The translations under genes were made by a program, and so were the position numbers. This document shows positions 1-64,000 of a stretch of DNA of 64,000 bases, piece by piece. This DNA is from Powellomyces hirtus (lineage: Eukaryota > Chytridiomycota > Chytridiomycetes > Spizellomycetales > Powellomycetaceae), in NCBI GenBank assembly GCA_025526995.1, contig JAHLKG010000007.1, forward strand, positions 310,001 to 374,000, read 5' to 3'. Under the pieces are notes generated by a model, which saw only the letters and a program-made list of their open reading frames with translations, was not told the origin of the DNA and searched no databases. Every line of letters starts with the position of its first letter. Position 1 is the first letter of the stretch.

Positions 1-1
1 C

Positions 2-1150
2 GTGTACATAACAGGCGGCTCGCAGGGGACGGGTTTGGCGCTGGCAAAACGACTTGCACGGCAGGGAGCGCATGTGACGATTGTTGCGCGATCGGTGTCT
101 AAACTCGAGAGCGCCACCGTGGAGATCGCTGGTTGCGTAGCGTCAGGCAGCGGAAATGAACAGCTTGTAAAGTACCAAAGCGCTGACCTGCGTAACGCGA
201 AGGAGGCCGCTCGAGCGTTGGCGGATGCTGAAAAGGCGATGGGGAAGAAAGTGGACTATGTGTTCCTGTGTGCAGGTAAATGGTCGGAACCTTGTCCGAT
301 GCCACCAAGGCTTGTCGAGTGTGCAGCAAGGGAGCAAACAATATACCAACGCAAATTCGCTGGGTTGAATGTGTTTTCGCAGGTGGTGCGAAACCTGGAC
401 TGTTCGCGGAGCAAACCGCCGAAGACCTGCAACAGGAAATGGAGAAGGACTACCTCACGGCGGCCTTCACTGCTCACGCGGCGGTGCAGTCGTTCCTGAA
501 GCATCCACACCCCGCAGCATGCCGGCTGGTGTTTGTGTCGTCCATCTGCGGAATCATGGGTCTGACCGGGTATGCCGGTTACGCGGCGGCCAAGTTTGCC
601 GTGCGTGGACTGGCCGAGTCTCTCCGCATGGAGCTGTTGATGTATGGGATCCGCGTTCACATATTTTTCCCGGGAACCATCTACTCCCCTGGTTTTGAGG
701 AAGAGAACAAGACCAAGCCAGCCATCACCAAACTTCTGGAGGAGTCTGACGAAGGCGTCACTCCAGACAAGGCGGCCGAGATCCTCGTCAGGGGAATCGA
801 ACGTGAAGAATATGCAATTGCCTGCGACCTTACCGGAAATCTGATACGAAGTCTGAGCAAAGGTACGTTTGGCTCCATCATGTCTTCTGCTCGAACTGAG
901 CGTGGCCTCTTTGTGCACACACCCGTATCGCAGCCAGCATTGCTTGCTTGGTCTTGCATATGATACAGCGCTTAGAACCCCGAGCGCAATGCTGACCCCT
1001 TGCACCTCTTTAGGAGCCACGCCGGCGAACCGAACCATCCTTGATGGCTTGTACGCATGCGTTGGATGGTTTGCTCTGTCTATATGGCGTAGAAACGCTG
1101 ACAAGGTCATGGTTGGTGAGCGCCACCGCATGGCTGCAGCGCGCAAGTAG
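2..1150 (+). CDS. TSC10: 3-ketodihydrosphingosine reductase (KDSR/Tsc10-like), 5' end outside window
   Basis: Short-chain dehydrogenase expected to reduce 3-ketodihydrosphingosine to dihydrosphingosine with NADPH on the cytosolic face of the ER, the second step of sphingolipid synthesis. I read three exons, 2-275, 383-862 and 1014-1150, joined by GT-AG introns (gtaaat..cag; gtacgt..tag); phases agree and give 296 residues without the N-terminus. Visible: dinucleotide-binding TGGSQGTG at the start, LCAGGAKPGLF across the first splice (NAG-like motif), SSICG serine, and YAGYAAAK supplying catalytic Tyr and Lys. The last exon encodes a hydrophobic stretch (GLYACVGWFALSIW), suiting the C-terminal membrane anchor of KDSR. 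Stop is TAG. A generic SDR remains possible, but the CAGGAKPG motif and C-terminal anchor favour KDSR. Confidence 0.85.
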
Positions 1151-1687
1151 AATGTTCCCCGCACAATCCCAAATATGTACTTGGACACACTAGCTGTATC
1201 GTAAATCATCACGTTCTAGATGTATGGAAACTCTTTTTCTCTTTGTGAAATGGAAACGTGTCACTGGTGAGATGTACACGTCAGACGGGACGCGCCAAGA
1301 CTGCCCATGACATGTAGACCGACAGCCACACCTCATACAAGACTCTTGACAAAACGGAAAACCAAATTCTGAATAACAAAAACGCAACCGACTTCTATCA
1401 GCATTCCATCCAGCTTTGGAAAGCTCTTCTACTGCTTCTTTGTCTTGAGACTCGTTACTGCTCTCAAAGTCCATTTATCGTAGCTGCGTCATTCGGAGCC
1501 ACCTTGCATCGTCACTTCTCCTCATTCTTGTCTCTGTTCTACTTCCTGTGACTACCGCCTCGTATCGACTATTTGGAGAACAGCTCGCAAGCTTCCCCGA
1601 CGGACCTTAACACTCTGTTTGATCAGCCTGCTTGCGAATTTGTGTGAACCAGTAGTCTTAGACCCTTCACTCTGCGAGCCGGAACAA
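1151..1687. other. Intergenic spacer, 3' end of KDSR and promoter of TBC gene
   Basis: About 540 bp with no convincing coding potential on either strand. The reading frames present lack domain-like sequence and oppose the genes. It presumably holds the KDSR 3' UTR and the promoter/5' UTR of the TBC gene. No clear TATA element is seen. Confidence 0.5.
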
Positions 1688-4600
1688 ATGTCCGCGCCAA
1701 AGATGCAGCTCCTGTTTGCGCTGTCGCATGTTGCCATGCGCAGCGACGAGTTGAACCCGTCCATGGGGTTCCTGTGTCTTGTTGAACAGGTATGGGGAAT
1801 GAGGTGAATGGCTGGGAGCTGCCTTTGTAGTTCCGTGCCAAGAGGACGGCGGTGATGTCAGTCGCTCACTGACGCGCGCCGGTGGTTCTTGTTTTCTTGA
1901 TTGTGATGTACAGGAAGGCATCGGAGTCCTGCTGTCTTGGATACCAAAAAGCAAGATTCCTCGCGCCGAGCTGGATGTATATGCAGATGTGGTGGCCAAG
2001 ACCAAGAAAGGTAGGTATAGCGTCGACGCACCATGTAGACTTTCGTTCGAAATTTTAACTCTCTCGTATCGTGTCCGCCTATCATTTAGCGCGGAAAACA
2101 CTCGTCGAGTCACAATCAGATTACACGATTGTCAACGCGGTGCACACCCTGTCGTCCGTCACCGAGTCCGTCTCGGCGCCCGTGGAGGATATCGAGACGG
2201 TCGCGATCGGACGGGCGTTGACATTGGACTCGAGCGCTGAGGAAATCTGCCTGACGCGTCTAGTCGTTGCTCTGACATTCGAAGGCGCACAGTTACCGGA
2301 ACTGTGGTTCGAGAAGGACGAGTTGGGCCGCGCTGCGTCGATCAATGATGTGGAAGACGATCTGAGGGGATGGTTCGCGATGGTGGGACGCAACATGAAC
2401 AAGTGAGGACATTCTTTGATCCGCGTCTCGCGGGAATGATGGGTGTTTTTTGACCAGGGCCATGTTTAGATTGCTGCGCGAAAGGGATCCCGAGGAGACG
2501 ACAGTGTTGACGTACTTTTCTCTGGACGTGAATCCAGAGGCCTCGATCCCGGTTGCCGGACAGGAACCCGGCGCTCGCCCTGTGTCGCCACACAGATGGC
2601 CGGAAGCATGGCCCGCTGTTTCCGAAGGCTCGGCGGTCTATCGCTTAGGATCCCTGGGTTTCAACATGGTCACCAACATTGTCGGGCAACCAATGGCAAC
2701 GGTAAAACATCTAATGCTCATAGAGTGTGACGCGATTCGGATACAGGCTGATCCGGGGCTCTTTCATTTTTGGCTTGTCTATCTCAGAAAATCGAGGATG
2801 CCGGATGGAACATGTTGGAACGATTTTCCAAAGTTACCAACTACGCCAAAAGTACCACAGGTAGGCTTCCCATCGGTCATTCCAACAAACTAAAAAAGCC
2901 CCACCTCTTGCTAAATGGGTAAAGCCATGCTCGCGCCAAAAAAAAAGTCCAAGTTTTAGAGCACCCGCTCGCGCGCCCTTTTGTACCTTACATTCCGCAA
3001 AACGTTCGATCGTACTTCTTGTCATCCGCAGAGGCCGAAGCGCTCCTAGAAGAGTACGAACCAGCGGGACATTACATTGCGCGCTTTGCGGCCGACTTGC
3101 AGAGTAGACTGGGGAGTCATCAGCATCCGGTGCAGCCGGTGAAGGCGGTCAAGGACACGACGAGGGAGTTTGAGAACCTTGCGGTACGTGGTAGTTATTG
3201 ATCTTTTTGCTCATTTTGCCTAAAATTTGTTATGATTTTTTGGTTTATTTCTGTAATACAGGTCGGGAGAAAGCACCACCGCACTGGCCGACCCCTTTCT
3301 GCCGAACAGTGGGTGTCATGGGTAAGCAGATGTCACCACCAGCGTTTTCCGAAAGTCAGAGCAATATGGGCAGCCCGCTCACGGATGCATCTTCCATTCA
3401 ATTAGTACGGACCAGACGGTCGATTGACCATGTCGGAGCACGACATCAAAGCTATTGTGTTTGCGGGGGTAGGGTTCTGTTGTGTGGTTGGTTTTATGGA
3501 GAGGTATGGGTTTCCTGACATCCTTCATTAGGGAGTGGAGAATGATGTCCGAGTCGACGTTTGGAAGTACTTACTTAAAGTGTATCCGTACACGTCTACG
3601 GAGGCTGAGCGCGCAGAGATTTCGAAACAACACGTGTGAGTATGCGTTTCCGCACAAGGAACATGCATACAGTATAAGTTGTTGATTGAATTGCTCGTTT
3701 TCGTTTGTTGGGGTGGTTAGCACGCGATACGAAGATATCAAAGCGCAATGGAAGCTGATCTATAACGACGCCGCCTCTGCTGAAGCCGCTGCTCTCGCGG
3801 CCGGTCAATCTCTGCCGACGCGCGACACGCAAGCTGGGGACGAGAAGGAAGACGCGGACGTGGTGACCAAGATCCGCGAACGCAAGTACCGCGTGGACAA
3901 GGATGTTGTGCGGACGGACCGCACGGTCCCATTCTTTGCGGAAGAGGCGGAGAATGACGACAGCAGCAACAACGGCAATGCAGTGTCACCGGCCGACTTG
4001 CACCTGGTGGTGCACGCGAGCAAGAACTTGGAGATGCTCAGCAACATTCTTGTGTCGTACACCATGTACAATTTCGAGCTGGGATATGTGCAAGGGATGA
4101 ATGATCTGTTGGCGCCGATCCTGGTGGTGATGCAGAACGAGAATGACTCGTTTTGGTGCTTTGTGGAATTCATGAACATGATGGTACCCTTTCTGACTAG
4201 GTTGCTTGGAAAAAACGGAATTGCTGGTGACTCACACTTGGGATTTTTCGTTCCATGTAGCAGTCCAACTTTTTCCGGGACCAGAGCGGCATGCGCAACC
4301 AGCTCCGGAGGCTAGAGCTGCTGATCAAGTTTCTCGATCCATACCTCTACGCACACATGGGTGAGAGACGGGGAGAGGTATGAAACGATTATTCCTTGGG
4401 CAATTTTTTGAAATTTTTTTCTTGTCATATAGAATCGACGGATAGCATTAACCTGTTCTGCTGTTTCCGGTGGCTGCTGATTCTGTTTAAACGCGAATTT
4501 GATTTCGGGGACAGCATGCGACTGTGGGAAGTGCTGTGGGCGTGTCCGTTGAGCAAAGATTTCCACCTGTTTGTGGCGTTTGCGATTCTCAACCGGCACC

Positions 4601-5064
4601 GATCTGATTTGCTGGGCAAAGTTGCGTTTGACGAGACGCTCAAGTTTATCAATGACCTGGCGAACCACATTCATCTGGAGAGCACGCTGGAACGGGCCGA
4701 GGTGCTGTTTGAGGTGTTTAGAGAGGCGATTGGAGAGGCGGCGGCCGAGAGATTGGGGGTTGATTTGGCGGTGGATGCCGCAGCAGGAGGATTGGATGCG
4801 GTGCAACAAGGTCAAGATCAAGATCAAGATCAACAGCAAACAAAGTCGTCGCAGGTGCTGGATGTTCCTCTGGCGGGAAGCGGAATCCGACGGGATCGGT
4901 CGAGAAGCGGTGAGCGACCCGTTTCGTCATCATCGTCATCATGGGAACCGCCATCATCTCCGTCTTGTCCTGCTCCTCCTCCAGGCACTTCTGGGTCGGG
5001 ATTGGTACAATGCACCGAGGAGGAGCTTTGGGAGCTTGTGGGGTTGTTGGAGCGACGTGGTTGA
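1688..5064 (+). CDS. GYP7: Gyp7/TBC1D15-like Rab GTPase-activating protein
   Basis: Predicted GAP for Rab7/Ypt7-class GTPases on endosomal, vacuolar or mitochondrial membranes. Twelve exons reconstructed with consistent phase: 1688-1789, 1914-2010, 2090-2402, 2458-2701, 2788-2860, 3032-3183, 3262-3321, 3406-3468, 3532-3635, 3721-4183, 4261-4360, 4433-5064; about 800 residues. The N-terminal half (EGIGVLLSWIPKSKI, WFEKDELGRA) matches the Rab-binding region before the TBC domain. The TBC domain (about 345-660) begins RPLSAEQWVSW and contains the arginine-finger segment (DKDVVRTDR), the glutamine-finger YVQGMNDL, and FKREFDF/LWEVLW. A tail of about 120 residues rich in Ser, Pro and Gln-Asp repeats is probably disordered. 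Start chosen at ATG 1688; an in-frame ATG at 1619 would add 23 residues. Stop is TGA. Gyp7 versus another TBC subfamily is inferred from the N-terminal region. Confidence 0.85.
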
Positions 5065-5662
5065 TGGAGCAGCGTGGGTGTAGGTGTTATCCTGTAGCAA
5101 CTGTTTCCCCTCTCCCCAACCCTTGCCTTTGCCTTGTGTGTGTGTTTTGTTTGTAGGATCTTTCTATGTGTACAGTTGTCACTTTTTTCCATATGATAGC
5201 GTCTTCCCCTTTCAAAGTGTCATCAACAAGTGCACGAAGCTTGATTGTAGGCTGTTACGTGAGCAATGAAGAAGTGCGTGATATATCTAGCACGTGGCTG
5301 AGTGAGTTGTGATTGGCTGGAGAAACGTGACTTGGCATTCCCAAATCAACTCTCTCTCCCCTTTTTTTTCCTTTCTCAGAAAGAGCGACGAGTCGGTCAG
5401 TCAGCTGAGGGTCATTCGCCCCCCGCGTCCTTTCCTTATCGCAGTAGGCGCTCTCTCTCTCTCTCTCTCTTATTATTAAAGGACTTGCTTGCCCCCGCCG
5501 CCTGCCCCTCTCGTTAAAAGTCACATCCATCCCAGCTGATATCCACACGTTACCTCACGTTCACCTTCGCCTTTAGAACATACTCTCTGCCCTCCCTCGT
5601 TCGGACATTGACTGCGCACACCTATCCATCCCCCTCTCGCCCTTCCTCCCTACGTCAACCAA
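5065..5662. other. Intergenic region upstream of bHLH gene
   Basis: About 600 bp without a gene. It holds a CACGTG E-box (5291-5296), a CT-rich run around 5450-5470 and pyrimidine-rich sequence before the ATG at 5663, as expected for a fungal promoter plus 5' UTR. Confidence 0.5.
5291..5296. promoter_or_regulatory. CACGTG E-box, candidate Cbf1-type binding site
   Basis: Perfect palindromic CACGTG 367 bp before the start codon of the Cbf1-like bHLH gene. Proteins of this family bind CACGTG, so autoregulation is possible. That is inference from one hexamer only. Confidence 0.35.
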
Positions 5663-6346
5663 ATGTCGGATAACGGACCTAGTGCTGTCGCTGTCTCGCT
5701 GCCCTCAGGGAACCACCACCACGACCACGACCACGACGACCCTCAGGCTGCTGCATTGACCGCCGCCGCCGCTCAGCTGGCCCACCCGGTCCAACCCGCT
5801 GCCTCCTCTCCCGCTTCCACCCCCGTCGCCGTGCACCAACCACACCAATCGCCACAACAGCAGCAACAGCAGGCTTATGCTCCTCTGGTAAGTGTGTGTG
5901 CTTTTCGTGCGTGCAACCCAACACGCGCGCGTATCCTGAGCCCGTTGGTTGATTCTAGGCACACGCGCAGGTTGGCATGACTGGCGGCGAGTCTTCTGCG
6001 CTGCCTGCCACTCCTGGCGCCACGACGGCCCAACAGCAGCAGCAGCAGCAAGAGGCCTTTGCGGCTGCCGTTCAACAGCATCTCGCTCAGCAACAGCAAG
6101 AACAGCAGCAGCAATCCCAGCAATCAGAACAGCACCAGCACACGCCACCCCCGGAACCCCATCACCTTCACCACCACCACCACCACCACCACCATCAGGA
6201 CCACAAGGCCCATGACCAGCAGCATCCACAGCAATATGAGCAGCACCACCAACACCACCAGGATTCGCAAGCTCACCCACAAAATCACAACCACGCTCAG
6301 GAACACCAGGCCCATCACGACCCAGCTCATCCACATCAGGCGCATG

Positions 6347-6379
<33 letters not shown>

Positions 6380-7380
6380 CCTCTCAGCAGCCACAGCAAA
6401 ACCATCAACACCCTCATGTTGTGCACGCGCAATCCCCCCAACCGCAGCAGCAGCAACAACAGCCACAGGCGCACCATCATGATGGGCAACAGCAGCAGCA
6501 GCAGCAACACCAACTTGCCAACCCGCACAACGCGGCGGCGCACCTGGGCGGCACTGCTGTTGGATCCGCCTCGCCATCGTCTCAGCTGTCCCAGCATGGA
6601 ACTCCCATTGCTATTCAGCCTACTATGAATGCTGCTCAGCAAATGTTCCCGGGGTCGCCCACACCGTTTCCCCCGCCGCCTCCCGGCATCCAAGGCACGG
6701 CGGCCGTCAACTACTATGCGGCAGCTGCCGCCGCTCAAGCCGCTGCCCAGGCTGCCGTGGCGGCATCTGCTGCCGGGGGGAATCAGAATCCCCAGACGCC
6801 CGGCGGATCGTCGAAAGCACCTGTCGGATCAGAGGAATGGCTCCGCCAGCGTCGCGAGAACCACAAGGAAGTCGAACGACGCCGTCGCGAAACCATCAAT
6901 GACGGCATCAACGAGCTGGCCAAACTCATTCCAGAGGGCGAAAAGAACAAGGGTCGCGTTCTTTCCCGCGCCGTGGCATACATTCACCAGCTCAAAGACC
7001 AAGAGTCGACGAATCTGGAAAAGTGGACTCTGGAAAAGCTGTTGTGTGAACAAGCGTGAGTATTTTGCCACGAGGAAAGGACGCCGCCAAACCGTCCAGC
7101 TCTCAGACGCCCATGTTTTGCTCACGCTTCTCACAGTATTCAGGAACTGAGTGCGCAGGTGGAAGCTCTCAAGTCGGAGAATGAGCAGCTCAGACAGCAG
7201 CTGACCGACGTGCAAGCGGACAACGAGCCCCCACGAAAAAAGGCCCGCAAGGTAAAATGAAGCAGACTACGTAGGGCGACGGGCGGATGATTCCGGAAAC
7301 TGATGGTATCCTTGCATCACGTCCTTTAGGAGGGCGAAGAAAATGTCATTCCCAACAATGGCGACACCCCGATCCAATGA
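5663..7380 (+). CDS. CBF1: Cbf1-like bHLH-leucine-zipper transcription factor with poly-Gln/His arms
   Basis: Nuclear DNA-binding protein expected to bind CACGTG as a dimer. In yeasts such proteins act at centromere element I and at methionine/sulphur genes; the role here is unknown. Exons 5663-5887, 5959-7055, 7137-7251 and 7330-7380 give 495 residues. The last splice, after KKARK, adds EGEENVIPNNGDTPIQ before TGA. Residues about 20-300 are low complexity: His/Asp, Gln, Gln-His and a nine-His run, then an Ala-rich stretch. The bHLH lies near residues 372-425: the basic region HKEVERRRRE holds the His-Glu-Arg pattern for E-box contact, followed by INDGINELAKLIPEG and RVLSRAVAYIHQL. A heptad coiled coil (IQELSAQVEALKSENEQLRQ) follows as zipper, then a basic KKARK signal. 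Another bHLH class is less likely because of the EEWLRQRRENHKEVERRRRE context. Confidence 0.85.
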
Positions 7381-8748
7381 GCCGCTTTATTGGTTATAAG
7401 GCGGGGAGACCTGAAGGCCGGCTCCTTTTCTCCCGCCCCTTGCGCGCATACATGTTGAGACTTTTGTTTCAGGGGCACAAGAATCCTTTGTTTCGACTCT
7501 GACCGTCCTCTCGCGTTCCTCTTCCGCCTGATCACTTGGCCCTTGGGGGAAGATGGTTGCGGCCGTTCACATTTTTTTGTTTGTTGTCTACTTATCTTTT
7601 CTTGCCTTTGCTGGGATTTTCGGTTCTTTTCTGGTCTCGGAGGGCTTTGGTTCCATTCGATGATGTTGTTTCTTGAGAAACGGCGCGTTTGTATCATAGG
7701 TTAAATAACAGTGCGGGAATGTTTATGCTGAATGCGCATGCAATCGCTGCCCTTGTGCTACACTTTTTGAAAGTTTTCAGTTGTCGCCTACAACAAATGT
7801 CGTGACAAAGTTTGAAGTTGAACAACAAAAACCAGACTGCATGGGCGGAGCCTCCCGTGTCCTTCCCTGCGTGTCAGTCATCGAAGCCCGCGCATCTTGG
7901 GTAGACTGTGTGCAGCACGAGGACAGGACACTGAAAGAAGACCGTCACCAGGCCTCTCGTGCCAGAGCACGCGAACCCCGACGCGAGCACAAACCCCCCT
8001 CGATTTGCGGCTGAGGACAGGCCCCGACATCGGAAACGCAACTATGATATCGATACATTGGAGTGGAAGGTTGATAATCAATCCTCTTTGTTTGGCCGAT
8101 CCTCCTCCCCCTGTAGTCTGGTCCCTCTTTCCATCAGTCCCGTGTCTGAGTGGGGGGAATACAAATCAAATGATCGTGCCCTGTGTGCTGCGTGCGCATA
8201 TAGAAGCTGCCCTGCTCTCTCGCTCCTCCGGCTACGGCTCAGGCAGGGAGCCAAGTGGGGGTTATTTGGTTTGACGGGGGAGGGTGTTACTCCGTCCTGG
8301 CACTGTATCTACCAACATTCTATGACGATCAAATTGGAGTCGGCCTCATTTTTCTACATACTGTACTTGCAAAAACGTCTACATCCAACCCCCGGGGAAT
8401 AAAACAACAAGCATTATCATCAACGACATCATCGTCGATTTGGCGACGCAGGATTCTTGGTTTCTCGTGCACTGTGAGTTTTTGTTCGTCCGCGTTGAGC
8501 GGCGCGCGCTTTTTAGGGACAAGTTTTTGATACCCAAATCTTTCACTTTTTGGAACGTCAAACTGACAGCCACCAGCAAAAACCCAACTGCCACGGGAAA
8601 CTGACTCTTAGCGACATTTCATACCCCGCTCGTCGTGCCATCCAAAGAAACCCACACACACATACCCTCGATAGAAGGACAAAAGTGGTGTGCATACAGT
8701 AGCTCGCACACTCCTCTTGTGTGCTTAAACGATCGGCAAATTCACGAC
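7381..8748. other. Long intergenic region, no gene recognised
   Basis: About 1.37 kb between the bHLH stop and the first ATG of the PIP kinase. Open frames here (for example 7781-8014 and 7959-8402) lack domain-like composition and are not joined by convincing splice signals. It probably contains the bHLH 3' UTR and the kinase 5' UTR and promoter. I cannot exclude an upstream non-coding or short coding exon of the kinase gene. Confidence 0.45.
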
Positions 8749-11700
8749 ATGCCGCCTATACCAGAACCACATTCCCACGCCATGCCAGCACCGCAGGTGT
8801 CAGACAAAGGACGCATAGAAGCGACAAGTGATAGCAGTATACCCACCTCCAAACCCATCAACAATGACTTTTTGTGTGGAGCTCTTGCTGGGATAATGCT
8901 TCTGGTCATCGCTCAATGGCTGTGCAAGTGAGTGTCGTTAGAGATCACTTGTTGTAGTGGGGGGGGGGGGGGGGGGTTGACGTTATTTTGACGATGCTGA
9001 CGGGATTCCGCCCGCTCTCACAGATATGCGTGGGATGCGTACTACAGAATACGATACCCGTCGTATGAACATATCCTCGATTGTGAGGAATGCGACGCCG
9101 AAGCGCAAAACGAACATCACCAACATGACGAGCGACAACTCCTCGACGACGATGATAGCGACTTTGAGTGGCCGAGGTCGGCAGCCCGTGAACACCCCCC
9201 GCAGTCGGGTCATTCCCCATACAGCCCCGGTGGCGATGGTGAGATTGTCGGAGGACCGGAAATGGCGCGCTCGACCATGGACCCACCACCGCCCACCGCG
9301 CCGCCTCCGCCACCTGTGAGAACCGCCCCGGCGGAGCCGCCCGCCGCCCGCCACTGCCGTCTCGCCGTGCGTGCCTTGCTTCACCTGACCGAGATCAGCC
9401 CCGAGGTCATACCCCAAGCATACCTGTTCACGACAAAGGGACTGCGAGTCGGAAGGGGGAGGGCCAACTCAAAGGGCTCTCTGGCTCGGGGCTCGTCGTC
9501 GATTGCCGAGCCGGATGCGGACGCTTCAAAAAAAGACACCCGTCGCAGTCCTCCCGGCGGTAAATCCAACAACAGCAAAAAGCGGAACAGCGTCGGGCGC
9601 AGGAGCACTCGGACCAGTCTGGGTCGGGCGAGCGGTGCCCGTGCTGCGGCTGGAATCCTCAACAAACGCATGCTCGCAGCCGCTGCTGACCACAGTCCAG
9701 CGTCGTCGCGCTCGCGAGCACATGCACAGCTCTATGGCAACCTCGATCAGGTCGACGTGGACGCGTTCGCCGCCCTCGATCACGGCGTTCTGTCTGCGCT
9801 TCAAACTGCCAAACCCGTCTCATCGAGGAAAAGCCTAATCAGCAGCCCAGAGACATTTAGACCGCCGGACGAAGATGCCAATCCTTTTGCCAGCACCACT
9901 GTCTCAAAAGCGCCACTCACTACAAGTCCAACGGAAGAGAAGGACCTGTGTGGCAATCCCGTGACTTCCCAGCCTCTCGAGGCCCAAGCGACGAAGGCCA
10001 TTGGTCCGTCTGTAAGCCAAGTTGCGAGTCAGCAACGAGACTACAAACCGCGGCGCATGATTCGCTCAATGATGGAAGTGTCTGGCAACACCCCTCCAAC
10101 GACCGCGGCCAGCGCAACAACACCATCTTCCGTGAAGAAGCGACTCACGACATCTCCCCTGGGCGGTGGCACGTCGGGCACGCAGTTCTTTGATGCGCGG
10201 GCGCCACGACGTAAAGGTTCAACGGCAACCGCGAACAGTCGCGTTTCTCGCCACAGTGGCTCCGACCACCTCCCATCCCCTACAATACCCTCGACACCGC
10301 AAAAATCGAACATCCCCACTCCTTACCTCACCGCTGAGCACACGCACGAATGGACTATTCCAGGTTATGGTCGCGTTCGTTTCACCGATCATGCCCCGGT
10401 CGCGTTCAAAGCCGTCCGGGGACTGTTTGATTATACCTTTTCCGAATTGGACGAAAGTCTGGCTCGCGCGTTCACTGTGGAAATGAGTGCGGGAAAATCC
10501 GACAGCAGTACGTTGAACCAAACAAGGGGACTTGTTTTGATTCCTCCTATGATAGCATTGCAAACTTACTCCTTCTGGTCTGCTTGCTCTCTCTCTCTGT
10601 GTCTAGTTTTCTTTTCGACGCACAATTCGCGGTTCTTGCTCAAGACTCTCCGCGGGTCCGAGCTCGACAATCTTAAAAGCTTCCTGCCTACGTACATCTC
10701 TCACATTATTCAGCATCCAGCCACCTTCCTACCGCGATACCTAGGACTCTACACTTTTGAACGGATCAGCAACACATCTCCGACCGGTTCAACAACTCCC
10801 GGAAAGCAGCAGCCGCAACAGTCTCAGAATCAAGCTACAAACGTTGAAGACGCCCTGGGCAATCGCTTTACAGTCGTGCTGATGGCGCATGCGTTCGACA
10901 CTGACTTGGACATCTCGGCAAAATACGACTTTAAAGGATCCAATGTCGGCCGGCAGACCTTGGCCAACCATGCTGTAGGCACTGACTCTTCAACCACCTC
11001 CAGCACATTATCTCCAGGCACCGCCGTTACTCTCAAAGAAATGGATTTTCAGAGACTCTTGCAAGTCGGAGGCGCGCGGAAGATAAACGTGGGGCCCGAA
11101 GCAAAGGCCCGCGTTATGGAGCAAATGAAAGTCGACGTGGAGTTGCTCAGGCGTTGGGACTTTATGGATTACAGGTGCGTCACGGACAACCAGTGCCTGA
11201 ACGAGCGTTAATTTCAAGAACTTACATGCCGCATTTTGTTCTGTTATCTGTGTTAGCATATTGATTGGCGTGCATCGAGTTCCCAAACCACCTCCGGCAC
11301 CGCCGCCGCCCCCACTGCGTTCACAGTCGGCTCACAACTTCAGCACGCCCCCTCGTTCATCGCTTTTGGCTCTCGATCCGTTTACACCTCCCCCCTCGTT
11401 TAACTGGTCATCGTCCATCCGCAATAGTAGCGGCAAACCGTCTCCTATCGTCATACCATCCAAGTTGGAAGAAGCACCGATTCTCGATGAATCCACTATG
11501 CCTCCCAGGTCGTTCTCGCTAAGTCCTACTCTGGATCCCTTCATTCCGACCGTGGTCAATTCGTTGCCTCTGTTCCAGACGGCTGTCAAGTTACTGAACG
11601 GCTTCATTGGTGGTTCGCAGCCCGTTGCCGCGGCCAAGGCACCTGACAACTCTGTAGCAGCGGAAGATAAAGAGTGCAAGCATGTCAATCCGCCAAATGA

Positions 11701-12712
11701 TGAGACGATGATTGATATTGACGGTGCTTCCTCAACCCATGGGGACCATGCAAACGGCGGCCCCCCAGAATCGTTGTTACCACAATGCGCTGATGACGAA
11801 CAACATCAGCATCGTGATATTGTGTTGAGCGACGACGACAATGGCGGCAACGAGTCGGAGAAGAGTCCTGGGACACGCGATTGTCTGTCGGAAGAGGAAG
11901 GGTGGGAGTTCTCAGACACTTCAATTCCATTCCACAAGCAGTTTCACGGCGGTTTACGCGGTGTTGACCTGGATGACGAAGAGGTAGAGCATGAGGTCTA
12001 CTACATTGGCCTGATCGATATTCTGCAAAAGTACAACATGATCAAGTGGCTGGAACGCAACATCATCAGGCGCCCGATATTCCACAACGCGGCCCGGTCT
12101 CTCACCCAGTCCGACATCCCGTCTTCACTCTCCACCCTGTTCTATGATTACACTTCCCCGCATTCTCCCTCCTCCCCCTCCGCGACCCAACCGTCAGCAA
12201 CCACCCCAGCCGCTATGACAAGCACCAGCTCGTCGGCGGTGGCTTCGAGATCAACAACGATCACACTCCCGGCGACCCCCCAGCGTAACGGCAGCCGCAA
12301 ACCAAGCCATGCACCGGCTGCCGCTCCGCTCCCCGTGCAGAGAACGTGGACATACCCGACACCGAGCGCGAGCCCGTCCGCCACTCCCTCCTGCAACAAA
12401 GACGATTTGTCGCAGCAGAACCAATCTTCGTCGCCGCCGCTGCCCCCGCAATCCCAGAAGCCACCACCACCCCCCACCACCCCCGGCTCCTCCTGGGCGA
12501 AAACCTCAACGTCCACTGTATCTTTGCCCATGCCTCCCCCCGCCAGCAAAGAAACATCCCCTTCTCTTGCGACTGCTGCTACTAGTGCGGCAGCTGCTCC
12601 GCCACTCCTGACGGTCTGGCTCCCCGGAATGCAGAACTGTGAAAACAGCGTCGAAGAACCAGGTCGATACGCCGAGCGTTTCATGGGTTTTGTCGATGGC
12701 ATTCTCGTCTGA
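8749..12712 (+). CDS. Phosphatidylinositol phosphate kinase (PIP5K/Mss4-like) with N-terminal membrane segment
   Basis: Predicted to phosphorylate phosphatidylinositol phosphate to PI(4,5)P2 at a membrane. Four exons: 8749-8927, 9024-10507, 10607-11174, 11257-12712; 1228 residues. The 10508-10606 intron is 99 bp and has no in-frame stop, so an unspliced reading also stays open; splicing restores SAGKSDSIFF. Residues about 39-58 (FLCGALAGIMLLVIAQWLC) form one strong hydrophobic segment. A long Ser/Thr/Pro/Ala-rich linker follows. The kinase runs from about 495: TIPGYGRVRFTDHAP, FKAVRGLF, ATP-site lysine in FLLKTLRGSE (about 563), YDFKGSNVGR (about 662; Phe where Leu is usual), LLRRWDFMDYSILIGVH (about 741), PFHKQFHGGLRG, YYIGLIDILQKYN, and final PGRYAERFMGFVDGIL. 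A Pro/Ser-rich insertion splits the C-terminal lobe. Single-pass fusion is unusual for PIP5K. Confidence 0.85.
8959..8976 (+). repeat. 18-nt guanine run inside intron 1 of the PIP kinase gene
   Basis: Uninterrupted G tract between donor (gtgagt at 8928) and acceptor (ending 9023). It may form a G-quadruplex on the coding strand and pre-mRNA. Such runs are also prone to sequencing length error. Confidence 0.9.
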
Positions 12713-13197
12713 TGCGACGCAACCACCCTCCCTCGCGCGCATGTATGGGGGATCTTGCAAGTTTCGCCCCACCCCTTAGCCTCACCCCACTCTGCCCGTT
12801 GCCCTCCAAATTATGTAGACAATTATCAGACTTGGAATGACGTTTATTATCATCACCCCATTCATGTACCCTCCCCCTTTTTTTCCACTGTAGATTTTAG
12901 CCCTTCCCGGTGTGCTTTACATTGTTTTGCTTTGTTTCCCTCTGTAGATAGTTGTTGTTGTTGTTGTTGTTGTGTTTTTTTTTCCCCCCGTTTTTTAAAT
13001 ACAACCCCGCTTCACTTTAGGATGCAACCTGCGGGGCGACCCGACAAGTCCGTTCTTGGCTGAACCGTGGCCTCAGAATCGGTATCTAAACTGCTGTGTT
13101 TGGTCCGTATGGACCATGACCCATTGACGCGTCTGATGATACAAGTACAGTACATCAAAAAGCGGATATCCTGGTCGCGCGAGCGTTTCGACATGAC
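12713..13197. other. Intergenic: PIP kinase 3' flank with (TTG)n and T tracts
   Basis: Contains a (TTG)n run near 12950-12972 followed by T and C runs, consistent with a 3' UTR and flank. No coding potential seen before the inverted repeat beginning at 13198. Confidence 0.5.
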
Positions 13198-13369
13198 AGG
13201 CCAAATTCGTTTAGACATCTGGCATTTATCGATATTTTCACCATTGTCAATTGACCAATTTCACGCAAACTGCAAATTGAGATCGCCATTTCACCATGTG
13301 ACCATTTTGCCATCTCGCCATTTCACCATTTTGCCATCTCAAAGCGACGAGCAGTCTCAGATTCAGAGA
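13198..13369 (+). repeat. Left arm of long inverted repeat (element of about 2.8 kb)
   Basis: The stretch from AGGCCAAATTCGTTTAGAC to the AGCAGTCTCAGATTC end is repeated in reverse complement at 15854-16042 with small differences. Its inner part is built from short units of the form CATTTCACCATT / GCCATCTC. Together with the right arm it brackets 13.2-16.0 kb, like the terminal inverted repeats of a DNA transposon. Confidence 0.7.
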
Positions 13370-13457
13370 ACAGAGTTGTCTACACTCCGTCATGGCGTGT
13401 ATACATAGTGGCAGTTATAACAGGTGCGAAGTGGCATTCGGCAGAACGAGATCATCA

Positions 13458-13720
13458 CTTATTCACAATGCCCCGGAGGAAGAGGACTCAAGCGCAACTG
13501 CATTGACAATGACCTGCGTGCAAGGGTCATCAGAAAGGTGGCCTGACCGGGTTGTCTCTTCCCATGCTGCGCACTGCCGCTGTGAACATGATAAGAACGC
13601 CACTATGGCCCGCGTGCTTGCCACAGCCGTCTTGCTGGCTGCCATTTCCACCGCGCGCTTGCCACAGCCATTCCCACAAGTGCCGTTCCCATTCGGCGTC
13701 CAGGATAAAGACCCTTAAAT
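13458..13720 (+). pseudogene. Possible transposase 5' fragment, degraded
   Basis: Near 13469 a start-like MPRRKRTQAQLH is followed by in-frame stops. The mirrored end of the element carries a second start-like segment (15782, MPCHNNRIPNVIREKIIK). Basic N-termini followed by a helix resemble Tc1/mariner-type DNA-binding starts, but neither continues far enough to identify. Weak evidence. Confidence 0.2.
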
Positions 13721-13838
13721 GCCGTCCCTTTCACAGCCCTTTGGCATCACAGATTTGATACATTAAGGCACCCATATCATGAAGAAACTCAAGCTTCCAA
13801 TGGAGGCAGAGGTGAGAGCGACGACTGATCAGAGTTTT

Positions 13839-13983
13839 TTTCATCATTTCAGTCATCGCCTCAAATTCCCAACTCGGGCCAAACAATCTTTCGCACAGCG
13901 GTGACTGGATCAGAAACTGATTCAGAACAGGTCTGAGGTTTTCATCATTTCAGTCATCGCCTCAAACTCCCAACTCGGGCCAC
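13839..13983. repeat. Direct repeat of about 43 bp in tandem arrangement
   Basis: The segment TTCATCATTTCAGTCATCGC through CCCAACTCGGGCCA occurs at about 13839-13881 and again at about 13939-13982 with one or two changes. The second copy overlaps the 3' end of the minus-strand repeat-protein gene. Confidence 0.65.
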
Positions 13984-14013
13984 ATGATCCTTCGAACTGT
14001 TCTTGCTGGCTGA

Positions 14014-14053
<40 letters not shown>

Positions 14054-14283
14054 GGTCGTCGTGGTCGTCGTGGTCGTCGTGGTCGTGGTCGTCGTCATCG
14101 TCATCGTCGTCGTTATCGTTATCGTTGTCGTTGTCGTTGTCGTTGTTCCATCTGGCCACTCTTTCTCGCGTCAGCTTTTCCCCCATCTTGAGCTGTTGTG
14201 TCGTGATTTGGCGAGCTAGAATCATATCTCCTTCTTGTTCTAAAAGGGTGAGTTCCTCTGCGCGTTTCCGACGCGAATACCTT

Positions 14284-14357
<74 letters not shown>

Positions 14358-14810
14358 CCATCTGGCCACTCTTTCTCGCGTCAGCTTTTCCCCCATCTTG
14401 AGCTGTTGTGTCGTGATTTGGCGAGCTAGAATCATATCTGCTTCTTGTTCTAAACGGGTGAGTTCCTCTGCGCGTTTCCCACGCCAATACCTTTCGAGCT
14501 TGGCAGGCCCAGGACTGATATGAGTGTCCCATCGTCCCAATAGTTTCCTCGCCTCCACATAGCCTTTCTCTTCAAATTCGACCAGCAGCGTTCGCAGCTC
14601 CGCTTCAGCCTGTTCCCGATTCTCAAACTTGTAATGGTTGAAAAAGTTCACCTATAATAAATAACCAGTTAGAAAACCACTTAAGATGGTGATTTACCAC
14701 CTCGATAAGAGTCAAAGAATGAGAAGTTGTACCGGAACGAACTTCTTTCCCTTCAAGGCTCGCTGAAGGTATTCCTTCTTCGTAGATATCTTTCGAACTG
14801 TCTTGGGCAT
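13962..14810 (-). CDS. Hypothetical protein with duplicated helical module and Asp-Asn repeats
   Basis: Not recognised. Exon 1 14810-14733 (ATG at 14810) and exon 2 14651-13962, joined by an intron with GTACAA donor and TATAG acceptor; phase 0, about 255 residues. The N-terminus is basic (MPKTVRKISTKKEYLQRALK); VNFFNHYKFENREQAEAELR and FEEKGYVEARKLLGRWDTH look helical. A module of about 48 residues (RAEELTxLEQExDMILARQI, TTQQLKMGEKLTRERVARW) occurs twice, each followed by a hexanucleotide-encoded Asp-Asn run; the second run decays into poly-Asp with Asp-His. The gene lies inside the inverted-repeat element and its start is just downstream, in its own direction, of an LTR-like TATA promoter block, so it may be cargo of a mobile element. 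The intron is inferred. Confidence 0.45.
14016..14147. repeat. (GTC)n / (GTT)n trinucleotide and hexanucleotide tract
   Basis: A run of GTC units grading into GTCGTG and GTTGTC units. On the minus strand it encodes the Asp/His/Asn tail of the repeat protein. Purely sequence-based. Confidence 0.9.
14283..14357. repeat. (GTTGTC)n hexanucleotide tract, about 12 units
   Basis: Nearly perfect GTTGTC array; on the minus strand it encodes the first Asp-Asn run between the two copies of the helical module. Confidence 0.9.
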
Positions 14811-14821
14811 GTTGGTGTATT

Positions 14822-15270
14822 GTGGTAAATACGCAGTTGAACTGTTATTGTATTCATGGGGGGTGCCGAGAGGGCGCCCTTATATAACAAAGAAGTAGTA
14901 TTAACCACGTACTATTAGGGGCGGGCCATCTTATCTTGTGAAACATTCCCACGGAACCATCTCCATCTGTGCGCAGTAAATGAGAGTCATCTAGGCCATC
15001 CATTACAAAGCGACGTGGGAACATTCCCACGCAACCATCTCCATCATTGCGCAGCCATTGCAAAGCGACGTGGGAACATTCCTACGCAATCATCTCCATC
15101 GCATCTTGTGAAACATTCCCACGCAATCATCTCCATCATTGCGCAGTAATAAGTCATCTAGCCCATCCATTACAAAGCGACGTGGGAACATGCGCACGCA
15201 ATCAGCTGCAATTGGCTCCATCTGTGCGCAGTAATAAGTAATCTAGGCTTTCCCTTCTCACCCGTTGCAA
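14822..15270 (-). repeat. LTR-like promoter and repeat block, copy 1
   Basis: On the minus strand this region reads toward the repeat-protein gene. It shares with 18262-18527 the stretch GAGGGCGCCCTTATATAA and AAGAAGTAGTATTAACCACG, then several copies of a unit with GTGGGAACATTCCCAC and CATCTCCATC. A related box (AGAGGGCGTCCTTTTATAAC) lies in the copia LTRs at 52853, 57673 and, inverted, 61391. The TATATAA is a plausible TATA box. I interpret it as an LTR or LTR-derived promoter of a non-autonomous element. Confidence 0.5.
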
Positions 15271-15853
15271 TTAACAAGCGAACGCGTAGACACAAGTCCC
15301 AAAGCAAGTGGAAAACGCGTGTCTACACGACACGCGTCGCCGAAACATCGGTAACGCCAGATCGACTACTCCCGCTCGTCCATTCACACTGAACTCTGAC
15401 AACCCATTCTTCCTTTCGTGACCCAGTGTCAGTCTCAGTCTCAGCCGTTGCCATTTCCGCGGTGAGACTATATCTAGTAGATGAGAATGGCAGGCAGGCA
15501 GGCAGCGAGAGAGAGAGAAAGACAGAGAGAGAGTCAAGGGAAGAGTGAGTCGGACGCCATTGTTTTGTGTCACGTGGTACGTCAATTAGGAGATCCATTT
15601 ATGTAATATCCTGGTGGCCGATTGACTTCGCGCGCACAAATAAAATCAAACAATGGCATAATGACATCAACATTTTGGCACTTTGACTTCACGCAAAAGC
15701 GGCTTGCTTTCGACAAGCAGCAGTTCATAACACCATCCCAAGAAATTCATTTTCACCATTTCTTGGTCCCTCATCGCAACAATGCCCTGCCACAACAACC
15801 GCATTCCCAATGTCATTAGGGAGAAAATCATCAAGTCAGTCATGCACCAAGCC
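15271..15853. other. Non-coding interior of inverted-repeat element
   Basis: Includes a GCAG/GAGA low-complexity stretch around 15490-15535 and a TCACGTGG E-box-like site near 15570. ORFs here are low-complexity shadows. A basic start-like segment at 15782 is noted under the transposase fragment. Confidence 0.4.
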
Positions 15854-16042
15854 CTCTTTGAATCTGAGACTGCTCGTTGCTTTGAGATGGCAAAATGGTG
15901 AAATGGCGAGATGGTGAAATTGGAATGGCGAGATGGCAAAATTGTGAAATGGTGAAATGGCGATCTCAATTTGCAGTTTGCGTGAAATTGGTCAATTGAC
16001 AATGATGAAAATAAATGCCAGATGTCTAAACAAATTTGGCCT
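15854..16042 (-). repeat. Right arm of long inverted repeat
   Basis: Reverse-complement partner of 13198-13369, with extra copies of the GGCGAGATGGTGAAAT unit making it slightly longer. The pair defines an element of roughly 2.85 kb. Confidence 0.7.
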
Positions 16043-17640
16043 CCGTTCTGTAACAAGCTCCTCTGCAAGAAACTTCATGATTGCTTGCAGTGCCCCAACC
16101 ATCCCCCGCCAGGTGATGACAATCCACACGATGAGGGGTCTTCGAGTGGTGGTGCTGAGCCTTTGGGTTCTGGTGATGTCCTTGACGTATCCTATACAGA
16201 TGTCTGAGGATTTTCCCTTGTCCCAATATTGCAATTTTCTGAATCATATGTGTTTATGCTGTCAGGCCACACTTCTCATTTAGAGCATGCTCCAAAATCC
16301 GCCGTTGCTCTTGAAAGTGCAGATAGACGGTCGCCACCATTTCGAGCAACTTGACCGACGATCTCATTGTTGCCCACGTGGTGAGGATAGGCGCGCAGCG
16401 GCTCTCTTGCACAATCCATCACTTCCCATCAATGGACACTCATGTGGTAGGAAGGAAGAGAGTGCTTTTTATGACGTGGATGCGCAAAACTGAAAGCTGC
16501 TTCAAGTTGTCAAAGCGCGCATCTTTATGAGTGAAAAAAAAGACACAAAGCAAGAATAGAATTTTTGACACGCTTTAGTGAGTCACCCAGATTGGCTGTA
16601 ACATTTTCCGGAACACATTTTAATTATTATTGAAATTTTTATTACCAATATTTACATTTGCTGCTTGCCATTGACTAGAACTCACCTCTTTTGCTCCATA
16701 ATAGAATGATATCGAAGAAATACTTGATGAGCAATTTTAAAAAACCTAATCTTGTCCGTTTCAATACAGCGCATCTTTCATGATTAAATGAAGACACAAC
16801 TGTTGATATTAGGTGTAAGATATGCAATTCCCAATTATCAAGTGTTTTTAGAGATAGTTGAATGTGGAAGCTTAAGGAAAACCACTTTCCAAAATTTAGC
16901 AATAGCATAGGTAGGGCTGGAGAATGTGTATTCTTTTTTTTAACAATTTAGCAAAATAATTGTTTTCAGATTATTGTAATTTTGACGGAATATTATTACT
17001 GCTAACTTAAATACACTTCTTCTCAGGTAACAGTTGCTTATCTGTCTTTTTGAAACCTGCAATTTCAATATTGTCATTCCTAATACTATACAATTAGTAC
17101 GTTGCTATACCCTTATTTATAACAACTGGATCCATAAGTTACACATTCACAATTTAGTGATACCATGTGCTAAGATGAACTTTTCTAAAACCAAAGCGTA
17201 ATTTTATGGTAATTCCAAGTGATAGAAAGTTAACTTTTAATATTCTAGTATTTTATATCCAATTAAATTATTATTTTCATCTTCATTCTAGTCATATTTT
17301 ATATTAATAGGCCTAAGGCAAGTTTGTTTAGTTAATTTACAATACGTGGTTGCTATATTGAATATTTTAGCGATAGTAATTTAACCGTAATCTTATAAGT
17401 AACCATTATCATCTGCCCAAAAACGCAATCCACAATGGATGTCTGACATAAGTCGGGTGAAGGTCCACAGACCCATTGGCGCCATTGGCTACTAAAGTAT
17501 GGGTTACATATCTGTCTTTTATTTGCAGCTTTGCTTACTTGCCGCCGTAGCCTTCCATGATGAGTGCTTCTCTTCCATGCATGATCTCTGTGCCTATACC
17601 ATCTGTGTATATGCACAAGAGTTTCCTGTAATCATTTGCG
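16043..17640. other. AT-rich region with no recognised gene
   Basis: About 1.6 kb; 16500-17400 is markedly AT-rich with long A/T tracts and no long open frame. Just beyond, on the minus strand around 17700-17530, a short open frame (GLVDFEWNVPAGIVSGANDY.. then EIMHGREALIMEGYGGK) reads like a protein remnant, but I cannot assign it. Confidence 0.4.
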
Positions 17641-17906
17641 CCTGATACAATCCCGGCTGGGACGTTCCACTCGAAGTCAACAAGGCCAGTGCTGCAGAGC
17701 CCAGATCGAACCAGATTGTACGTTCGTGCATGACCATGCTATTTGACTTTGGATGAATGGCCTGCCAGGCGTTAAATCAGCCCCATACACACCATCAACC
17801 AAAAGTGCCAGTCGTCCTTTTCCGCCCTCTCAGGCATGGCCATAGCGCACAATCGATCGTCTCAGTTTTTTCAGTTCCTATCGTCTGTCATGGCCAGGAT
17901 CATATC

Positions 17907-18270
17907 TTATGAACATGGGGACTTCTTCAATGATCTGAGCATGTTCCCATCTTCCCGGTACTTGCAGAATTGTTTGATCACCCATTCCAAAAGCGAAATA
18001 TTGGTGAGACCCACGGCAAATGACAGCGCCAGGTGCACGGTGTCTTCTGGCACAAGGATGCCCACAAGGCGAATCTTGGACTTGTTGAGTGATTCGCAAA
18101 GGGCGCCGGGATGGAGAAAGACGTATGAACCCTTGATCAATAAAGAAGTAAGAGCAATAATCAGAATTGTGGCACGTTCAAGGCTCGATTTGATTGCTAC
18201 ACCCTGGAAAAGCTCAAAAACAAGCTCAAGAGTTGTCTTCAGCGAGAATACTTCAATGACTTGTGGTAAA
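17907..18270 (-). CDS. Hypothetical ORF downstream of LTR-like block copy 2
   Basis: Not recognised. The open frame on the minus strand continues from the LTR-like block into VIEVFSLKTTLELVFELFQGV, ATILIIALTSLLIKGS and LLEWVIKQFCKYREDGNM, ending at 17907. It has alternating hydrophobic segments and no clear start codon after the promoter block. It occupies the same position relative to the TATATAA block as the repeat protein at 13962-14810 but is unrelated in sequence. It may be a decayed cargo gene. Confidence 0.25.
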
Positions 18271-18527
18271 TAAGCAGGTAAACTGTTACTGTATTTACGG
18301 GGGTTTCCAGAGGGCGCCCTTATATAACAAAGAAGTAGTATTAACCACGTACTGTAGTAGCTATTAGGGGCGGGCCATGTTATCTTGTGAAACATTCCCA
18401 TGCAACCATCTCCATCATTGCGCAGTAATAAGTCATCTAGGCCATCCATTACAAAGTGACGTGGGAACATTCCCACACAATCATCTCCATCTAGGCTTTC
18501 CATTCTCACCCGTGGCAATTAACAAGT
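18262..18527 (-). repeat. LTR-like promoter and repeat block, copy 2
   Basis: Closely similar to 14822-15270: GAGGGCGCCCTTATATAA, AAGAAGTAGTATTAACCACG, GTGGGAACATTCCCAC, CATCTCCATC, and the terminal TAGGCTTTCC..CTCACCCGT..AATTAACAAG. It lacks some of the internal repeat units of copy 1. Confidence 0.55.
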
Positions 18528-18529
18528 GT

Positions 18530-18936
18530 GTAATGAGGCGAGCCATGCGAGATGGATGGTAGCGTAAGTATTGGAGATATCGGCGTTTCCAGTACTTTAT
18601 CGGAAATGCAGAGGATTGGCCGAATTCGATGTGGCCTCCAGTATACTTCGTAAAGGGGAATTACAGAGCTCTTCTGTGATGCAGTTGACGATGTAGCAAT
18701 GTCAGATGCACGGAGATGTAATGTATGTGAATGTATTTCTTGTCTTAAAGTCTTATCGGTAATGTCTTGCTTCAAGCGTTCTAATCTACTTTTTCTCCAA
18801 TCACGTGATCACACGTGATCCAATTCAGCTCTTAGCGTTACCGGTATGGTGGTCACACGTTCTAGTCGGAGAATCCAAGTAAGGATCTAATGTAAGGACC
18901 AAACGTTGAGTACGCAAGTCTCAACATTCCAATACA
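18530..18936 (-). repeat. 3' LTR of copia element D
   Basis: On the minus strand it begins TGTATTGGAATGTTGAGAC, directly after a purine tract (CAGGGGG), and ends near ..CTCATTACA. It contains ATCACGTGATCACACGTGAT (two CACGTG/CACGTGA sites). Related but diverged LTRs lie at 35736-36035 plus 42264-42358, at 42640-42780 plus 44147-44248 plus 50425-50560, and at 50870-51235, here called LTR family D. Confidence 0.65.
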
Positions 18937-18973
18937 CCCCCTGTCTGACCAATCGATCCGCGATGATGGGATT

Positions 18974-20058
18974 TTACTCATTCGGGAGCTCCGTCATGGA
19001 CGCTTTCGTCATTGGCGTGATGGTGCTGTCGTAGTGCTTGATGCACATGCTTTTGCGATGGTATTTGAATGCCGGGGCCGGTAAAGGCTTCGTAAGTGAG
19101 TCGGCGACCATTTCAGCGGTAGGTAAGTACTCCAGGTGGATCTCCTTGTCAATATGATTACGGATGAAGTGATGTCGAATGTCAATGTGCTTAGTACGGG
19201 CGTGATGCACGGGGTTCATCGCCAGCGAGATGCATGACTGGTTGTCTTCGTAGATCGTTGTGGGTCAAGCATTTTCATCAAGATATTCGGAGATTTGGAG
19301 TTCTTGCAGAAGTGAGCGAAGCCAGATTGTTTCTTGAGTGGCGAAGGAAAGTGCCATGTATTCAGCCTCGGTAGATGAGAGAGCAACGGTGGGTTGGCGC
19401 TTTGAAGCCCACGTGACGGGGCCCACATTTCCAATGTAGAAAAGATAGCCAGTGATCGACCGTCGGTCAAGGATGTTGTTTCCCCAATCAGCATCGCTGT
19501 AACCATGAAGGGTAACATTATTTCCGCCAATGCAGAGGCTGTATTTTGATGTTCCCCATAGGTAGCGAAGGACGCGCTTTGCAGCTTGCAGATGTTGGGG
19601 CGAAGGGTTGCTTGTGAAGCAAGAAAGCATACTGACTGCGACAGCGATGTCAGGACGCATGCATATCATCAGGTACATGAGAGAACCAACGATTTCGCGA
19701 TATTCTCCTTCTTGCGGGTTAGGTGAAGTCTTTGTATTTTCGACTTCGTAGGGTTCGAGACTGGTCTGGTCCATCGGAGTGTTGACGGGCTTGCAATCTT
19801 GCATACCAAAGCGCTCGAGGATGTCATTTACATATGACTCTTGATCGAGATAGATGACGTGCCTTGAGTAATCGCGTCGAACTCTCATTCCTAGGTAGTG
19901 GTTGACTTCGCCTAGGTCTGTCATGTTGAACTCATTGTGTAGGGATGTCTTGATTGACGAGATTTCCGATTCGGTCTTTGCGAAAATGAGGAGATCGTTG
20001 ACGTAGACAGAGATGTACTGCGATGAGTCACTTTCAGGTAGAGTTCTGATGTAGACGG
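18974..20058 (-). pseudogene. Copia element D, pol 3' part (RT C-terminus and RNase H), 5' truncated
   Basis: Minus-strand frame with reverse transcriptase/RNase H signatures: VYIRTLPES, YVNDLLIFAK (catalytic YVDD changed to YVND), LGEVNHYLGMRV, CKPVNTPMD, IVGSLMYLM, RPDIAVAVSML, KRVLRYLWGT, SDADWG, SSTEAEYMALS, then after an in-frame stop near 19265 TKHIDIRHHFIRNHI and EYLPTAEMVADSLTKPL in a shifted frame ending 18974. The 5' part of pol and all of gag are missing; sequence identity breaks off at 20058, exactly where the 25-bp inverted repeat begins. Dead: truncated, frame-broken, active site altered. Confidence 0.85.
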
Positions 20059-20112
20059 CTGTCACAGGCCACTTAGGAATGCCATGTGGCATTCCTAAGT
20101 GGCCTGTGACAG
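20059..20112. repeat. Perfect 25-bp inverted repeat with 4-nt spacer
   Basis: Left arm 20059-20083 (CTGTCACAGGCC..) and right arm 20088-20112 are exact reverse complements around ATGT. It lies exactly at the junction between the truncated copia and non-copia sequence, so it marks a breakpoint, a transposon end or a fold-back join. Confidence 0.9.
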
Positions 20113-20293
20113 GGGATTTGGCATGGCTTTTACCGGTAATTCGGAACTTACCGGAAATCCGGTTTAGGCCCAAAGTCAGGACTTCCCATGGCTTTAAAGG
20201 GAATTGGAACCGAATTGGAACCAAATTGAGACTGATTACGTCACGCTTACGTAAGCTACCTCTAACGCGTCTGTGGAATCCGTGCCAAAAAAA

Positions 20294-20328
20294 CAGAACC
20301 CCCCGGGAATTGAATCGAGAGGGTTCTG
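20294..20328. repeat. Hairpin (8-bp stem CAGAACCC/GGGTTCTG) beside an A/T run
   Basis: Stem arms 20294-20301 and 20321-20328. On the minus strand the hairpin is followed by a T run (20287-20293), resembling an RNA polymerase III or intrinsic-type terminator. Part of it looks like a tRNA B-box (GATTCAATTCC), but no tRNA cloverleaf can be built. Confidence 0.5.
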
Positions 20329-21032
20329 CCCAGTGTCCAATGTATCACTAGTTGTATTCTTCTACTTTGGTGTAGAAACGCGCATTGTTTAAGCGTTGTT
20401 CCAATTGATCCATCTTTTCCATGTTTTCCAAGTGTCCTAGTGTCCATAGGTCCCCCATGCGTACTTAGCCTTGCCCGCGTCCAATCTCCCCCCGTTTTCC
20501 ACCTTCTATTGGAGTCCGTTTCTTCCTATCGATAGCAAGCCCCCTCAGCTTCCCACCCCACCCGATTCTCAACCCGCTAAATCCAAACACTCAGTTTTCA
20601 AAATCGCCTCTCTCCATCTTTTTCATTTTCCAACTGTTGCCCCTCCATACCCTCTAGCCACATCTCTTCTTTATACTATATTTTTTTCTCTCGAAAAAAT
20701 TCTGAGTAGTTGAGTGCCTGGGAAACCATAGATCCGTTCTAGCATCAGTAAAAAAATATGTTCCTTTTCCAAAAGTCCTACGGAATTATTCTATATGACC
20801 CCTTTTTGCTCCTCTCAAACTCCCAGATCTAGCTGGGATATTCTCCCCACACGGTCCTTTATGTTCGCTGGTTTTTTCGTCTTCTATCTATCGATAGGTC
20901 CGCCTCTTGCCACACAGCCTCAAACAGGGGCTTGCCCCCGTATCCTTTCGTTTTCGCGCAAAAAGATAGCTTCCCCACATTCCTATAAATCTGGGACTCC
21001 CTTTATCTTCACGCATCCAAGTTATTCCTAGC
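20329..21032. other. Left flank of viral-like island, no gene
   Basis: About 700 bp, pyrimidine-rich on the + strand, with no gene. TATCGATAG-type palindromes occur near 20527 and 20888 and again inside the fibre gene near 28547. A TATAAA box near 20984 precedes the first island ORF. Confidence 0.4.
20984..20989 (+). promoter_or_regulatory. TATA box before the 142-residue ORF
   Basis: TATAAA 44 bp upstream of the ATG at 21033, in an otherwise C/T-rich leader. Position suits a core promoter; no other evidence. Confidence 0.4.
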
Positions 21033-21461
21033 ATGGCACGTCAGCGTAAAAAATCGAAAGTTGCCACAAGTCGTCGCCGTCCAACTTTTAGGTCTGAAGA
21101 TCCTGCAGACAAAGCTCACTATCATCTCAATGGAATAAAATACAACATTGTGGATCGGCTGTTCAATAAAAAGAGCGGGACATTCTACCTGGGTCCGGAG
21201 AGGCAGAAGCTTAACTACGTCCTTGGAAAGATTGAGTACCATACTAAGGAACTCAAGCAGCTGTGTGAGCAAGATGTCTCTGTATCCCCTGTTACGCCTA
21301 GTGATATTTGCTCATGCAACTCATGCAAAGGTGGTCTAATTGGTCTTGTTGACAAATTACTCGATCTATTGCACGATGTATCGGCATTAACGGAGGACGA
21401 ATTACAGATTAAGCTATGGAACGTGCAACATTATGTTGTTGCAAATTGGTGGTTGGACTAG
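21033..21461 (+). CDS. Hypothetical viral-island protein, basic, Cys-cluster (142 aa)
   Basis: Not recognised. Intron-free ORF with a strongly basic N-terminus (MARQRKKSKV..SRRRP) that could be a nuclear signal or nucleic-acid-binding arm, a central IKYNIVDRLFNKKSGTFYLG and LNYVLGKIEYHTKELKQL helix, a CSCNSCKGG cysteine cluster that might bind metal, and a helical C-terminus ending NWWLD. Stop is TAG. Next to it, tail to tail 14 bp away, lies the 93-residue minus-strand ORF. Composition and compact packing match the other island ORFs, not the spliced host genes. Function unknown; a core or DNA-binding virion protein is only a guess. Confidence 0.6.
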   Translation: MARQRKKSKVATSRRRPTFRSEDPADKAHYHLNGIKYNIVDRLFNKKSGTFYLGPERQKLNYVLGKIEYHTKELKQLCEQDVSVSPVTPSDICSCNSCKGGLIGLVDKLLDLLHDVSALTEDELQIKLWNVQHYVVANWWLD

Positions 21462-21475
21462 ACCTCGACACTTCT

Positions 21476-21757
21476 TCATTCTTTCTTGTCCGTCTGGTCG
21501 CCAAAAACAACAACGGGCTCTTCTTTCGTTGCTGCCTTCTTCTGGGCTGCCTTCCGTTTCCTTAAAGGCTTTGGTTTGGATTCGCGCAAGAGTTCCTCCA
21601 CGCGGTTTTCTGCCAAGTCTTTGTAAAATGCGTCTAGGATTTCCCTACAAACGTTCTCAGGGACATTGGAAAACACTGGATCGTCTTCAAACGTTTTAAT
21701 AATAGCGTCCACGGATTCCTTGTCTTTAAATGTAGATGTCTCTCTGTTAAAATACAT
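21476..21757 (-). CDS. Hypothetical viral-island protein with Lys-rich tail (93 aa)
   Basis: Not recognised. ATG at 21757, TGA at 21476. The N-terminal two thirds is predicted helical and acidic (FKDKESVDAIIKTFEDDPVF, VCREILDAFYKDLAENRVEE); the C-terminus is a Lys/Arg/Ala-rich tail (KPKPLRKRKAAQKKAATKEE) then an acidic end. A TATAAACAAGA box sits a few bases upstream of the ATG, shared with the 113-residue ORF. The bipartite acidic/basic layout could suit a small nucleic-acid-associated or scaffold protein, but there is no family match I can name. Confidence 0.55.
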   Translation of the reverse strand: MYFNRETSTFKDKESVDAIIKTFEDDPVFSNVPENVCREILDAFYKDLAENRVEELLRESKPKPLRKRKAAQKKAATKEEPVVVFGDQTDKKE

Positions 21758-21760
21758 GTT

Positions 21761-21772
21761 GTCTTGTTTATA
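21761..21772 (-). promoter_or_regulatory. Short-leader promoter motif TATAAACAAGAC
   Basis: Read on the minus strand, it lies 3 bp before the ATG at 21757. It matches TATATAACAAGA at 22352-22363, which lies 13 bp before another island ORF. AT-rich boxes this close to the start codon are typical of late promoters of cytoplasmic or virophage-type DNA viruses; that comparison is inference. Confidence 0.5.
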
Positions 21773-21786
21773 ACCATTTAAAAAGT

Positions 21787-22074
21787 TTATTCACGCGGTT
21801 GTACGCAAGCTGTCCTGTTGCCGTTGCCATGTGTTAGCTTTGATGTTGTGAGAGAACATGTTGCTCTGACTTGCCTTTTTGTAAATTGTTCTGCGTTGTT
21901 TTGGACGCATTTCAAGAGCTCAATGGCGCGTGTGAGGTCCAGCTCCATTTCCTGGAGCTGGTCGAACATGGGTAAATCTTCCGCATAGTAGTCGGCTGTT
22001 GTAATTTCGACTTCTACAAGCACGTCCGTAACAAGGGATATAATGGTTTTCAAGTGCTCTACAGATACTGTCAT
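21787..22074 (-). CDS. Hypothetical viral-island helical protein (95 aa)
   Basis: Not recognised. Start chosen at ATG 22074, preceded by an A-rich leader (ACAAAAAACAAAC); an upstream extension of the frame has no ATG. The product is almost wholly predicted helix: VSVEHLKTIISLVTDVLVEV, FDQLQEMELDLTRAIELLKCV, then a polar tail ending QPRE. TAA stop. It is co-directional with the 93-residue ORF 30 bp downstream, so the two may be expressed together. Coiled-coil or scaffold roles are possible but unsupported. Confidence 0.5.
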   Translation of the reverse strand: MTVSVEHLKTIISLVTDVLVEVEITTADYYAEDLPMFDQLQEMELDLTRAIELLKCVQNNAEQFTKRQVRATCSLTTSKLTHGNGNRTACVQPRE

Positions 22075-22172
22075 GTTTGTTTTTTGTAACGTAACAAGTT
22101 CCAAGAACGCGTTCGATTTCTAAGCTTGGCTGTCATTAGTAAGATAAACGCGTTTTCCAACAAGAGTGTCAA

Positions 22173-22358
22173 ATGAATGATTCCGTTGGCAAACAAGATG
22201 CCAAGAACTCTTATGGTTCTAGAAAGATAAGATACCCAATCAAAATCTTCCCAGTAAAAACACCCAACAGTTTAAACAAATTGGTGGTCAGTCCTTTTCG
22301 TCGCAGGGAAGGCAGTTTTGCGTCTGTGCCCAGGACGTATAAGCTTCAATATATATAA
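22173..22358 (+). CDS. Possible small basic island protein (61 aa)
   Basis: ATG at 22173, TAA at 22358. It is divergent from the 95-residue ORF with about 100 bp between starts. Lys/Arg-rich throughout (GSRKIRYPIKIFPVKTP, VSPFRRREGS). Its stop overlaps the TATATAA promoter motif of the next ORF, typical of tight viral packing, but it is short enough to be chance. Confidence 0.35.
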   Translation: MNDSVGKQDAKNSYGSRKIRYPIKIFPVKTPNSLNKLVVSPFRRREGSFASVPRTYKLQYI

Positions 22359-22363
22359 CAAGA
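22352..22363 (+). promoter_or_regulatory. Short-leader promoter motif TATATAACAAGA
   Basis: 13 bp before the ATG at 22377, followed by an A/C leader (AAACAAAACAACA). Same box as at 21761-21772 on the other strand. Confidence 0.5.
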
Positions 22364-22376
22364 AAACAAAACAACA

Positions 22377-22718
22377 ATGGACGCTCCTGCAAACGCGTTT
22401 AAGATTCCCTGCTGCAACGAGGCTGAGTTTTTAAATTTGGCAATACAATTTCGTGACCTGAGTGATGTCATGGTAATCGTCGAACGAACAGTAGCCAACA
22501 GAGGCTTATTTCAAAAGTTGCTGAACATGACATCCTTCAAGAACAACCATAAGGAGAAGATGCTTTGGAAAAATCACAAAAAGTCATATGTAGCATTCCT
22601 TGATTTTCCTCCAGACAATGGTGGCGCGCACAAATTACTCATCTTTGGCTTATACCAATGCAAGCAAAGTAAGATCATGGGGTACCTTGAAATTGGTTAC
22701 ATTGACGAGGAGTATTAA
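22377..22718 (+). CDS. Hypothetical viral-island protein (113 aa)
   Basis: Not recognised. Intron-free, ATG 22377, TAA 22716-22718. It has an N-terminal FKIPCCNEAEFLNLAIQF, a helical VMVIVERTVANRGLFQKLL, a basic centre (FKNNHKEKMLWKNHKK) and alternating strand-like C-terminal segments (YVAFLDFPP, KLLIFGLYQC, MGYLEIGYID). Its stop shares the palindromic TTAA with the stop of the large minus-strand fibre frame, so the two genes overlap tail to tail by 4 bp. Mixed alpha/beta fold likely; no function proposed. Confidence 0.55.
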   Translation: MDAPANAFKIPCCNEAEFLNLAIQFRDLSDVMVIVERTVANRGLFQKLLNMTSFKNNHKEKMLWKNHKKSYVAFLDFPPDNGGAHKLLIFGLYQCKQSKIMGYLEIGYIDEEY

Positions 22719-23521
22719 GAGGCGGCTATCAACTGACCGGACAATCTGGAAATAGAATTCCAATCCAAACCAGCGGTGTAGCAAGCAATTGTAGGGTTGA
22801 ATTTTAACGAAATTATATCATTCGCGTTCAGCAACAAATGAAATGAGCCTTGCACGGTTGAGTATTGGTTAGGGAACTGTGCATTAATGGTTGCTTGAGT
22901 GCTGATACGGACTGGAGGGAGCTCTCCATTAATGTCAATGCAGAACATAATGTTATTGTTTCCTGTAAAGTTGGTCAATCCAATCGAAACGTGGAATTGC
23001 CAAAGACCTGTTTTTGGAATGACGTAGTCAGAAGTTCCATTGCGCCATCCAGACTGAGCCCCTTTATTGTATCTAGTTGTTGTTGTCATTGTAACTTTGG
23101 TTACAGCGTTGGCTGGTAGATTTTGATAAGAGGTTATTTGCATATTATCGACAATGAAAAACGTGGGTGCTTTTGAATCCACGGATCCATTAACCGTCAG
23201 ATTACCTACTCCATCCAATCGAGCAATTTGAGTTGTTCCTCCGTACCATTTGAAACCTAAAGTTGCATTTGTATTAGGAACCGAATTCCAAACATGATTC
23301 CCTTCCATTCCAATCGCATAATCTACTGCGGTTCCAGACACTTCTGGGAAGAGGACGATTTTGGTTCCAGTGGACCGTGTTGAAAATGTTGGCGCTTGAA
23401 CTCCAGTAGTAGAGTAATGAATCAAGTTTGACGCCCCGTTTGTAAGATTCAACAGTACTCCTCTAAGCATCATCTTTCCAGTCATATCGATGTTTGCCAC
23501 ATCGGTTTCGCTTTGACCAGC
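22715..23521 (-). CDS. Fibre protein, part 3: C1q/TNF-like trimeric head
   Basis: 268-residue C-terminal portion of the giant fibre frame, in the same reading frame as part 2 and separated from it by one TAG (23524-23522). It starts AGQSETDVANIDMTGK; the first ATG is a few codons in. After a fibre-like region (KAPTFFIVDN at about 100) the last 155 residues have the pattern of a C1q/TNF-like jelly roll: WRNGTSDYVIPKTGLWQFHV, NNIMFCIDING, STVQGSFHLLLNANDIISLK, and terminal SRLSGQLIAAS. Such heads trimerise and bind receptors. In viruses and phages of many kinds receptor-binding heads sit at fibre tips. Head assignment is by pattern only. Stop TAA overlaps the neighbouring gene's stop. Confidence 0.6.
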   Translation of the reverse strand, partial: AGQSETDVANIDMTGKMMLRGVLLNLTNGASNLIHYSTTGVQAPTFSTRSTGTKIVLFPEVSGTAVDYAIGMEGNHVWNSVPNTNATLGFKWYGGTTQIARLDGVGNLTVNGSVDSKAPTFFIVDNMQITSYQNLPANAVTKVTMTTTTRYNKGAQSGWRNGTSDYVIPKTGLWQFHVSIGLTNFTGNNNIMFCIDINGELPPVRISTQATINAQFPNQYSTVQGSFHLLLNANDIISLKFNPTIACYTAGLDWNSISRLSGQLIAAS

Positions 23522-26500
23522 CTATCGAGTAAAGAAGATAAACGGTGTTCCGCCGGCTCCCAAACCCCTACCGTCGATACGGAGGGCAGCCGCTCCACTT
23601 GTCGTAATAGGTGTGTGGCGGAAATTAACCCCGAGGTTGAGGAGTGGTGTAGAACCCCCTACTTCAGTCGTTATACCACAAGGTACTGTTGCCGTCCCAA
23701 TGTTGATGGATTTCTGAACGCTTAGGCCTCCAGCTATCTGGAGAGCGCCGGTGGTAGAAGAGGTGGATTCGGAAAGTGTTCCTAAGATAACATTGTTGGT
23801 ATCGGCCTGAATCCGGAAACCTAGACCGGCCCCATTTCGGCCTTGGAGTAAGAGGTCACCAATGTCGTTTCGTATAGTCGTATTGTTAACGCCACCATCT
23901 GCGGTTCTGGTTGAACTACTGATAAATATGTTTAGGTTACCAATATCGTTTCCTATAACCAGATTGTTGTAGGCGGCATTTCCGTTACTTAGATTTTTGA
24001 ACACACTGGTCCTACCTCCATTGAAAGATCCTTGTGAAGCAAGGGTTCCGGTCATACCAACAACTCCACCAACCTGTAGAGATCCTGTAGCGCCAACACC
24101 TCCAGCAATCTGAAGCGCACCGCTTGATGCCGAAACGGAATCCTCAGTGGAGGTAATCTTTACTGCAGAGTGATCGAGGGCCAGGGGGAACCCGGCGGTC
24201 GTTGTTGTGAGACTAAAGGAAAAGTTACAAAAGGTAAAAGGTGTTCTTGTTTTGAGACATACAAGCCTTATGTACTTAAAGGAACCTGCTGTAAAGTTTA
24301 GCGTATGACTCGGAACGTCTGGGATATTATCTTGGTCGACAGCCACCGTCATGGTCCCGGTTGATTGTCCAACTAAAACCGCGATTCTCAGAGGCATTGA
24401 TGGAGAAGGTTCGCCTAGCCTTTGATAAATTGTTACTGAAGAGATCGTTCGAGGAGCGGGCAGTTCGACTGCTATCCACTCTCCAGGAACAAAGGTCGTA
24501 TTATTGTTAATCCAGGAGACTGTAGAAGTAGTATATACACCAGTCGTCGAGTTGTAAGTATTGGCTCCTGACACCCATGGAGCAGTTAGCCGCTCGGATT
24601 TAAAACCCTTGAAAGCCTCGTAACCCGCCGAGTGGAAACTTGATGCATTCACGTTATAGGTTCCGTTTAGGTACTCCCAAGAGGTTGTGGTAGAGTTGGC
24701 CGCTGTGAGAGCAGCTCCACCCACTGGAGGCAATGTTACAGGAACCGTATCCGACCCTTTTATCTTCCTCCAGACTGTAATCTCTTCGGATGTACTGCCT
24801 CCGGTTTCTAGAGACGTGACTCGACCGGTGAGATTCGTGACATTAGTGTTGGTAGAACTTAAGGATGTTATGGAGGCAAATGATCCGTCAACATAGGTTT
24901 TGTTAACAAGATGGTTACCCAGAGTAGGCGCAGTGGCTACTGTAAGGTTTCCACTGTTGACAACCATACCTCCGTCAAATATATCTACCACTGATGCATT
25001 TGTATTGGTCCCCAGACGAATCACTTTCGAGTTTGACACTCTGATGATGGCATCGCCAGTTTGCGCATTTGAAAACCATTGTGTATTTGACCCACAACGT
25101 CCAAAGGATACGTTATCTGCTAGAGACAGCGCTACACTTCCAGTGTTGGTTATGTTGATGTAACCATTGACCGATAATGCTGTAAGAGTCCCAACGGAAG
25201 TTATCTGCGTTTGGGCCGGATTTACAGATATCGTTGCTCCAGTTTTGGTAAGACCAGTCCCTGCAGTGATTGTATCCTGCTTAGAGGTGGAGAGGGCATC
25301 AACAGATGCTTTTGTTGCTATGATTGCGGCATTGTACCCTAGAACGCTGTTGGCCAAAGTAATCCCTGCAGTGACTGAGAGCAAATTTTGCTTCCCGGTT
25401 TGGAGCGATGTTATTGAGGTCTCCGCGGTGCCAATACAAGTAGTCAAGGCATCTGTGCTTGCTTTAGTAGAGATGACACTGGTATCGAATGCAAGCACAC
25501 TATTCACCAAAGTCAAGCCTGATGAAACACTTAATGTATTCTGCTTACCAGTAAGCGTACTTTCTGCACTTGTAACTCGTGTTGTAAGCGATGTCAGATT
25601 GGTGTTTGTGGTTCCCAAGTTTGTAACAGTTGCATACATAGCGTCGGTGAATGTTTTGTTCACAAGATGAGCTCCAATTGTAGGAGCTGCCTCGGCAGTT
25701 ATTGTCTTTGAAAAGGTTGCATTGGATCCTGTTAAACCATTTCCAATAAACAGAGGTTTGTTAATCGTTACGGAATCCAATGGAGTGAATAGGTCCACGC
25801 GGACTCCGCAGTAATTGTAGTTTCCACCATTGGTGAGACATACCAGCCTAATGTAAGAGTATGCTGCAGTGTTCGTCGAGGTAAACCATTTCGGATCACA
25901 GTTGGAATTGCTCCATCCAACTGGTGTTGCTTGATGATACAACAGATTCCAAGTTGATCCATCGTTCGAACCTAATATGGCGAATGTCTGGGGCATCCCA
26001 AGGATGTTGCCTCCATCCCTATAGCGCAGCCTTGTAGCAGAGATACTTTTCGCTGTTGGGAGCTGGATCTGTATCCATTTGCCCTTGTATGAAACTCCCG
26101 CTGCTGTGGTTTCAGTGTTACGACTTGATACACCTGCAGCGGTGTAAACATTAGTGATCCACAAACTCGAACCCCAGTTAGCAAACGCCTTGTGAGACCT
26201 GTTAACGTTATCACTGTGTGAACAGGATATAACATACGTACCATTCCCCCAAGCCTCCCCGGACACGGTGGTTGTCGAGGGCTCACTATCTGTAAAGAAG
26301 ACCGTGGAGGGAACCCATCGCTGCATACCAAACACGATGTCTCCTATGGCAGAGATTGTCTCTGATTGGTACGGGTTAATTGAGATAATGTTGCTATTTT
26401 TGAGGAGTCCTTTTCCAACGGTTATGGGGCTGTTACTTTCCAAAATCGACTCTTTGGCTTCCACAGCATCCAGAGCGATTTCTGCCCCATAAAGTCGCCC

Positions 26501-27232
26501 GCCGTGGTTGGCGACTGATGACTCAGCCATAAGCAGACGCGTGTCCAAAGGCTCGACAACGTTGGATACTGTTTCGATCGTCCAAGGCCTCGATATCTTT
26601 TCTTCGAACTCCCAAGTCTTTTCCAAGTTCATTCCATAGCACCACCTGCCAACCCTTACGTCCTCTGGCCATGAGTCGAACATCAATGTTGTACGTCTGG
26701 TGTCTTTGTCCGAGTGGATCACAACATTGGATCCTTCAGACCAGATGTAGTTTCCATCATCATCAAGTTCGTAGATTGGATTTCCATTCTTGTCAACTTG
26801 ATCAGTACCGTCTGCATTCTTCTTCTTCTTGCGTTCCCGTTGGTACCCGAATATTACTGCAAACCCACCGAGGAAACCAAGGAGAGAAGGGAGGACTCCG
26901 ATAATTGGAAAGATTGGCACCAGGGGTGGTATGGGTGGAATTGGGGGGATTGGAATGAGTGGAATTGGAAAAATCAGACTTGTAGGACTTGTCGTCTGTA
27001 CGACTTCATTGTTTTCATTCTTCAGTGTATCGTCTTCATTGTCCGTCTTCTTTTCATCATCGTCGTCGTCATTTTGTTTCAAATTTTGGCTCGAGATCGT
27101 CCAGCCCATTGCAGGTGATCCAAAAACACTTATACCTGTCCCAGCACGAATCTGTGTTGTATTGGAAATCGTCTTGCCTGCAATTGAAATCCCTGCCCCC
27201 CCCGAGTAAGGAGTCTCCTCTGGGATGTTCAC
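23522..27232 (-). CDS. Fibre protein, part 2: membrane-like Pro/Ile segment, two discoidin-like modules, fibre repeats
   Basis: 1236 codons bounded by in-frame TAG codons (27235-27233 and 23524-23522) and open throughout. It begins without an ATG (VNIPEETPYSGGAGISIAG). Residues about 40-70 are acidic/Asn-rich. About 80-128 is a hydrophobic Pro-Ile run (PIPLIPIPPIPPIPPLVPIF, then LLGFLGGFAVIFGY) ending in RERKKKK, which could be a membrane or lipid-associating segment. Residues about 309-480 and 847-1010 resemble F5/8C (discoidin, galactose-binding-like) modules: KWIQIQLPTAKSISATRLRY, FAILGSNDGSTWNLL, YSYIRLVCLTN; and WIAVELPAPRTISSVTIYQR, FKYIRLVCL. Between and after are fibre repeats (HLVNKTFTD, ITSVGTLTALSVNG, ALQIAGGVGATGSLQVGG) of a kind common in tail fibres of phages and of large DNA viruses. 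A carbohydrate-binding adhesion function is inferred. Confidence 0.65.
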   Translation of the reverse strand: MNIPEETPYSGGAGISIAGKTISNTTQIRAGTGISVFGSPAMGWTISSQNLKQNDDDDDEKKTDNEDDTLKNENNEVVQTTSPTSLIFPIPLIPIPPIPPIPPLVPIFPIIGVLPSLLGFLGGFAVIFGYQRERKKKKNADGTDQVDKNGNPIYELDDDGNYIWSEGSNVVIHSDKDTRRTTLMFDSWPEDVRVGRWCYGMNLEKTWEFEEKISRPWTIETVSNVVEPLDTRLLMAESSVANHGGRLYGAEIALDAVEAKESILESNSPITVGKGLLKNSNIISINPYQSETISAIGDIVFGMQRWVPSTVFFTDSEPSTTTVSGEAWGNGTYVISCSHSDNVNRSHKAFANWGSSLWITNVYTAAGVSSRNTETTAAGVSYKGKWIQIQLPTAKSISATRLRYRDGGNILGMPQTFAILGSNDGSTWNLLYHQATPVGWSNSNCDPKWFTSTNTAAYSYIRLVCLTNGGNYNYCGVRVDLFTPLDSVTINKPLFIGNGLTGSNATFSKTITAEAAPTIGAHLVNKTFTDAMYATVTNLGTTNTNLTSLTTRVTSAESTLTGKQNTLSVSSGLTLVNSVLAFDTSVISTKASTDALTTCIGTAETSITSLQTGKQNLLSVTAGITLANSVLGYNAAIIATKASVDALSTSKQDTITAGTGLTKTGATISVNPAQTQITSVGTLTALSVNGYINITNTGSVALSLADNVSFGRCGSNTQWFSNAQTGDAIIRVSNSKVIRLGTNTNASVVDIFDGGMVVNSGNLTVATAPTLGNHLVNKTYVDGSFASITSLSSTNTNVTNLTGRVTSLETGGSTSEEITVWRKIKGSDTVPVTLPPVGGAALTAANSTTTSWEYLNGTYNVNASSFHSAGYEAFKGFKSERLTAPWVSGANTYNSTTGVYTTSTVSWINNNTTFVPGEWIAVELPAPRTISSVTIYQRLGEPSPSMPLRIAVLVGQSTGTMTVAVDQDNIPDVPSHTLNFTAGSFKYIRLVCLKTRTPFTFCNFSFSLTTTTAGFPLALDHSAVKITSTEDSVSASSGALQIAGGVGATGSLQVGGVVGMTGTLASQGSFNGGRTSVFKNLSNGNAAYNNLVIGNDIGNLNIFISSSTRTADGGVNNTTIRNDIGDLLLQGRNGAGLGFRIQADTNNVILGTLSESTSSTTGALQIAGGLSVQKSINIGTATVPCGITTEVGGSTPLLNLGVNFRHTPITTSGAAALRIDGRGLGAGGTPFIFFTR

Positions 27233-28813
27233 CTAAATCGTGTTATTTGAGATTGTAACATTTTGGCCAGCTGTGTACGGTTTCAATGTTGTAGACACAG
27301 TGTTCCCTGACACTTGGATGTGTTCGCTCCCCTGCAGATCGAGTGCGACACTGTTACCTGTTCTCTTTAACCCATTTTCAAAGGTCATGTTTTCCTTTAT
27401 TGTGTTAAGTCCTACCTTCTCTAACGCCCCCTCGACATTGAGCGCCAGGACCACATCGTTGTTGGTTCCCTCTCGAAGGCGTACTCCATTAGCAGATTGG
27501 AAAATGTAGCCACCGCTAATCTTGCCGTTTCCATCGATCTTTACAGATGACCCGTTTACCAAAGGTGACACGTTTACACCTAGATTATTGTTAGCATCAA
27601 CTTGCAATGTGGCATCCGTGCGAACATTAAGAAGACGTTTATTATTGGTTTCTGGTGCTACATCAATAGCTGAGCCAGACTGTATGTATTGAGCTACATA
27701 CGACTGCGTTACAGCCTCGTTGGAATTAGGATTGAAATTTTGGTTCAGTTCTACATGCGGCACAGACAGCTCAGAAAGCGTGTCATTGTATTCAAATCGA
27801 CTTGATACGTTAAAGCCGTCAAAGACTCCATAGAACGGTATCTTATGGTTCCCTTTGGACTTGATAGCCAAGGCCTTGCCTCCAAACGTTGCAAGGGTGT
27901 TCTTCTGGGTAAAGTCATCACTTGTACGAAGCCGCAACAAAGTGATATCTGTGTCTGGAACTTCATCGGTAAGATCCGCTAAAGCATCGTAACCCAATTC
28001 TGTCAATTCATCCATTCCCATGTCAAAGATTCCACCGTTGTGCAAGGCACCCAAGGGCTTGAGCACATCCTCAGTATTACTGACAAGTTCTCCTTCCTCT
28101 ACTTTGAGACCTCGACCGTACTTGAAAGTAATTGACCCGTCCTCCCCCCGAGCGATTGGCTCCGTCAGAGTTTCCGGTACAACCGAAAGTTTCCCTTCAG
28201 TGTCAACAACAAGAGACTCGTCATAATTGAGTGTTAACTTACTGTCAGAATCTATGAATAAAGGATCAGAGTAATCTAGGCCTAACATACCATGTTGGAC
28301 CTTTAGTGACTCATCAAGCACTAGTTTCACACCGTTGGCGTCTCTGGCCAAAGGAGCCTGTAGTGTCTCCCTTACAACCGAGAGATCCCCATTGTTAATT
28401 TCCAACGAGTTGTCATAAAACATAGAGAGACCTTCTTCTGTAATACCAAAGGGGGCTGCTAGAGCAAGCTCCACTGTTTTGGAGTCTGTGTCGTGACTTA
28501 GTGGAAAGTCGTATTCGTCTGGTTTGAAGTCTAATGCACCCTCAGCTATCGATAGGTACTTGTCGTTTATCTCTAATCTAACAGTGGCAATACCGTCTTC
28601 TGTTGAGATTGTAATCGGATCTGTTGATGTTACATCATTAATCAAAAGTTCACCATTTTTGTTTTCCACGGTATCTGCAGCGATTTTTTGGAATCCAGTA
28701 ATCTTGCTATTGGCAGTGAATGCCTTCATGTTGCCCGAGACAACAGGACTGATCAGGTTGGTATCTTCTAGATTTCGCAAGCCGGACGATGTTCCACTGT
28801 TCAATCCGGACAT
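27233..28813 (-). CDS. Fibre protein, part 1: N-terminal tail and triple-beta-spiral-like shaft
   Basis: ATG at 28813 (MSGLNSGTSSGLRNLEDTNL); the frame also extends upstream without an ATG. 526 codons to the first TAG. From residue about 60 there are tandem units of roughly 15-20 residues with alternating hydrophobics and a turn (DESLKVQHGMLGLDYSDPLF, DESLVVDTEGKLSVVPETL, RGLKVEEGELVS), the pattern of shaft repeats in trimeric fibres of adenovirus/reovirus type. Later repeats (NKRLLNVRTDATLQVDANNN, GKISGGYIFQSANGVRLREG) are more phage-like. The last residues before TAG (GQNVTISNNTI) lead smoothly into the next frame, so the TAG is inside a repeat unit, not at a domain end. An AT-rich box (AAATATATCTC) lies about 30 bp upstream of the ATG. 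Confidence 0.65.
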   Translation of the reverse strand: MSGLNSGTSSGLRNLEDTNLISPVVSGNMKAFTANSKITGFQKIAADTVENKNGELLINDVTSTDPITISTEDGIATVRLEINDKYLSIAEGALDFKPDEYDFPLSHDTDSKTVELALAAPFGITEEGLSMFYDNSLEINNGDLSVVRETLQAPLARDANGVKLVLDESLKVQHGMLGLDYSDPLFIDSDSKLTLNYDESLVVDTEGKLSVVPETLTEPIARGEDGSITFKYGRGLKVEEGELVSNTEDVLKPLGALHNGGIFDMGMDELTELGYDALADLTDEVPDTDITLLRLRTSDDFTQKNTLATFGGKALAIKSKGNHKIPFYGVFDGFNVSSRFEYNDTLSELSVPHVELNQNFNPNSNEAVTQSYVAQYIQSGSAIDVAPETNNKRLLNVRTDATLQVDANNNLGVNVSPLVNGSSVKIDGNGKISGGYIFQSANGVRLREGTNNDVVLALNVEGALEKVGLNTIKENMTFENGLKRTGNSVALDLQGSEHIQVSGNTVSTTLKPYTAGQNVTISNNTI

Positions 28814-28905
28814 GTCTATAGTTACTAAGTAACAAGAGATATATTTCAGCTCATAGGAGCTTGTAAGCTTAGGTACACATGCTTGGACGCGTCGCGCCAC
28901 GGTAC

Positions 28906-28922
28906 GGTATGCTTTGCATACC
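28906..28922. repeat. Hairpin GGTATGC-TTT-GCATACC
   Basis: Perfect 7-bp stem with a TTT loop, immediately upstream (in minus orientation) of the fibre gene and 6 bp from a second hairpin with the same TTT loop. Could be a bidirectional terminator or an element-end signal. Confidence 0.7.
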
Positions 28923-28928
28923 GAGTGA

Positions 28929-28943
28929 GCAGGCTTTGCCTGC
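28929..28943. repeat. Hairpin GCAGGC-TTT-GCCTGC
   Basis: Perfect 6-bp stem with a TTT loop, 9 bp from the stop codon of the esterase-like gene. Same architecture as the hairpin at 28906-28922, unrelated stem. Confidence 0.7.
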
Positions 28944-28951
28944 TTACGCGT

Positions 28952-30592
28952 TTAAATTACTCTCTGACGTTTGGTGGGTCTTCTCTGGTCGGAGGCATTC
29001 AGGGCCATGTTCCAGTCGGGGCCCCATGAATTGAGACCTTTCCATAGGAACGTGTACACGTATGCTTCGTCGAGAGCCGGCTCATCGTTACCACCGGCAA
29101 CAGTTAGCACGTTGTCTGGGCGGTCTGGCTGCAGACCGTCGATGTCCAAATGCCAATCGGTGCACTGGCAGGCTGGCGAATTTTCTTCATACCAGTCCTT
29201 ACACCATCTTCCGCCAGAGGCAAACGCTTTCACTCCACGTCGGATGTTCGAGTCGCCAAACATGTGGATGAAAGGGTGCCGCGGAGCGATGCACCGGTCT
29301 TTCCACACCGCGTAGGTTCGCGCATGATAGCGGCAGGAGTAAGGGACCCACACGCGGTCCGAATAAGACTTGAGAAGGAGCGGCATCTCATCTGTAATTT
29401 CTTCCCCATCGCGTGGGACATGCATGCGCAATGATGGAGTGGGATCCAAATGCGCGGCCGGCACCCAGCGGCCGCGGTGGTTGCCATTTCCGCACGGCGG
29501 GAGGGCGCTGTATGACTGATGTGTTAGTTGCGGATGCGTTTCAGGCGCTGTCGTCAGGCGTAATTGAGGCAGATGCTGGAGAGAGTGTCGGTTGATAAGG
29601 ATCGGAAGGCTGCTCGGCGCCCAAAAAACATGCTCTGACACTTCATAGTTCCAAAGGTAGTCCGTATCTGTATCGAACAAGTTGGGGTTAGCGAGCGGGC
29701 AAACCCAGATTCTTTGCCAACGGGCTTGGCACATGCACATACATTCCAGAACAGCATCAATCTCATAAGAGTCTGGGTCTTTTAGATCCAGCGTGATATT
29801 GTACAGGCGGTAGGCGACTTCGCTTGGCCGGCCACGAATGACCAGAAAGTCGCGGTCGGCGTGAATGGGCAGAGTGTAGTTCTCTCCAGTAGCACGGATC
29901 TCGACGCTGTCCGGCGGCCAATTGGAGATGGGAGGCGGGAAATCTCGTTCAGCGATGGGGTCGGGATTGTGGTAAGGCGTAGCAGCTACCCCATCCCCCC
30001 AATCGACAATGACCAGCCACGCGCAGAGTGGCCGCTCTGACGACAGAACTATCTGCGTGTCGGCGCCATTGGCGCTGCTGACAATGTCATGGTGGTTTAA
30101 TGAGGGGATGATGATGGCGCCCTTTCCGTCGTGATCAGTTATAGAAGCAAGATCCGCTGCTGTTGGCAGATGGCCTTCGTCGCCACATAGCGAAGTCGGC
30201 TGGTCGGGATGCGGAAGAGACCATGAGCGTTCTCTCAGCGTTGTTGGGTAAATCTTCTTTCGACCTGCACGCGTCGGACGTCTTATCGGCTGGACGCCAT
30301 CTGTTGCTTCTCTCCAGTCTGATGCAGTAACTGGATGGTCGTTAGCGACTTGCTGCGCAGCGTTTTCAGGAGGGAGCTCTGGCATGGAAGACCACTCATC
30401 CTCCGAAGTCGAATGCGCTTCACCATCAGCCGACCAAAAATGCTTGCTCACGACCTGTGTCAATGCATTTGGGTTGTAGGACAAGGTAAGAAGCAAACAG
30501 AGTTGGGTCGTAAGGGCTAATGCAATCCACGTCAAGCGTCCGTATAGCTTCCGTGTAGGGGGAGCGTGGGCTCCGAGCGCAGAAAGAGCCAT
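28952..30592 (-). CDS. Membrane-anchored GDSN PC-esterase-like protein, probably C-terminally truncated
   Basis: Start at ATG 30592 (MALSALGAHAPPTRKLYGR); 546 residues, TAA at 28952. Residues about 20-38 (LTWIALALTTQLCLLLTLSY) form a type II signal anchor, so the rest is likely in the Golgi lumen. A beta-rich middle contains Trp/Cys motifs (CAWLVIVDWGDGV, CMCMCQARWQRIWVC). The catalytic block is IHMFGDSNIRRGVKAF near residue 445; the GDS serine motif followed by NIRR resembles PC-esterase/NXPE-type polysaccharide O-acyl enzymes. Only about 100 residues follow, with no convincing C-terminal DxxH, which normally lies much further on. The stop is reached 9 bp before the island hairpins, so the island may have cut the gene. 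Family assignment moderate. Confidence 0.6.
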   Translation of the reverse strand: MALSALGAHAPPTRKLYGRLTWIALALTTQLCLLLTLSYNPNALTQVVSKHFWSADGEAHSTSEDEWSSMPELPPENAAQQVANDHPVTASDWREATDGVQPIRRPTRAGRKKIYPTTLRERSWSLPHPDQPTSLCGDEGHLPTAADLASITDHDGKGAIIIPSLNHHDIVSSANGADTQIVLSSERPLCAWLVIVDWGDGVAATPYHNPDPIAERDFPPPISNWPPDSVEIRATGENYTLPIHADRDFLVIRGRPSEVAYRLYNITLDLKDPDSYEIDAVLECMCMCQARWQRIWVCPLANPNLFDTDTDYLWNYEVSEHVFWAPSSLPILINRHSLQHLPQLRLTTAPETHPQLTHQSYSALPPCGNGNHRGRWVPAAHLDPTPSLRMHVPRDGEEITDEMPLLLKSYSDRVWVPYSCRYHARTYAVWKDRCIAPRHPFIHMFGDSNIRRGVKAFASGGRWCKDWYEENSPACQCTDWHLDIDGLQPDRPDNVLTVAGGNDEPALDEAYVYTFLWKGLNSWGPDWNMALNASDQRRPTKRQRVI

Positions 30593-31067
30593 TGCCTTGT
30601 TCTTGCCGAAACGGAATATGCGAGCGGAGGGAAAGATGTGGCAAACTCGGCGGAAAGTGGGCTTCTCTATATGGCTGAATATCACGGCAATGGTAAGTGT
30701 GCGAGATTCGACCTTGTTGGCCGGGGCCTGACGCGTCGGAGGGGACGCGTGGAAAACGTGATGAATGCTGATTAGACATTACTCTAAAAGTAGGATAACA
30801 GCGAGGGGATCAAATCAATCAGCATTCCCGCGCGCTTTGACACTCTGGCTTTCGTGGTGAGGCGCTCCCCTCCTTGTGCCCGACGTACAAACGTACAAAA
30901 CAGCCTTGCCTTCCCGCTCATTCCGGGCAGTGCCTTCCCGCATTTCCACGCCTGAAAGTACAGGAAGTTCATGAGAGCGCTGTCCATTCGCTTCTCTGTC
31001 AAGCTGTTCTTGCACTCTTGAAACTCTTTGTTTGCAAACCTATCAATATACTGAAAGAGTCTGGCAA
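30593..31067. other. Divergent intergenic region between esterase-like gene and USE1
   Basis: 475 bp between two divergent start codons, so probably a bidirectional promoter. No gene and no clear TATA box recognised. Confidence 0.45.
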
Positions 31068-32556
31068 ATGCTTGCCCAACCGCCGTCCCACCCCCACGCC
31101 GAAGTCAACCTCCGTCGACTTCTCGCCCGCTTCGAAGCGACGATATCAAAACCAGAGGACCTACAAGGCGATCGACTCTATCGTCAGAAATATCACTCGG
31201 TAGGCCTGAGAACGTCTTCAGAAGCCCCTCCAAGCTCCTTTTGGCGACAGGATACTGATTTCCGTACAACGTGTCTCTTCGCGTCATTCGCATAGAACCT
31301 CGCCCATCTGCACAAACTCCTCACCAACGTAGAAACGGATCCTGCGCGGCGAAGAGATGACACGGTGCTATGTGAATACCGGCGAAGAGTTGAGCAATTG
31401 GAAGCAGTCTTGGACACAAATCGCTTGGTACTGTCGGTCAGACCACGTTGTGTGTCTATTCTCCCTTATGCTCATGTGTCTACGTGGGTCAGCTTTCCTC
31501 CGTGGGGCGAACCGTAGCGTCTCTTCGATCTCTGGCTGTGCTTTCTCCAACAGGAGACAATGCGGATCGTGTTGCTGCTGCTGACAGGGTTCTGAAACTA
31601 CAGCGAAAGGCCGAGGATGACATGCGTGATCATTTACTAGACGTAAGGCTTAGTAAAATGATCCACACTACCGCGTAATTGGACTGAATTCCTAACATAT
31701 GTGACAACCACGTTAGGGTGTGCGGGAGCCAATGACACCCGTTAAACCAGCTCCACCGGTATGGGCAACTCCGTCCGAACAAATACAACTTCAAACACTG
31801 GACGAAGCCCGAGAAGGTTAGTGTCGTAATGCCGGAGAATCATTGTCACATTTCGAAGCCGCTCGCCTCTGTCTTGACTCCTGGCATTCTATGCATCATC
31901 TAGAGCTCTTAAGTACACCAAAACGGGATCTGCGAAGACGACCGTAAGTCGATGCCCTTTGCATTCCGCCGAATACGGTATCACTGACACTGGAATTACG
32001 CAGAAATAACAGCACAAAATCACATGTTGACTCCCCACACTCCTCCTCTTCCCTACTGACAACACCGGATCACCAAATGACAGAAGCAGACCATACCGCG
32101 CTTCTCGAGCGTGATCGCCAGCTCCACGAGCAAATGACGGAGGAAATAATCCAAAAAGCAGCGCAACTAAAGAAAAGCACCATGGCGATGCGCGATCAGC
32201 TTACGAAAGATGCTATGGTATGTTCTGCATATTTGCAAACGCACCTAATATTTTCATCCGCAGCATTGAGGGAAGATTAGGTGAAGATGTTAACAAACTG
32301 ACATTTTTCCTTCTTACAGATAATGGATGATGCCTCTGACCAATTGAACAACAATCTGACGCTTGTGAACAGTGCACGAAAGCGATTACAGCAGTTAAAT
32401 CAGACTGCAAAATCCACAACGTGGATGGTCTGGATCACCGTATTCTTTGTGTGCATTGCATTTGTCTTCACATTCGTGATCATGCGCTTGTTCAAGCCAA
32501 ATGCGACACCAGCTCGGCCACCGGGGGAAGGTGGTAGCAGTTGGTGGTTCTTGTAG
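31068..32556 (+). CDS. USE1: USE1-like SNARE
   Basis: ER-resident SNARE for Golgi-to-ER retrograde fusion, working with Sec20, Sec22 and Ufe1-type partners. Seven exons with matching phases: 31068-31199, 31296-31427, 31493-31642, 31717-31816, 31904-31943, 32004-32217, 32320-32556; 334 residues, near the family's usual length. N-terminal EVNLRRLLARFEA is the characteristic USE1 start. The SNARE region spans the last two exons: LHEQMTEEIIQKAAQLKKST, MAMRDQLTKDAM, DDASDQLNNNLTLVNSARKR. A C-terminal anchor (WMVWITVFFVCIAFVFTFVI) is followed by a short lumenal tail. Exon 3 start at 31493 is the least certain splice. Stop is TAG. Confidence 0.85.
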
Positions 32557-32891
32557 TCAGAGATCTGCTGCGCTTTGGCACCACTTTCTTTAGATACCTC
32601 GTTGCGAACCACCCTCGATGGAACAGCTGATATGGTCATTATCCTTTGCTTTCCGTTTGTCAGAAGCATGTAGCTAGATAGTTCTTCCCTTTCGATTCCT
32701 TCCTCAAAGTAAGAAAAAAGGCGGTTTGTGAAGTTATTTTTCGTCTTCAGTGAGCTATTGGCTATATATGCATTGATGACAAATATGTATATACAATGTG
32801 CTTCGTGCTAAATGTCACCGCAGCAATCAATGCTGCAGGGTTGATAACTCAGCTCGGAGTTGCTGGCGCATCACCGTGACGAATCCAACGG
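32557..32891. other. Convergent intergenic spacer
   Basis: 335 bp between the USE1 stop and the end of the minus-strand PEHE-like gene; no gene seen. Presumably both 3' UTRs. Confidence 0.5.
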
Positions 32892-33663
32892 TCATATTTT
32901 GTTGTGCTCTCGTAGTACTTGTATTAAGCTATCGCATCGTTCGAAGGCTTTGGCGGGGAATACGACCAACGGGTATCCGAAAGCCATAGGACCCCTTGAA
33001 CGCCGTCTGGCCAGAGCTGTGTTGACTTTCGTTGTTGGCTTCTGTGTCATAGCAGAATGAGAAGTAGCAACTACTGGTGATTCATCCTGCTCAAGCAGAA
33101 CACCGTCACTTGGTGGTCGAAACAGGATATAGGTACTCGTGAGGTATACTTTGGGGGTGGTAACAGCCGAGACCCCATTGTCGTGCAAGCCACGTCTCCG
33201 CGGGTGAGTAGCCATGAATCCGCCGGGACCTTGGCCACCGTGGGCAGTGGCACCCATCATGCGGCGCTTGTAAAGTTGATGTCGGACATATTCTTTCTCG
33301 CGATTACGCATCCGCTTTTCGGCGTATTCGTGTTTGCGATGCCGTTGTCGGTATGTGTCGTCCGCAAGTTCCACCGCCTGAGATCAATGAACACAGGATG
33401 AAAAAAGCTGTGGCATTGTGCTCACAGCGCCATGCGCCGAGAACTAGAATCCAAAATGGGTTTACCTGTATCGGAGAGTTCGAATCTGAAGCCGCTGACG
33501 CAGGAAAGAGTTCATGAATGCGCTTGCTGATGGTGCGCGAATCGAGTATGTGAATCTCGGGAATCTCTATCGCTCGGTCTGCCAGCGCATCACCTCCTGC
33601 CAGCCCACCCACGGTACGAGGGGAAGCAGTGTTCATCGGTCCCGTCGTTGTGGCAAGGGCCAT
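32892..33663 (-). CDS. PEHE-domain-like protein (MSL1/KANSL1-type), start unresolved
   Basis: Two minus-strand exons are supported: 33663-33466 (ATG 33663 is the first in-frame Met; the frame is open further up to about 33770) and 33377-32892, splice GTAAAC..CTCAG, phase 0. Across the junction the product reads EIPEIHILDSRTISKRIHEL then ELADDTYRQRHRKHEYAEKR and EKEYVRHQLYKRR. A Pro-Glu start, then a D-x-Y-xx-RH-xx-xE helix with a basic heptad run, is the pattern of the PEHE domain, which in MSL1/KANSL1 binds the MOF acetyltransferase. C-terminal about 100 residues are Gly/Thr-rich and featureless. A chromatin role is inferred from the pattern only. An upstream exon is likely. Confidence 0.5.
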
Positions 33664-33856
33664 GGAGGGGTATACTTGGCAGTGGGCGAGAATGTCGTCG
33701 GTAGGGGCGAAAAAGACCTCGTGAGCGCCGGTCACAAAGGGTGGTGTCTCAAGTGCGGCAGATGTTGCTGAAGAGCATTTGAAGAGCGGAAAAAACGTAA
33801 GATCAAGATTAACTTCGCGGATGGGCGGGCAAGTAGGGAGCGACCGAGTGTGGCCA

Positions 33857-35020
33857 TCAAAGTTTATATTTACGTGTATCTACGTCATCAAGGAGCGGAA
33901 TCTCGACTAACTGTTCTAGCTGCTTTATCGCTTCTTTGGATTTGCCTACGATTACTCCTAAAGCAAAAAAACAAATCAAGCGGAGAGAGAAACATTGGGA
34001 AGACGATGAATCCAAAGAAAGCCGAATGCGAGGTGATGAACAGTACTTACTTATCGTGGCCATGCCAAGTTCCTTTGCGGCCTTCAAATTGCTGTAATGC
34101 ACGGAGACCCAGGCGGGGATGGTCAGATGGGCTCAAGAGTGTAGTGTGCTGTCCTCCATGTACACGATACTTACGGGCCAATATCATCCACCATGATCGC
34201 GTTCCCCGGAGCGACGCCAAGCTTATCACAGGCATATTGGAAAAATCTGGGATCTGGTTTGCGCAGGCCAACGATGCTGGACTCAATGTAATGTTCCCCG
34301 AATAGGGACATGACCTGCATAGGTGGTTTGCCAAATGCAGTCTCTTCAGATTCTTCGTACTGGAAGTTATTGGTCAATGCTGCGATCTTCAGTCGGCCGC
34401 TGTCTGGAGAACGAGTACATCAATCTCAGGTCAACTGCAATCACCAAACTGAATGGCAAACGGCTTCTGACCTTTGAGTTTCTGCACTGCATTGAGCACT
34501 AGCTGATTAGGCTTCATTGCCTCTTGCATCATGAAGGTAAATAGCTCTTTTCCGTCGATGGTGACCTGCGGGATCTTCGCAAAAGCTGTGAAGGAGACGA
34601 GCGCGTGCAATCAGCATCTTTTCGGCTCGCCCTAACACCCAAAGATTTATCGCACGTTTGCCTTTGCTTTTCAGATACTTCTCATATGCTTGCACGTTGG
34701 AGGGATGCGAGCACTCCTGGCCAAACAGCGGATAGAACACCGCCAAGGAGAGTTCACCACGCTCGAGTTTCTGAAAAGCGCCATCCTCCCCCCGTGATTG
34801 ACTACGCAGAGTAGAGGAATGATGAGACGCAAATCACAAGTCCCGATTCGCAGCTGTGAGGAGCCCTAGCAAGAGATGTTGACGTGCTCTTGCTTATGAC
34901 TCACATCGCCACATTCAGGTAGTTTTCGGGAAGTCCTTTGGTGAGTTCGAACTTCCGAATGCCTTGCAAAGGACTGTGCACGCAAACCCCACCAATATCG
35001 AAGAACACCGCTTCGTACAT
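33857..35020 (-). CDS. HAD-superfamily hydrolase (EPHX2-N/ACAD10-N-like)
   Basis: Six exons on the minus strand: 35020-34905, 34801-34656, 34585 to about 34473, 34403-34175, 34091-34051, 33957-33857; about 248 residues (third exon end uncertain by a base or two). Start ATG 35020: MYEAVFFDIGGVCVHSPLQG. HAD motifs: I = FFDIGGV, with the nucleophile Asp but Gly where the second Asp of DxD usually sits; II = AALTNN; III = GLRKPDPRFF (Lys); IV = IMVDDIGPN. A cap region between I and II (LERGELSLAVFYPLFG..) fits subclass IA, closest in layout to the phosphatase-like N-domain of soluble epoxide hydrolase/ACAD10. Substrate unknown. The altered motif I suggests changed or weak phosphatase chemistry. 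Confidence 0.75.
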
Positions 35021-35735
35021 CGCAGTATCCTTTGCCTGAAAATTGTCTTACGCTCAGGAAATCATGCTTCGTGAGAAAATGTCCGTGGGGGGCAATTGGG
35101 CGCAACCGCGGCTGATGGGTTCACCCCTTCCGTCACACATCGTGACCCACGCAGGTTTCATACGTATATGGTGAGAACGAGCTGACCAAGCAAAAGTATC
35201 ATATAGCTATTGGAGAATTGATGGTAGTACGGCTGAATGAATTTTGCAGTGGAATGGCTGTGATTCACACAAACTGTTAGTAAATGTTCCTTTGGTAACA
35301 AAGTCTTGTCCAAAGTGATGCACAGGACTGTAATAAGTCATTTTAAATCTCTAAAGGGGTGTAGACAATGCCATAAATACACAAACGTAGCCACTAATCT
35401 GGTCAAGAGCTGTTTCGGAATGTTGTATGAATGTCCAAAAAGACAACTGCTGCCAAATAAGGTAACATTTAACATTTCAACAATGCTGTTTGATTGAAGC
35501 AAATCTGCAGCAGTACACTCCTGCAAAATTCTCTTTTGTGAAATGATTTTTTTCAAATATTGTTTCATAAATGTCCAATGTCAAATGTCGGAATTGGAAT
35601 GAAGTCTTCAAACTCAAGTTCTGGTCTGCTTTTTGATGTTGTGAATGAATTCAATCCAGTTTGCAGAAACTCACTGTTGGTGTTCAAAAAGAAGATTTAT
35701 GTAAAGTGTGAATAGTCATCAATCACAACTAGGGC
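35021..35735. other. Intergenic, AT-rich second half
   Basis: About 715 bp. The first part is the HAD gene promoter; 35200-35735 is AT-rich with only short frames (for example 35306-35497) that have no recognisable content. Confidence 0.45.
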
Positions 35736-36035
35736 ATATTGGAATGTTGAGACTTGCATACTCAACGAGTAGTCCTTACATTAGATCCCAACTTGGATCC
35801 TCCAACTAGAACGTGTGACCGTGATACCGGTAACGCTAAGAGCTGAAGTGGATCATGTGAAATCACGTGATTGAAAAAAAAGTAGATTAGCTTGCTCGAC
35901 AAGCAAAACATTACCGATAAGACTTGAGACATAACAATACTTTCCCATACATTAGATTTCCGTGCATCTGACAACACTACACCGTCATCTGCATTACAGA
36001 AAAGCTCTGTAAGCCCCTTTACAAAGTATACTGGA
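35736..36035 (+). repeat. LTR family D, old copy 1, left part (split by gypsy insertion)
   Basis: Starts TATTGGAATGTTGAGACTTG and tracks the LTR at 18530-18936 in the opposite orientation, including TGATACCGGTAACGCTAAGA and ATCACGTGATT. It breaks at CTGGA (36031-36035), the target site of the gypsy element, and resumes after it at 42264. Confidence 0.75.
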
Positions 36036-36459
36036 TGTGAGGTGCCTATGTTTCAAGGCGGGAGGTTGTTATGATTGAGCGAGAAGGCAAAGGAAGATGG
36101 AAGAAGAAAGAGAAAGAGAGAGAGAGAGAGAGAGAGTTGTTTGTTCTGATGCAGATGTCGGTATATTGATGGATGATGATCTCTACGGGGGTTCTTTCCT
36201 TTTCGTTTTATATATGAGGTTCTCGGGTTCTTAGTCTCCAACTAACTTGTGGAGAACGGGGAGATCATCTAGGGACTATGGCAGTGCAGCGATGGCAGTG
36301 CAGCTGCGCAGTACTGAGACCGCGGGGTAACTTGTGGGGAGTTTTGCTTATGAGGGATTGGGTAATCGCTTATGAGGCGCGTCTGCTTTAACTTGGGATA
36401 TGGCTTTTTACTAGCCGAAAATAAGTAAAGTATAAATATGCCATGATGGCCATCTCACA
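36036..36459 (-). repeat. 3' LTR of Ty3/gypsy element (424 bp)
   Basis: Begins TGTGAGGTGCC and ends CATCTCACA (+ strand), with a (GA)n run inside. Almost identical to, and the same length as, 41840-42263. TG..CA ends and 5-bp CTGGA duplications (36031-36035 and 42264-42268) define the borders exactly. Confidence 0.95.
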
Positions 36460-36474
36460 CCCCCCTTTGCCTCT
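36460..36474 (-). other. Polypurine tract of gypsy element
   Basis: On the minus strand GAGGCAAAGGGGGG immediately before the 3' LTR; primes plus-strand DNA synthesis. Confidence 0.75.
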
Positions 36475-36740
36475 TGGGCTTTAGTACAGGAGGCATGAGG
36501 TTGCTGAGCCGCAGGTCAAGCTCCCATGCGATCGTCAGCTGCTGGCTTGCCATAGGTCGAGCTCCCATATGGTGTCAGCTCCTGGTGCAGCGCTTAGGCT
36601 TACACTGGCTTCAATCTCTTCGTCAAGTAGATTGGTACATCGAAACCCCGTCGGGCTCGGTAAGTTCGGCTTATAGCCTGGACAGGGAGCGGCTCCTAAG
36701 CGGCTTTATCCATGTGAACAGGGAGCTATTGCTTTGTTTG

Positions 36741-39700
36741 CTATCTAAGCGGGAGAGGGGGATTGTTGACCCGCCATATCTCGAACGCTTCTGTGTCTTT
36801 GAGATTGGCTTCGGGTTGCCAGGAGGGTTCGGGCCATCCGATGTATTTGGTCAGGAACATTCGGCGGCGAGCTCGGCCTCGGCCGGTTACGGTCTCATCG
36901 AGGATTGCTTTGACTGGGTATTCAAGTTCCCCTTCGACGAGGACCGGCTCTGGCGGAGGTGGTGTTTGATCGCGGAGTGGGTGCGTGGGGGGCACATGCT
37001 TCCGTAGTATGTTAACATGAAAATAGGGCCAGATCGCTTTGAGAACCGTTTGGGAGAGGTCTAGGCGATATGTGTCTGGATGAGGTCCTTTGGCCGATAT
37101 TGTGAATGGCCCAATCCACTTGGGTGTGAGATTGGCAGGTTTAACTTGGTCGAAGTTGATCGCTAGTTGTTCACGGTTGAGGTCAATGAGATCGCCCACT
37201 TCGAACGCAATGGGAGTGCGTCCTTGGTTGAAGTATTGTTCGTAGCGATCTTGTTCGTCACGAAGCGCTTGCTGCACCGTGAGATTGATATCCGTGGCTT
37301 GTTCTTGGTATAGACGAATGAGAGCTCGATTTGGCGGTGTCATTTGGGCGAGTCGTTCTGGGTTCGTGTTCCAGCCTGGGGGTCGTGGCATTCGGTTGAG
37401 TTCGATTTCAAATGGGGCGAGGCCATTAAGATGGCGCCAAGGCATGGAATTAAGGCAGAACTCGACCAATGGTAGGAATTCACGCCAATTGGATCCGCTG
37501 TAATCGAGATATTTTTGTGTGATGAACTTAGCAACTTGGATCATTCTTTCTACTCGGCCGTCAGTCTGTTGATGTCGTGCCGTAGCAAACTCGTGTCTGA
37601 CGCTGGTTAACTTGGCGAAGGCGGAGAAGAGGTCTGCCAATAACCTGGGTTCTTGGTCGGATATTATGTGGAGAAGTATGCCCGTATGTTTCCAAACTTG
37701 ACTCAGGATGAGGGTTATTAACTCGTTTGTAGAGAGAGTGCTTTCCGCAGGGATTAGGTGCGTTCGGCTTGATAAATAATCGACGATGCATATGATAAAC
37801 GGACGCTCGGAGCTTCCTCGAGGTCGAGGTAACTCGAAGAGATCGAACCCATGAGTGTGATTAACTGTGGATGGTATTGGGAGTGGTCTTAGGAGGCCAT
37901 TGCGTAGTGGACGCGAAAACGAGCAGCATTTGGCACAGGTTCGGACAAAAGAGCAAATATCCTGTTGCATCTTGGGCCAGAAGTATCGACGCAACATCTT
38001 AGCATACGTAACTAATGGCCCTTGATGTCCACCATTAGGAAGTTCATCGTGGAACTCTCGGAGAACGTGTGGTCTAATCGTATAAGGGACGTAAAGCCGT
38101 TCGCCTTCGTACATGATGATTCCATCGGATCGTATGGCGAATCTGCGATAACGACCGGGGCGCTCATGCTCTGGTTTCTCGAGCATTTCGGTGATGTGGA
38201 GCGCATATTTGTCTTGGAGCAATTCGTCTTTCCATTCCTCGAATCCAAATGTAGTCGGGAATGGGTGCTCATTGGTATTCATGTACGCTGTGATCATTAG
38301 TCGTTTTTGACATTCGATGCATCGTGGTGCATATGTAGGGTTCCTCGAGAGTAGATCAGCGATTGTATTGAATCGACCGGGAAGATATTGAATTGAAAAG
38401 TCGAATTCTTGTAGCGTTTCAACCCATCCGGCTTGGCGTTTACTCAGGTGTGGTTGCGTTTGCAGGTGCACAAGTGATCGGTGATCAACGAGAGCGATGA
38501 AGGGCCGATTAATCAAATAGAACCGGTTTGTCTTTAGAAACTTTACGAGGGCTAATAGCTCTTGCTCGTGTACCGGATATCGGGTCTCGGCTCCATTCAT
38601 CTTACGCGAGAAGAAGAGTACTGGACGAAGTTTGGGCAATTGTTCCATAGCTCGTACTCGGTGAATCGGTAATGGCATGGGGAGAGGTTCTCCATTAGGG
38701 GTTTGTCCAAGCCATCCGGAGATGGCGTAACCAGAGGAGTCGGTGTGGACATAGATTGATTGATCGGGATTGAAGGTCGCTAGGACGGGAGCGTTTGTGA
38801 TAGCAGCCTTGAGAGCGTTGAAGGCTTCTTGCTCCTTGGCCGTCCATTTGAAAGCGCTTTTGACGCTTTGTAAGGCTGATAGTGGTGCCGCGATTTCGGC
38901 ATATCGTTCGATATAATCGAGAAAGTAGTTTGTCAGTCCAAGAAATTGCCGAATATGTCGCGTGGTTCGTGGGGTTGGCCAATCTCGAACGGCTGTGACC
39001 TTGCTGTCCGCAATTCGCATGCCATTGATACTGAAGAGATGGCCGCAGAATTCAATTTCCTTTTGTCCCCATTGACATTTGCCAGCATTGACGTAGAGTG
39101 AGTGATCTTGTAGCCGTTGAAGGACTTCCGCTACATCTTGACGATGTTTGTTAGGATTGGGCAAGAAGATGAGGATGTCGTCGAGATAGCAAATGACGCA
39201 GATATCGTAAAGGTTGCCTAAGACTTGATTCATGAGTCGTTGAAAGGCGCCAGGTGCATTGCAAAGCCCAAAGGGCATAACAACATATTCGAAAAGTCCA
39301 AATCTTGTACGGATGGCCGTTTTCTTGCGATCTTCCGGAGCGATGAGCAGTCGATGGTATGCGTCCTTCAAGTCAATGAGCGTATAGAAGCGGGCGCCGA
39401 GAAGTTGGTTACGCATTTCTCGAAGATTGGGAAGGGGAGTGCGGTCCTTAATTGTGACGGCATTCAGTCCACGATAGTCCCAACAGACGCGAATTCCGCC
39501 CGTTTTCTTGACAGCGAAGACCACTGATGCCCCCCATGGTGACTTCGAATGTTGAATCCATCCTTTTGAGAGGAGATGGTCTAGCTGTTTCCGTAGTTCG
39601 CTCAGTTGGTCTTGTGATATGGGACGTAATGCCTGGAAGACCGGTTTCGATCCGGGGGTAATGTTGATATGGAAGTTGTTATCGCCGCGATCGGGAGGTA

Positions 39701-40499
39701 ATTCATCGGTTTCCTTAAAGAGAGTATTCTCAAATTGTGGAAGAACTGAGTCGAGGAATTTAGGCCAAGAGGAATCAGTCTTGGCCTTGTTCTCTTTGGT
39801 AGTAGGACGTATATGAACTGCGAATGCTTCCCGATATTGCTTATGTCGCAGTTGTTTGTTGAATCGTTTTGATGAAACGGCGGCAATACCCTGAAATGGT
39901 TTCTGTCGCTCGCGTTTGATGTCTTTGGCGGCTCCGTGGATCGTAAAGGTTTGAGCTTTCTTGATGAATGAATCAGGATTTTGAGCGTGTCGTTTGGATG
40001 GGAGCGATGAACAGTTGAAGGGTTCGCCATCCAAGGTAAACAAGATGCGGTGTGGTCGTTCGACAGTAATGCAGGTGAAAGTACCAATCGCCTCAAAGAA
40101 TGGGAGTCCCAAGATGAGCGGGATTCCAATTGGTGCAATTTCGAAATGGAAAGAGGCGACGGGATCGTAGTCTTGTGATATGTTATTGAAGATTTGAATG
40201 GATTGGGTTGTAAGGAATGAAATTTGGATGGTTTGACCAGCACCAGCAGTATCAATGTTATAAGGATTGTTCAGGGGTCTTTTCTCGAGTTTTCGTTCGC
40301 TAGCGATGCGGTCTTGAACGACCATAGTATTGCAGCCGGTATCTAAGAGGGCTATAATTGGCTCGGTACTTATCTTGACTCGGAAAACCCAGCTAGGTGC
40401 ACTCGAAGCCTTGCCGGGTTGAAGTCGGGTTTGAAAGTCCATTTGTTGAATGGATGTAGAATTGCCCTTAGGGCTTTCAGGTGGTCGATTGCATGTCAT
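36741..40499 (-). CDS. Ty3/gypsy Pol: protease, RT, RNase H, integrase, chromodomain
   Basis: 1252 residues, ATG at 40499. Order seen: aspartic protease (ALLDTGCNTMV), reverse transcriptase with YLDDILIF, RNase H (VHTDSSGYAISGWLG.. and KFLKTNRFYLINRPFIALVD), integrase zinc domain (H..H..CAKC), integrase core with Asp-Asp-Glu around IVDYLSS, ISDQEPR and QTDGRVERM, a GPF/Y-like segment (PKWIGPFTISAKG) and a C-terminal chromodomain (YPVKAILDETVTGRGRARRR, YIGWPEPSWQPEANL). The chromodomain places it among chromoviruses and may guide integration toward marked chromatin. It lies 62 bp after the gag stop in a different frame, so it needs its own initiation or reinitiation. Confidence 0.95.
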   Translation of the reverse strand: MTCNRPPESPKGNSTSIQQMDFQTRLQPGKASSAPSWVFRVKISTEPIIALLDTGCNTMVVQDRIASERKLEKRPLNNPYNIDTAGAGQTIQISFLTTQSIQIFNNISQDYDPVASFHFEIAPIGIPLILGLPFFEAIGTFTCITVERPHRILFTLDGEPFNCSSLPSKRHAQNPDSFIKKAQTFTIHGAAKDIKRERQKPFQGIAAVSSKRFNKQLRHKQYREAFAVHIRPTTKENKAKTDSSWPKFLDSVLPQFENTLFKETDELPPDRGDNNFHINITPGSKPVFQALRPISQDQLSELRKQLDHLLSKGWIQHSKSPWGASVVFAVKKTGGIRVCWDYRGLNAVTIKDRTPLPNLREMRNQLLGARFYTLIDLKDAYHRLLIAPEDRKKTAIRTRFGLFEYVVMPFGLCNAPGAFQRLMNQVLGNLYDICVICYLDDILIFLPNPNKHRQDVAEVLQRLQDHSLYVNAGKCQWGQKEIEFCGHLFSINGMRIADSKVTAVRDWPTPRTTRHIRQFLGLTNYFLDYIERYAEIAAPLSALQSVKSAFKWTAKEQEAFNALKAAITNAPVLATFNPDQSIYVHTDSSGYAISGWLGQTPNGEPLPMPLPIHRVRAMEQLPKLRPVLFFSRKMNGAETRYPVHEQELLALVKFLKTNRFYLINRPFIALVDHRSLVHLQTQPHLSKRQAGWVETLQEFDFSIQYLPGRFNTIADLLSRNPTYAPRCIECQKRLMITAYMNTNEHPFPTTFGFEEWKDELLQDKYALHITEMLEKPEHERPGRYRRFAIRSDGIIMYEGERLYVPYTIRPHVLREFHDELPNGGHQGPLVTYAKMLRRYFWPKMQQDICSFVRTCAKCCSFSRPLRNGLLRPLPIPSTVNHTHGFDLFELPRPRGSSERPFIICIVDYLSSRTHLIPAESTLSTNELITLILSQVWKHTGILLHIISDQEPRLLADLFSAFAKLTSVRHEFATARHQQTDGRVERMIQVAKFITQKYLDYSGSNWREFLPLVEFCLNSMPWRHLNGLAPFEIELNRMPRPPGWNTNPERLAQMTPPNRALIRLYQEQATDINLTVQQALRDEQDRYEQYFNQGRTPIAFEVGDLIDLNREQLAINFDQVKPANLTPKWIGPFTISAKGPHPDTYRLDLSQTVLKAIWPYFHVNILRKHVPPTHPLRDQTPPPPEPVLVEGELEYPVKAILDETVTGRGRARRRMFLTKYIGWPEPSWQPEANLKDTEAFEIWRVNNPPLPLR

Positions 40500-40561
40500 C
40501 CATGGTATATCGGATTCAGGAAAGATAGTATGTCCCTTATTGGGCTGAGAGGAACCGACTT

Positions 40562-41764
40562 TTATTCCCAGCCGTCCAGAAAATCCTGTTCTTGCTCGTC
40601 GGTTTCGACTTCACTGATCCGGTTGATTTGTCGGACAGGATAGTTGCTACCAGTGGCTCGTTGTTCAAGAGTTTCACCATTGACGTCTCGTTTGGCGAAA
40701 CAATCTTGGATGGTGTGATTTGTTCGTCCACATCGTTTACAGAGCATCGCACTTCCCCGCTTTGTTGGAGTTTTAGGAGTACCTGGAGTCTTGGGGAATG
40801 CTGGTCTGCGTGTAGGAGTTTGTTGTGGAGTCGTAACTGGGGTTGGCACGCCAGATCTCTTCCTTGGTGTCTGCGGAATGGATTGTTTGGATGTTTGCGA
40901 TTCTGTCGTTGTCCTTCGAGGAGTAATCGGTGCGGGTTGTTGAAAAGCCCGTTGAGGGGTATGAGAGGGGGCTTGTTCAATGCCCGAGTAAGGATGGAAT
41001 TGGGCAGGGGTCTTGGCTTGTGCTCGTGCTGGAGTAGTAAGGTAGCCATCGACCAGATTGCGGGATGCTGCGGCATTTCGAACACAGATTACAGCCAGGG
41101 GCCAGGTGACGGCTTGGCCGATGGTAAGTCTCATTGTCATGAAGTTTTGAAGGGCTTGGACGAGGTAAAGACCGTAAGTCGGGTTTCGGAGAAGTCCTGC
41201 ACGGAAGATGTCAATCATCTCGCTTTCGAGTAGAAGACGCTCGGTGGCGTTGCCATTAGCGCGCACGGCAATGGTCTCGAGATGTCGATATCGTTCCAGT
41301 TTGCGGATATAGTCTTCGAGTGAGTTTCCAAGCGAGAGGGCCGCCATTTCTTGATGTAGGCGGTTGGTGACGTTACGAGGCATCCATCGTTGATAGAATT
41401 GGGTGGCCCACCAGGCAGCAACACCTTCGGCAGGGGCTACAGGTTGAACACGAAGATTGTTCATAATAGCGACGTGCCAAGCGACGACTGAAGGGTCCAT
41501 GTTGGTAATGGCGTATTTGTCGAAATAGTTGAATTCGTTATAAGCGATGCCTGTATAAGCCGTAATGAAATGGTTGCATGCCCTGACATTCGTAGTGACG
41601 AAGAGGTCGATTAATTCCATATCATGCTCGCCAGAGAAGTAGGGGATCGTCTTTGTATTGGCGACAAGAGTTGTACGCAAGGTGATTTCGCTGAGCCGAT
41701 CACCGTTTTGGAGGGCAGGGCCTACGGCAGGGAAGGTCCAGGCGGCAGGTCCAGGTGCAGCCAT
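40562..41764 (-). CDS. Ty3/gypsy Gag with zinc knuckle
   Basis: 400 residues, ATG 41764 (MAAPGPAAWTFPAVG). The capsid-like helical region covers about 80-220 (IAYNEFNYFDKYAITNMDPS, QFYQRWMPRNVTNRLHQEMA). A Pro/Thr-rich basic linker follows, then one CCHC zinc knuckle (CKRCGRTNHTIQDC) near residue 345 and an acidic tail. It forms the particle and binds RNA. Upstream about 60 bp leader after the PBS; pol follows after the stop. Confidence 0.9.
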   Translation of the reverse strand: MAAPGPAAWTFPAVGPALQNGDRLSEITLRTTLVANTKTIPYFSGEHDMELIDLFVTTNVRACNHFITAYTGIAYNEFNYFDKYAITNMDPSVVAWHVAIMNNLRVQPVAPAEGVAAWWATQFYQRWMPRNVTNRLHQEMAALSLGNSLEDYIRKLERYRHLETIAVRANGNATERLLLESEMIDIFRAGLLRNPTYGLYLVQALQNFMTMRLTIGQAVTWPLAVICVRNAAASRNLVDGYLTTPARAQAKTPAQFHPYSGIEQAPSHTPQRAFQQPAPITPRRTTTESQTSKQSIPQTPRKRSGVPTPVTTPQQTPTRRPAFPKTPGTPKTPTKRGSAMLCKRCGRTNHTIQDCFAKRDVNGETLEQRATGSNYPVRQINRISEVETDEQEQDFLDGWE

Positions 41765-41821
41765 CGTGAATCACTCTGTTTCAATCAAAAGGGCAAGCGT
41801 AGATGAGTTTGACAGGAAAGA

Positions 41822-41839
41822 ACGGGAGTGGTGCTACCA
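41822..41839 (-). other. Primer-binding site of gypsy element
   Basis: On the minus strand TGGTAGCACCACTCCCGTT follows the 5' LTR directly. It begins with the TGG that pairs with a tRNA 3' CCA. The implied acceptor arm (..GGTGCTACCA) resembles initiator tRNA-Met, but the tRNA cannot be fixed without the host tRNA set. Confidence 0.75.
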
Positions 41840-42263
41840 TGTGAGGTGCCTATGTTTCAAGGCGGGAGGTTGTTATGATCGAGCGAGAAGGCAAAGGAAG
41901 ATGGAAGAAGAAAGAGAAAGAGAGAGAGAGAGAGAGAGAGTTGTTTGTTCTGATGCGGATGTCGGTATATTGATGGATGATGATCTCTACAGGGGTTCTT
42001 TCCTTCTCGTTTTGTATATGAGGTTCTCGGGTTCTTAGTCTCCAACTAACTTGTGGAGAACGGGGAGATCATCTAGGGACTATGGCAGTGCAGCGATGGC
42101 AGTGCAGCTGCGCAGTACTGAGACCGCGGGGTAACTTGTGGGGAGTTCTGCTTATGAGGGATTGGGTAATCGCTTATGAGGCGCGTCTGCTTTAACTTGG
42201 GATATGGCTTTTTACTAGCCGAAAATAAGTAAAGTATAAATATGCCATGATGGCCATCTCACA
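41840..42263 (-). repeat. 5' LTR of Ty3/gypsy element (424 bp)
   Basis: Same length and near-identical to 36036-36459 (for example GTTATGATCGAGCG versus GTTATGATTGAGCG). Confidence 0.95.
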
Positions 42264-42358
42264 CTGGAGGCTGCATCGAATTCGCCAATCCTCTGCATTT
42301 TCGATAAAGTACTGGAAATGCCAATATCTCCATTATGGCAGACCTCTTGCCTCAACTA
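42264..42358 (+). repeat. LTR family D, old copy 1, right part
   Basis: Continues the LTR broken at 36035: CTGGAGGCTGCATCGAATTCG.. AAGTACTGGAAATGCC.. ATATCTCC, matching the end of 18530-18936 in inverse orientation. The exact end is unclear. Confidence 0.65.
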
Positions 42359-42639
42359 TAAAAGTATACAGTCCATCCAAGCAGAAATCTAACTAATCAA
42401 AAATCTTTTTTGTCTTGTCATCGTGCTGTTGAAAGGCAAGTGCTTGTATTTTCCATATTTATATTCTTTGGAGATATTGTTAGTCTATGAAAGTCTCAAT
42501 TGCCCTATGAATATGAGTGTCAAAATAATTCAATCTGTGATTCCCAAATGTGTTTTTTTTTTTGAATTTGGTTAACATGTATATTGATGTGCTTGATAGG
42601 TTATAGTTTTGATATCAGCAACGTAACAGGGTTATTGAA
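42359..42639. other. AT-rich spacer
   Basis: About 280 bp without recognisable coding or repeat signature. Confidence 0.4.
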
Positions 42640-42780
42640 ATATTGAATTGTTGTACTCAATGTTAGCTTTTACTTTAGATCTAATTTCAAATTTTCCGTA
42701 GTAGAACAGATGACTGTTATATCAGTAATGCTAAAAGCTGTATTGAATCACATGTAAACACATAATTGAAAAAAAAGGAG
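42640..42780 (+). repeat. LTR family D, old copy 2, first part
   Basis: ATATTGAATTGTTGTACTCA.. ATCAGTAATGCTAAAAGCTG.. AATTGAAAAAAAA aligns with 35736-35885 at low identity; interrupted by the Tc1 element at 42781, resuming at 44147. Confidence 0.55.
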
Positions 42781-44146
42781 CAGTGCACTGCAATAAAGAC
42801 GCGGACTCCCCCCCTATATATAAAGTCCCAGTCGCATGACTCAGAAATGCCATATCCGCATATCATCACTGTCACAAGGCTGAATCTAGCGTATCTAATA
42901 ACACGTCGGCCCTCCTTCAGCCGCGAGCACCACTTGCATGCGTCACGGCATGCTTTCAATAAGATTTTGCAAGATGTTGGGCTCAATTGCAGCTCAGATA
43001 TCTTCTACTTCTAATTCTAGCTGCACCCGAGAGGTAGGTTTGGGTTTGAGACTATAAATACGCTGTTTCAAGATAGCCCAGAGGTTCAATGGGATTTAAA
43101 TCAGGGCTGTTGGCTGGCCATTTCATGATGATGCTCAGATGGTTCGGATCAGAGTTAAACCATGCCATTGTTTCCTGTGAAACATGAATCTTTGCGTTAT
43201 CCTGCTGAAAAATACATTCAGAATGAGCAGATACTTCTCTCCAGAATAGCATGAAATGCTCTGCCAAATGCTTGATATAAGCCTCTAAATCAATTCCTCG
43301 ACTTTTGCCCTTTTTTCTGTGTGTTTCGGTTGGTGGCAGTGCAATCATCCTGTTGATTGGACCAGCTCTATTTCCTATAAAAAAGCCCCAGAACCTTACT
43401 GTAACACCTTTTCTCAAAACAGGCTGCATGCATTCTTGTGAATAACGCTCACTGGACTGTTGCCAAACACGTTGACGGTACTGTCCTCCAATTTGGATTG
43501 GAGTCCCATCTGTCTACATAACACAGCTCCAATCTTCAGCCGTCCAATGAGCATGTGCTAAAGCCAACAGCAGACGGTCCCGCTTGTGCTGCGGAGTCAT
43601 GATAGGCCCACGGGCAGCCAAGTAGTTCTTAACACCGAGAAAAAAAGTTACGTAGCTTCTGAAGGTATTTTTGCTGACTCTAAAGCCTGCACGTTCATAA
43701 AAAAGATCCAGTAGCTCCTGTAGTGTCTTCCATCGTCCAACTGTTGTCACTATCGCCTGCAACACTGGGACAATGTCTACAGAGTGTACCATATGCTTCT
43801 TCTTTCTTCCGGGCAGTTTTTTGGTTTCATACGTGCTTTTTTTCTTTCCAAAGTCTTCAAGTCCTTGTAACAGTTGATCTAGACACATTCTGCATGTGCG
43901 TCACCTCGTTGATGCTTCTACCACTCTCACACAACGCTACGATAGCAGCATGCTGTGTGGGCTTCAGGGGTGCCATGATGCATGTGCAATGCCGCAAGAG
44001 ATCTTGAGATCTCGTCGTTTGGCCGTTCGAGCTCGTCGCTGGCAAGCCATTACATAAGCATGTATGTAAGCACGATCGGTTATAAATGAGGGGCTTAATC
44101 TGGGGTTAGGGGGGGGGGGGGTCCGCGTTTTTATTGGAGGGCACTG
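42781..44146 (-). mobile_element. Tc1/mariner DNA transposon, defective
   Basis: 1366 bp with imperfect terminal inverted repeats of about 32 bp (CAGTGCACTGCAATAAAGAC.. and, inverted, CAGTGCCCTCCAATAAAAAC..), each ending in a C/G run. The right end abuts TA (44147-44148), as expected for TA target duplication; the left TA has changed. It carries one broken transposase gene. Confidence 0.85.
43020..44010 (-). pseudogene. Tc1/mariner transposase, broken
   Basis: N-terminal HTH (MAPLKPTQHAAIVALCESGR, RSTVTRT) and GFRVSKNTF region in different frames (frameshift near 43870). The catalytic part is in one frame but has TAG at 43516-43514 where Trp is expected after EDWSCVM (before TDGT, the first catalytic Asp region). 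Then FQQDNAKIHVS (second Asp) and WPANSPDLNPIE, followed by a frameshift near 43080. At least three lesions, so inactive. Confidence 0.85.
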
Positions 44147-44248
44147 TACAATTGCTTGACAAACAAAATATTACCAATCAAACTAAAACCTTGAAATACT
44201 TTTTCATACATACATCTTTGTGCATTTGACAACATTATGCTGTCATCT
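44147..44248 (+). repeat. LTR family D, old copy 2, second part
   Basis: TACAATTGCTTGACAAACAA.. CATTTGACAACATTATG matches 35890-35985; ends at CATCT (44244-44248), the target duplication of the copia B insertion; resumes at 50425. Confidence 0.6.
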
Positions 44249-44487
44249 TGTTGGTCTGAGAGCATCTGGGTAGATAGTTGAGGAAGCTTTAAGATAGTTG
44301 ACTGAGCAGAACAACGAAGTAACTTAATCCCGCTCTACTGGAGAAAAAGAGAAAAGTCCCACCAATATATTAAGTATGGAAGGAAAACTACTTATATCGG
44401 AGTTGATCACGTGGGCTCACGTGATCGCGTGATACGCCCTGTGATGGCGCAGTTTTGACTCGATGACAGAGTCTGTACGTGCTAACA
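44249..44487 (-). repeat. 3' LTR of copia element B (239 bp)
   Basis: TGTTGGTCTGAG..GTGCTAACA, near-identical to 50186-50424. Contains GATCACGTGGGCTCACGTGA, two CACGTG E-boxes in 16 bp, and an A/T-rich region TATATTAAG as possible core promoter. A purine tract (minus strand GAGTGGGGG) abuts its inner end. Confidence 0.95.
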
Positions 44488-44669
44488 CCCCCACTCAGAC
44501 CTGTCAGTCTGTCTGTGAGAGAGTTACCCTATCTACTTTTACTACACACTCCCGCGCACACCCCCAAACACCCCCATTTATTACACTTTGAAAGTATGAG
44601 GAATGGCTAGGGTACGTCGATGAGATCCGCGCCAATGAGGCATACGTTTCTAACTATGTGCCGGTGTAG

Positions 44670-45293
44670 TTGTCAGGTTTGGGCAAAGCAAAGCAGACGG
44701 CGAGAAAGACAGGACCGCCGGTAACCGCTCCTGCGACGACCACAGCTCCTGCTGTGCCGTCGTCAGTGGTGCCCTCTGCGCCACAGGGAGGTGCACCCGC
44801 TGCGGGGTTGTCCCGAGCAGAGATTCAAACGATGTTGGCGGCGCATGCCCGACAGTTCCACCGCAAGGACCGTCAAGGGGTCCTTGAACGTCACATCGAG
44901 CAGGCGAAAGACCGGGTGAAAGACCGGCCGAGGTCTGGTACGCCTCTGGGTTGCGCACGGGCGACCGGAACGCTTGATGGACTGAGGTCCATACTAGAGG
45001 ACCGGCGGAGCCGGAAGCTGGCGGTTGGGAAGGGCAAGGATACGGCCCAGGCGAAGAAGAGGGCGGCGGACAAGAAGTCTGTAGCGGAGGTGAAGAGGAT
45101 GTGGGACATCCTGGAGCGAGAAGCTCCATATAATGATGAGGAAGAGGAGGAGGAGGAGGGGGCAGCCGAGGAGTTGGAGAGACCATTGGGTTCTTCAAGC
45201 CGACGCTCACCCTCAGGCGATGAGGATGGTGGAGGAGGGGCAGGCCCATCCTCCTTGGGGGGCATTGCTGCGGGTTCCGCAATTGCGGTGTAG
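44670..45293 (+). CDS. Antisense ORF inside copia B (207 codons), unknown
   Basis: Opposite to gag-pol, between RNase H and the 3' LTR. Composition is protein-like: Ala/Pro/Thr-rich start (PPVTAPATTTAPAVPSS), a charged helical centre (LSRAEIQTMLAAHARQFHRK, EVKRMWDILEREAPYNDEEE), an acidic run and a Gly/Ser-rich end. The opposing minus frame is a Pro/Ser shadow. The frame has no ATG at its start; upstream in the same frame, before a TAG at 44667-44669, is EEWLGYVDEIRANEAYVSNY, again protein-like. This suggests an older, longer gene interrupted by one stop. No family recognised. Confidence 0.45.
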   Translation: MSGLGKAKQTARKTGPPVTAPATTTAPAVPSSVVPSAPQGGAPAAGLSRAEIQTMLAAHARQFHRKDRQGVLERHIEQAKDRVKDRPRSGTPLGCARATGTLDGLRSILEDRRSRKLAVGKGKDTAQAKKRAADKKSVAEVKRMWDILEREAPYNDEEEEEEEGAAEELERPLGSSSRRSPSGDEDGGGGAGPSSLGGIAAGSAIAV

Positions 45294-45299
45294 ATGCCA

Positions 45300-46980
45300 A
45301 GGTAAGCCAGTGTTGTGAGTAATTCTCCTGACGTGTAGTTAGTAACACTTGAGCTCGGAGTGCTTCCGTAGGCGCGCCCTCATTGCGTATGCGTTCATCA
45401 AATATATGAGTCCCATTCGTAATCCTCAGGACAGTGTCCTTATGTTTCACAGTGGGAAAAGGCTTTGTAAAGATATCCGCCAGTTGATCGTCCATATTGG
45501 TGTCAATGATTTTGATAATTTGCTTCGCGAACAAATCGCGTATAGCGTGGTACCGAATGTCAATGTGTTTGGTGCGTTGGTTGATAGCCTTAGACTGAAT
45601 CAAGGCCCCGGCGCTCTGGTTATCGACATGGAGAGGGACCGGTCGAGATTTGTAATCCGGTTGAAGTCCCAAAACTTCCGCCAAGAGTTGGCATAGCCAT
45701 TTGGCTTTGTTGTGGCCGGTACTGGCAGCTATATACTCCGCTTTGGTCGTACTTTGGGCGGTGCACTTCTGCTTGCTGCTTTTCCACAGAACAGGAAACC
45801 CATTGTAAAGGGCCAAAATACCTGTAGTGGACGTCCGGTCAGTAAGTTCTCCTGCATAATCCGCATCCGTAAATACGCGTAAGCCACGCGGATCATTTCG
45901 TTCGGATGTAAACTTGAGGGCATAATCGCGGGTACCCTTCAAATAGCGGAAAATGCGCTTAACATTGTTCCAGTCGGAGTTGGTAGGTGCAGCAACGCGG
46001 CGCGCAACGTAACCGACTGCAGTGGCGATATCCCATCGCCATGTGATGGAGGCCCAAGTGAGGACCCCCACTGCTTCCTGATACATTTTGAGATTCGTGA
46101 ATGGGATCGAATCCTCCGGTTGTTGGTTACACGCTGACACGGCGTACGGAGTGGAGAGAGGATGGCAGTCGCTCATGCCGAATTGTTCGAGAGCGTCGTC
46201 AATGTACTTGACATTTGAGATTTCGAGGGTACGAATAGGAGAGTTGAAGTCATATTTGTAGACGAGACCAAGGTGACTGGTTACACGACCTTGTTCCGTA
46301 AACTTGAACTTTGAATGTAGCTCCATTTTGCTGTTTGCCAGAATCTCCTGATTCTTTGCTGCAATCAGCAGGTCGTCGACGGAGACCATAATAAGGACCA
46401 AATTGTTGTTCGACGGAGGTGTACGGTCATCTGTCGCGTACTTAAAAAAGATACATGGGCATACAGAAACCGCTTTGTAGCCGAGCTTCAACAGTGCAGT
46501 CTTCAAGGTCTCATACCAAAGAAGAGGTGATTGCTTCAGACCATAGAGAGCTTTCAGTAGCTTCAGGACCCAATTGCCTTTGGGGTGATCCGGATCTTCA
46601 AATCCCTCAAACTGCTCGATATAGATATCCTTATCAATATCGCTGTTAAGGAAGGCGGTGACAGCGTCCATACTGTGGATGTCCAGCCCGTGCTGGACAC
46701 AATACGCCAAGAAGAGGCGTAGCGCTGTGAATGGTAGCGTCAGTGAGTATGTATCACCAAAGTCGCGACCGGGTTGTTGAGAGAAGCCTTGAGCCACTGC
46801 TCTGGCTTTGAACTTGTTAAAGGTGCCATTGGGATTGACCTTTGTTCGAAAGACCCATGTTGTGCCAATCACGCGCTTGTTACGTGGACGCTTGGTGAGC
46901 TCCCATGTGCCGTTGTCGACTAGGGATTGGTACTCGATGCGTGCAGCCTTAAGAAATTCCTCCTTCTGAGGGGTTTTCAT
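45300..46980 (-). CDS. Copia B Pol, RT and RNase H part
   Basis: ATG 46980 is in frame with the upstream integrase frame but separated by two TGA codons (47139-47137 and about 47090). RT: NGTWELTKRPRNKRVIGTTW, FSQQPGRDFGDTYS, MDAVTAFLNSDIDKDIYIEQ, YGLKQSPLLWYETL, and MVSVDDLLIAAKN (Ser replaces Tyr of YVDD). RNase H: DADYAGELTDRTSTTGILAL, AQSTTKAEYIAAS, TKHIDIRYHAIRDL, ADIFTKPF. The frame formally continues to 44650 as a Pro/Ser-rich tail, which is probably the shadow of the antisense ORF. Confidence 0.85.
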
Positions 46981-47136
46981 CGCTTGCTTCCATGTTATGG
47001 CGTCTTTGTTGATCGTTGCCTGAGTCCGCGCGCGGGCGGCATATGCAGCGATGGGGTCATTTCGTTGTGTGCCGACATCGTACGCGGCTACTCAATTCTC
47101 CCAGTCATCCAATGCAGTAGTATCGAGTAGTGAAAG

Positions 47137-50100
47137 TCAGGACTCCCACGTAGGTTCTTGATAGCCCTCCCACTCAACCAAGTACTCTTTTGTGTGCACC
47201 TTACTGCGGCGCTTGTCGATAATCGCCTCCACGGTGTATTCGACGTCATCCTCCTGACTCTCCTCATCTAGAAGGTCAAGATGTGCTGGATCCTGCTGGT
47301 ATTTGGGTTCGAGTCCCAAGTCTTCTTTGAAGATCACGTCTCGTGACATTTCGACCTTGTCAGTGATAGGATCCCAAACCAGATACCCCTTGGTACCTGA
47401 GGGTTGAGCATAGCCTACCAAGTAAGCCTTCTTTGCTTGGTTTCCCATTTTATCGCGTCCTTTGCTTGTTAGAACAGAATACGCCACGCAACTGATACGC
47501 CTAAGATGGGCAACATCAGGACGCCGGCCAAACAGTATTTCATGCGGCGTCTTCTTGTTGATGCGGTTGTATGTAAGGGAATAGATGTATCCAGCCGCTA
47601 CTAGTAAAGCAGGCCAGAATCTTTGGGGTAATTTCGTATCCGCGAAGGTGGCGCGGACCCTGTCCAGCGCTGTGCAATGCCATCGTTCGGCAATCCCGTT
47701 TTGCTGACTCGAATAGGCCGCGGACTTTCGATGAGTGATACCATTTTCCAATAGATACTCTAGAACCTCGCCAAAGTATTCGGTGCCTCGATCCGTGCGT
47801 AGAATCTTGATGTGTCGGTCAGTCTGTTTCTCAATCCAAGCCTTGTAAACAAGAAACTTGTCGAGTATGACTGCTGAATCCTTTGGAGGAATAGGAAAAA
47901 CAGTCACGTATCTGGATGCGTGTTCAATGAACTCCAGCGAATAGCGTGATCCTTCGTAACCAGGGATGCGAAATGGTCCTTGTAGGTCTGAATGAATCAG
48001 CTCACAGATCTCCCTGGTTTCAACGTTACCAGGGGAGAATGGAAGATGAGCGGCTTTTCCTAACACGCAGGCTTCACAATCTTTGAAGTCGCTTAGATCC
48101 CCCACTACGGACCAACCGTCCATAACTGATGCCATCTTCTCCAGGACATGTTTGCCAACATGTCCAAGACGAGCATGAGCAAGTGTAGGAGAGACTTTGA
48201 CAGTGCATGCTTCTGAATCTGTCCACAGACTTTCAGACAGCAGCGTACCTTGCAGGTAATACACGTTGTTGCGGCGTACGCCTTTGGTAATTTCTTTGCC
48301 GTCTCGCGTGAAAATGACGTCTCCATTCGACTTGAAGAGCACGTCAACGCCTTGATCATTGCATTTTGCTACCGATACAAGATCTCGTCGTAATCCTTGC
48401 ACATGCAGGACTCCGCCCAACTTGAGCGGATTTGGATAGTCGTTTACTTCTACTCGTACCGTACCTCGAACTGTAGAGGGCAGTGATGTTTTGTCAGCAA
48501 GCATAACAGCTCTGACATCACTATACACGGTTGAGTGATCCAAGGTTGCTTTGTGAGGTGTCATGTGGTCCGTAGCACCAGAGTCGATGAGGGCTTCATA
48601 CGGTTGTTCTTGGCGGACCCAGACGTGTAATGCTTCGACAGCATTTGTGCTAACAGCACCATCAGACGACTGCTTCGTCTTGTTCTTCTCCATCTCGGAT
48701 TTGAACTTCTTTAACACTTCGCACTCCTGTGTTCGGTGCTTAGGGTCTCCACAGGCCCAACAACCCGACTTTTGGGTTTGGCCTTTGTTTGATGGAGTAG
48801 ATTCCTTGTCCTTCTTGCCGTTCGTTGACTTCTCCCCGTGGGTCTTACCACCCTTTTGTTTCTTAGAGGCGTCAGTGTGTGCGGCACCTGATCGCGTATC
48901 CGTTGTGGTCCCGCTAGGTTTCTTAGCCATGTTGGCGGTGATCCTGGATGCAGCGGCCTGTAAACTGCTCAAATCAGTTATGTTTTCTTCATTAGCCTGA
49001 ACCAAGGCTGCAAGGTCTGGTGTTAGTGCGTTGATGAAGTAATCCTGAAGGACGTAATCCGGTGTTTTCGGCAGAGAAAATGCCAGCATGTTAAACTGAG
49101 TGATGTACTCATCCATGCGGCCTTTGGGGCGCAATTCCCGTAGTTTCTGCAACGAATCCCTAGTGTGGTTTCGTGGCGCGAACCGCGCCAGAAGGGCGGA
49201 CCTGAGACCGGTGTTGGTTCTTCCTGAATCAACGTCTTCAAAGTCATGCCACGTCGTAATTGCGTTCCTTTTATTTGGTGAGAGCGACTGCCACCAAGTG
49301 TATGCCCATCCTGTGAGTTTCGTAGCCACAAAATCTACGAGAAACTCGGGCGGAACCATTTCGTACTTCACAACTGTCTCAATCTTGTCGATGAACATTC
49401 GAAGTGTGACCATATTGGCTTCCCCGTTGTAAGATCCAATATCTTTCAGCGTCCCATCCACGAAAGCCTTCACACCTTGACTGTCAACGATTTTTGTCGT
49501 CACGCTGTGTATGCTCAATGTCGGTGATGTAGGGCGGCGTTCAAATGGAGAATGTTGGTAGTCCTGTTGAGCTCCAATCTCCTGATTGTACTCTGTCCAC
49601 GGTGCAGTGAACCCGTCGTTGCGAGTGGGTGATGGTGTGCGTACGCGCCGTTGCGCTGTACGTACCTGAGGGTTGACCGGAATATTCACATCCTGATCCA
49701 TGCGCCATTTCATTTGGAGCATTTCCGTTAGTTGGGCTAGAGAATTCTCAAGCCAATCTATCCTATCCACGTCCGCCTCACGCGGGCGGACATGCACGGT
49801 GTTCGCTGATTCCCCACTTGGGAATGCCGCTGGAGTACTGTAGTTCATGGTTCTGTGATCATCTGTACTGCTTGATAGGGGACGGGTATCGACCTTGCCA
49901 TCGTGTCGGTTGATGTTTCGGGTACGCCTTTCCAATGCGTCGTTGCTCTCGTTGGCGTTGACGCTCAAAGGCGCTGGCTCTGTCAGTGTATCGTCACAGG
50001 CAGACTTCCCTCCATTGTCTGGTGATGTCCATTTACCAGGCACTCGTGCGCTCTTCTTAGTGGCACGTTCTACGGCTTGTTGTAGCGTATTGGACCCTGG

Positions 50101-50181
50101 GGTCTGCCGACCCGTTAGGCGTCTTAACATACTACGAGTGTACCGGGGGCTCGTTTCGTTGCCTACCATTTCAGGGCTCAT
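47137..50181 (-). CDS. Copia B Gag-protease-integrase with C-terminal chromodomain
   Basis: 1014 codons, ATG 50181 lying within the primer-binding site. Gag helical region (MVTLRMFIDKIETVVKYEMV, WHDFEDVD, LRELRPKGRMDEYITQFNML), zinc knuckle (CWACGDPKHRTQEC), protease (ALIDSGATDHMTP), integrase zinc domain (HARLGHVGKHVL..CEACVLGK) and core (LIHSDLQGPF, LRTDRGTEYF, SQQNGIAERW). After the usual copia GKKGYLVWDP-like segment comes EYTVEAIIDKRRSKVHTKEY and WEGYQEPTWES, a chromodomain, ending at TGA 47137. The next codons continue the frame (LSLLDTTALDDWEN then TGA), so the stop is a lesion, not the natural end. Confidence 0.85.
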   Translation of the reverse strand: MSPEMVGNETSPRYTRSMLRRLTGRQTPGSNTLQQAVERATKKSARVPGKWTSPDNGGKSACDDTLTEPAPLSVNANESNDALERRTRNINRHDGKVDTRPLSSSTDDHRTMNYSTPAAFPSGESANTVHVRPREADVDRIDWLENSLAQLTEMLQMKWRMDQDVNIPVNPQVRTAQRRVRTPSPTRNDGFTAPWTEYNQEIGAQQDYQHSPFERRPTSPTLSIHSVTTKIVDSQGVKAFVDGTLKDIGSYNGEANMVTLRMFIDKIETVVKYEMVPPEFLVDFVATKLTGWAYTWWQSLSPNKRNAITTWHDFEDVDSGRTNTGLRSALLARFAPRNHTRDSLQKLRELRPKGRMDEYITQFNMLAFSLPKTPDYVLQDYFINALTPDLAALVQANEENITDLSSLQAAASRITANMAKKPSGTTTDTRSGAAHTDASKKQKGGKTHGEKSTNGKKDKESTPSNKGQTQKSGCWACGDPKHRTQECEVLKKFKSEMEKNKTKQSSDGAVSTNAVEALHVWVRQEQPYEALIDSGATDHMTPHKATLDHSTVYSDVRAVMLADKTSLPSTVRGTVRVEVNDYPNPLKLGGVLHVQGLRRDLVSVAKCNDQGVDVLFKSNGDVIFTRDGKEITKGVRRNNVYYLQGTLLSESLWTDSEACTVKVSPTLAHARLGHVGKHVLEKMASVMDGWSVVGDLSDFKDCEACVLGKAAHLPFSPGNVETREICELIHSDLQGPFRIPGYEGSRYSLEFIEHASRYVTVFPIPPKDSAVILDKFLVYKAWIEKQTDRHIKILRTDRGTEYFGEVLEYLLENGITHRKSAAYSSQQNGIAERWHCTALDRVRATFADTKLPQRFWPALLVAAGYIYSLTYNRINKKTPHEILFGRRPDVAHLRRISCVAYSVLTSKGRDKMGNQAKKAYLVGYAQPSGTKGYLVWDPITDKVEMSRDVIFKEDLGLEPKYQQDPAHLDLLDEESQEDDVEYTVEAIIDKRRSKVHTKEYLVEWEGYQEPTWES
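47170..47260 (-). other. Chromodomain coding segment within copia B
   Basis: Encodes YTVEAIIDKRRSKVHTKEYL and VEWEGYQEPTWE: the Tyr-x-Val-Glu start, Tyr-Leu-Val-x-Trp-x-Gly-Tyr core and Thr-Trp-Glu end match chromodomains that read methylated histone tails. Aromatic-cage positions (Tyr, Trp, Tyr-class) are present. Confidence 0.8.
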
Positions 50182-50185
50182 AACC
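50174..50185 (-). other. Primer-binding site of copia B (internal tRNA-iMet type)
   Basis: Minus strand GGTTATGAGCCC directly after the 5' LTR. Its complement GGGCTCATAACC is the anticodon arm of eukaryotic initiator tRNA-Met, as in half-tRNA priming known for Drosophila copia. The gag ATG lies inside it. Confidence 0.75.
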
Positions 50186-50424
50186 TGTTGGTCTGAGAGT
50201 ATCTGAGTAGATAGTTGAGGAAGCTTCAGGGTAGTTGACTGAGCAGAACAACGAAGTAACTTAATCCCGCTCTACTGGAGAAAAAGAGAAAAGTCCCACC
50301 GATATATTAAGTAGGGAAGGAAAACTACTTCTATCGGAGTTGATCACGTGGGCTCACGTGATTGCGTGATACGCCCTGCAATGGCGCAGTTGTGACTTGA
50401 TGACAGAGTCTGTACGTGCTAACA
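50186..50424 (-). repeat. 5' LTR of copia element B (239 bp)
   Basis: Pairs with 44249-44487; contains GATCACGTGGGCTCACGTGA. Confidence 0.95.
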
Positions 50425-50560
50425 CATCTACATTGCAAAAGAGCTTTGTAACCCTTTACAAAAACAATACAAACAGCTTGACTTGAATTCAGGCAATAAT
50501 CTGCATTTCTGATAAAGTACTGGAAACGCCAATATCTCCATGTGGTTTTACAAAGACTAG
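50425..50560 (+). repeat. LTR family D, old copy 2, third part
   Basis: CATCTACATTGCAAAAGAGC.. AAAGTACTGGAAACGCC.. TATCTCCAT completes the LTR broken at 42780 and 44248. Confidence 0.6.
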
Positions 50561-50869
50561 TCCAAATCTGTGTTTAAATTTGTTACAGATCTTGTTTAAC
50601 GTATTTCAATCAACATTTTCACTAGTATAAGTTATAAATAAAGGTTGGACATAACACATCTATTAAACAACAATTATGATATTATTGTTATGTGCATTCT
50701 TGTTTCTTCATTGACAAGAATGTTTTCTGTAAAAGTAGAGTTTCTTCTATTTTTTGTGAAGGTTGAAACAGAAACTAAGTGGAGTACTGAAATTTTTGCT
50801 TTAAACCAGTTAAAGTCTCATTGCGCATGAGATATGACCAAATCTTTGATAGTTTTATTCAAATGTTCA
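50561..50869. other. AT-rich spacer
   Basis: No gene or repeat recognised; one short open frame (50645-50830) of low-complexity hydrophobic residues is dismissed. Confidence 0.4.
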
Positions 50870-51235
50870 CAATAACATACTCAATATTAGTCCTTACAAT
50901 AAATCTTAACTTGAAACCCTGCACAGAACGCGTGACTAACATACTGGTATTGTTAAAAGCTGAATTAACTCATGTGTAATTATCTAATTGTAGAAAAAGT
51001 AGATGGTTTTATTTGAGAACCAAAACTTTTTTGTAAGGACTTAAGATATAGAATATACATTTCCATACCTTCACCTTTGTGTATTTGACAATGTTATATC
51101 AGCATTTGCACCACAAAAGTGCTCTGTAACACCTTTTTTTACAAAGGCCATACAAACAGAGCACCCAAATTTGGTCAATCTTTTGCATTTCTGTTAAAGT
51201 ACTGGATCCAGCAATATCTTCAAGATTTTACAATG
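50870..51235 (+). repeat. LTR family D, old copy 3
   Basis: ATACTCAATATTAGTCCTTA.. TACTGGTATTGTTAAAAGCT.. TTTGACAATGTTATATCAGC.. AAAGTACTGGATCCAGC.. tracks the other D copies over its whole length. Strongly decayed, AT-enriched. Confidence 0.55.
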
Positions 51236-52319
51236 GATCTTTAACTCTGGATCTCCATATAATCTAATACTAACAATAGAGTTGTTCATACAAAGCAACA
51301 CTTCTACTCTTGGCACCAGCACTTAGCGTATCTGTACACATCCACACACTTGCAGCACCATATAGCATATATTTTGCCTATAACTCCTACTAACCAGGAC
51401 CGTTTCACAATAATCTCTCTTAGTACACCTTTGTAGGCATATTCCTTTTCTCTTCTTGACTGCAGAGCAGTCTGTATCAAGTGGCAAACCTTCAGAGCCA
51501 TCCTCAAAGCATCTCACCCTTTGAAGTGCTTGTGCTAGGCTTAATACCACACAGAGCTCTCCCTGCTTGTGTCTAAATTTAGGCTGGTGAACCGTGCTTA
51601 ATTCCACTCCTTTTGGATTTGCAACTGCCTAGTAGGCTCAACTCTTTTCAGTAGATGGATGCATGCCTAAGGCAGACAACTATAGGATATGGAATGCTGA
51701 TGGATCATAGGAGTTGGGGCTGACAAAGGCGGCCTTGAGATAGCTTCCAGTAGTCTTTGCCCTCCCCATGGATTGTGTATAACTTTGTCAATGGACCTTC
51801 ATTGGGTAGCCTATTTCATTCTCTGCAAGAACCGTAGATGAACCACAAATAGCATCTGCTGTGCTGTTTCCGTTGAATAGCCTCTATTGCACTTCTTAAA
51901 GAATGAAGCTCTAATATTTGCCTTCTGAGGCTTCCCAGCCAGGCCAAGCTTTCAAACAGTGCTTTCCATTGGGATTCCTCCCTCTCTCTCTCCTCCCTGT
52001 AGCTGATGACAACAACAACAACATAACAACAATGGCTGTTACCAGCATCAACTCCTCTCCTTTTAAAAAACCTCCCCACCACCACAGGCAAGCACTGTTC
52101 AAACCCACAACTCCAGAAGGGCACTACCATCCAGGGCCAGGGTGGGTAGGAATCAAACTTCTTTTCTTTGGTTACTCAAGCTCTCTGTTGTGGGAGTTGG
52201 GTTTCTGCCAGGTAGTTGCGCATGCTGATGTTCATTGATGGTTTGTCCTGACCGTTTTTTGGAGTGTTTGTCTGTTTCAGTAGATCTTGTGGCAGTTGTG
52301 GCTTTGAAGATGAGGAAGA
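51236..52319. other. Unassigned DNA before gypsy relic
   Basis: About 1.1 kb. Frames are short with no signature. It may be the decayed 3' end of the old gypsy element whose integrase remnant follows. Confidence 0.35.
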
Positions 52320-52852
52320 AAGAAGACTCTTCATTAATTGGTGTATAGCCACACAGTATGCAAGCTGGTGTATGGCAATTGCGTGTCCCAGTCATTGTGT
52401 GGGTGATTACTGACATACATTTGCAGTACCCTTACCAGGATGCTGTTCACCCTTTCTGTCAATCTATCTGCTTTCTGGTGGTAGGGAGACGCAAATGCTA
52501 GACGGGTGCCCAGCAGACTCAAAATGCAGAATTCAGTTTCAATGTATCATTGAACCAGGGCAAAATTAGCATCCGTTTGTGATGCTGTGGAAGGTCATTG
52601 GCTAACTTCTGCAGTAGTGAGACGTTTGTAGCCAAAAGCACTTCTTCCTTTCTTCCTTCTATGCCTGATTGGTGTATGAGACTATCTCAACTCCAACTCC
52701 ATTTTGTGAATTGGTGTCTCTGGCTTGCGTTGCGGTGGTTTGGGATTTTGGTGGGCCATTGTGAAGATGCAATAGGAAATCTAGTGTACAGTGAGAGGGA
52801 GACTTGCCAGCCTTGTGAATCATGTTGAAAGTGTAGCCGGCTAGGGCATAGC
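52320..52852 (-). pseudogene. Old gypsy relic: RNase H and integrase fragments
   Basis: Minus-strand fragments GYTFNMIHKAGKSPSHCTLD (RNase H-to-integrase connection) and LLGTRLAFASPYHQKADRLT, ERVNSILVRVLQMYVSNH, NDWDTQLPY (integrase core around the catalytic Glu), with stops between. Dead. Its 5' neighbour parts lie beyond the copia A insertion. Confidence 0.6.
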
Positions 52853-53332
52853 TGTTGAGACGTCTTGACATCTACAAACAGGAACTCAGCATACCAGATA
52901 GGTTGCTAGGTTGTTGTCAAGACTTGCAGAGGGTCTGAAGGTGCTTCCCAAGGTAGGGAAGATTGCCTGTTGTGTTTGGCAGAGTGTACTAGACAAGTAG
53001 AGTGTGTTGGACTGTTATTATATTGGTTGGGGATGCCCAGAGGGCGTCCTTTTATAACAATTTGGATCATAGTACATGTGTAGTGACAATCTAACTGTGC
53101 CCTAGCTTGGCCAAGACGGCCCTGGCCTGGCCTAGTATTGTTCCCAATCACAGAGTGTCTTTTTGCCTTTGCTTGCTGCTTATATCAGCACTCCAGACGT
53201 GTTCTAGGCCTTCCCAGGCCCTCTCCAGCCATTTTGGATCATTCCAGACCATTCTAGACACAAGTGGATGTCCTCCCACATCTCCTGTGTGCTCTAAGTC
53301 CTCCCAGAGGCCCCCACAGGTAGATTCCAATA
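52853..53332 (-). repeat. 3' LTR of copia A, minus copy (480 bp)
   Basis: TGTTGAGACGTC..TAGATTCCAATA, matching 57673-58152 in length and sequence; contains the AGAGGGCGTCCTTTTATAAC core-promoter box. Confidence 0.9.
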
Positions 53333-53339
53333 CTCCCAC

Positions 53340-54956
53340 TCACAAAACATGTTTTGTGATCCCACAGGCGTCCCTCAGTTTCAAGAACTGATCCCTAGCC
53401 AGTGGTTTTGTCAAGATGTCTGCAACCATGTCCTGAGTCGAGAGATACTCTAATGCAATCTCCAAGCGTCCTAGTGCTTCTCTGATAAAGTGGTACCTCA
53501 CTTCAATGTGTTTGGTGCTGGCATGCAATGTTGGGTTCTTAGCAAGAGCAATGGCACCCTGGTTGTCCTCAAAGAGCACTGTGGGTCCATTCTGCTTGAA
53601 TCCGAGCTCCCCTGCAAGCAGACGAAGCCAAACAGCTTCCTTGGTGCACTGGGCTAGTGCCATGTACTCTGCTTCCGTGCTTGAAAGAGCTACAGTGGTC
53701 TGCCGCTTGGTTTGCCAGGTGATAGGTCCGTTGAACATGAAGATGAATCCAGTGGTTGATCTCCTTGTGTCCAAACATCCAGCATAGTCGGAATCCGAGT
53801 ATCCAACCAGCTTCCTAGGCTCAGAGACATTCTCTTTGCCTCCCAGAAGGATTCCAAGTTCGCTTGTGCCCTTCAGGTATCTGATGATCCGCTTGGCAGC
53901 ACTCCAATGCTCCTTTCCAGGCTTCGCAAGGTACTTGGACACAATTCCAACTGCAGCAGCAATGTCAGGGCGTGTTCCTAGCATGGCATAGATCAAACTG
54001 CCCACTGCATTCCTGTATGGCACAGAGCTCATCTCCAGCTCATCCGTCTCATTCTGAGGTGCCATGTTGTTTCTGAGGTGCAGTCCATGTTCCATAGGCG
54101 TGGCATGAACCTTGGCATCTCCCATGTTGAATTTCAAAACGACCTCTTCAACATACTTCTTCTGAGACAACCAGATGGTGCGGGTGCTTCTGCTCAGTCT
54201 GATGTGAATCCCAAGGAAGTAATTCAGCTCTCCAAGGTCTGTCATCTCAAAAGCTCGCCTCAGCTCCTTCTTGACATCCCCCAGCTGTTCCTTGCTTGAT
54301 GAGGCCACAATGAGGTCGTCCACATATATCAGAATGTACTCTGTTGTCCCATTCTGACTCCTGTAGTACATGCAAGGCTCTGCAGTCGACTGCACAAAGC
54401 CCATAGACTTCAGTTTGTGGTCTATCTTGTGGTTGAAGCGCCTTGCTGATTGCTTGAGGCCGTAGAGGGGTCTCCCAAGCTTGCAGACCCGTCCTGGATG
54501 CTTGGAATCCTCAAAGCCCTCCGGTTGGCGCATGTAGATCACATAGTCCAGATCCCCTTGCAAGAATGCTGTCTTCACGTCCATCTGATGTGCTTCCAAG
54601 TCGTCTGTGGCAATAATGGAGAACAGCAGTCTCATGGGACCAAACTTGGCAACAGGAGCAAACATCTCCTGATAGTCCAATCCCTCTCTCTGAGAGAATC
54701 CCTTGGCAACAAGTCTTGCCTTGTATCTGTCAAGCTCTCCTATGTCCTTCAGCTTTCGTTTGAAGACCCAACTTGCATCCAATAGCTTTTCTGCCCGTTG
54801 GCAGATCCACAAGTTGCCATGTCCCATTCTTGGCAAAAGCATCCATCTCTTCCTGAGCAGCCTGACGCCATTGTGAAGCATCTGGCATGGTCTGGCTCTC
54901 CTTGTAGCTTGTGGGCTCGTTTGAGACAAAGGAGACAGCATACGCAACTGCAGCAA
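53340..54956 (-). CDS. Copia A Pol, RT and RNase H part
   Basis: Downstream half after the frameshift: SWVFKRKLKDIGELDRYKAR, FSQREGLDYQEMFAPVAKFG, MDVKTAFLQGDLDYVIYMRQ, YGLKQSARRFNHKI, YVDDLIVASS (intact active site), KVHATPMEHGLHL, RPDIAAAVGIVSK, KRIIRYLKGT, SDSDYAGCLDTRRSTTGFIF, SSTEAEYMALAQCTKEAVWL, STKHIEVRYHFIREAL, VADILTKPLARDQF; TGA or TAG end near 53340, just before the purine tract and 3' LTR. It lacks its own start and needs the upstream frame. Confidence 0.9.
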   Translation of the reverse strand: MLQLRMLSPLSQTSPQATRRARPCQMLHNGVRLLRKRWMLLPRMGHGNLWICQRAEKLLDASWVFKRKLKDIGELDRYKARLVAKGFSQREGLDYQEMFAPVAKFGPMRLLFSIIATDDLEAHQMDVKTAFLQGDLDYVIYMRQPEGFEDSKHPGRVCKLGRPLYGLKQSARRFNHKIDHKLKSMGFVQSTAEPCMYYRSQNGTTEYILIYVDDLIVASSSKEQLGDVKKELRRAFEMTDLGELNYFLGIHIRLSRSTRTIWLSQKKYVEEVVLKFNMGDAKVHATPMEHGLHLRNNMAPQNETDELEMSSVPYRNAVGSLIYAMLGTRPDIAAAVGIVSKYLAKPGKEHWSAAKRIIRYLKGTSELGILLGGKENVSEPRKLVGYSDSDYAGCLDTRRSTTGFIFMFNGPITWQTKRQTTVALSSTEAEYMALAQCTKEAVWLRLLAGELGFKQNGPTVLFEDNQGAIALAKNPTLHASTKHIEVRYHFIREALGRLEIALEYLSTQDMVADILTKPLARDQFLKLRDACGITKHVL

Positions 54957-57414
54957 CGTTTGCAGCGTTGCTTGAAGCCTTCCACCACTCTCCTAACGGC
55001 TTCCTGAGTCTTTTGGGGGTTGGAGAAGGCTCTGCAGCACTCTCATAGTCAGAGGACGGCTCAGGGGTCTGTCCCCTCATGTTCTCCTCTCCCTCTGACA
55101 TGGCTGTGTCCTCAAAGTTGTCACTGACATCCTGCAGCTCGTCACTGACATCCTGCAGCTTGTCACTGACATCCTGCAGCTTCATTTCAGGCCCAATTCC
55201 CACTTCCAGGCTCTCAGCAGGCACTTGGGGCGTCTGAGCAGACTGGAGGGATGGAATGAAGCTCTTCTCATCGAATTTGACACTTCTGGAGAACAGGATC
55301 TTCTTAGTCTGTATGTCCATAAGCCGGTATTCCTTGCTGTGGGAGCTATACCCCAGCATGATGCACTTGACGGCAGCATCATCCAGCTTCTGGCGCTTGT
55401 TGGGTTGAATGTAGGCATAGGGAATGCATCCAAACGTCCTCAAATGTCCCAGAGATGGTGGGATACCATGGAACATCTCATAAGGCGTCTTGGGGCATGC
55501 AACAGTGGGAGATCTGTTCCTCAGATAGACTGCTGTCATGATTGCTTCTCCCCAGAAACGCTTGTCCAAGCCTGACTGCTTCAACAAACATCTCCCCATC
55601 TCCACAAGGGTACGGTTGGCTTGTTCAGCAACACCATTTTGCTGTGGAGTATTTACTGAACTCCTCTGATGCTGTGTGCCCTTCTCCTTGAAGTGGTCCC
55701 TTAGCAAGTTGCTCATGTACTCGCCTCCTGGGTCGGATCTGACAGCTTTGATCTGCTTTCCATGTAGGGGGACAAGTGCTGCTTCCAGCTCCTGATAGTG
55801 CCTAGCAACTTCTCCCTTGGTCTTCATAAGGCAAACATGGAAATATCTTGTCTTGTCATCAATGAATGTGACAAAATAGCGATATCCAGTGATCGTGGGT
55901 GGTTCAACTGGTCCCCAGACATCTGTGTGGATCAATCCCAGCTTCTCTGATGCTCTGGAGGCCTGTGCCTTGGGGAATGGCGCTCTGCTTGCTTTGCTGA
56001 GTGCACAAGTGTCACAAATGCTCAAGCTCCCACTAGTTTGAACGCCCTTGGCAAGCTTGGTGAGCCTTCCAATGTCTGCAACGTTCAAATGGCCGAGTCT
56101 CTGATGCCATAGGGACAAGTCCTGACATGTTGTGTCCCTTCCAACATTGTGGGCAATCCCAGCATTTGCCTGCCCATGTGTTGTCTCGAATGTGTAGACA
56201 AATTGGTTCTCTTTGGCAAGGAAAGCCGTCCCATCCTTTGCAATGATCCGAGCAGCCTGTGGTCCCACTTCAAAACAAGCTTCAGCTTTGGCAAGGCGAG
56301 CCAGTGATAGGAGGTTCTTGGTCATCTTGGGGACGTGCCAGCAGTTCTGGATTTGCAGGGGCACTGTCTTCCCCTCTGTGTTCATCACCCATGTGTGAAG
56401 CGTTCCATGCCCCACAGCTTCCAATGTGTGATTGTCTGCCATCTCAATGGCGACAGGAGACATCTTCTCATAGTCCCCAAACAGCTCTCTGCGGCCAGTC
56501 ATGTGCTGAGAGGCTCCTGAGTCCAAAATCCAAGTGTTGGATGTCAGGGATGGCATCTGAGTTCCAATGGTGGTGAAAGCAAAGCCTCCAGGCGTCTGTT
56601 GAGTCGAGTTGGCCTGGTTTAGGCCCTTCTTCTCGTCTGTTGCCCTCTTGTGGCATTCCTTCTTGATGTGGCCCTTCTTGTTGCAGTAGTGACAGACTGC
56701 CTCCTTCTTCCAATCTGGCTTTCCCCCAGCCTTGTTGGTCTTCTGAGCATTCCCTTTGGTGTCAGCTTGTGTGAAGAAGGCTTTTGCTGCCTTTCCAGAG
56801 TTCTTCTTTCCATCTGCACACCTCATTTCCTCCTGCAACAGCCTGCATGTCACAAAAGCCAAGTCCAGCTTCTCACTGGTTGACTCCAGAGTCATCACAA
56901 GGGTGTCAAAGGCTTCTAGAGGGGAAGAGAGCAAGGAGAACACATGGTCCTCCTCAGAAACGGGAGCTCCGATGGCTGCAAGTTCCTGGGTCATCCTCTT
57001 GATCTTGTTGATGTGGATGGTCATGGAATCAGTTGGGTCCATTGTCACAGTGAGGAACTGACGTCTCAGGAAGTGTCTGTTGGCAACCCCCTTCTTCTCA
57101 TGCACCTCCCTCAGCTTTTCCCATGCTTCAAGGGCGGATTCAGCCTCATGAACATGCATCAATTGCTCATCATTCAAAGACACGATCAGCAGAGCCAGAG
57201 CTCTCTCATCGCGACGTATCCAGTCGTCTGATGCTGTGTTGGTGGCCTTGGCAGTTCCAGAGCCGTCCTTGATGTCAATGGCATCCCAAAGTCCCTTCTC
57301 AATCAACAGCATCTTCATTTTCAACTTCCAAAGGTGAAAGTTCTCCCCAGTGAACCTCTCAATGGACACTTGGATGTCAGAGTCGCCAGCCATCTTGTGC
57401 AAAGAGTGTGGCAA
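54730..57414 (-). CDS. Copia A Gag-protease-integrase part
   Basis: 894 codons from the frame opening; the true start is likely the ATG of MAGDSDIQVSIERFTGENFH near 57393. Gag (WKLKMKMLLIEKGLWDAI, LVMTLESTSEKLDLAF), zinc knuckle (CHYCNKKGHIKKEC), protease (WILDSGASQHMTG), integrase (HQRLGHLNVADIGRL, CDTCALSKASRAPF, LIHTDVWGPV, VRSDPGGEYM, TPQQNGVAEQANRTL) and start of RT (NGTWQLVDLPTGRKAIGCKL) before the frame is lost near 54770. A triplicated DVSDELQD/KLQDVSD segment lies in the integrase tail. Confidence 0.9.
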   Translation of the reverse strand: MPHSLHKMAGDSDIQVSIERFTGENFHLWKLKMKMLLIEKGLWDAIDIKDGSGTAKATNTASDDWIRRDERALALLIVSLNDEQLMHVHEAESALEAWEKLREVHEKKGVANRHFLRRQFLTVTMDPTDSMTIHINKIKRMTQELAAIGAPVSEEDHVFSLLSSPLEAFDTLVMTLESTSEKLDLAFVTCRLLQEEMRCADGKKNSGKAAKAFFTQADTKGNAQKTNKAGGKPDWKKEAVCHYCNKKGHIKKECHKRATDEKKGLNQANSTQQTPGGFAFTTIGTQMPSLTSNTWILDSGASQHMTGRRELFGDYEKMSPVAIEMADNHTLEAVGHGTLHTWVMNTEGKTVPLQIQNCWHVPKMTKNLLSLARLAKAEACFEVGPQAARIIAKDGTAFLAKENQFVYTFETTHGQANAGIAHNVGRDTTCQDLSLWHQRLGHLNVADIGRLTKLAKGVQTSGSLSICDTCALSKASRAPFPKAQASRASEKLGLIHTDVWGPVEPPTITGYRYFVTFIDDKTRYFHVCLMKTKGEVARHYQELEAALVPLHGKQIKAVRSDPGGEYMSNLLRDHFKEKGTQHQRSSVNTPQQNGVAEQANRTLVEMGRCLLKQSGLDKRFWGEAIMTAVYLRNRSPTVACPKTPYEMFHGIPPSLGHLRTFGCIPYAYIQPNKRQKLDDAAVKCIMLGYSSHSKEYRLMDIQTKKILFSRSVKFDEKSFIPSLQSAQTPQVPAESLEVGIGPEMKLQDVSDKLQDVSDELQDVSDNFEDTAMSEGEENMRGQTPEPSSDYESAAEPSPTPKRLRKPLGEWWKASSNAANVAAVAYAVSFVSNEPTSYKESQTMPDASQWRQAAQEEMDAFAKNGTWQLVDLPTGRKAIGCKLGLQTKAEGHRRA

Positions 57415-57660
57415 AATGGGATAGTCCCGGTGTTCAACCGCAAGTGGTCAGAACCTGCTCCAGAAAATCCACTCCAGTCCAGTCCAGTCCAGACAATAGC
57501 TTGTTCAATGGTCAGATGCAGGTGTCCTATGCCTGCTATCTAGGCTTCTTGAGTGCTCAAACAGTTCTCCAAGTCCTCAGCAGTACCAGTGATAGGCACA
57601 GTGACGTGTTTCCCAGATAGGGATAGAGGTGGAGTCAGTAATGCTCAGACAGCTGTGTCA

Positions 57661-57672
57661 GGGCTCATAACC
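57661..57672 (-). other. Primer-binding site of copia A (minus copy)
   Basis: GGTTATGAGCCC (minus strand) directly after the 5' LTR; identical to copia B and to 61891-61902. Confidence 0.75.
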
Positions 57673-58152
57673 TGTTGAGACGTCTTGACATCTTCAAACA
57701 GGAACTCAGCATACCAGATAGGTTGCTAGGTTGTTGTCAAGACTTGCAGAGGGTCTGAAGGTGCTTCCCAAGGTAGGGAAGGTCGCCTGTAGTGTTTGGC
57801 AGAGTGTACTAGACAAGTAGAGTGTGTTGGACTGTTATTGTATTGGTTGGGGATGCCCAGAGGGCGTCCTTTTATAACAATTTGGATCGTAGTACATGTG
57901 TAGTGACAATCTAACTGTGCCCTAGCTTGGTCAAGACGGCCCTGGCCTGGCCTAGTATTGTTCCCAATCACAGAGTGTCTTTTTGCCTTTTCTTGGTGCT
58001 TATATCAGCACTCCAGACGTGTTCTAGGCCTTCCCAGGCCCTTTCCAGCCATTCTGGACCATTCCAGACCATTCTAGACACAAGTGGATGTCCTCCCACA
58101 TGTCCTGTGTGCTCTAAGTCCTCCCAGAGGCACCCACAGGTAGATTCCAATA
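57673..58152 (-). repeat. 5' LTR of copia A, minus copy (480 bp)
   Basis: Pairs with 52853-53332. Confidence 0.9.
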
Positions 58153-58405
58153 CATCTTTCTTAGGAATTCCAATATGGCAGCCTCTTTTATTGGTGTCTC
58201 TAGCTTGTCAAATGGCTGTTGCTCTTCAGCAGTCCATTGCCAGTGGACATCTTGTTTTGGTAACTCATTCAGTGGACGCACATAGTTTTTGATGTGTTTG
58301 TGGAGGCAAACACACATACTAAAGAATGTCTGAACTTCTTGACTGGGTCAACCGCTACGCCACGTCTGTTGAGAATCTTGTCCAGGAATTTCAAATTGCT
58401 TTGCG
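58153..58405 (-). pseudogene. Old gypsy relic: RT thumb/connection fragment
   Basis: Minus strand: KFLDKILNRRGVAVDPVKKF then HIKNYVRPLNELPKQDVHWQ, TAEEQQPFDKLETPIKEAAI. This is the RT-RNase H connection of a Ty3/gypsy element, continuing the relic at 52320-52852 across the copia A insertion. Confidence 0.65.
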
Positions 58406-58419
58406 TCAAATTGTCCAAA

Positions 58420-60563
58420 CATTCAGCACCTTTACACTTTTGGCTGCACAGCCTATGCTTCCACTCTCAAGAAGAACCAGCACAAGCTTGGTCCAAATGC
58501 CACCAGCTGCATCTTCTTAGGCTACAGCCAGACTACAAAGGGCTATCCATTATGGGATGAGGCTGCTGGCAAGCTGATTGAGAGCAGAGATGTCAGGTTT
58601 AATGAGGAGTCCTTTGCTGGAGATCCTGACAAGTCAGATTCTGCTGCCCAGGCTTCCCCTGACATGGCAGATGAGCTGTCAGATGCTGAAAATGACTTTC
58701 CTCAGCAAGGTGAGGCACGGAAGGATGCCTCTGAGCAGAGAGACACGCTGGATGGTGGCTCTGAGCAAGGAGAGGACTTTGAGAATGCTCAGGAGCACCA
58801 GGCCAGCCCTGTGGGAGCAACGCCATCCGCTCCCAGGAAGGCTAAGGCCTCCAAAGTGCCTGAACGGAACTCAACCCGCATCCAACAGCCTGCTCAAGAG
58901 TACTGGAGGACTGGGACTGGTCTGCTGGCTGAGGGAACTGGCCTACTGGCTGAGGCTATTGCACCTGGAGAAGACAAACCTGCCTCACTCCAGGCTGCTC
59001 TCAAAGCCCCTGATGCAAGGCAGTGGGAGCAAGCAGTCCAAACCAAAATCAACAGCCTGCATGCCAACCACACCTGGGATCTTGTTCCCCTGCCTGCAGG
59101 CCGTCAGCCCATCAAGTGCCAGTGGGTCTTCAAGGTCAAGAGAGCAGCAGATGGCTTGCTCCAGCGCTACAAGGCCATCTGGTTGCCAAAGGCTTCTCTC
59201 AGCAAGAGGGAGTTGATTATGGCAAGACCTCTGCCCCTGTGGCCAAGTTTGGCTCTGTCAGGACGGTTCTGGCTATTGCAGCCATTGAGGACATGGAACT
59301 GGAGCAGATGGATGCTGTGACAGCATTCCTGAACCCCAACATTGAGGAAGAGATCTATATGGAGCAGCCTTCTGAGGGCTTTGCCATTGCTGGGCAGGAG
59401 GATCTGGTTTGCAGACGTTGTTGCAGCCTGTACGGCCTCACGCAGTCTTTTTGCAACTGGAATCAGCTTCTCAATGCCTGCCACAGACAGCTGGGCTTTG
59501 TGCAGAGCAATGCTGACAATTGCATCTACACCCTGCATGCTCAAGACCCCAAGAGCGCCCTCTATCTGCTGGTCTTTGTGGACAGCATGATTCTGGCATC
59601 CAAATCCATGGTGCAGATCAACCACATCAAGCCTGAGCTCCCCAAGCAGTTCAAGGTGACAGACATGGGCGCTCTGAGCAAGTTTCTTTGAGTTGAGATT
59701 ACCAGGGACTGCCCCAGCCATTGCCTGTGGCTCTCTCAGAAGCACTTTCTTCGGAAGATGCTTGCCAGCTTTGGCATGGACAACTGCAAACCAGTCAGCA
59801 CACTAATGAAGACCTCCACTCACTTGACCAAGGCCATGAAACCCTGAAGCAATGAGGAGAGGGCCCAGATGGCAAGCACACCCTACCAGAGTGCTGTTGG
59901 CAGCCCGATCTATGGCATGCTTGGCAATAGGCTTGATCTTGCAGCCTCTGTGGGCAGTGTGAGCCAGTTCATGGCCAACCCTGGGCCTGGACACTGGCAA
60001 GCTCTAAGGCGCATTCTGCGCTATGTGTCAGGCAGCCTGGACGCTGTTCTCGAGCAGAGAATATCCTTCAGCATGGCCCCAGACCTGGAAGAGTTCTCTG
60101 ACTCTGACTGGGCTGGCTGCCCAGACTCCAGGCGCTCAACCACTGGCTTTGTCTTCATGTTTGGAGGCACTGTAGGCTGGCAAAGCAAGCACCAGACCAC
60201 TGTGGCTCTGCCCAGCACAGAGGCAGAGGACATGGCGCTCACCAAGCCCTGCAAAGAGGCAATTTGGCTCAGGCAGCCACGGATTGACCTAGGCTATGCC
60301 CAAGGATTGCCTTGCAAGATCTATGAGGACAACCAGAGCTGCATGGCGCTTGCCAGGAACCCCACAAGCCATGCCAGGACCAAGCACATCGACATCAGGC
60401 ACCACTTCACCCGTGAAGCCATTGCCAATCAACATGTGGACCTTGAGTATTGCCCCACCAAGGACATGGCAGCCGATCTGTTTACAAGCCGTTGCCCAGA
60501 CCCCAGTTTGCAAAGCTGTGTGAGAAGCTGGGCCTGGGAATCAAGTCTGTTGTCTGAGTGGGA
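58420..60563 (+). pseudogene. Copia element C, 5'-truncated integrase tail, RT and RNase H
   Basis: Plus-strand frames: YTFGCTAYASTLKKNQHKLG, GYSQTTKGYPLWDEAAGKLI, ESRDVRFNEESF; an acidic linker; HTWDLVPLPAGRQPIKCQWV, FSQQEGVDYGKTSAPVAKFG, MDAVTAFLNPNIEEEIYMEQ, YGLTQSFCNWNQLL, FVDSMILASKS (YVDD changed to FVDS), TDMGALSKFL then TAG, and after further stops RPDS-class RNase H motifs (SDSDWAGCPDSRRSTTGFVF, PSTEAEDMALTK, TKHIDIRHHFTREAI). Frameshifts near 59170 and stops at 59691 and 59847. Dead, 5' part and 5' LTR absent. Confidence 0.85.
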
Positions 60564-60564
60564 G

Positions 60565-60963
60565 TGTTGGAGTCTGTGTCCTTGCCTGTAGGTGCCCAAT
60601 ACCCAGACTGCAGGTGGCGTTGAAGAGCAAGCCTTGTTTGAGTTAGATAGAGCCACAGCTGACCCTGTTGTGGCAGGTTACATCCTGAGGCTGTGTTGTT
60701 TGAGCTGAGCCTCTGCCAAGGATCTTGGCAATGCTCAGAACAGCCTCAAAGTGCCCACAGAAATCTCAGCATTGCTTGGCACTGCTCAGCCAGGGTCTGC
60801 CAAGACCAGGCAAAGCCATGCCAAGGGACTTAGCTTCCTAGGCAGTATACAGATAGTCTCTTGTAAAAGGCTAGGAATCCCTAGCCCTTCCCTCTCAAAT
60901 AATAAGATAGTTTCCACACACGATCAACACATCACAGAGCTTCCTGATCATACCTCTTCAACA
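60565..60963 (+). repeat. 3' LTR of copia element C (399 bp)
   Basis: TGTTGGAGTCTGTGTC..CCTCTTCAACA, directly after a purine tract (GAGTGGGAG). No second copy in the window. Confidence 0.75.
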
Positions 60964-60965
60964 AC

Positions 60966-61390
60966 CGGCTAGATGTTGGAATGTCAGGGGTGAGTTCTTC
61001 AGGCAGGAGGGTAGGTTGTTGTATTTACATCGGCCACATGGGGTGCAGGACGCTGTGTAGTGCTTGTGTTCTTCCTTAACGGGGATTTGCCAGAATCCAC
61101 AACATAGATCCATTGTCATAAGTACAGTTTTCTGGCCAGATAGTCAATGGTAGCATTGACGGGTGGCAATGGGCACTTGTCTGGGATGGTATGCTTGTGT
61201 TCAAGTCCCTGTAGTCTGTGACGGACCCGAGTCCATCTCCTGGTTTTTTGACCAATGATACTGGGACCTCCCTTGGAGATTGGGATGGTTGGATGACATC
61301 ATTGTGTTCATCAGGTTTCTAAGGAGCTCTTCTTTGACCATTCCTGCTCATAGTGGTGGGTAGCTGATGGGTTGCTTTCCCGCTAGATTG
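60966..61390 (-). pseudogene. Old gypsy relic: RT N-terminal fragment
   Basis: Minus strand, in shifting frames: EVPVSLVKKPGDGLGSVTDY, RDLN, then TMDLCCGFWQIPVKEE-like and HYTASCTPCGRCKYNNL. Order and strand fit the 5' continuation of the relics at 58153-58405 and 52320-52852, making one gypsy element split by copia C and copia A. Confidence 0.55.
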
Positions 61391-61890
61391 TGTTGGAATC
61401 TACCTGTGGGCGCCTCTGGGAGAACTTAGAGCACACGGGACATGTGGGAGGACATCCACTTGTGTCTAGAATGGTCTGGAATGGTCCAGAATGGTCTAGA
61501 ACAATCCAGAATAGCTGGAGAGGGCCTGGGAAGGCCTAGAACACGTCTGGAGCGCTGATAGAAGCGCCAAGAAAAGGCAAAAAGACACCCTGTGATTGGG
61601 AACAATACTAGGCCAGGCCAGGGCCGTCTTGGCCAAGCTAGGGCACAGTTAGATTGTCACTACACATGTACTACGATCCAAATTGTTATAAAAGGACGCC
61701 CTCTGGGCATCCCCAACCAATACAATAACAGTCCAACACACTCTACTTGTCTAGTACACTCTGCCAAACACTACAGGCGACCTTCCCTACCTTGGGAAGC
61801 ACCTTCAGACCCTCTGCAAGTCTTGACAACAATCTAGCAACCTATCTGGTATGCTGAGTTCCTGTTTGTAGATGTCAAGATGTCTCAACA
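61391..61890 (+). repeat. 5' LTR of copia A, plus-strand copy (500 bp)
   Basis: TGTTGGAATCTACC..GATGTCTCAACA; reverse complement relative to 57673-58152, with a small internal length difference (extra AATGGTCTAGAACAATCC units near 61480-61510). Confidence 0.9.
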
Positions 61891-61902
61891 GGTTATGAGC
61901 CC
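61891..61902 (+). other. Primer-binding site of copia A (plus copy)
   Basis: GGTTATGAGCCC directly after the LTR, complementary to the anticodon arm of initiator tRNA-Met. Confidence 0.75.
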
Positions 61903-62169
61903 TGACACAGCTGTCTGAACATTACTGATTCCACCTCTATCCCTATCTGGGAAACACGTCACTGTGCCTATCACTGGTACTGCTGAGGACTTGGAGAACT
62001 GTTTGAGCACTCGAGAAGCCTAGATAGCAGGCATAGGACACCTGCATCTGACCATCGAACGAGCTATGGTCTGGACTGGACTGGACTGGAGTGGATTTTC
62101 TGGAGCAGGTTCTGACCACTTGCGGTTGAACACCGGGACTATCCCATTTTGCCACACTTTTTGCACAAG

Positions 62170-64000
62170 ATGGCTGGCGACTCTGACATCTGAGTGTCCA
62201 TTGAGAGGTTCACTGGGGAGAACTTTCACCTTTGGAAGTTGAAAATGAAGATGCTGTTGATTGAGAAGGGACTTTGGGATGCCATTGACATCAAGGACGG
62301 CTCTGGAACTGCCAAGGCCACCAACACAGCATCAGACGACTGGATACGTCGAGATGAGAGAGCTCTGGCTCTGCTGATCATGTCTTTGAATGATGAACAA
62401 TTGATGCATGTTCATGAGGCTGAATCCGCCCTTGAAGCATGGGAAAAGCTGAGGGAGGTGCATGAGAAGAAGGGGGTTGCCAACAGACACTTCCTGAGAT
62501 GTCAGTTCCTCACTGTGACAATGGACCCAACTGATTCCATGACCATCCACATCAACAAGATCAAGAGGATGACCCAGGAACTTGCAGCCATCGGAGCTCC
62601 CGTTTCTGAGGAGGACCATGTGTTCTCCTTGCTCTCTTCCCTTCCAGAAGCCTTTGACACCCTTGTGATGACTCTGGAGTCAACCAGTGAGAAGCTGGAC
62701 TTGGCTTTTGTGACATCCAGGCTGTTGCAGGAGGAAATGAGGCGTGCAGATGGAAAGAAGAACTCTGAAAAGGCAGCAAAAGCCTTCTTCACACAAGCTG
62801 ACACCAAAGGGAATGCTCAGAAGACCAACAAGGCTGGGGGAAAGCCAGATTGGAAGAAGGAGGCAGTCTGTCACTACTGCAACAAGAAGGGCCACATCAA
62901 GAAGGAATGCCACAAGAGGGCAGCAGACGAGAAGAAGGGCCTAAACCAGGCCAACTCGACTCAACAGATGCCTGGAGGCTTTGCTTTCACCACCATTGGA
63001 ACTCAGATGCCATCCCTGACATCCAACACTTGGATTTTGGACTCAGGAGCCTCTCAGCACATGACTGGCCGCAGAGAGCTGTTTGGGGACTATGAGAAGA
63101 TGTCTCCTGTCGCCATTGAGATGGCAGACAATCACACATTGGAAGCTGTGGGGCATGGAACGCTTCACACATGGGTGATCAACACAGAGGGGAAGACAGT
63201 GCCCCTGCAAATCCAGAACTGCTGGCACGTCCCCAAGATGACCAAGAACCTCCTATCACTGGCTCGCCTTGCCAAAGCTGGAGCTTGTTTTGAAGTGGGA
63301 CCACAGGCTGCTCGGATCATTGCAAAGGATGGGACGGCTTTCCTTGCCAAAGAGAACCAATTTGTCTACACATTCGAGACAACACATGGGCAGGCAAATG
63401 CTGGGATTGCCCACAATGTTGGAAGGGACACAACATGTCAGGACTTGTCCCTATGGCATCAGAGACTCGGCCATTTGAACGTTGCAGACATTGGAAGGCT
63501 CACCAAGCTTGCCAAGGGCGTTCAAACCAGTGGGAGCTTGAGCATTTGTGACACTTGTGCACTCAGCAAAGCAAGCAGAGCGCCATTCCCCAAGGCACAG
63601 GCCTCCAGAGCATCAGAGAAGCTGGGATTGATCCACACAGATGTCTGGGGACCAGTTGAACCACCCACAATCACTGGATATCGCTATTTCGTCACATTCA
63701 TTGATGACAAGACGAGATATTTCCATGTTTGCCTCATGAAGACCAAGGGAGAAGTTGCTAGGCACTATCAGGAGCTGGAAGCAGCACTCGTCCCCCTACA
63801 TGGAAAGCAGATCAAAGCTGTCAGATCCGACCCAGGAGGCGAGTACATGAGCAACTTGCTAAGGGACCACTTCAAGGAGAAGGGCACACAGCATCAGAGG
63901 AGTTCAGTAAATACTCCACAGCAAAATGGTGTTGCTGAACAAGCCAACCGTACCCTTGTGGAGATGGGGAGATGTTTGTTGAAGCAGTCAGGCTTGGACA
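62170..64000 (+). pseudogene. Copia A gag-pol, second copy, 3' end outside window
   Basis: ATG 62170 (MAGDSDI) is followed at codon 8 by TGA where the other copy has CAA (Gln), so the first start is dead. The rest is open as far as can be followed: FHLWKLKMKMLLIEKGLWDA, CHYCNKKGHIKKEC, WILDSGASQHMTG, HQRLGHLNVADIGRL, LIHTDVWGPV, VRSDPGGEYM, TPQQNGVAEQANRTL. A downstream ATG could restore a slightly shorter Gag. Very similar to 54730-57414 on the other strand. Confidence 0.85.

What the first reader, a model, noticed from the sequence alone, without database searches (positions are those of the whole stretch)
22715..28813. Two-thousand-codon fibre frame interrupted only by two in-frame TAG codons
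Seen: ORFs 28813-27233, 27232-23522 and 23521-22715 are in one and the same minus-strand frame, with no frameshift over 6.1 kb; the only breaks are TAG at 27235-27233 and TAG at 23524-23522. Parts 2 and 3 lack an ATG at their start. Both TAGs are followed by G and both are one transition from CAG. The first falls inside a repeat unit. Either two independent nonsense mutations hit an otherwise preserved frame, or UAG is read through to make nested fibres of three lengths (shaft; shaft plus discoidin; full fibre with head). Host genes here (KDSR, USE1) and the 142-aa island ORF end in TAG, so genome-wide reassignment is not supported.
Basis: partly seen in the sequence, partly recalled or inferred. 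Interest (0 to 1): 0.9.

Follow-up and report, generated by a model that had tools for sequence, protein, structure and literature searches.

The report
Decayed virus fibre gene in fungus
The window holds a cut-off leftover of a virus integrated in a flagellated fungus, whose long attachment-fibre gene carries two stray stop codons that its sister copies in the same genome lack, so it is an ordinary broken copy; the sister copies suggest that these viruses trade the outer ends of their fibres.

Summary
In detail: one minus-strand frame runs 28813-22715 with TAG at 27235-27233 and 23524-23522 and a terminal TAA. Readthrough is not supported. The same genome (29.3 Mb, 60 contigs) holds nine copies of this fibre gene; six of nine are single open frames, and no other copy has a stop at either site where it can be aligned. 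TAG is an ordinary terminator here: 11 of 48 ORFs that I took as viral end in TAG, four uninterrupted fibres among them. RNA 3' of both TAGs folds no better than shuffles. The fuller relatives are polinton-like viruses, about 24 kb in the two measured, in a zoosporic fungus. The window holds only an 8.5-kb remnant, 20477 to about 28982. Best reading: a recently decayed, truncated copy. The more interesting by-product is fibre mosaicism: copies C3 and C26, with a saturated shaft, share a nearly identical distal fibre (130 of 169 fourfold sites differ before codon 759, 33 of 757 after). PLVs in chytrids and PLV fibres with these domains are already published.

The parts
20477..28982 (-). truncated remnant of an integrated polinton-like virus (about 8.5 kb; two measured relatives are about 24 kb)
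   Evidence: blastn to the element at G000:C30; of 11 viral proteins searched, the fibre not among them, only one small ORF matches the window
20477..20990 (.). inner part of one terminal inverted repeat; no match to its outer 217 bases
   Evidence: 93% identity to positions 218-732 of the 732-bp TIR at C30:114664-115395 / 138693-139424
21479..21910 (-). homologue of the 143-aa ORF that lies beside the fibre in C30a
   Evidence: tblastn 94% over 145 columns; not in the list of ORFs of at least 130 aa, integrity not checked
22715..28813 (-). fibre gene, 2033 codons including its stops, interrupted by two TAG
27233..27235 (-). first in-frame TAG
   Evidence: sense in 8 of 8 other copies: in 7 exactly one codon lies between the matches to parts 1 and 2, in the eighth (C50) the codon after the part-1 match lies inside its 546-codon ORF
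23522..23524 (-). second in-frame TAG
   Evidence: open frame across the site in 7 of 8 other copies, the eighth (C30a) not alignable here
28217..28357 (-). avian adenovirus fibre N-terminal domain PF06536
   Evidence: 36.8 bits against a cut-off of 22.7; coordinates
25808..26119 (-). F5/F8 type C (discoidin-type) domain
   Evidence: 57.5 bits against 28.2; coordinates
24263..24496 (-). second F5/F8 type C-like domain (PF22633)
   Evidence: 46.5 bits against 27.8; coordinates
22718..23521 (-). C-terminal module, 268 aa, called head here by position; no Pfam family
   Evidence: structure prediction not usable
28952..28982 (-). last codons of the neighbouring viral 548-aa gene, now the tail of ORF 28952-30685
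   Evidence: pairwise alignment to L016

Best explanation
A polinton-like virus integrated into the genome of a zoosporic fungus. In this copy most of the virus was lost, leaving part of one terminal repeat, a small ORF and the fibre gene. Freed of selection, the fibre then picked up two independent nonsense mutations (both TAG). If transcribed, translation should stop at the first TAG and give at most the 526-aa shaft base. Shown: frame, stops, truncation, nine copies, open frames at these sites in the others, past purifying selection, TAG as a normal terminator. Inferred: that the mutations followed the truncation, and that no useful protein is made.
For: Nine fibre copies in the genome, six of nine in one open frame of 2063-2230 codons, stop to stop; the three broken ones are broken differently: window two TAG, C8 one TAA, C50 a one-base indel. 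Site 1 is sense in 8 of 8 other copies and site 2 open in 7 of 8, the eighth not alignable. Stop usage in 48 ORFs that I took as viral, homologues of different elements counted apart: 27 TAA, 11 TAG, 10 TGA; four uninterrupted fibres end in TAG. Between the window pieces and five or six relatives per part, dN/dS is 0.06-0.24 at dS 0.11-1.16, so the gene was constrained until recently. In part 1, polarised against four relatives, the window branch has 7 nonsynonymous and 8 synonymous changes, the C30a branch 15 and 11 (20 sites ambiguous). About 3.6% of single changes would create a stop here, so two stops fit roughly 50 unselected changes in 6.1 kb. Capsid, ATPase, integrase and replicase proteins of the relatives have no match in the window.
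Against: No frameshift in 6.1 kb, whereas unselected decay usually brings indels too; with only two lesions this is weak. No reads or expression data were available. The low nonsynonymous count on the window branch of part 1 could also be read as continued constraint on the shaft.
Confidence: 0.86

Rival explanations
1. UAG readthrough (or a suppressor tRNA) makes nested fibres of three lengths.
For: Long frame intact on both sides of both TAGs; parts 2 and 3 have no ATG at their start.
Against: No other copy has a stop at either site where alignable; TAG ends 11 of 48 ORFs taken as viral including four uninterrupted fibres; folding z-scores 3' of the TAGs are +1.02 and -0.26 (pseudoknots not modelled); no tRNA gene in the window. 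A genome-wide search for a suppressor tRNA was not done.
Confidence: 0.03
2. One or both TAGs are sequencing or assembly errors and the copy is really open.
For: PMC10120064 (passages) reports that many stop codons in protist endogenous PLVs were assembly artefacts and that reads of near-identical copies can be mixed.
Against: Both lesions are substitutions, with no frameshift in 6.1 kb; the nearest copy in part 1 (C30a) is 96% identical there, 80% in the middle and 30% in the head at protein level, so read mixing is unlikely at least at the second site; the copy is truncated anyway.
Confidence: 0.08
3. The truncated 526-aa shaft was kept by the host for a use of its own and the rest is untranslated.
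For: Part 1 has an ATG and an open frame, and few nonsynonymous changes on the window branch (7 against 8 synonymous).
Against: Those changes can equally date from time spent as a virus; no expression evidence was available.
Confidence: 0.03

Closest known systems
Polinton-like viruses integrated in zoosporic fungi (Spizellomyces punctatus, Allomyces macrogynus; PMC7805220, passages seen)
   Same: Fungal host with zoospores; integrated element with capsid, ATPase and helicase-type genes; that paper reports terminal inverted repeats and 5-7 bp target duplications in some of its fungal and oomycete elements, 5 bp here in two.
   Different: No sequence comparison with those elements was possible; a chitinase, reported in 52% of the S. 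punctatus group, was not seen in the 23 ORFs of the flanking loci scanned with Pfam.
PLV fibres with avian adenovirus fibre, discoidin and other adhesion domains (PMC12220804, abstract and passages seen)
   Same: Large modular fibre; PF06536 and F5/F8 C domains are both reported in PLV proteins there.
   Different: The passages seen place discoidin mainly in Rhizaria and glaucophyte PLVs and PF06536 with laminin, collagen or Peptidase_S74; here PF06536 and two discoidin-type domains are in one frame, and no Peptidase_S74 match was found in the three pieces.
Stop-bearing endogenous PLVs in protists (PMC10120064, abstract and passages seen)
   Same: Integrated PLVs with premature stops.
   Different: Fungi were excluded from that assembly survey; here sister copies in the same assembly are open.

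Membership tests
Polinton-like virus (the fuller relatives, e.g. C30a, C3, C25) | double jelly-roll major capsid protein | tested here: inconclusive
   A 416-aa protein is in 7 elements; Pfam Capsid_N is weak (E 0.022, below cut-off). Foldseek points to this fold (best PDB hit PBCV-1 capsid protein E 1.3e-6; mavirus capsid E 1.9e-4 in BFVD), but the model has mean pLDDT 50 and TM-scores are about 0.3 or less
Polinton-like virus (the fuller relatives, e.g. C30a, C3, C25) | A32-type packaging ATPase | tested here: met
   PF04665 27.9 bits against cut-off 22.8 in C30a
Polinton-like virus (the fuller relatives, e.g. C30a, C3, C25) | integrase (rve or tyrosine recombinase) | tested here: met
   rve 41.4 bits against 32.6, plus chromodomain, in C30a; homologues in five other elements
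Polinton-like virus (the fuller relatives, e.g. C30a, C3, C25) | primase-polymerase / D5-type helicase replicase | tested here: met
   Prim-Pol 82.5 bits and DUF5906 in C30a; D5_N in C3 and C8
Polinton-like virus (the fuller relatives, e.g. C30a, C3, C25) | terminal inverted repeats and target-site duplication, 14-40 kb | tested here: met
   C3 24.1 kb and C25 24.6 kb with TIRs of about 1.4 kb and 5-bp duplications, read by eye; C30a has a 732-bp TIR at 99.5% but no clean duplication. Ends of the other copies were not worked out
Polinton-like virus (the window copy itself) | capsid, ATPase, integrase, replicase in the element | tested here: not met
   of 11 viral proteins searched against the window only the 143-aa ORF matched; the window copy is a remnant, not a virus
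Polinton/Maverick proper | protein-primed DNA polymerase B | tested here: inconclusive
   not seen among 23 ORFs of the flanking loci scanned with Pfam; not all ORFs were scanned
Programmed stop-codon readthrough gene | in-frame stop conserved among relatives | tested here: not met
Programmed stop-codon readthrough gene | stimulatory RNA structure 3' of the stop | tested here: not met
   z +1.02 and -0.26; pseudoknots not modelled
Adenovirus-type fibre | fibre N-terminal/shaft domain | tested here: met
   PF06536 36.8 bits against 22.7
Adenovirus-type fibre | trimeric knob-like head | tested here: inconclusive
   head model pLDDT 39; no PDB sequence match

The most novel reading that the evidence does not exclude
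Polinton-like viruses living in one zoosporic fungus exchange the distal part of their fibre (discoidin domains and head) even between lineages whose other genes are hardly related, so the host genome works as a store of fibre tips. C3 and C26 have a saturated shaft and, in the stretches held, no matching capsid or integrase, yet a distal fibre that differs at 33 of 757 fourfold sites; the high-identity match ends about 10 bases past the fibre stop on the C3 side, with one further 123-bp stretch at 86% downstream.
Probability: 0.55. Interest if true: 0.5.

Novelty: new member of a known kind. Interest (0 to 1): 0.3.

Why it matters
The two-TAG frame itself removes a tempting but wrong case for UAG readthrough. 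The copies around it matter more: they add a fungal host with several gene-rich PLVs and show, within one genome, where recombination cuts a viral attachment protein. That makes it testable whether PLVs in chytrids reach new host strains by trading fibre tips, as tailed phages do (the phage comparison is recalled).

Tried and rejected
Conserved readthrough: rejected on the sister copies. Genome-wide or virus-wide UAG reassignment: not supported, on terminator usage. RIP-like hypermutation as the cause of the stops: dinucleotide indices of the window copy (0.81, 1.09) lie within those of the six other copies computed (0.61-0.89 and 1.02-1.22); polarised window-branch changes in part 1 are 12 transitions to 3 transversions, too few to conclude. 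Structured RNA: no Rfam match in the window and no stable fold 3' of the TAGs. PHROGs: part 2 has a weak match to a phage tail protein (E 3.9e-6), part 3 an insignificant one. PDB by sequence: parts 1 and 3 no match, part 2 not tried. Relatives in IMG/VR: four scans with alignments of capsid, fibre part 1, head and ATPase found none; fibre middle, integrase and replicase were not tried. Head structure: model unusable, no fold search made with it. Host as animal-related protist: Runt and integrin searches empty, but their controls were silent too, so uninformative. Algal host: no light-harvesting family, with a control that rang. The database of homologous proteins could not be queried, so relatives outside this genome are unknown. 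Papers: PMC12220804 abstract and passages, PMC10120064 abstract with the start of the introduction and passages, PMC7805220 passages; all others only as search listings with abstract beginnings.

Full report
What is there. Part 1 carries the avian adenovirus fibre N-terminal domain, part 2 two discoidin-type domains, part 3 no known family.

Relatives. The window lies in G000:C7 of a 29.26-Mb, 60-contig genome. Searching it with the three pieces apart gave nine copies of the gene: the window, two on C30 (C30a at 130.9-137.0 kb, C30b at 101.3-107.7 kb), and one each on C3, C8, C13, C25, C26 and C50, besides three short weak matches on C3, C4 and C16. Six of nine (C30a, C30b, C3, C13, C25, C26) are one open frame of 2063-2230 codons, stop to stop. 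C8 has one TAA; C50 has a one-base indel.

The two sites. At the first TAG, the matches to parts 1 and 2 leave exactly one codon between them, in open frame, in 7 of 8 other copies; in the eighth (C50) the codon after the part-1 match lies within an open ORF of 546 codons, the frame breaking a little further on. So the site is sense in 8 of 8. At the second, four of eight leave exactly one codon (C25, C13, C50, C8), three (C3, C26, C30b) are open with a small length difference at the junction, and C30a cannot be aligned because its head differs. Intact copies therefore exist and the TAGs are private to this copy. TAG is used as a terminator by 11 of 48 ORFs that I took as viral in the flanking loci (homologues in different elements counted apart), including the uninterrupted fibres of C30a, C3, C25 and C13. 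The 120 nt 3' of each TAG fold no better than shuffled sequence.

Selection. dN/dS between the window pieces and their relatives is 0.06-0.24 with dS 0.11-1.16. Compared were C30a, C3, C25, C13, C8 for part 1; C25, C13, C3, C30a, C26 for part 2; C25, C13, C50, C8, C30b, C3 for part 3; the other copies were left out, mostly for poor alignment or near-identity with one used. Between uninterrupted copies the ratio is 0.04-0.29, one pair being saturated. The copies thus diverged as functioning genes, and the lesions are recent by comparison. About 3.6% of single changes in this sequence make a stop.

The element. The fuller relatives look like polinton-like viruses: 24.1 kb (C3: 285069-309186) and 24.6 kb (C25: 28544-53149) with TIRs of about 1.4 kb beginning TGTCGCAGGCC and 5-bp target duplications ACCGT and ACGGA, pieced and read by eye; C30a has a 732-bp TIR without a clean duplication. 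Taken over the elements they encode a probable capsid protein (low-confidence model), an A32 ATPase, an rve-chromodomain integrase, Prim-Pol and D5-type replicase genes and, in C13, C50 and C30a, a cytosine methylase. The host has chitin synthase and the flagellar transport protein IFT46 and no light-harvesting family: a zoosporic fungus; the species is unknown to me. The window holds only 20477 to about 28982 of such an element: part of one TIR, a homologue of a 143-aa ORF, the fibre and the last codons of the next gene, which now end another ORF.

Mosaic fibres. At protein level the window and C30a agree at 96% in the shaft, 80% in the middle and 30% in the head, while C30b agrees with the window at 60% in the shaft and 81% in the head. 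C3 and C26 are 57% alike in the shaft, 94% in the middle and 100% in the head; fourfold-degenerate sites differ at 130 of 169 before codon 759 of C3 and at 33 of 757 after it, chi-square 502 against at most 17 in 1000 shuffles (the first part of C26 was outside the stretch used). In the 30 kb held around the C26 fibre the ATPase is only 28% identical and no capsid or integrase match was found (tblastn at 1e-10; a neighbouring 468-aa ORF does not match the capsid profile; no Pfam family); the rest of that element was not fetched. C50 and C13, otherwise nearly identical, differ by a patch of about 400 bp that is closest to C8 and C3. So fibre segments move between elements by recombination or gene conversion. 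Trees agree in part: the shaft and middle trees join the window to C30a with full support, the head tree joins it to C30b without full support (91/95) and has no fully supported fork; C26 stands apart in the shaft tree and joins C3 in the other two. C50 was in no tree and C8 not in the middle tree.

Known and new. PLVs in zoosporic fungi (PMC7805220) and PLV fibres with PF06536 and with discoidin domains (PMC12220804) are in print, so the element is a new member of a known kind. I saw no report of distal fibre exchange between PLV lineages in the listings, but those searches were narrow and no claim of priority is made.

Noticed in passing
L019:8880-9560, L023:6811-7491, L025:9275-9955: Three elements (C3, C8, C25) carry, near the 3' end of the fibre, a 227-aa protein with a response-regulator receiver domain, at least 99% identical among them.
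   Followed up: partly
window 28906-28922 and 28929-28943: Two perfect small hairpins with TTT loops lie between the fibre and the neighbouring gene in the window copy; C30a lacks this stretch (read by eye).
   Followed up: no
window about 26815-26980: Part 2 of the fibre contains a proline-rich, strongly hydrophobic stretch followed by a basic cluster, unusual inside a fibre (by eye).
   Followed up: no
L029 and L031/L032: Elements on C13 and the 24-kb contig C50 are nearly identical, with one patch of about 400 bp of another lineage and a one-base indel in the fibre; possibly an alternative haplotype.
   Followed up: partly
window 28952-30685: A 577-codon ORF without Pfam match, and unlike the viral proteins searched, ends in viral codons: the virus remnant may have cut a host gene.
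   Followed up: partly
L030:4800-6944: A 715-aa protein with a C5 cytosine methylase domain in C13, with homologues in C50 and C30a.
   Followed up: no
window 36741-57414 and 19265-20224: Several Ty3/gypsy and Copia retrotransposon genes surround the viral remnant.
   Followed up: no
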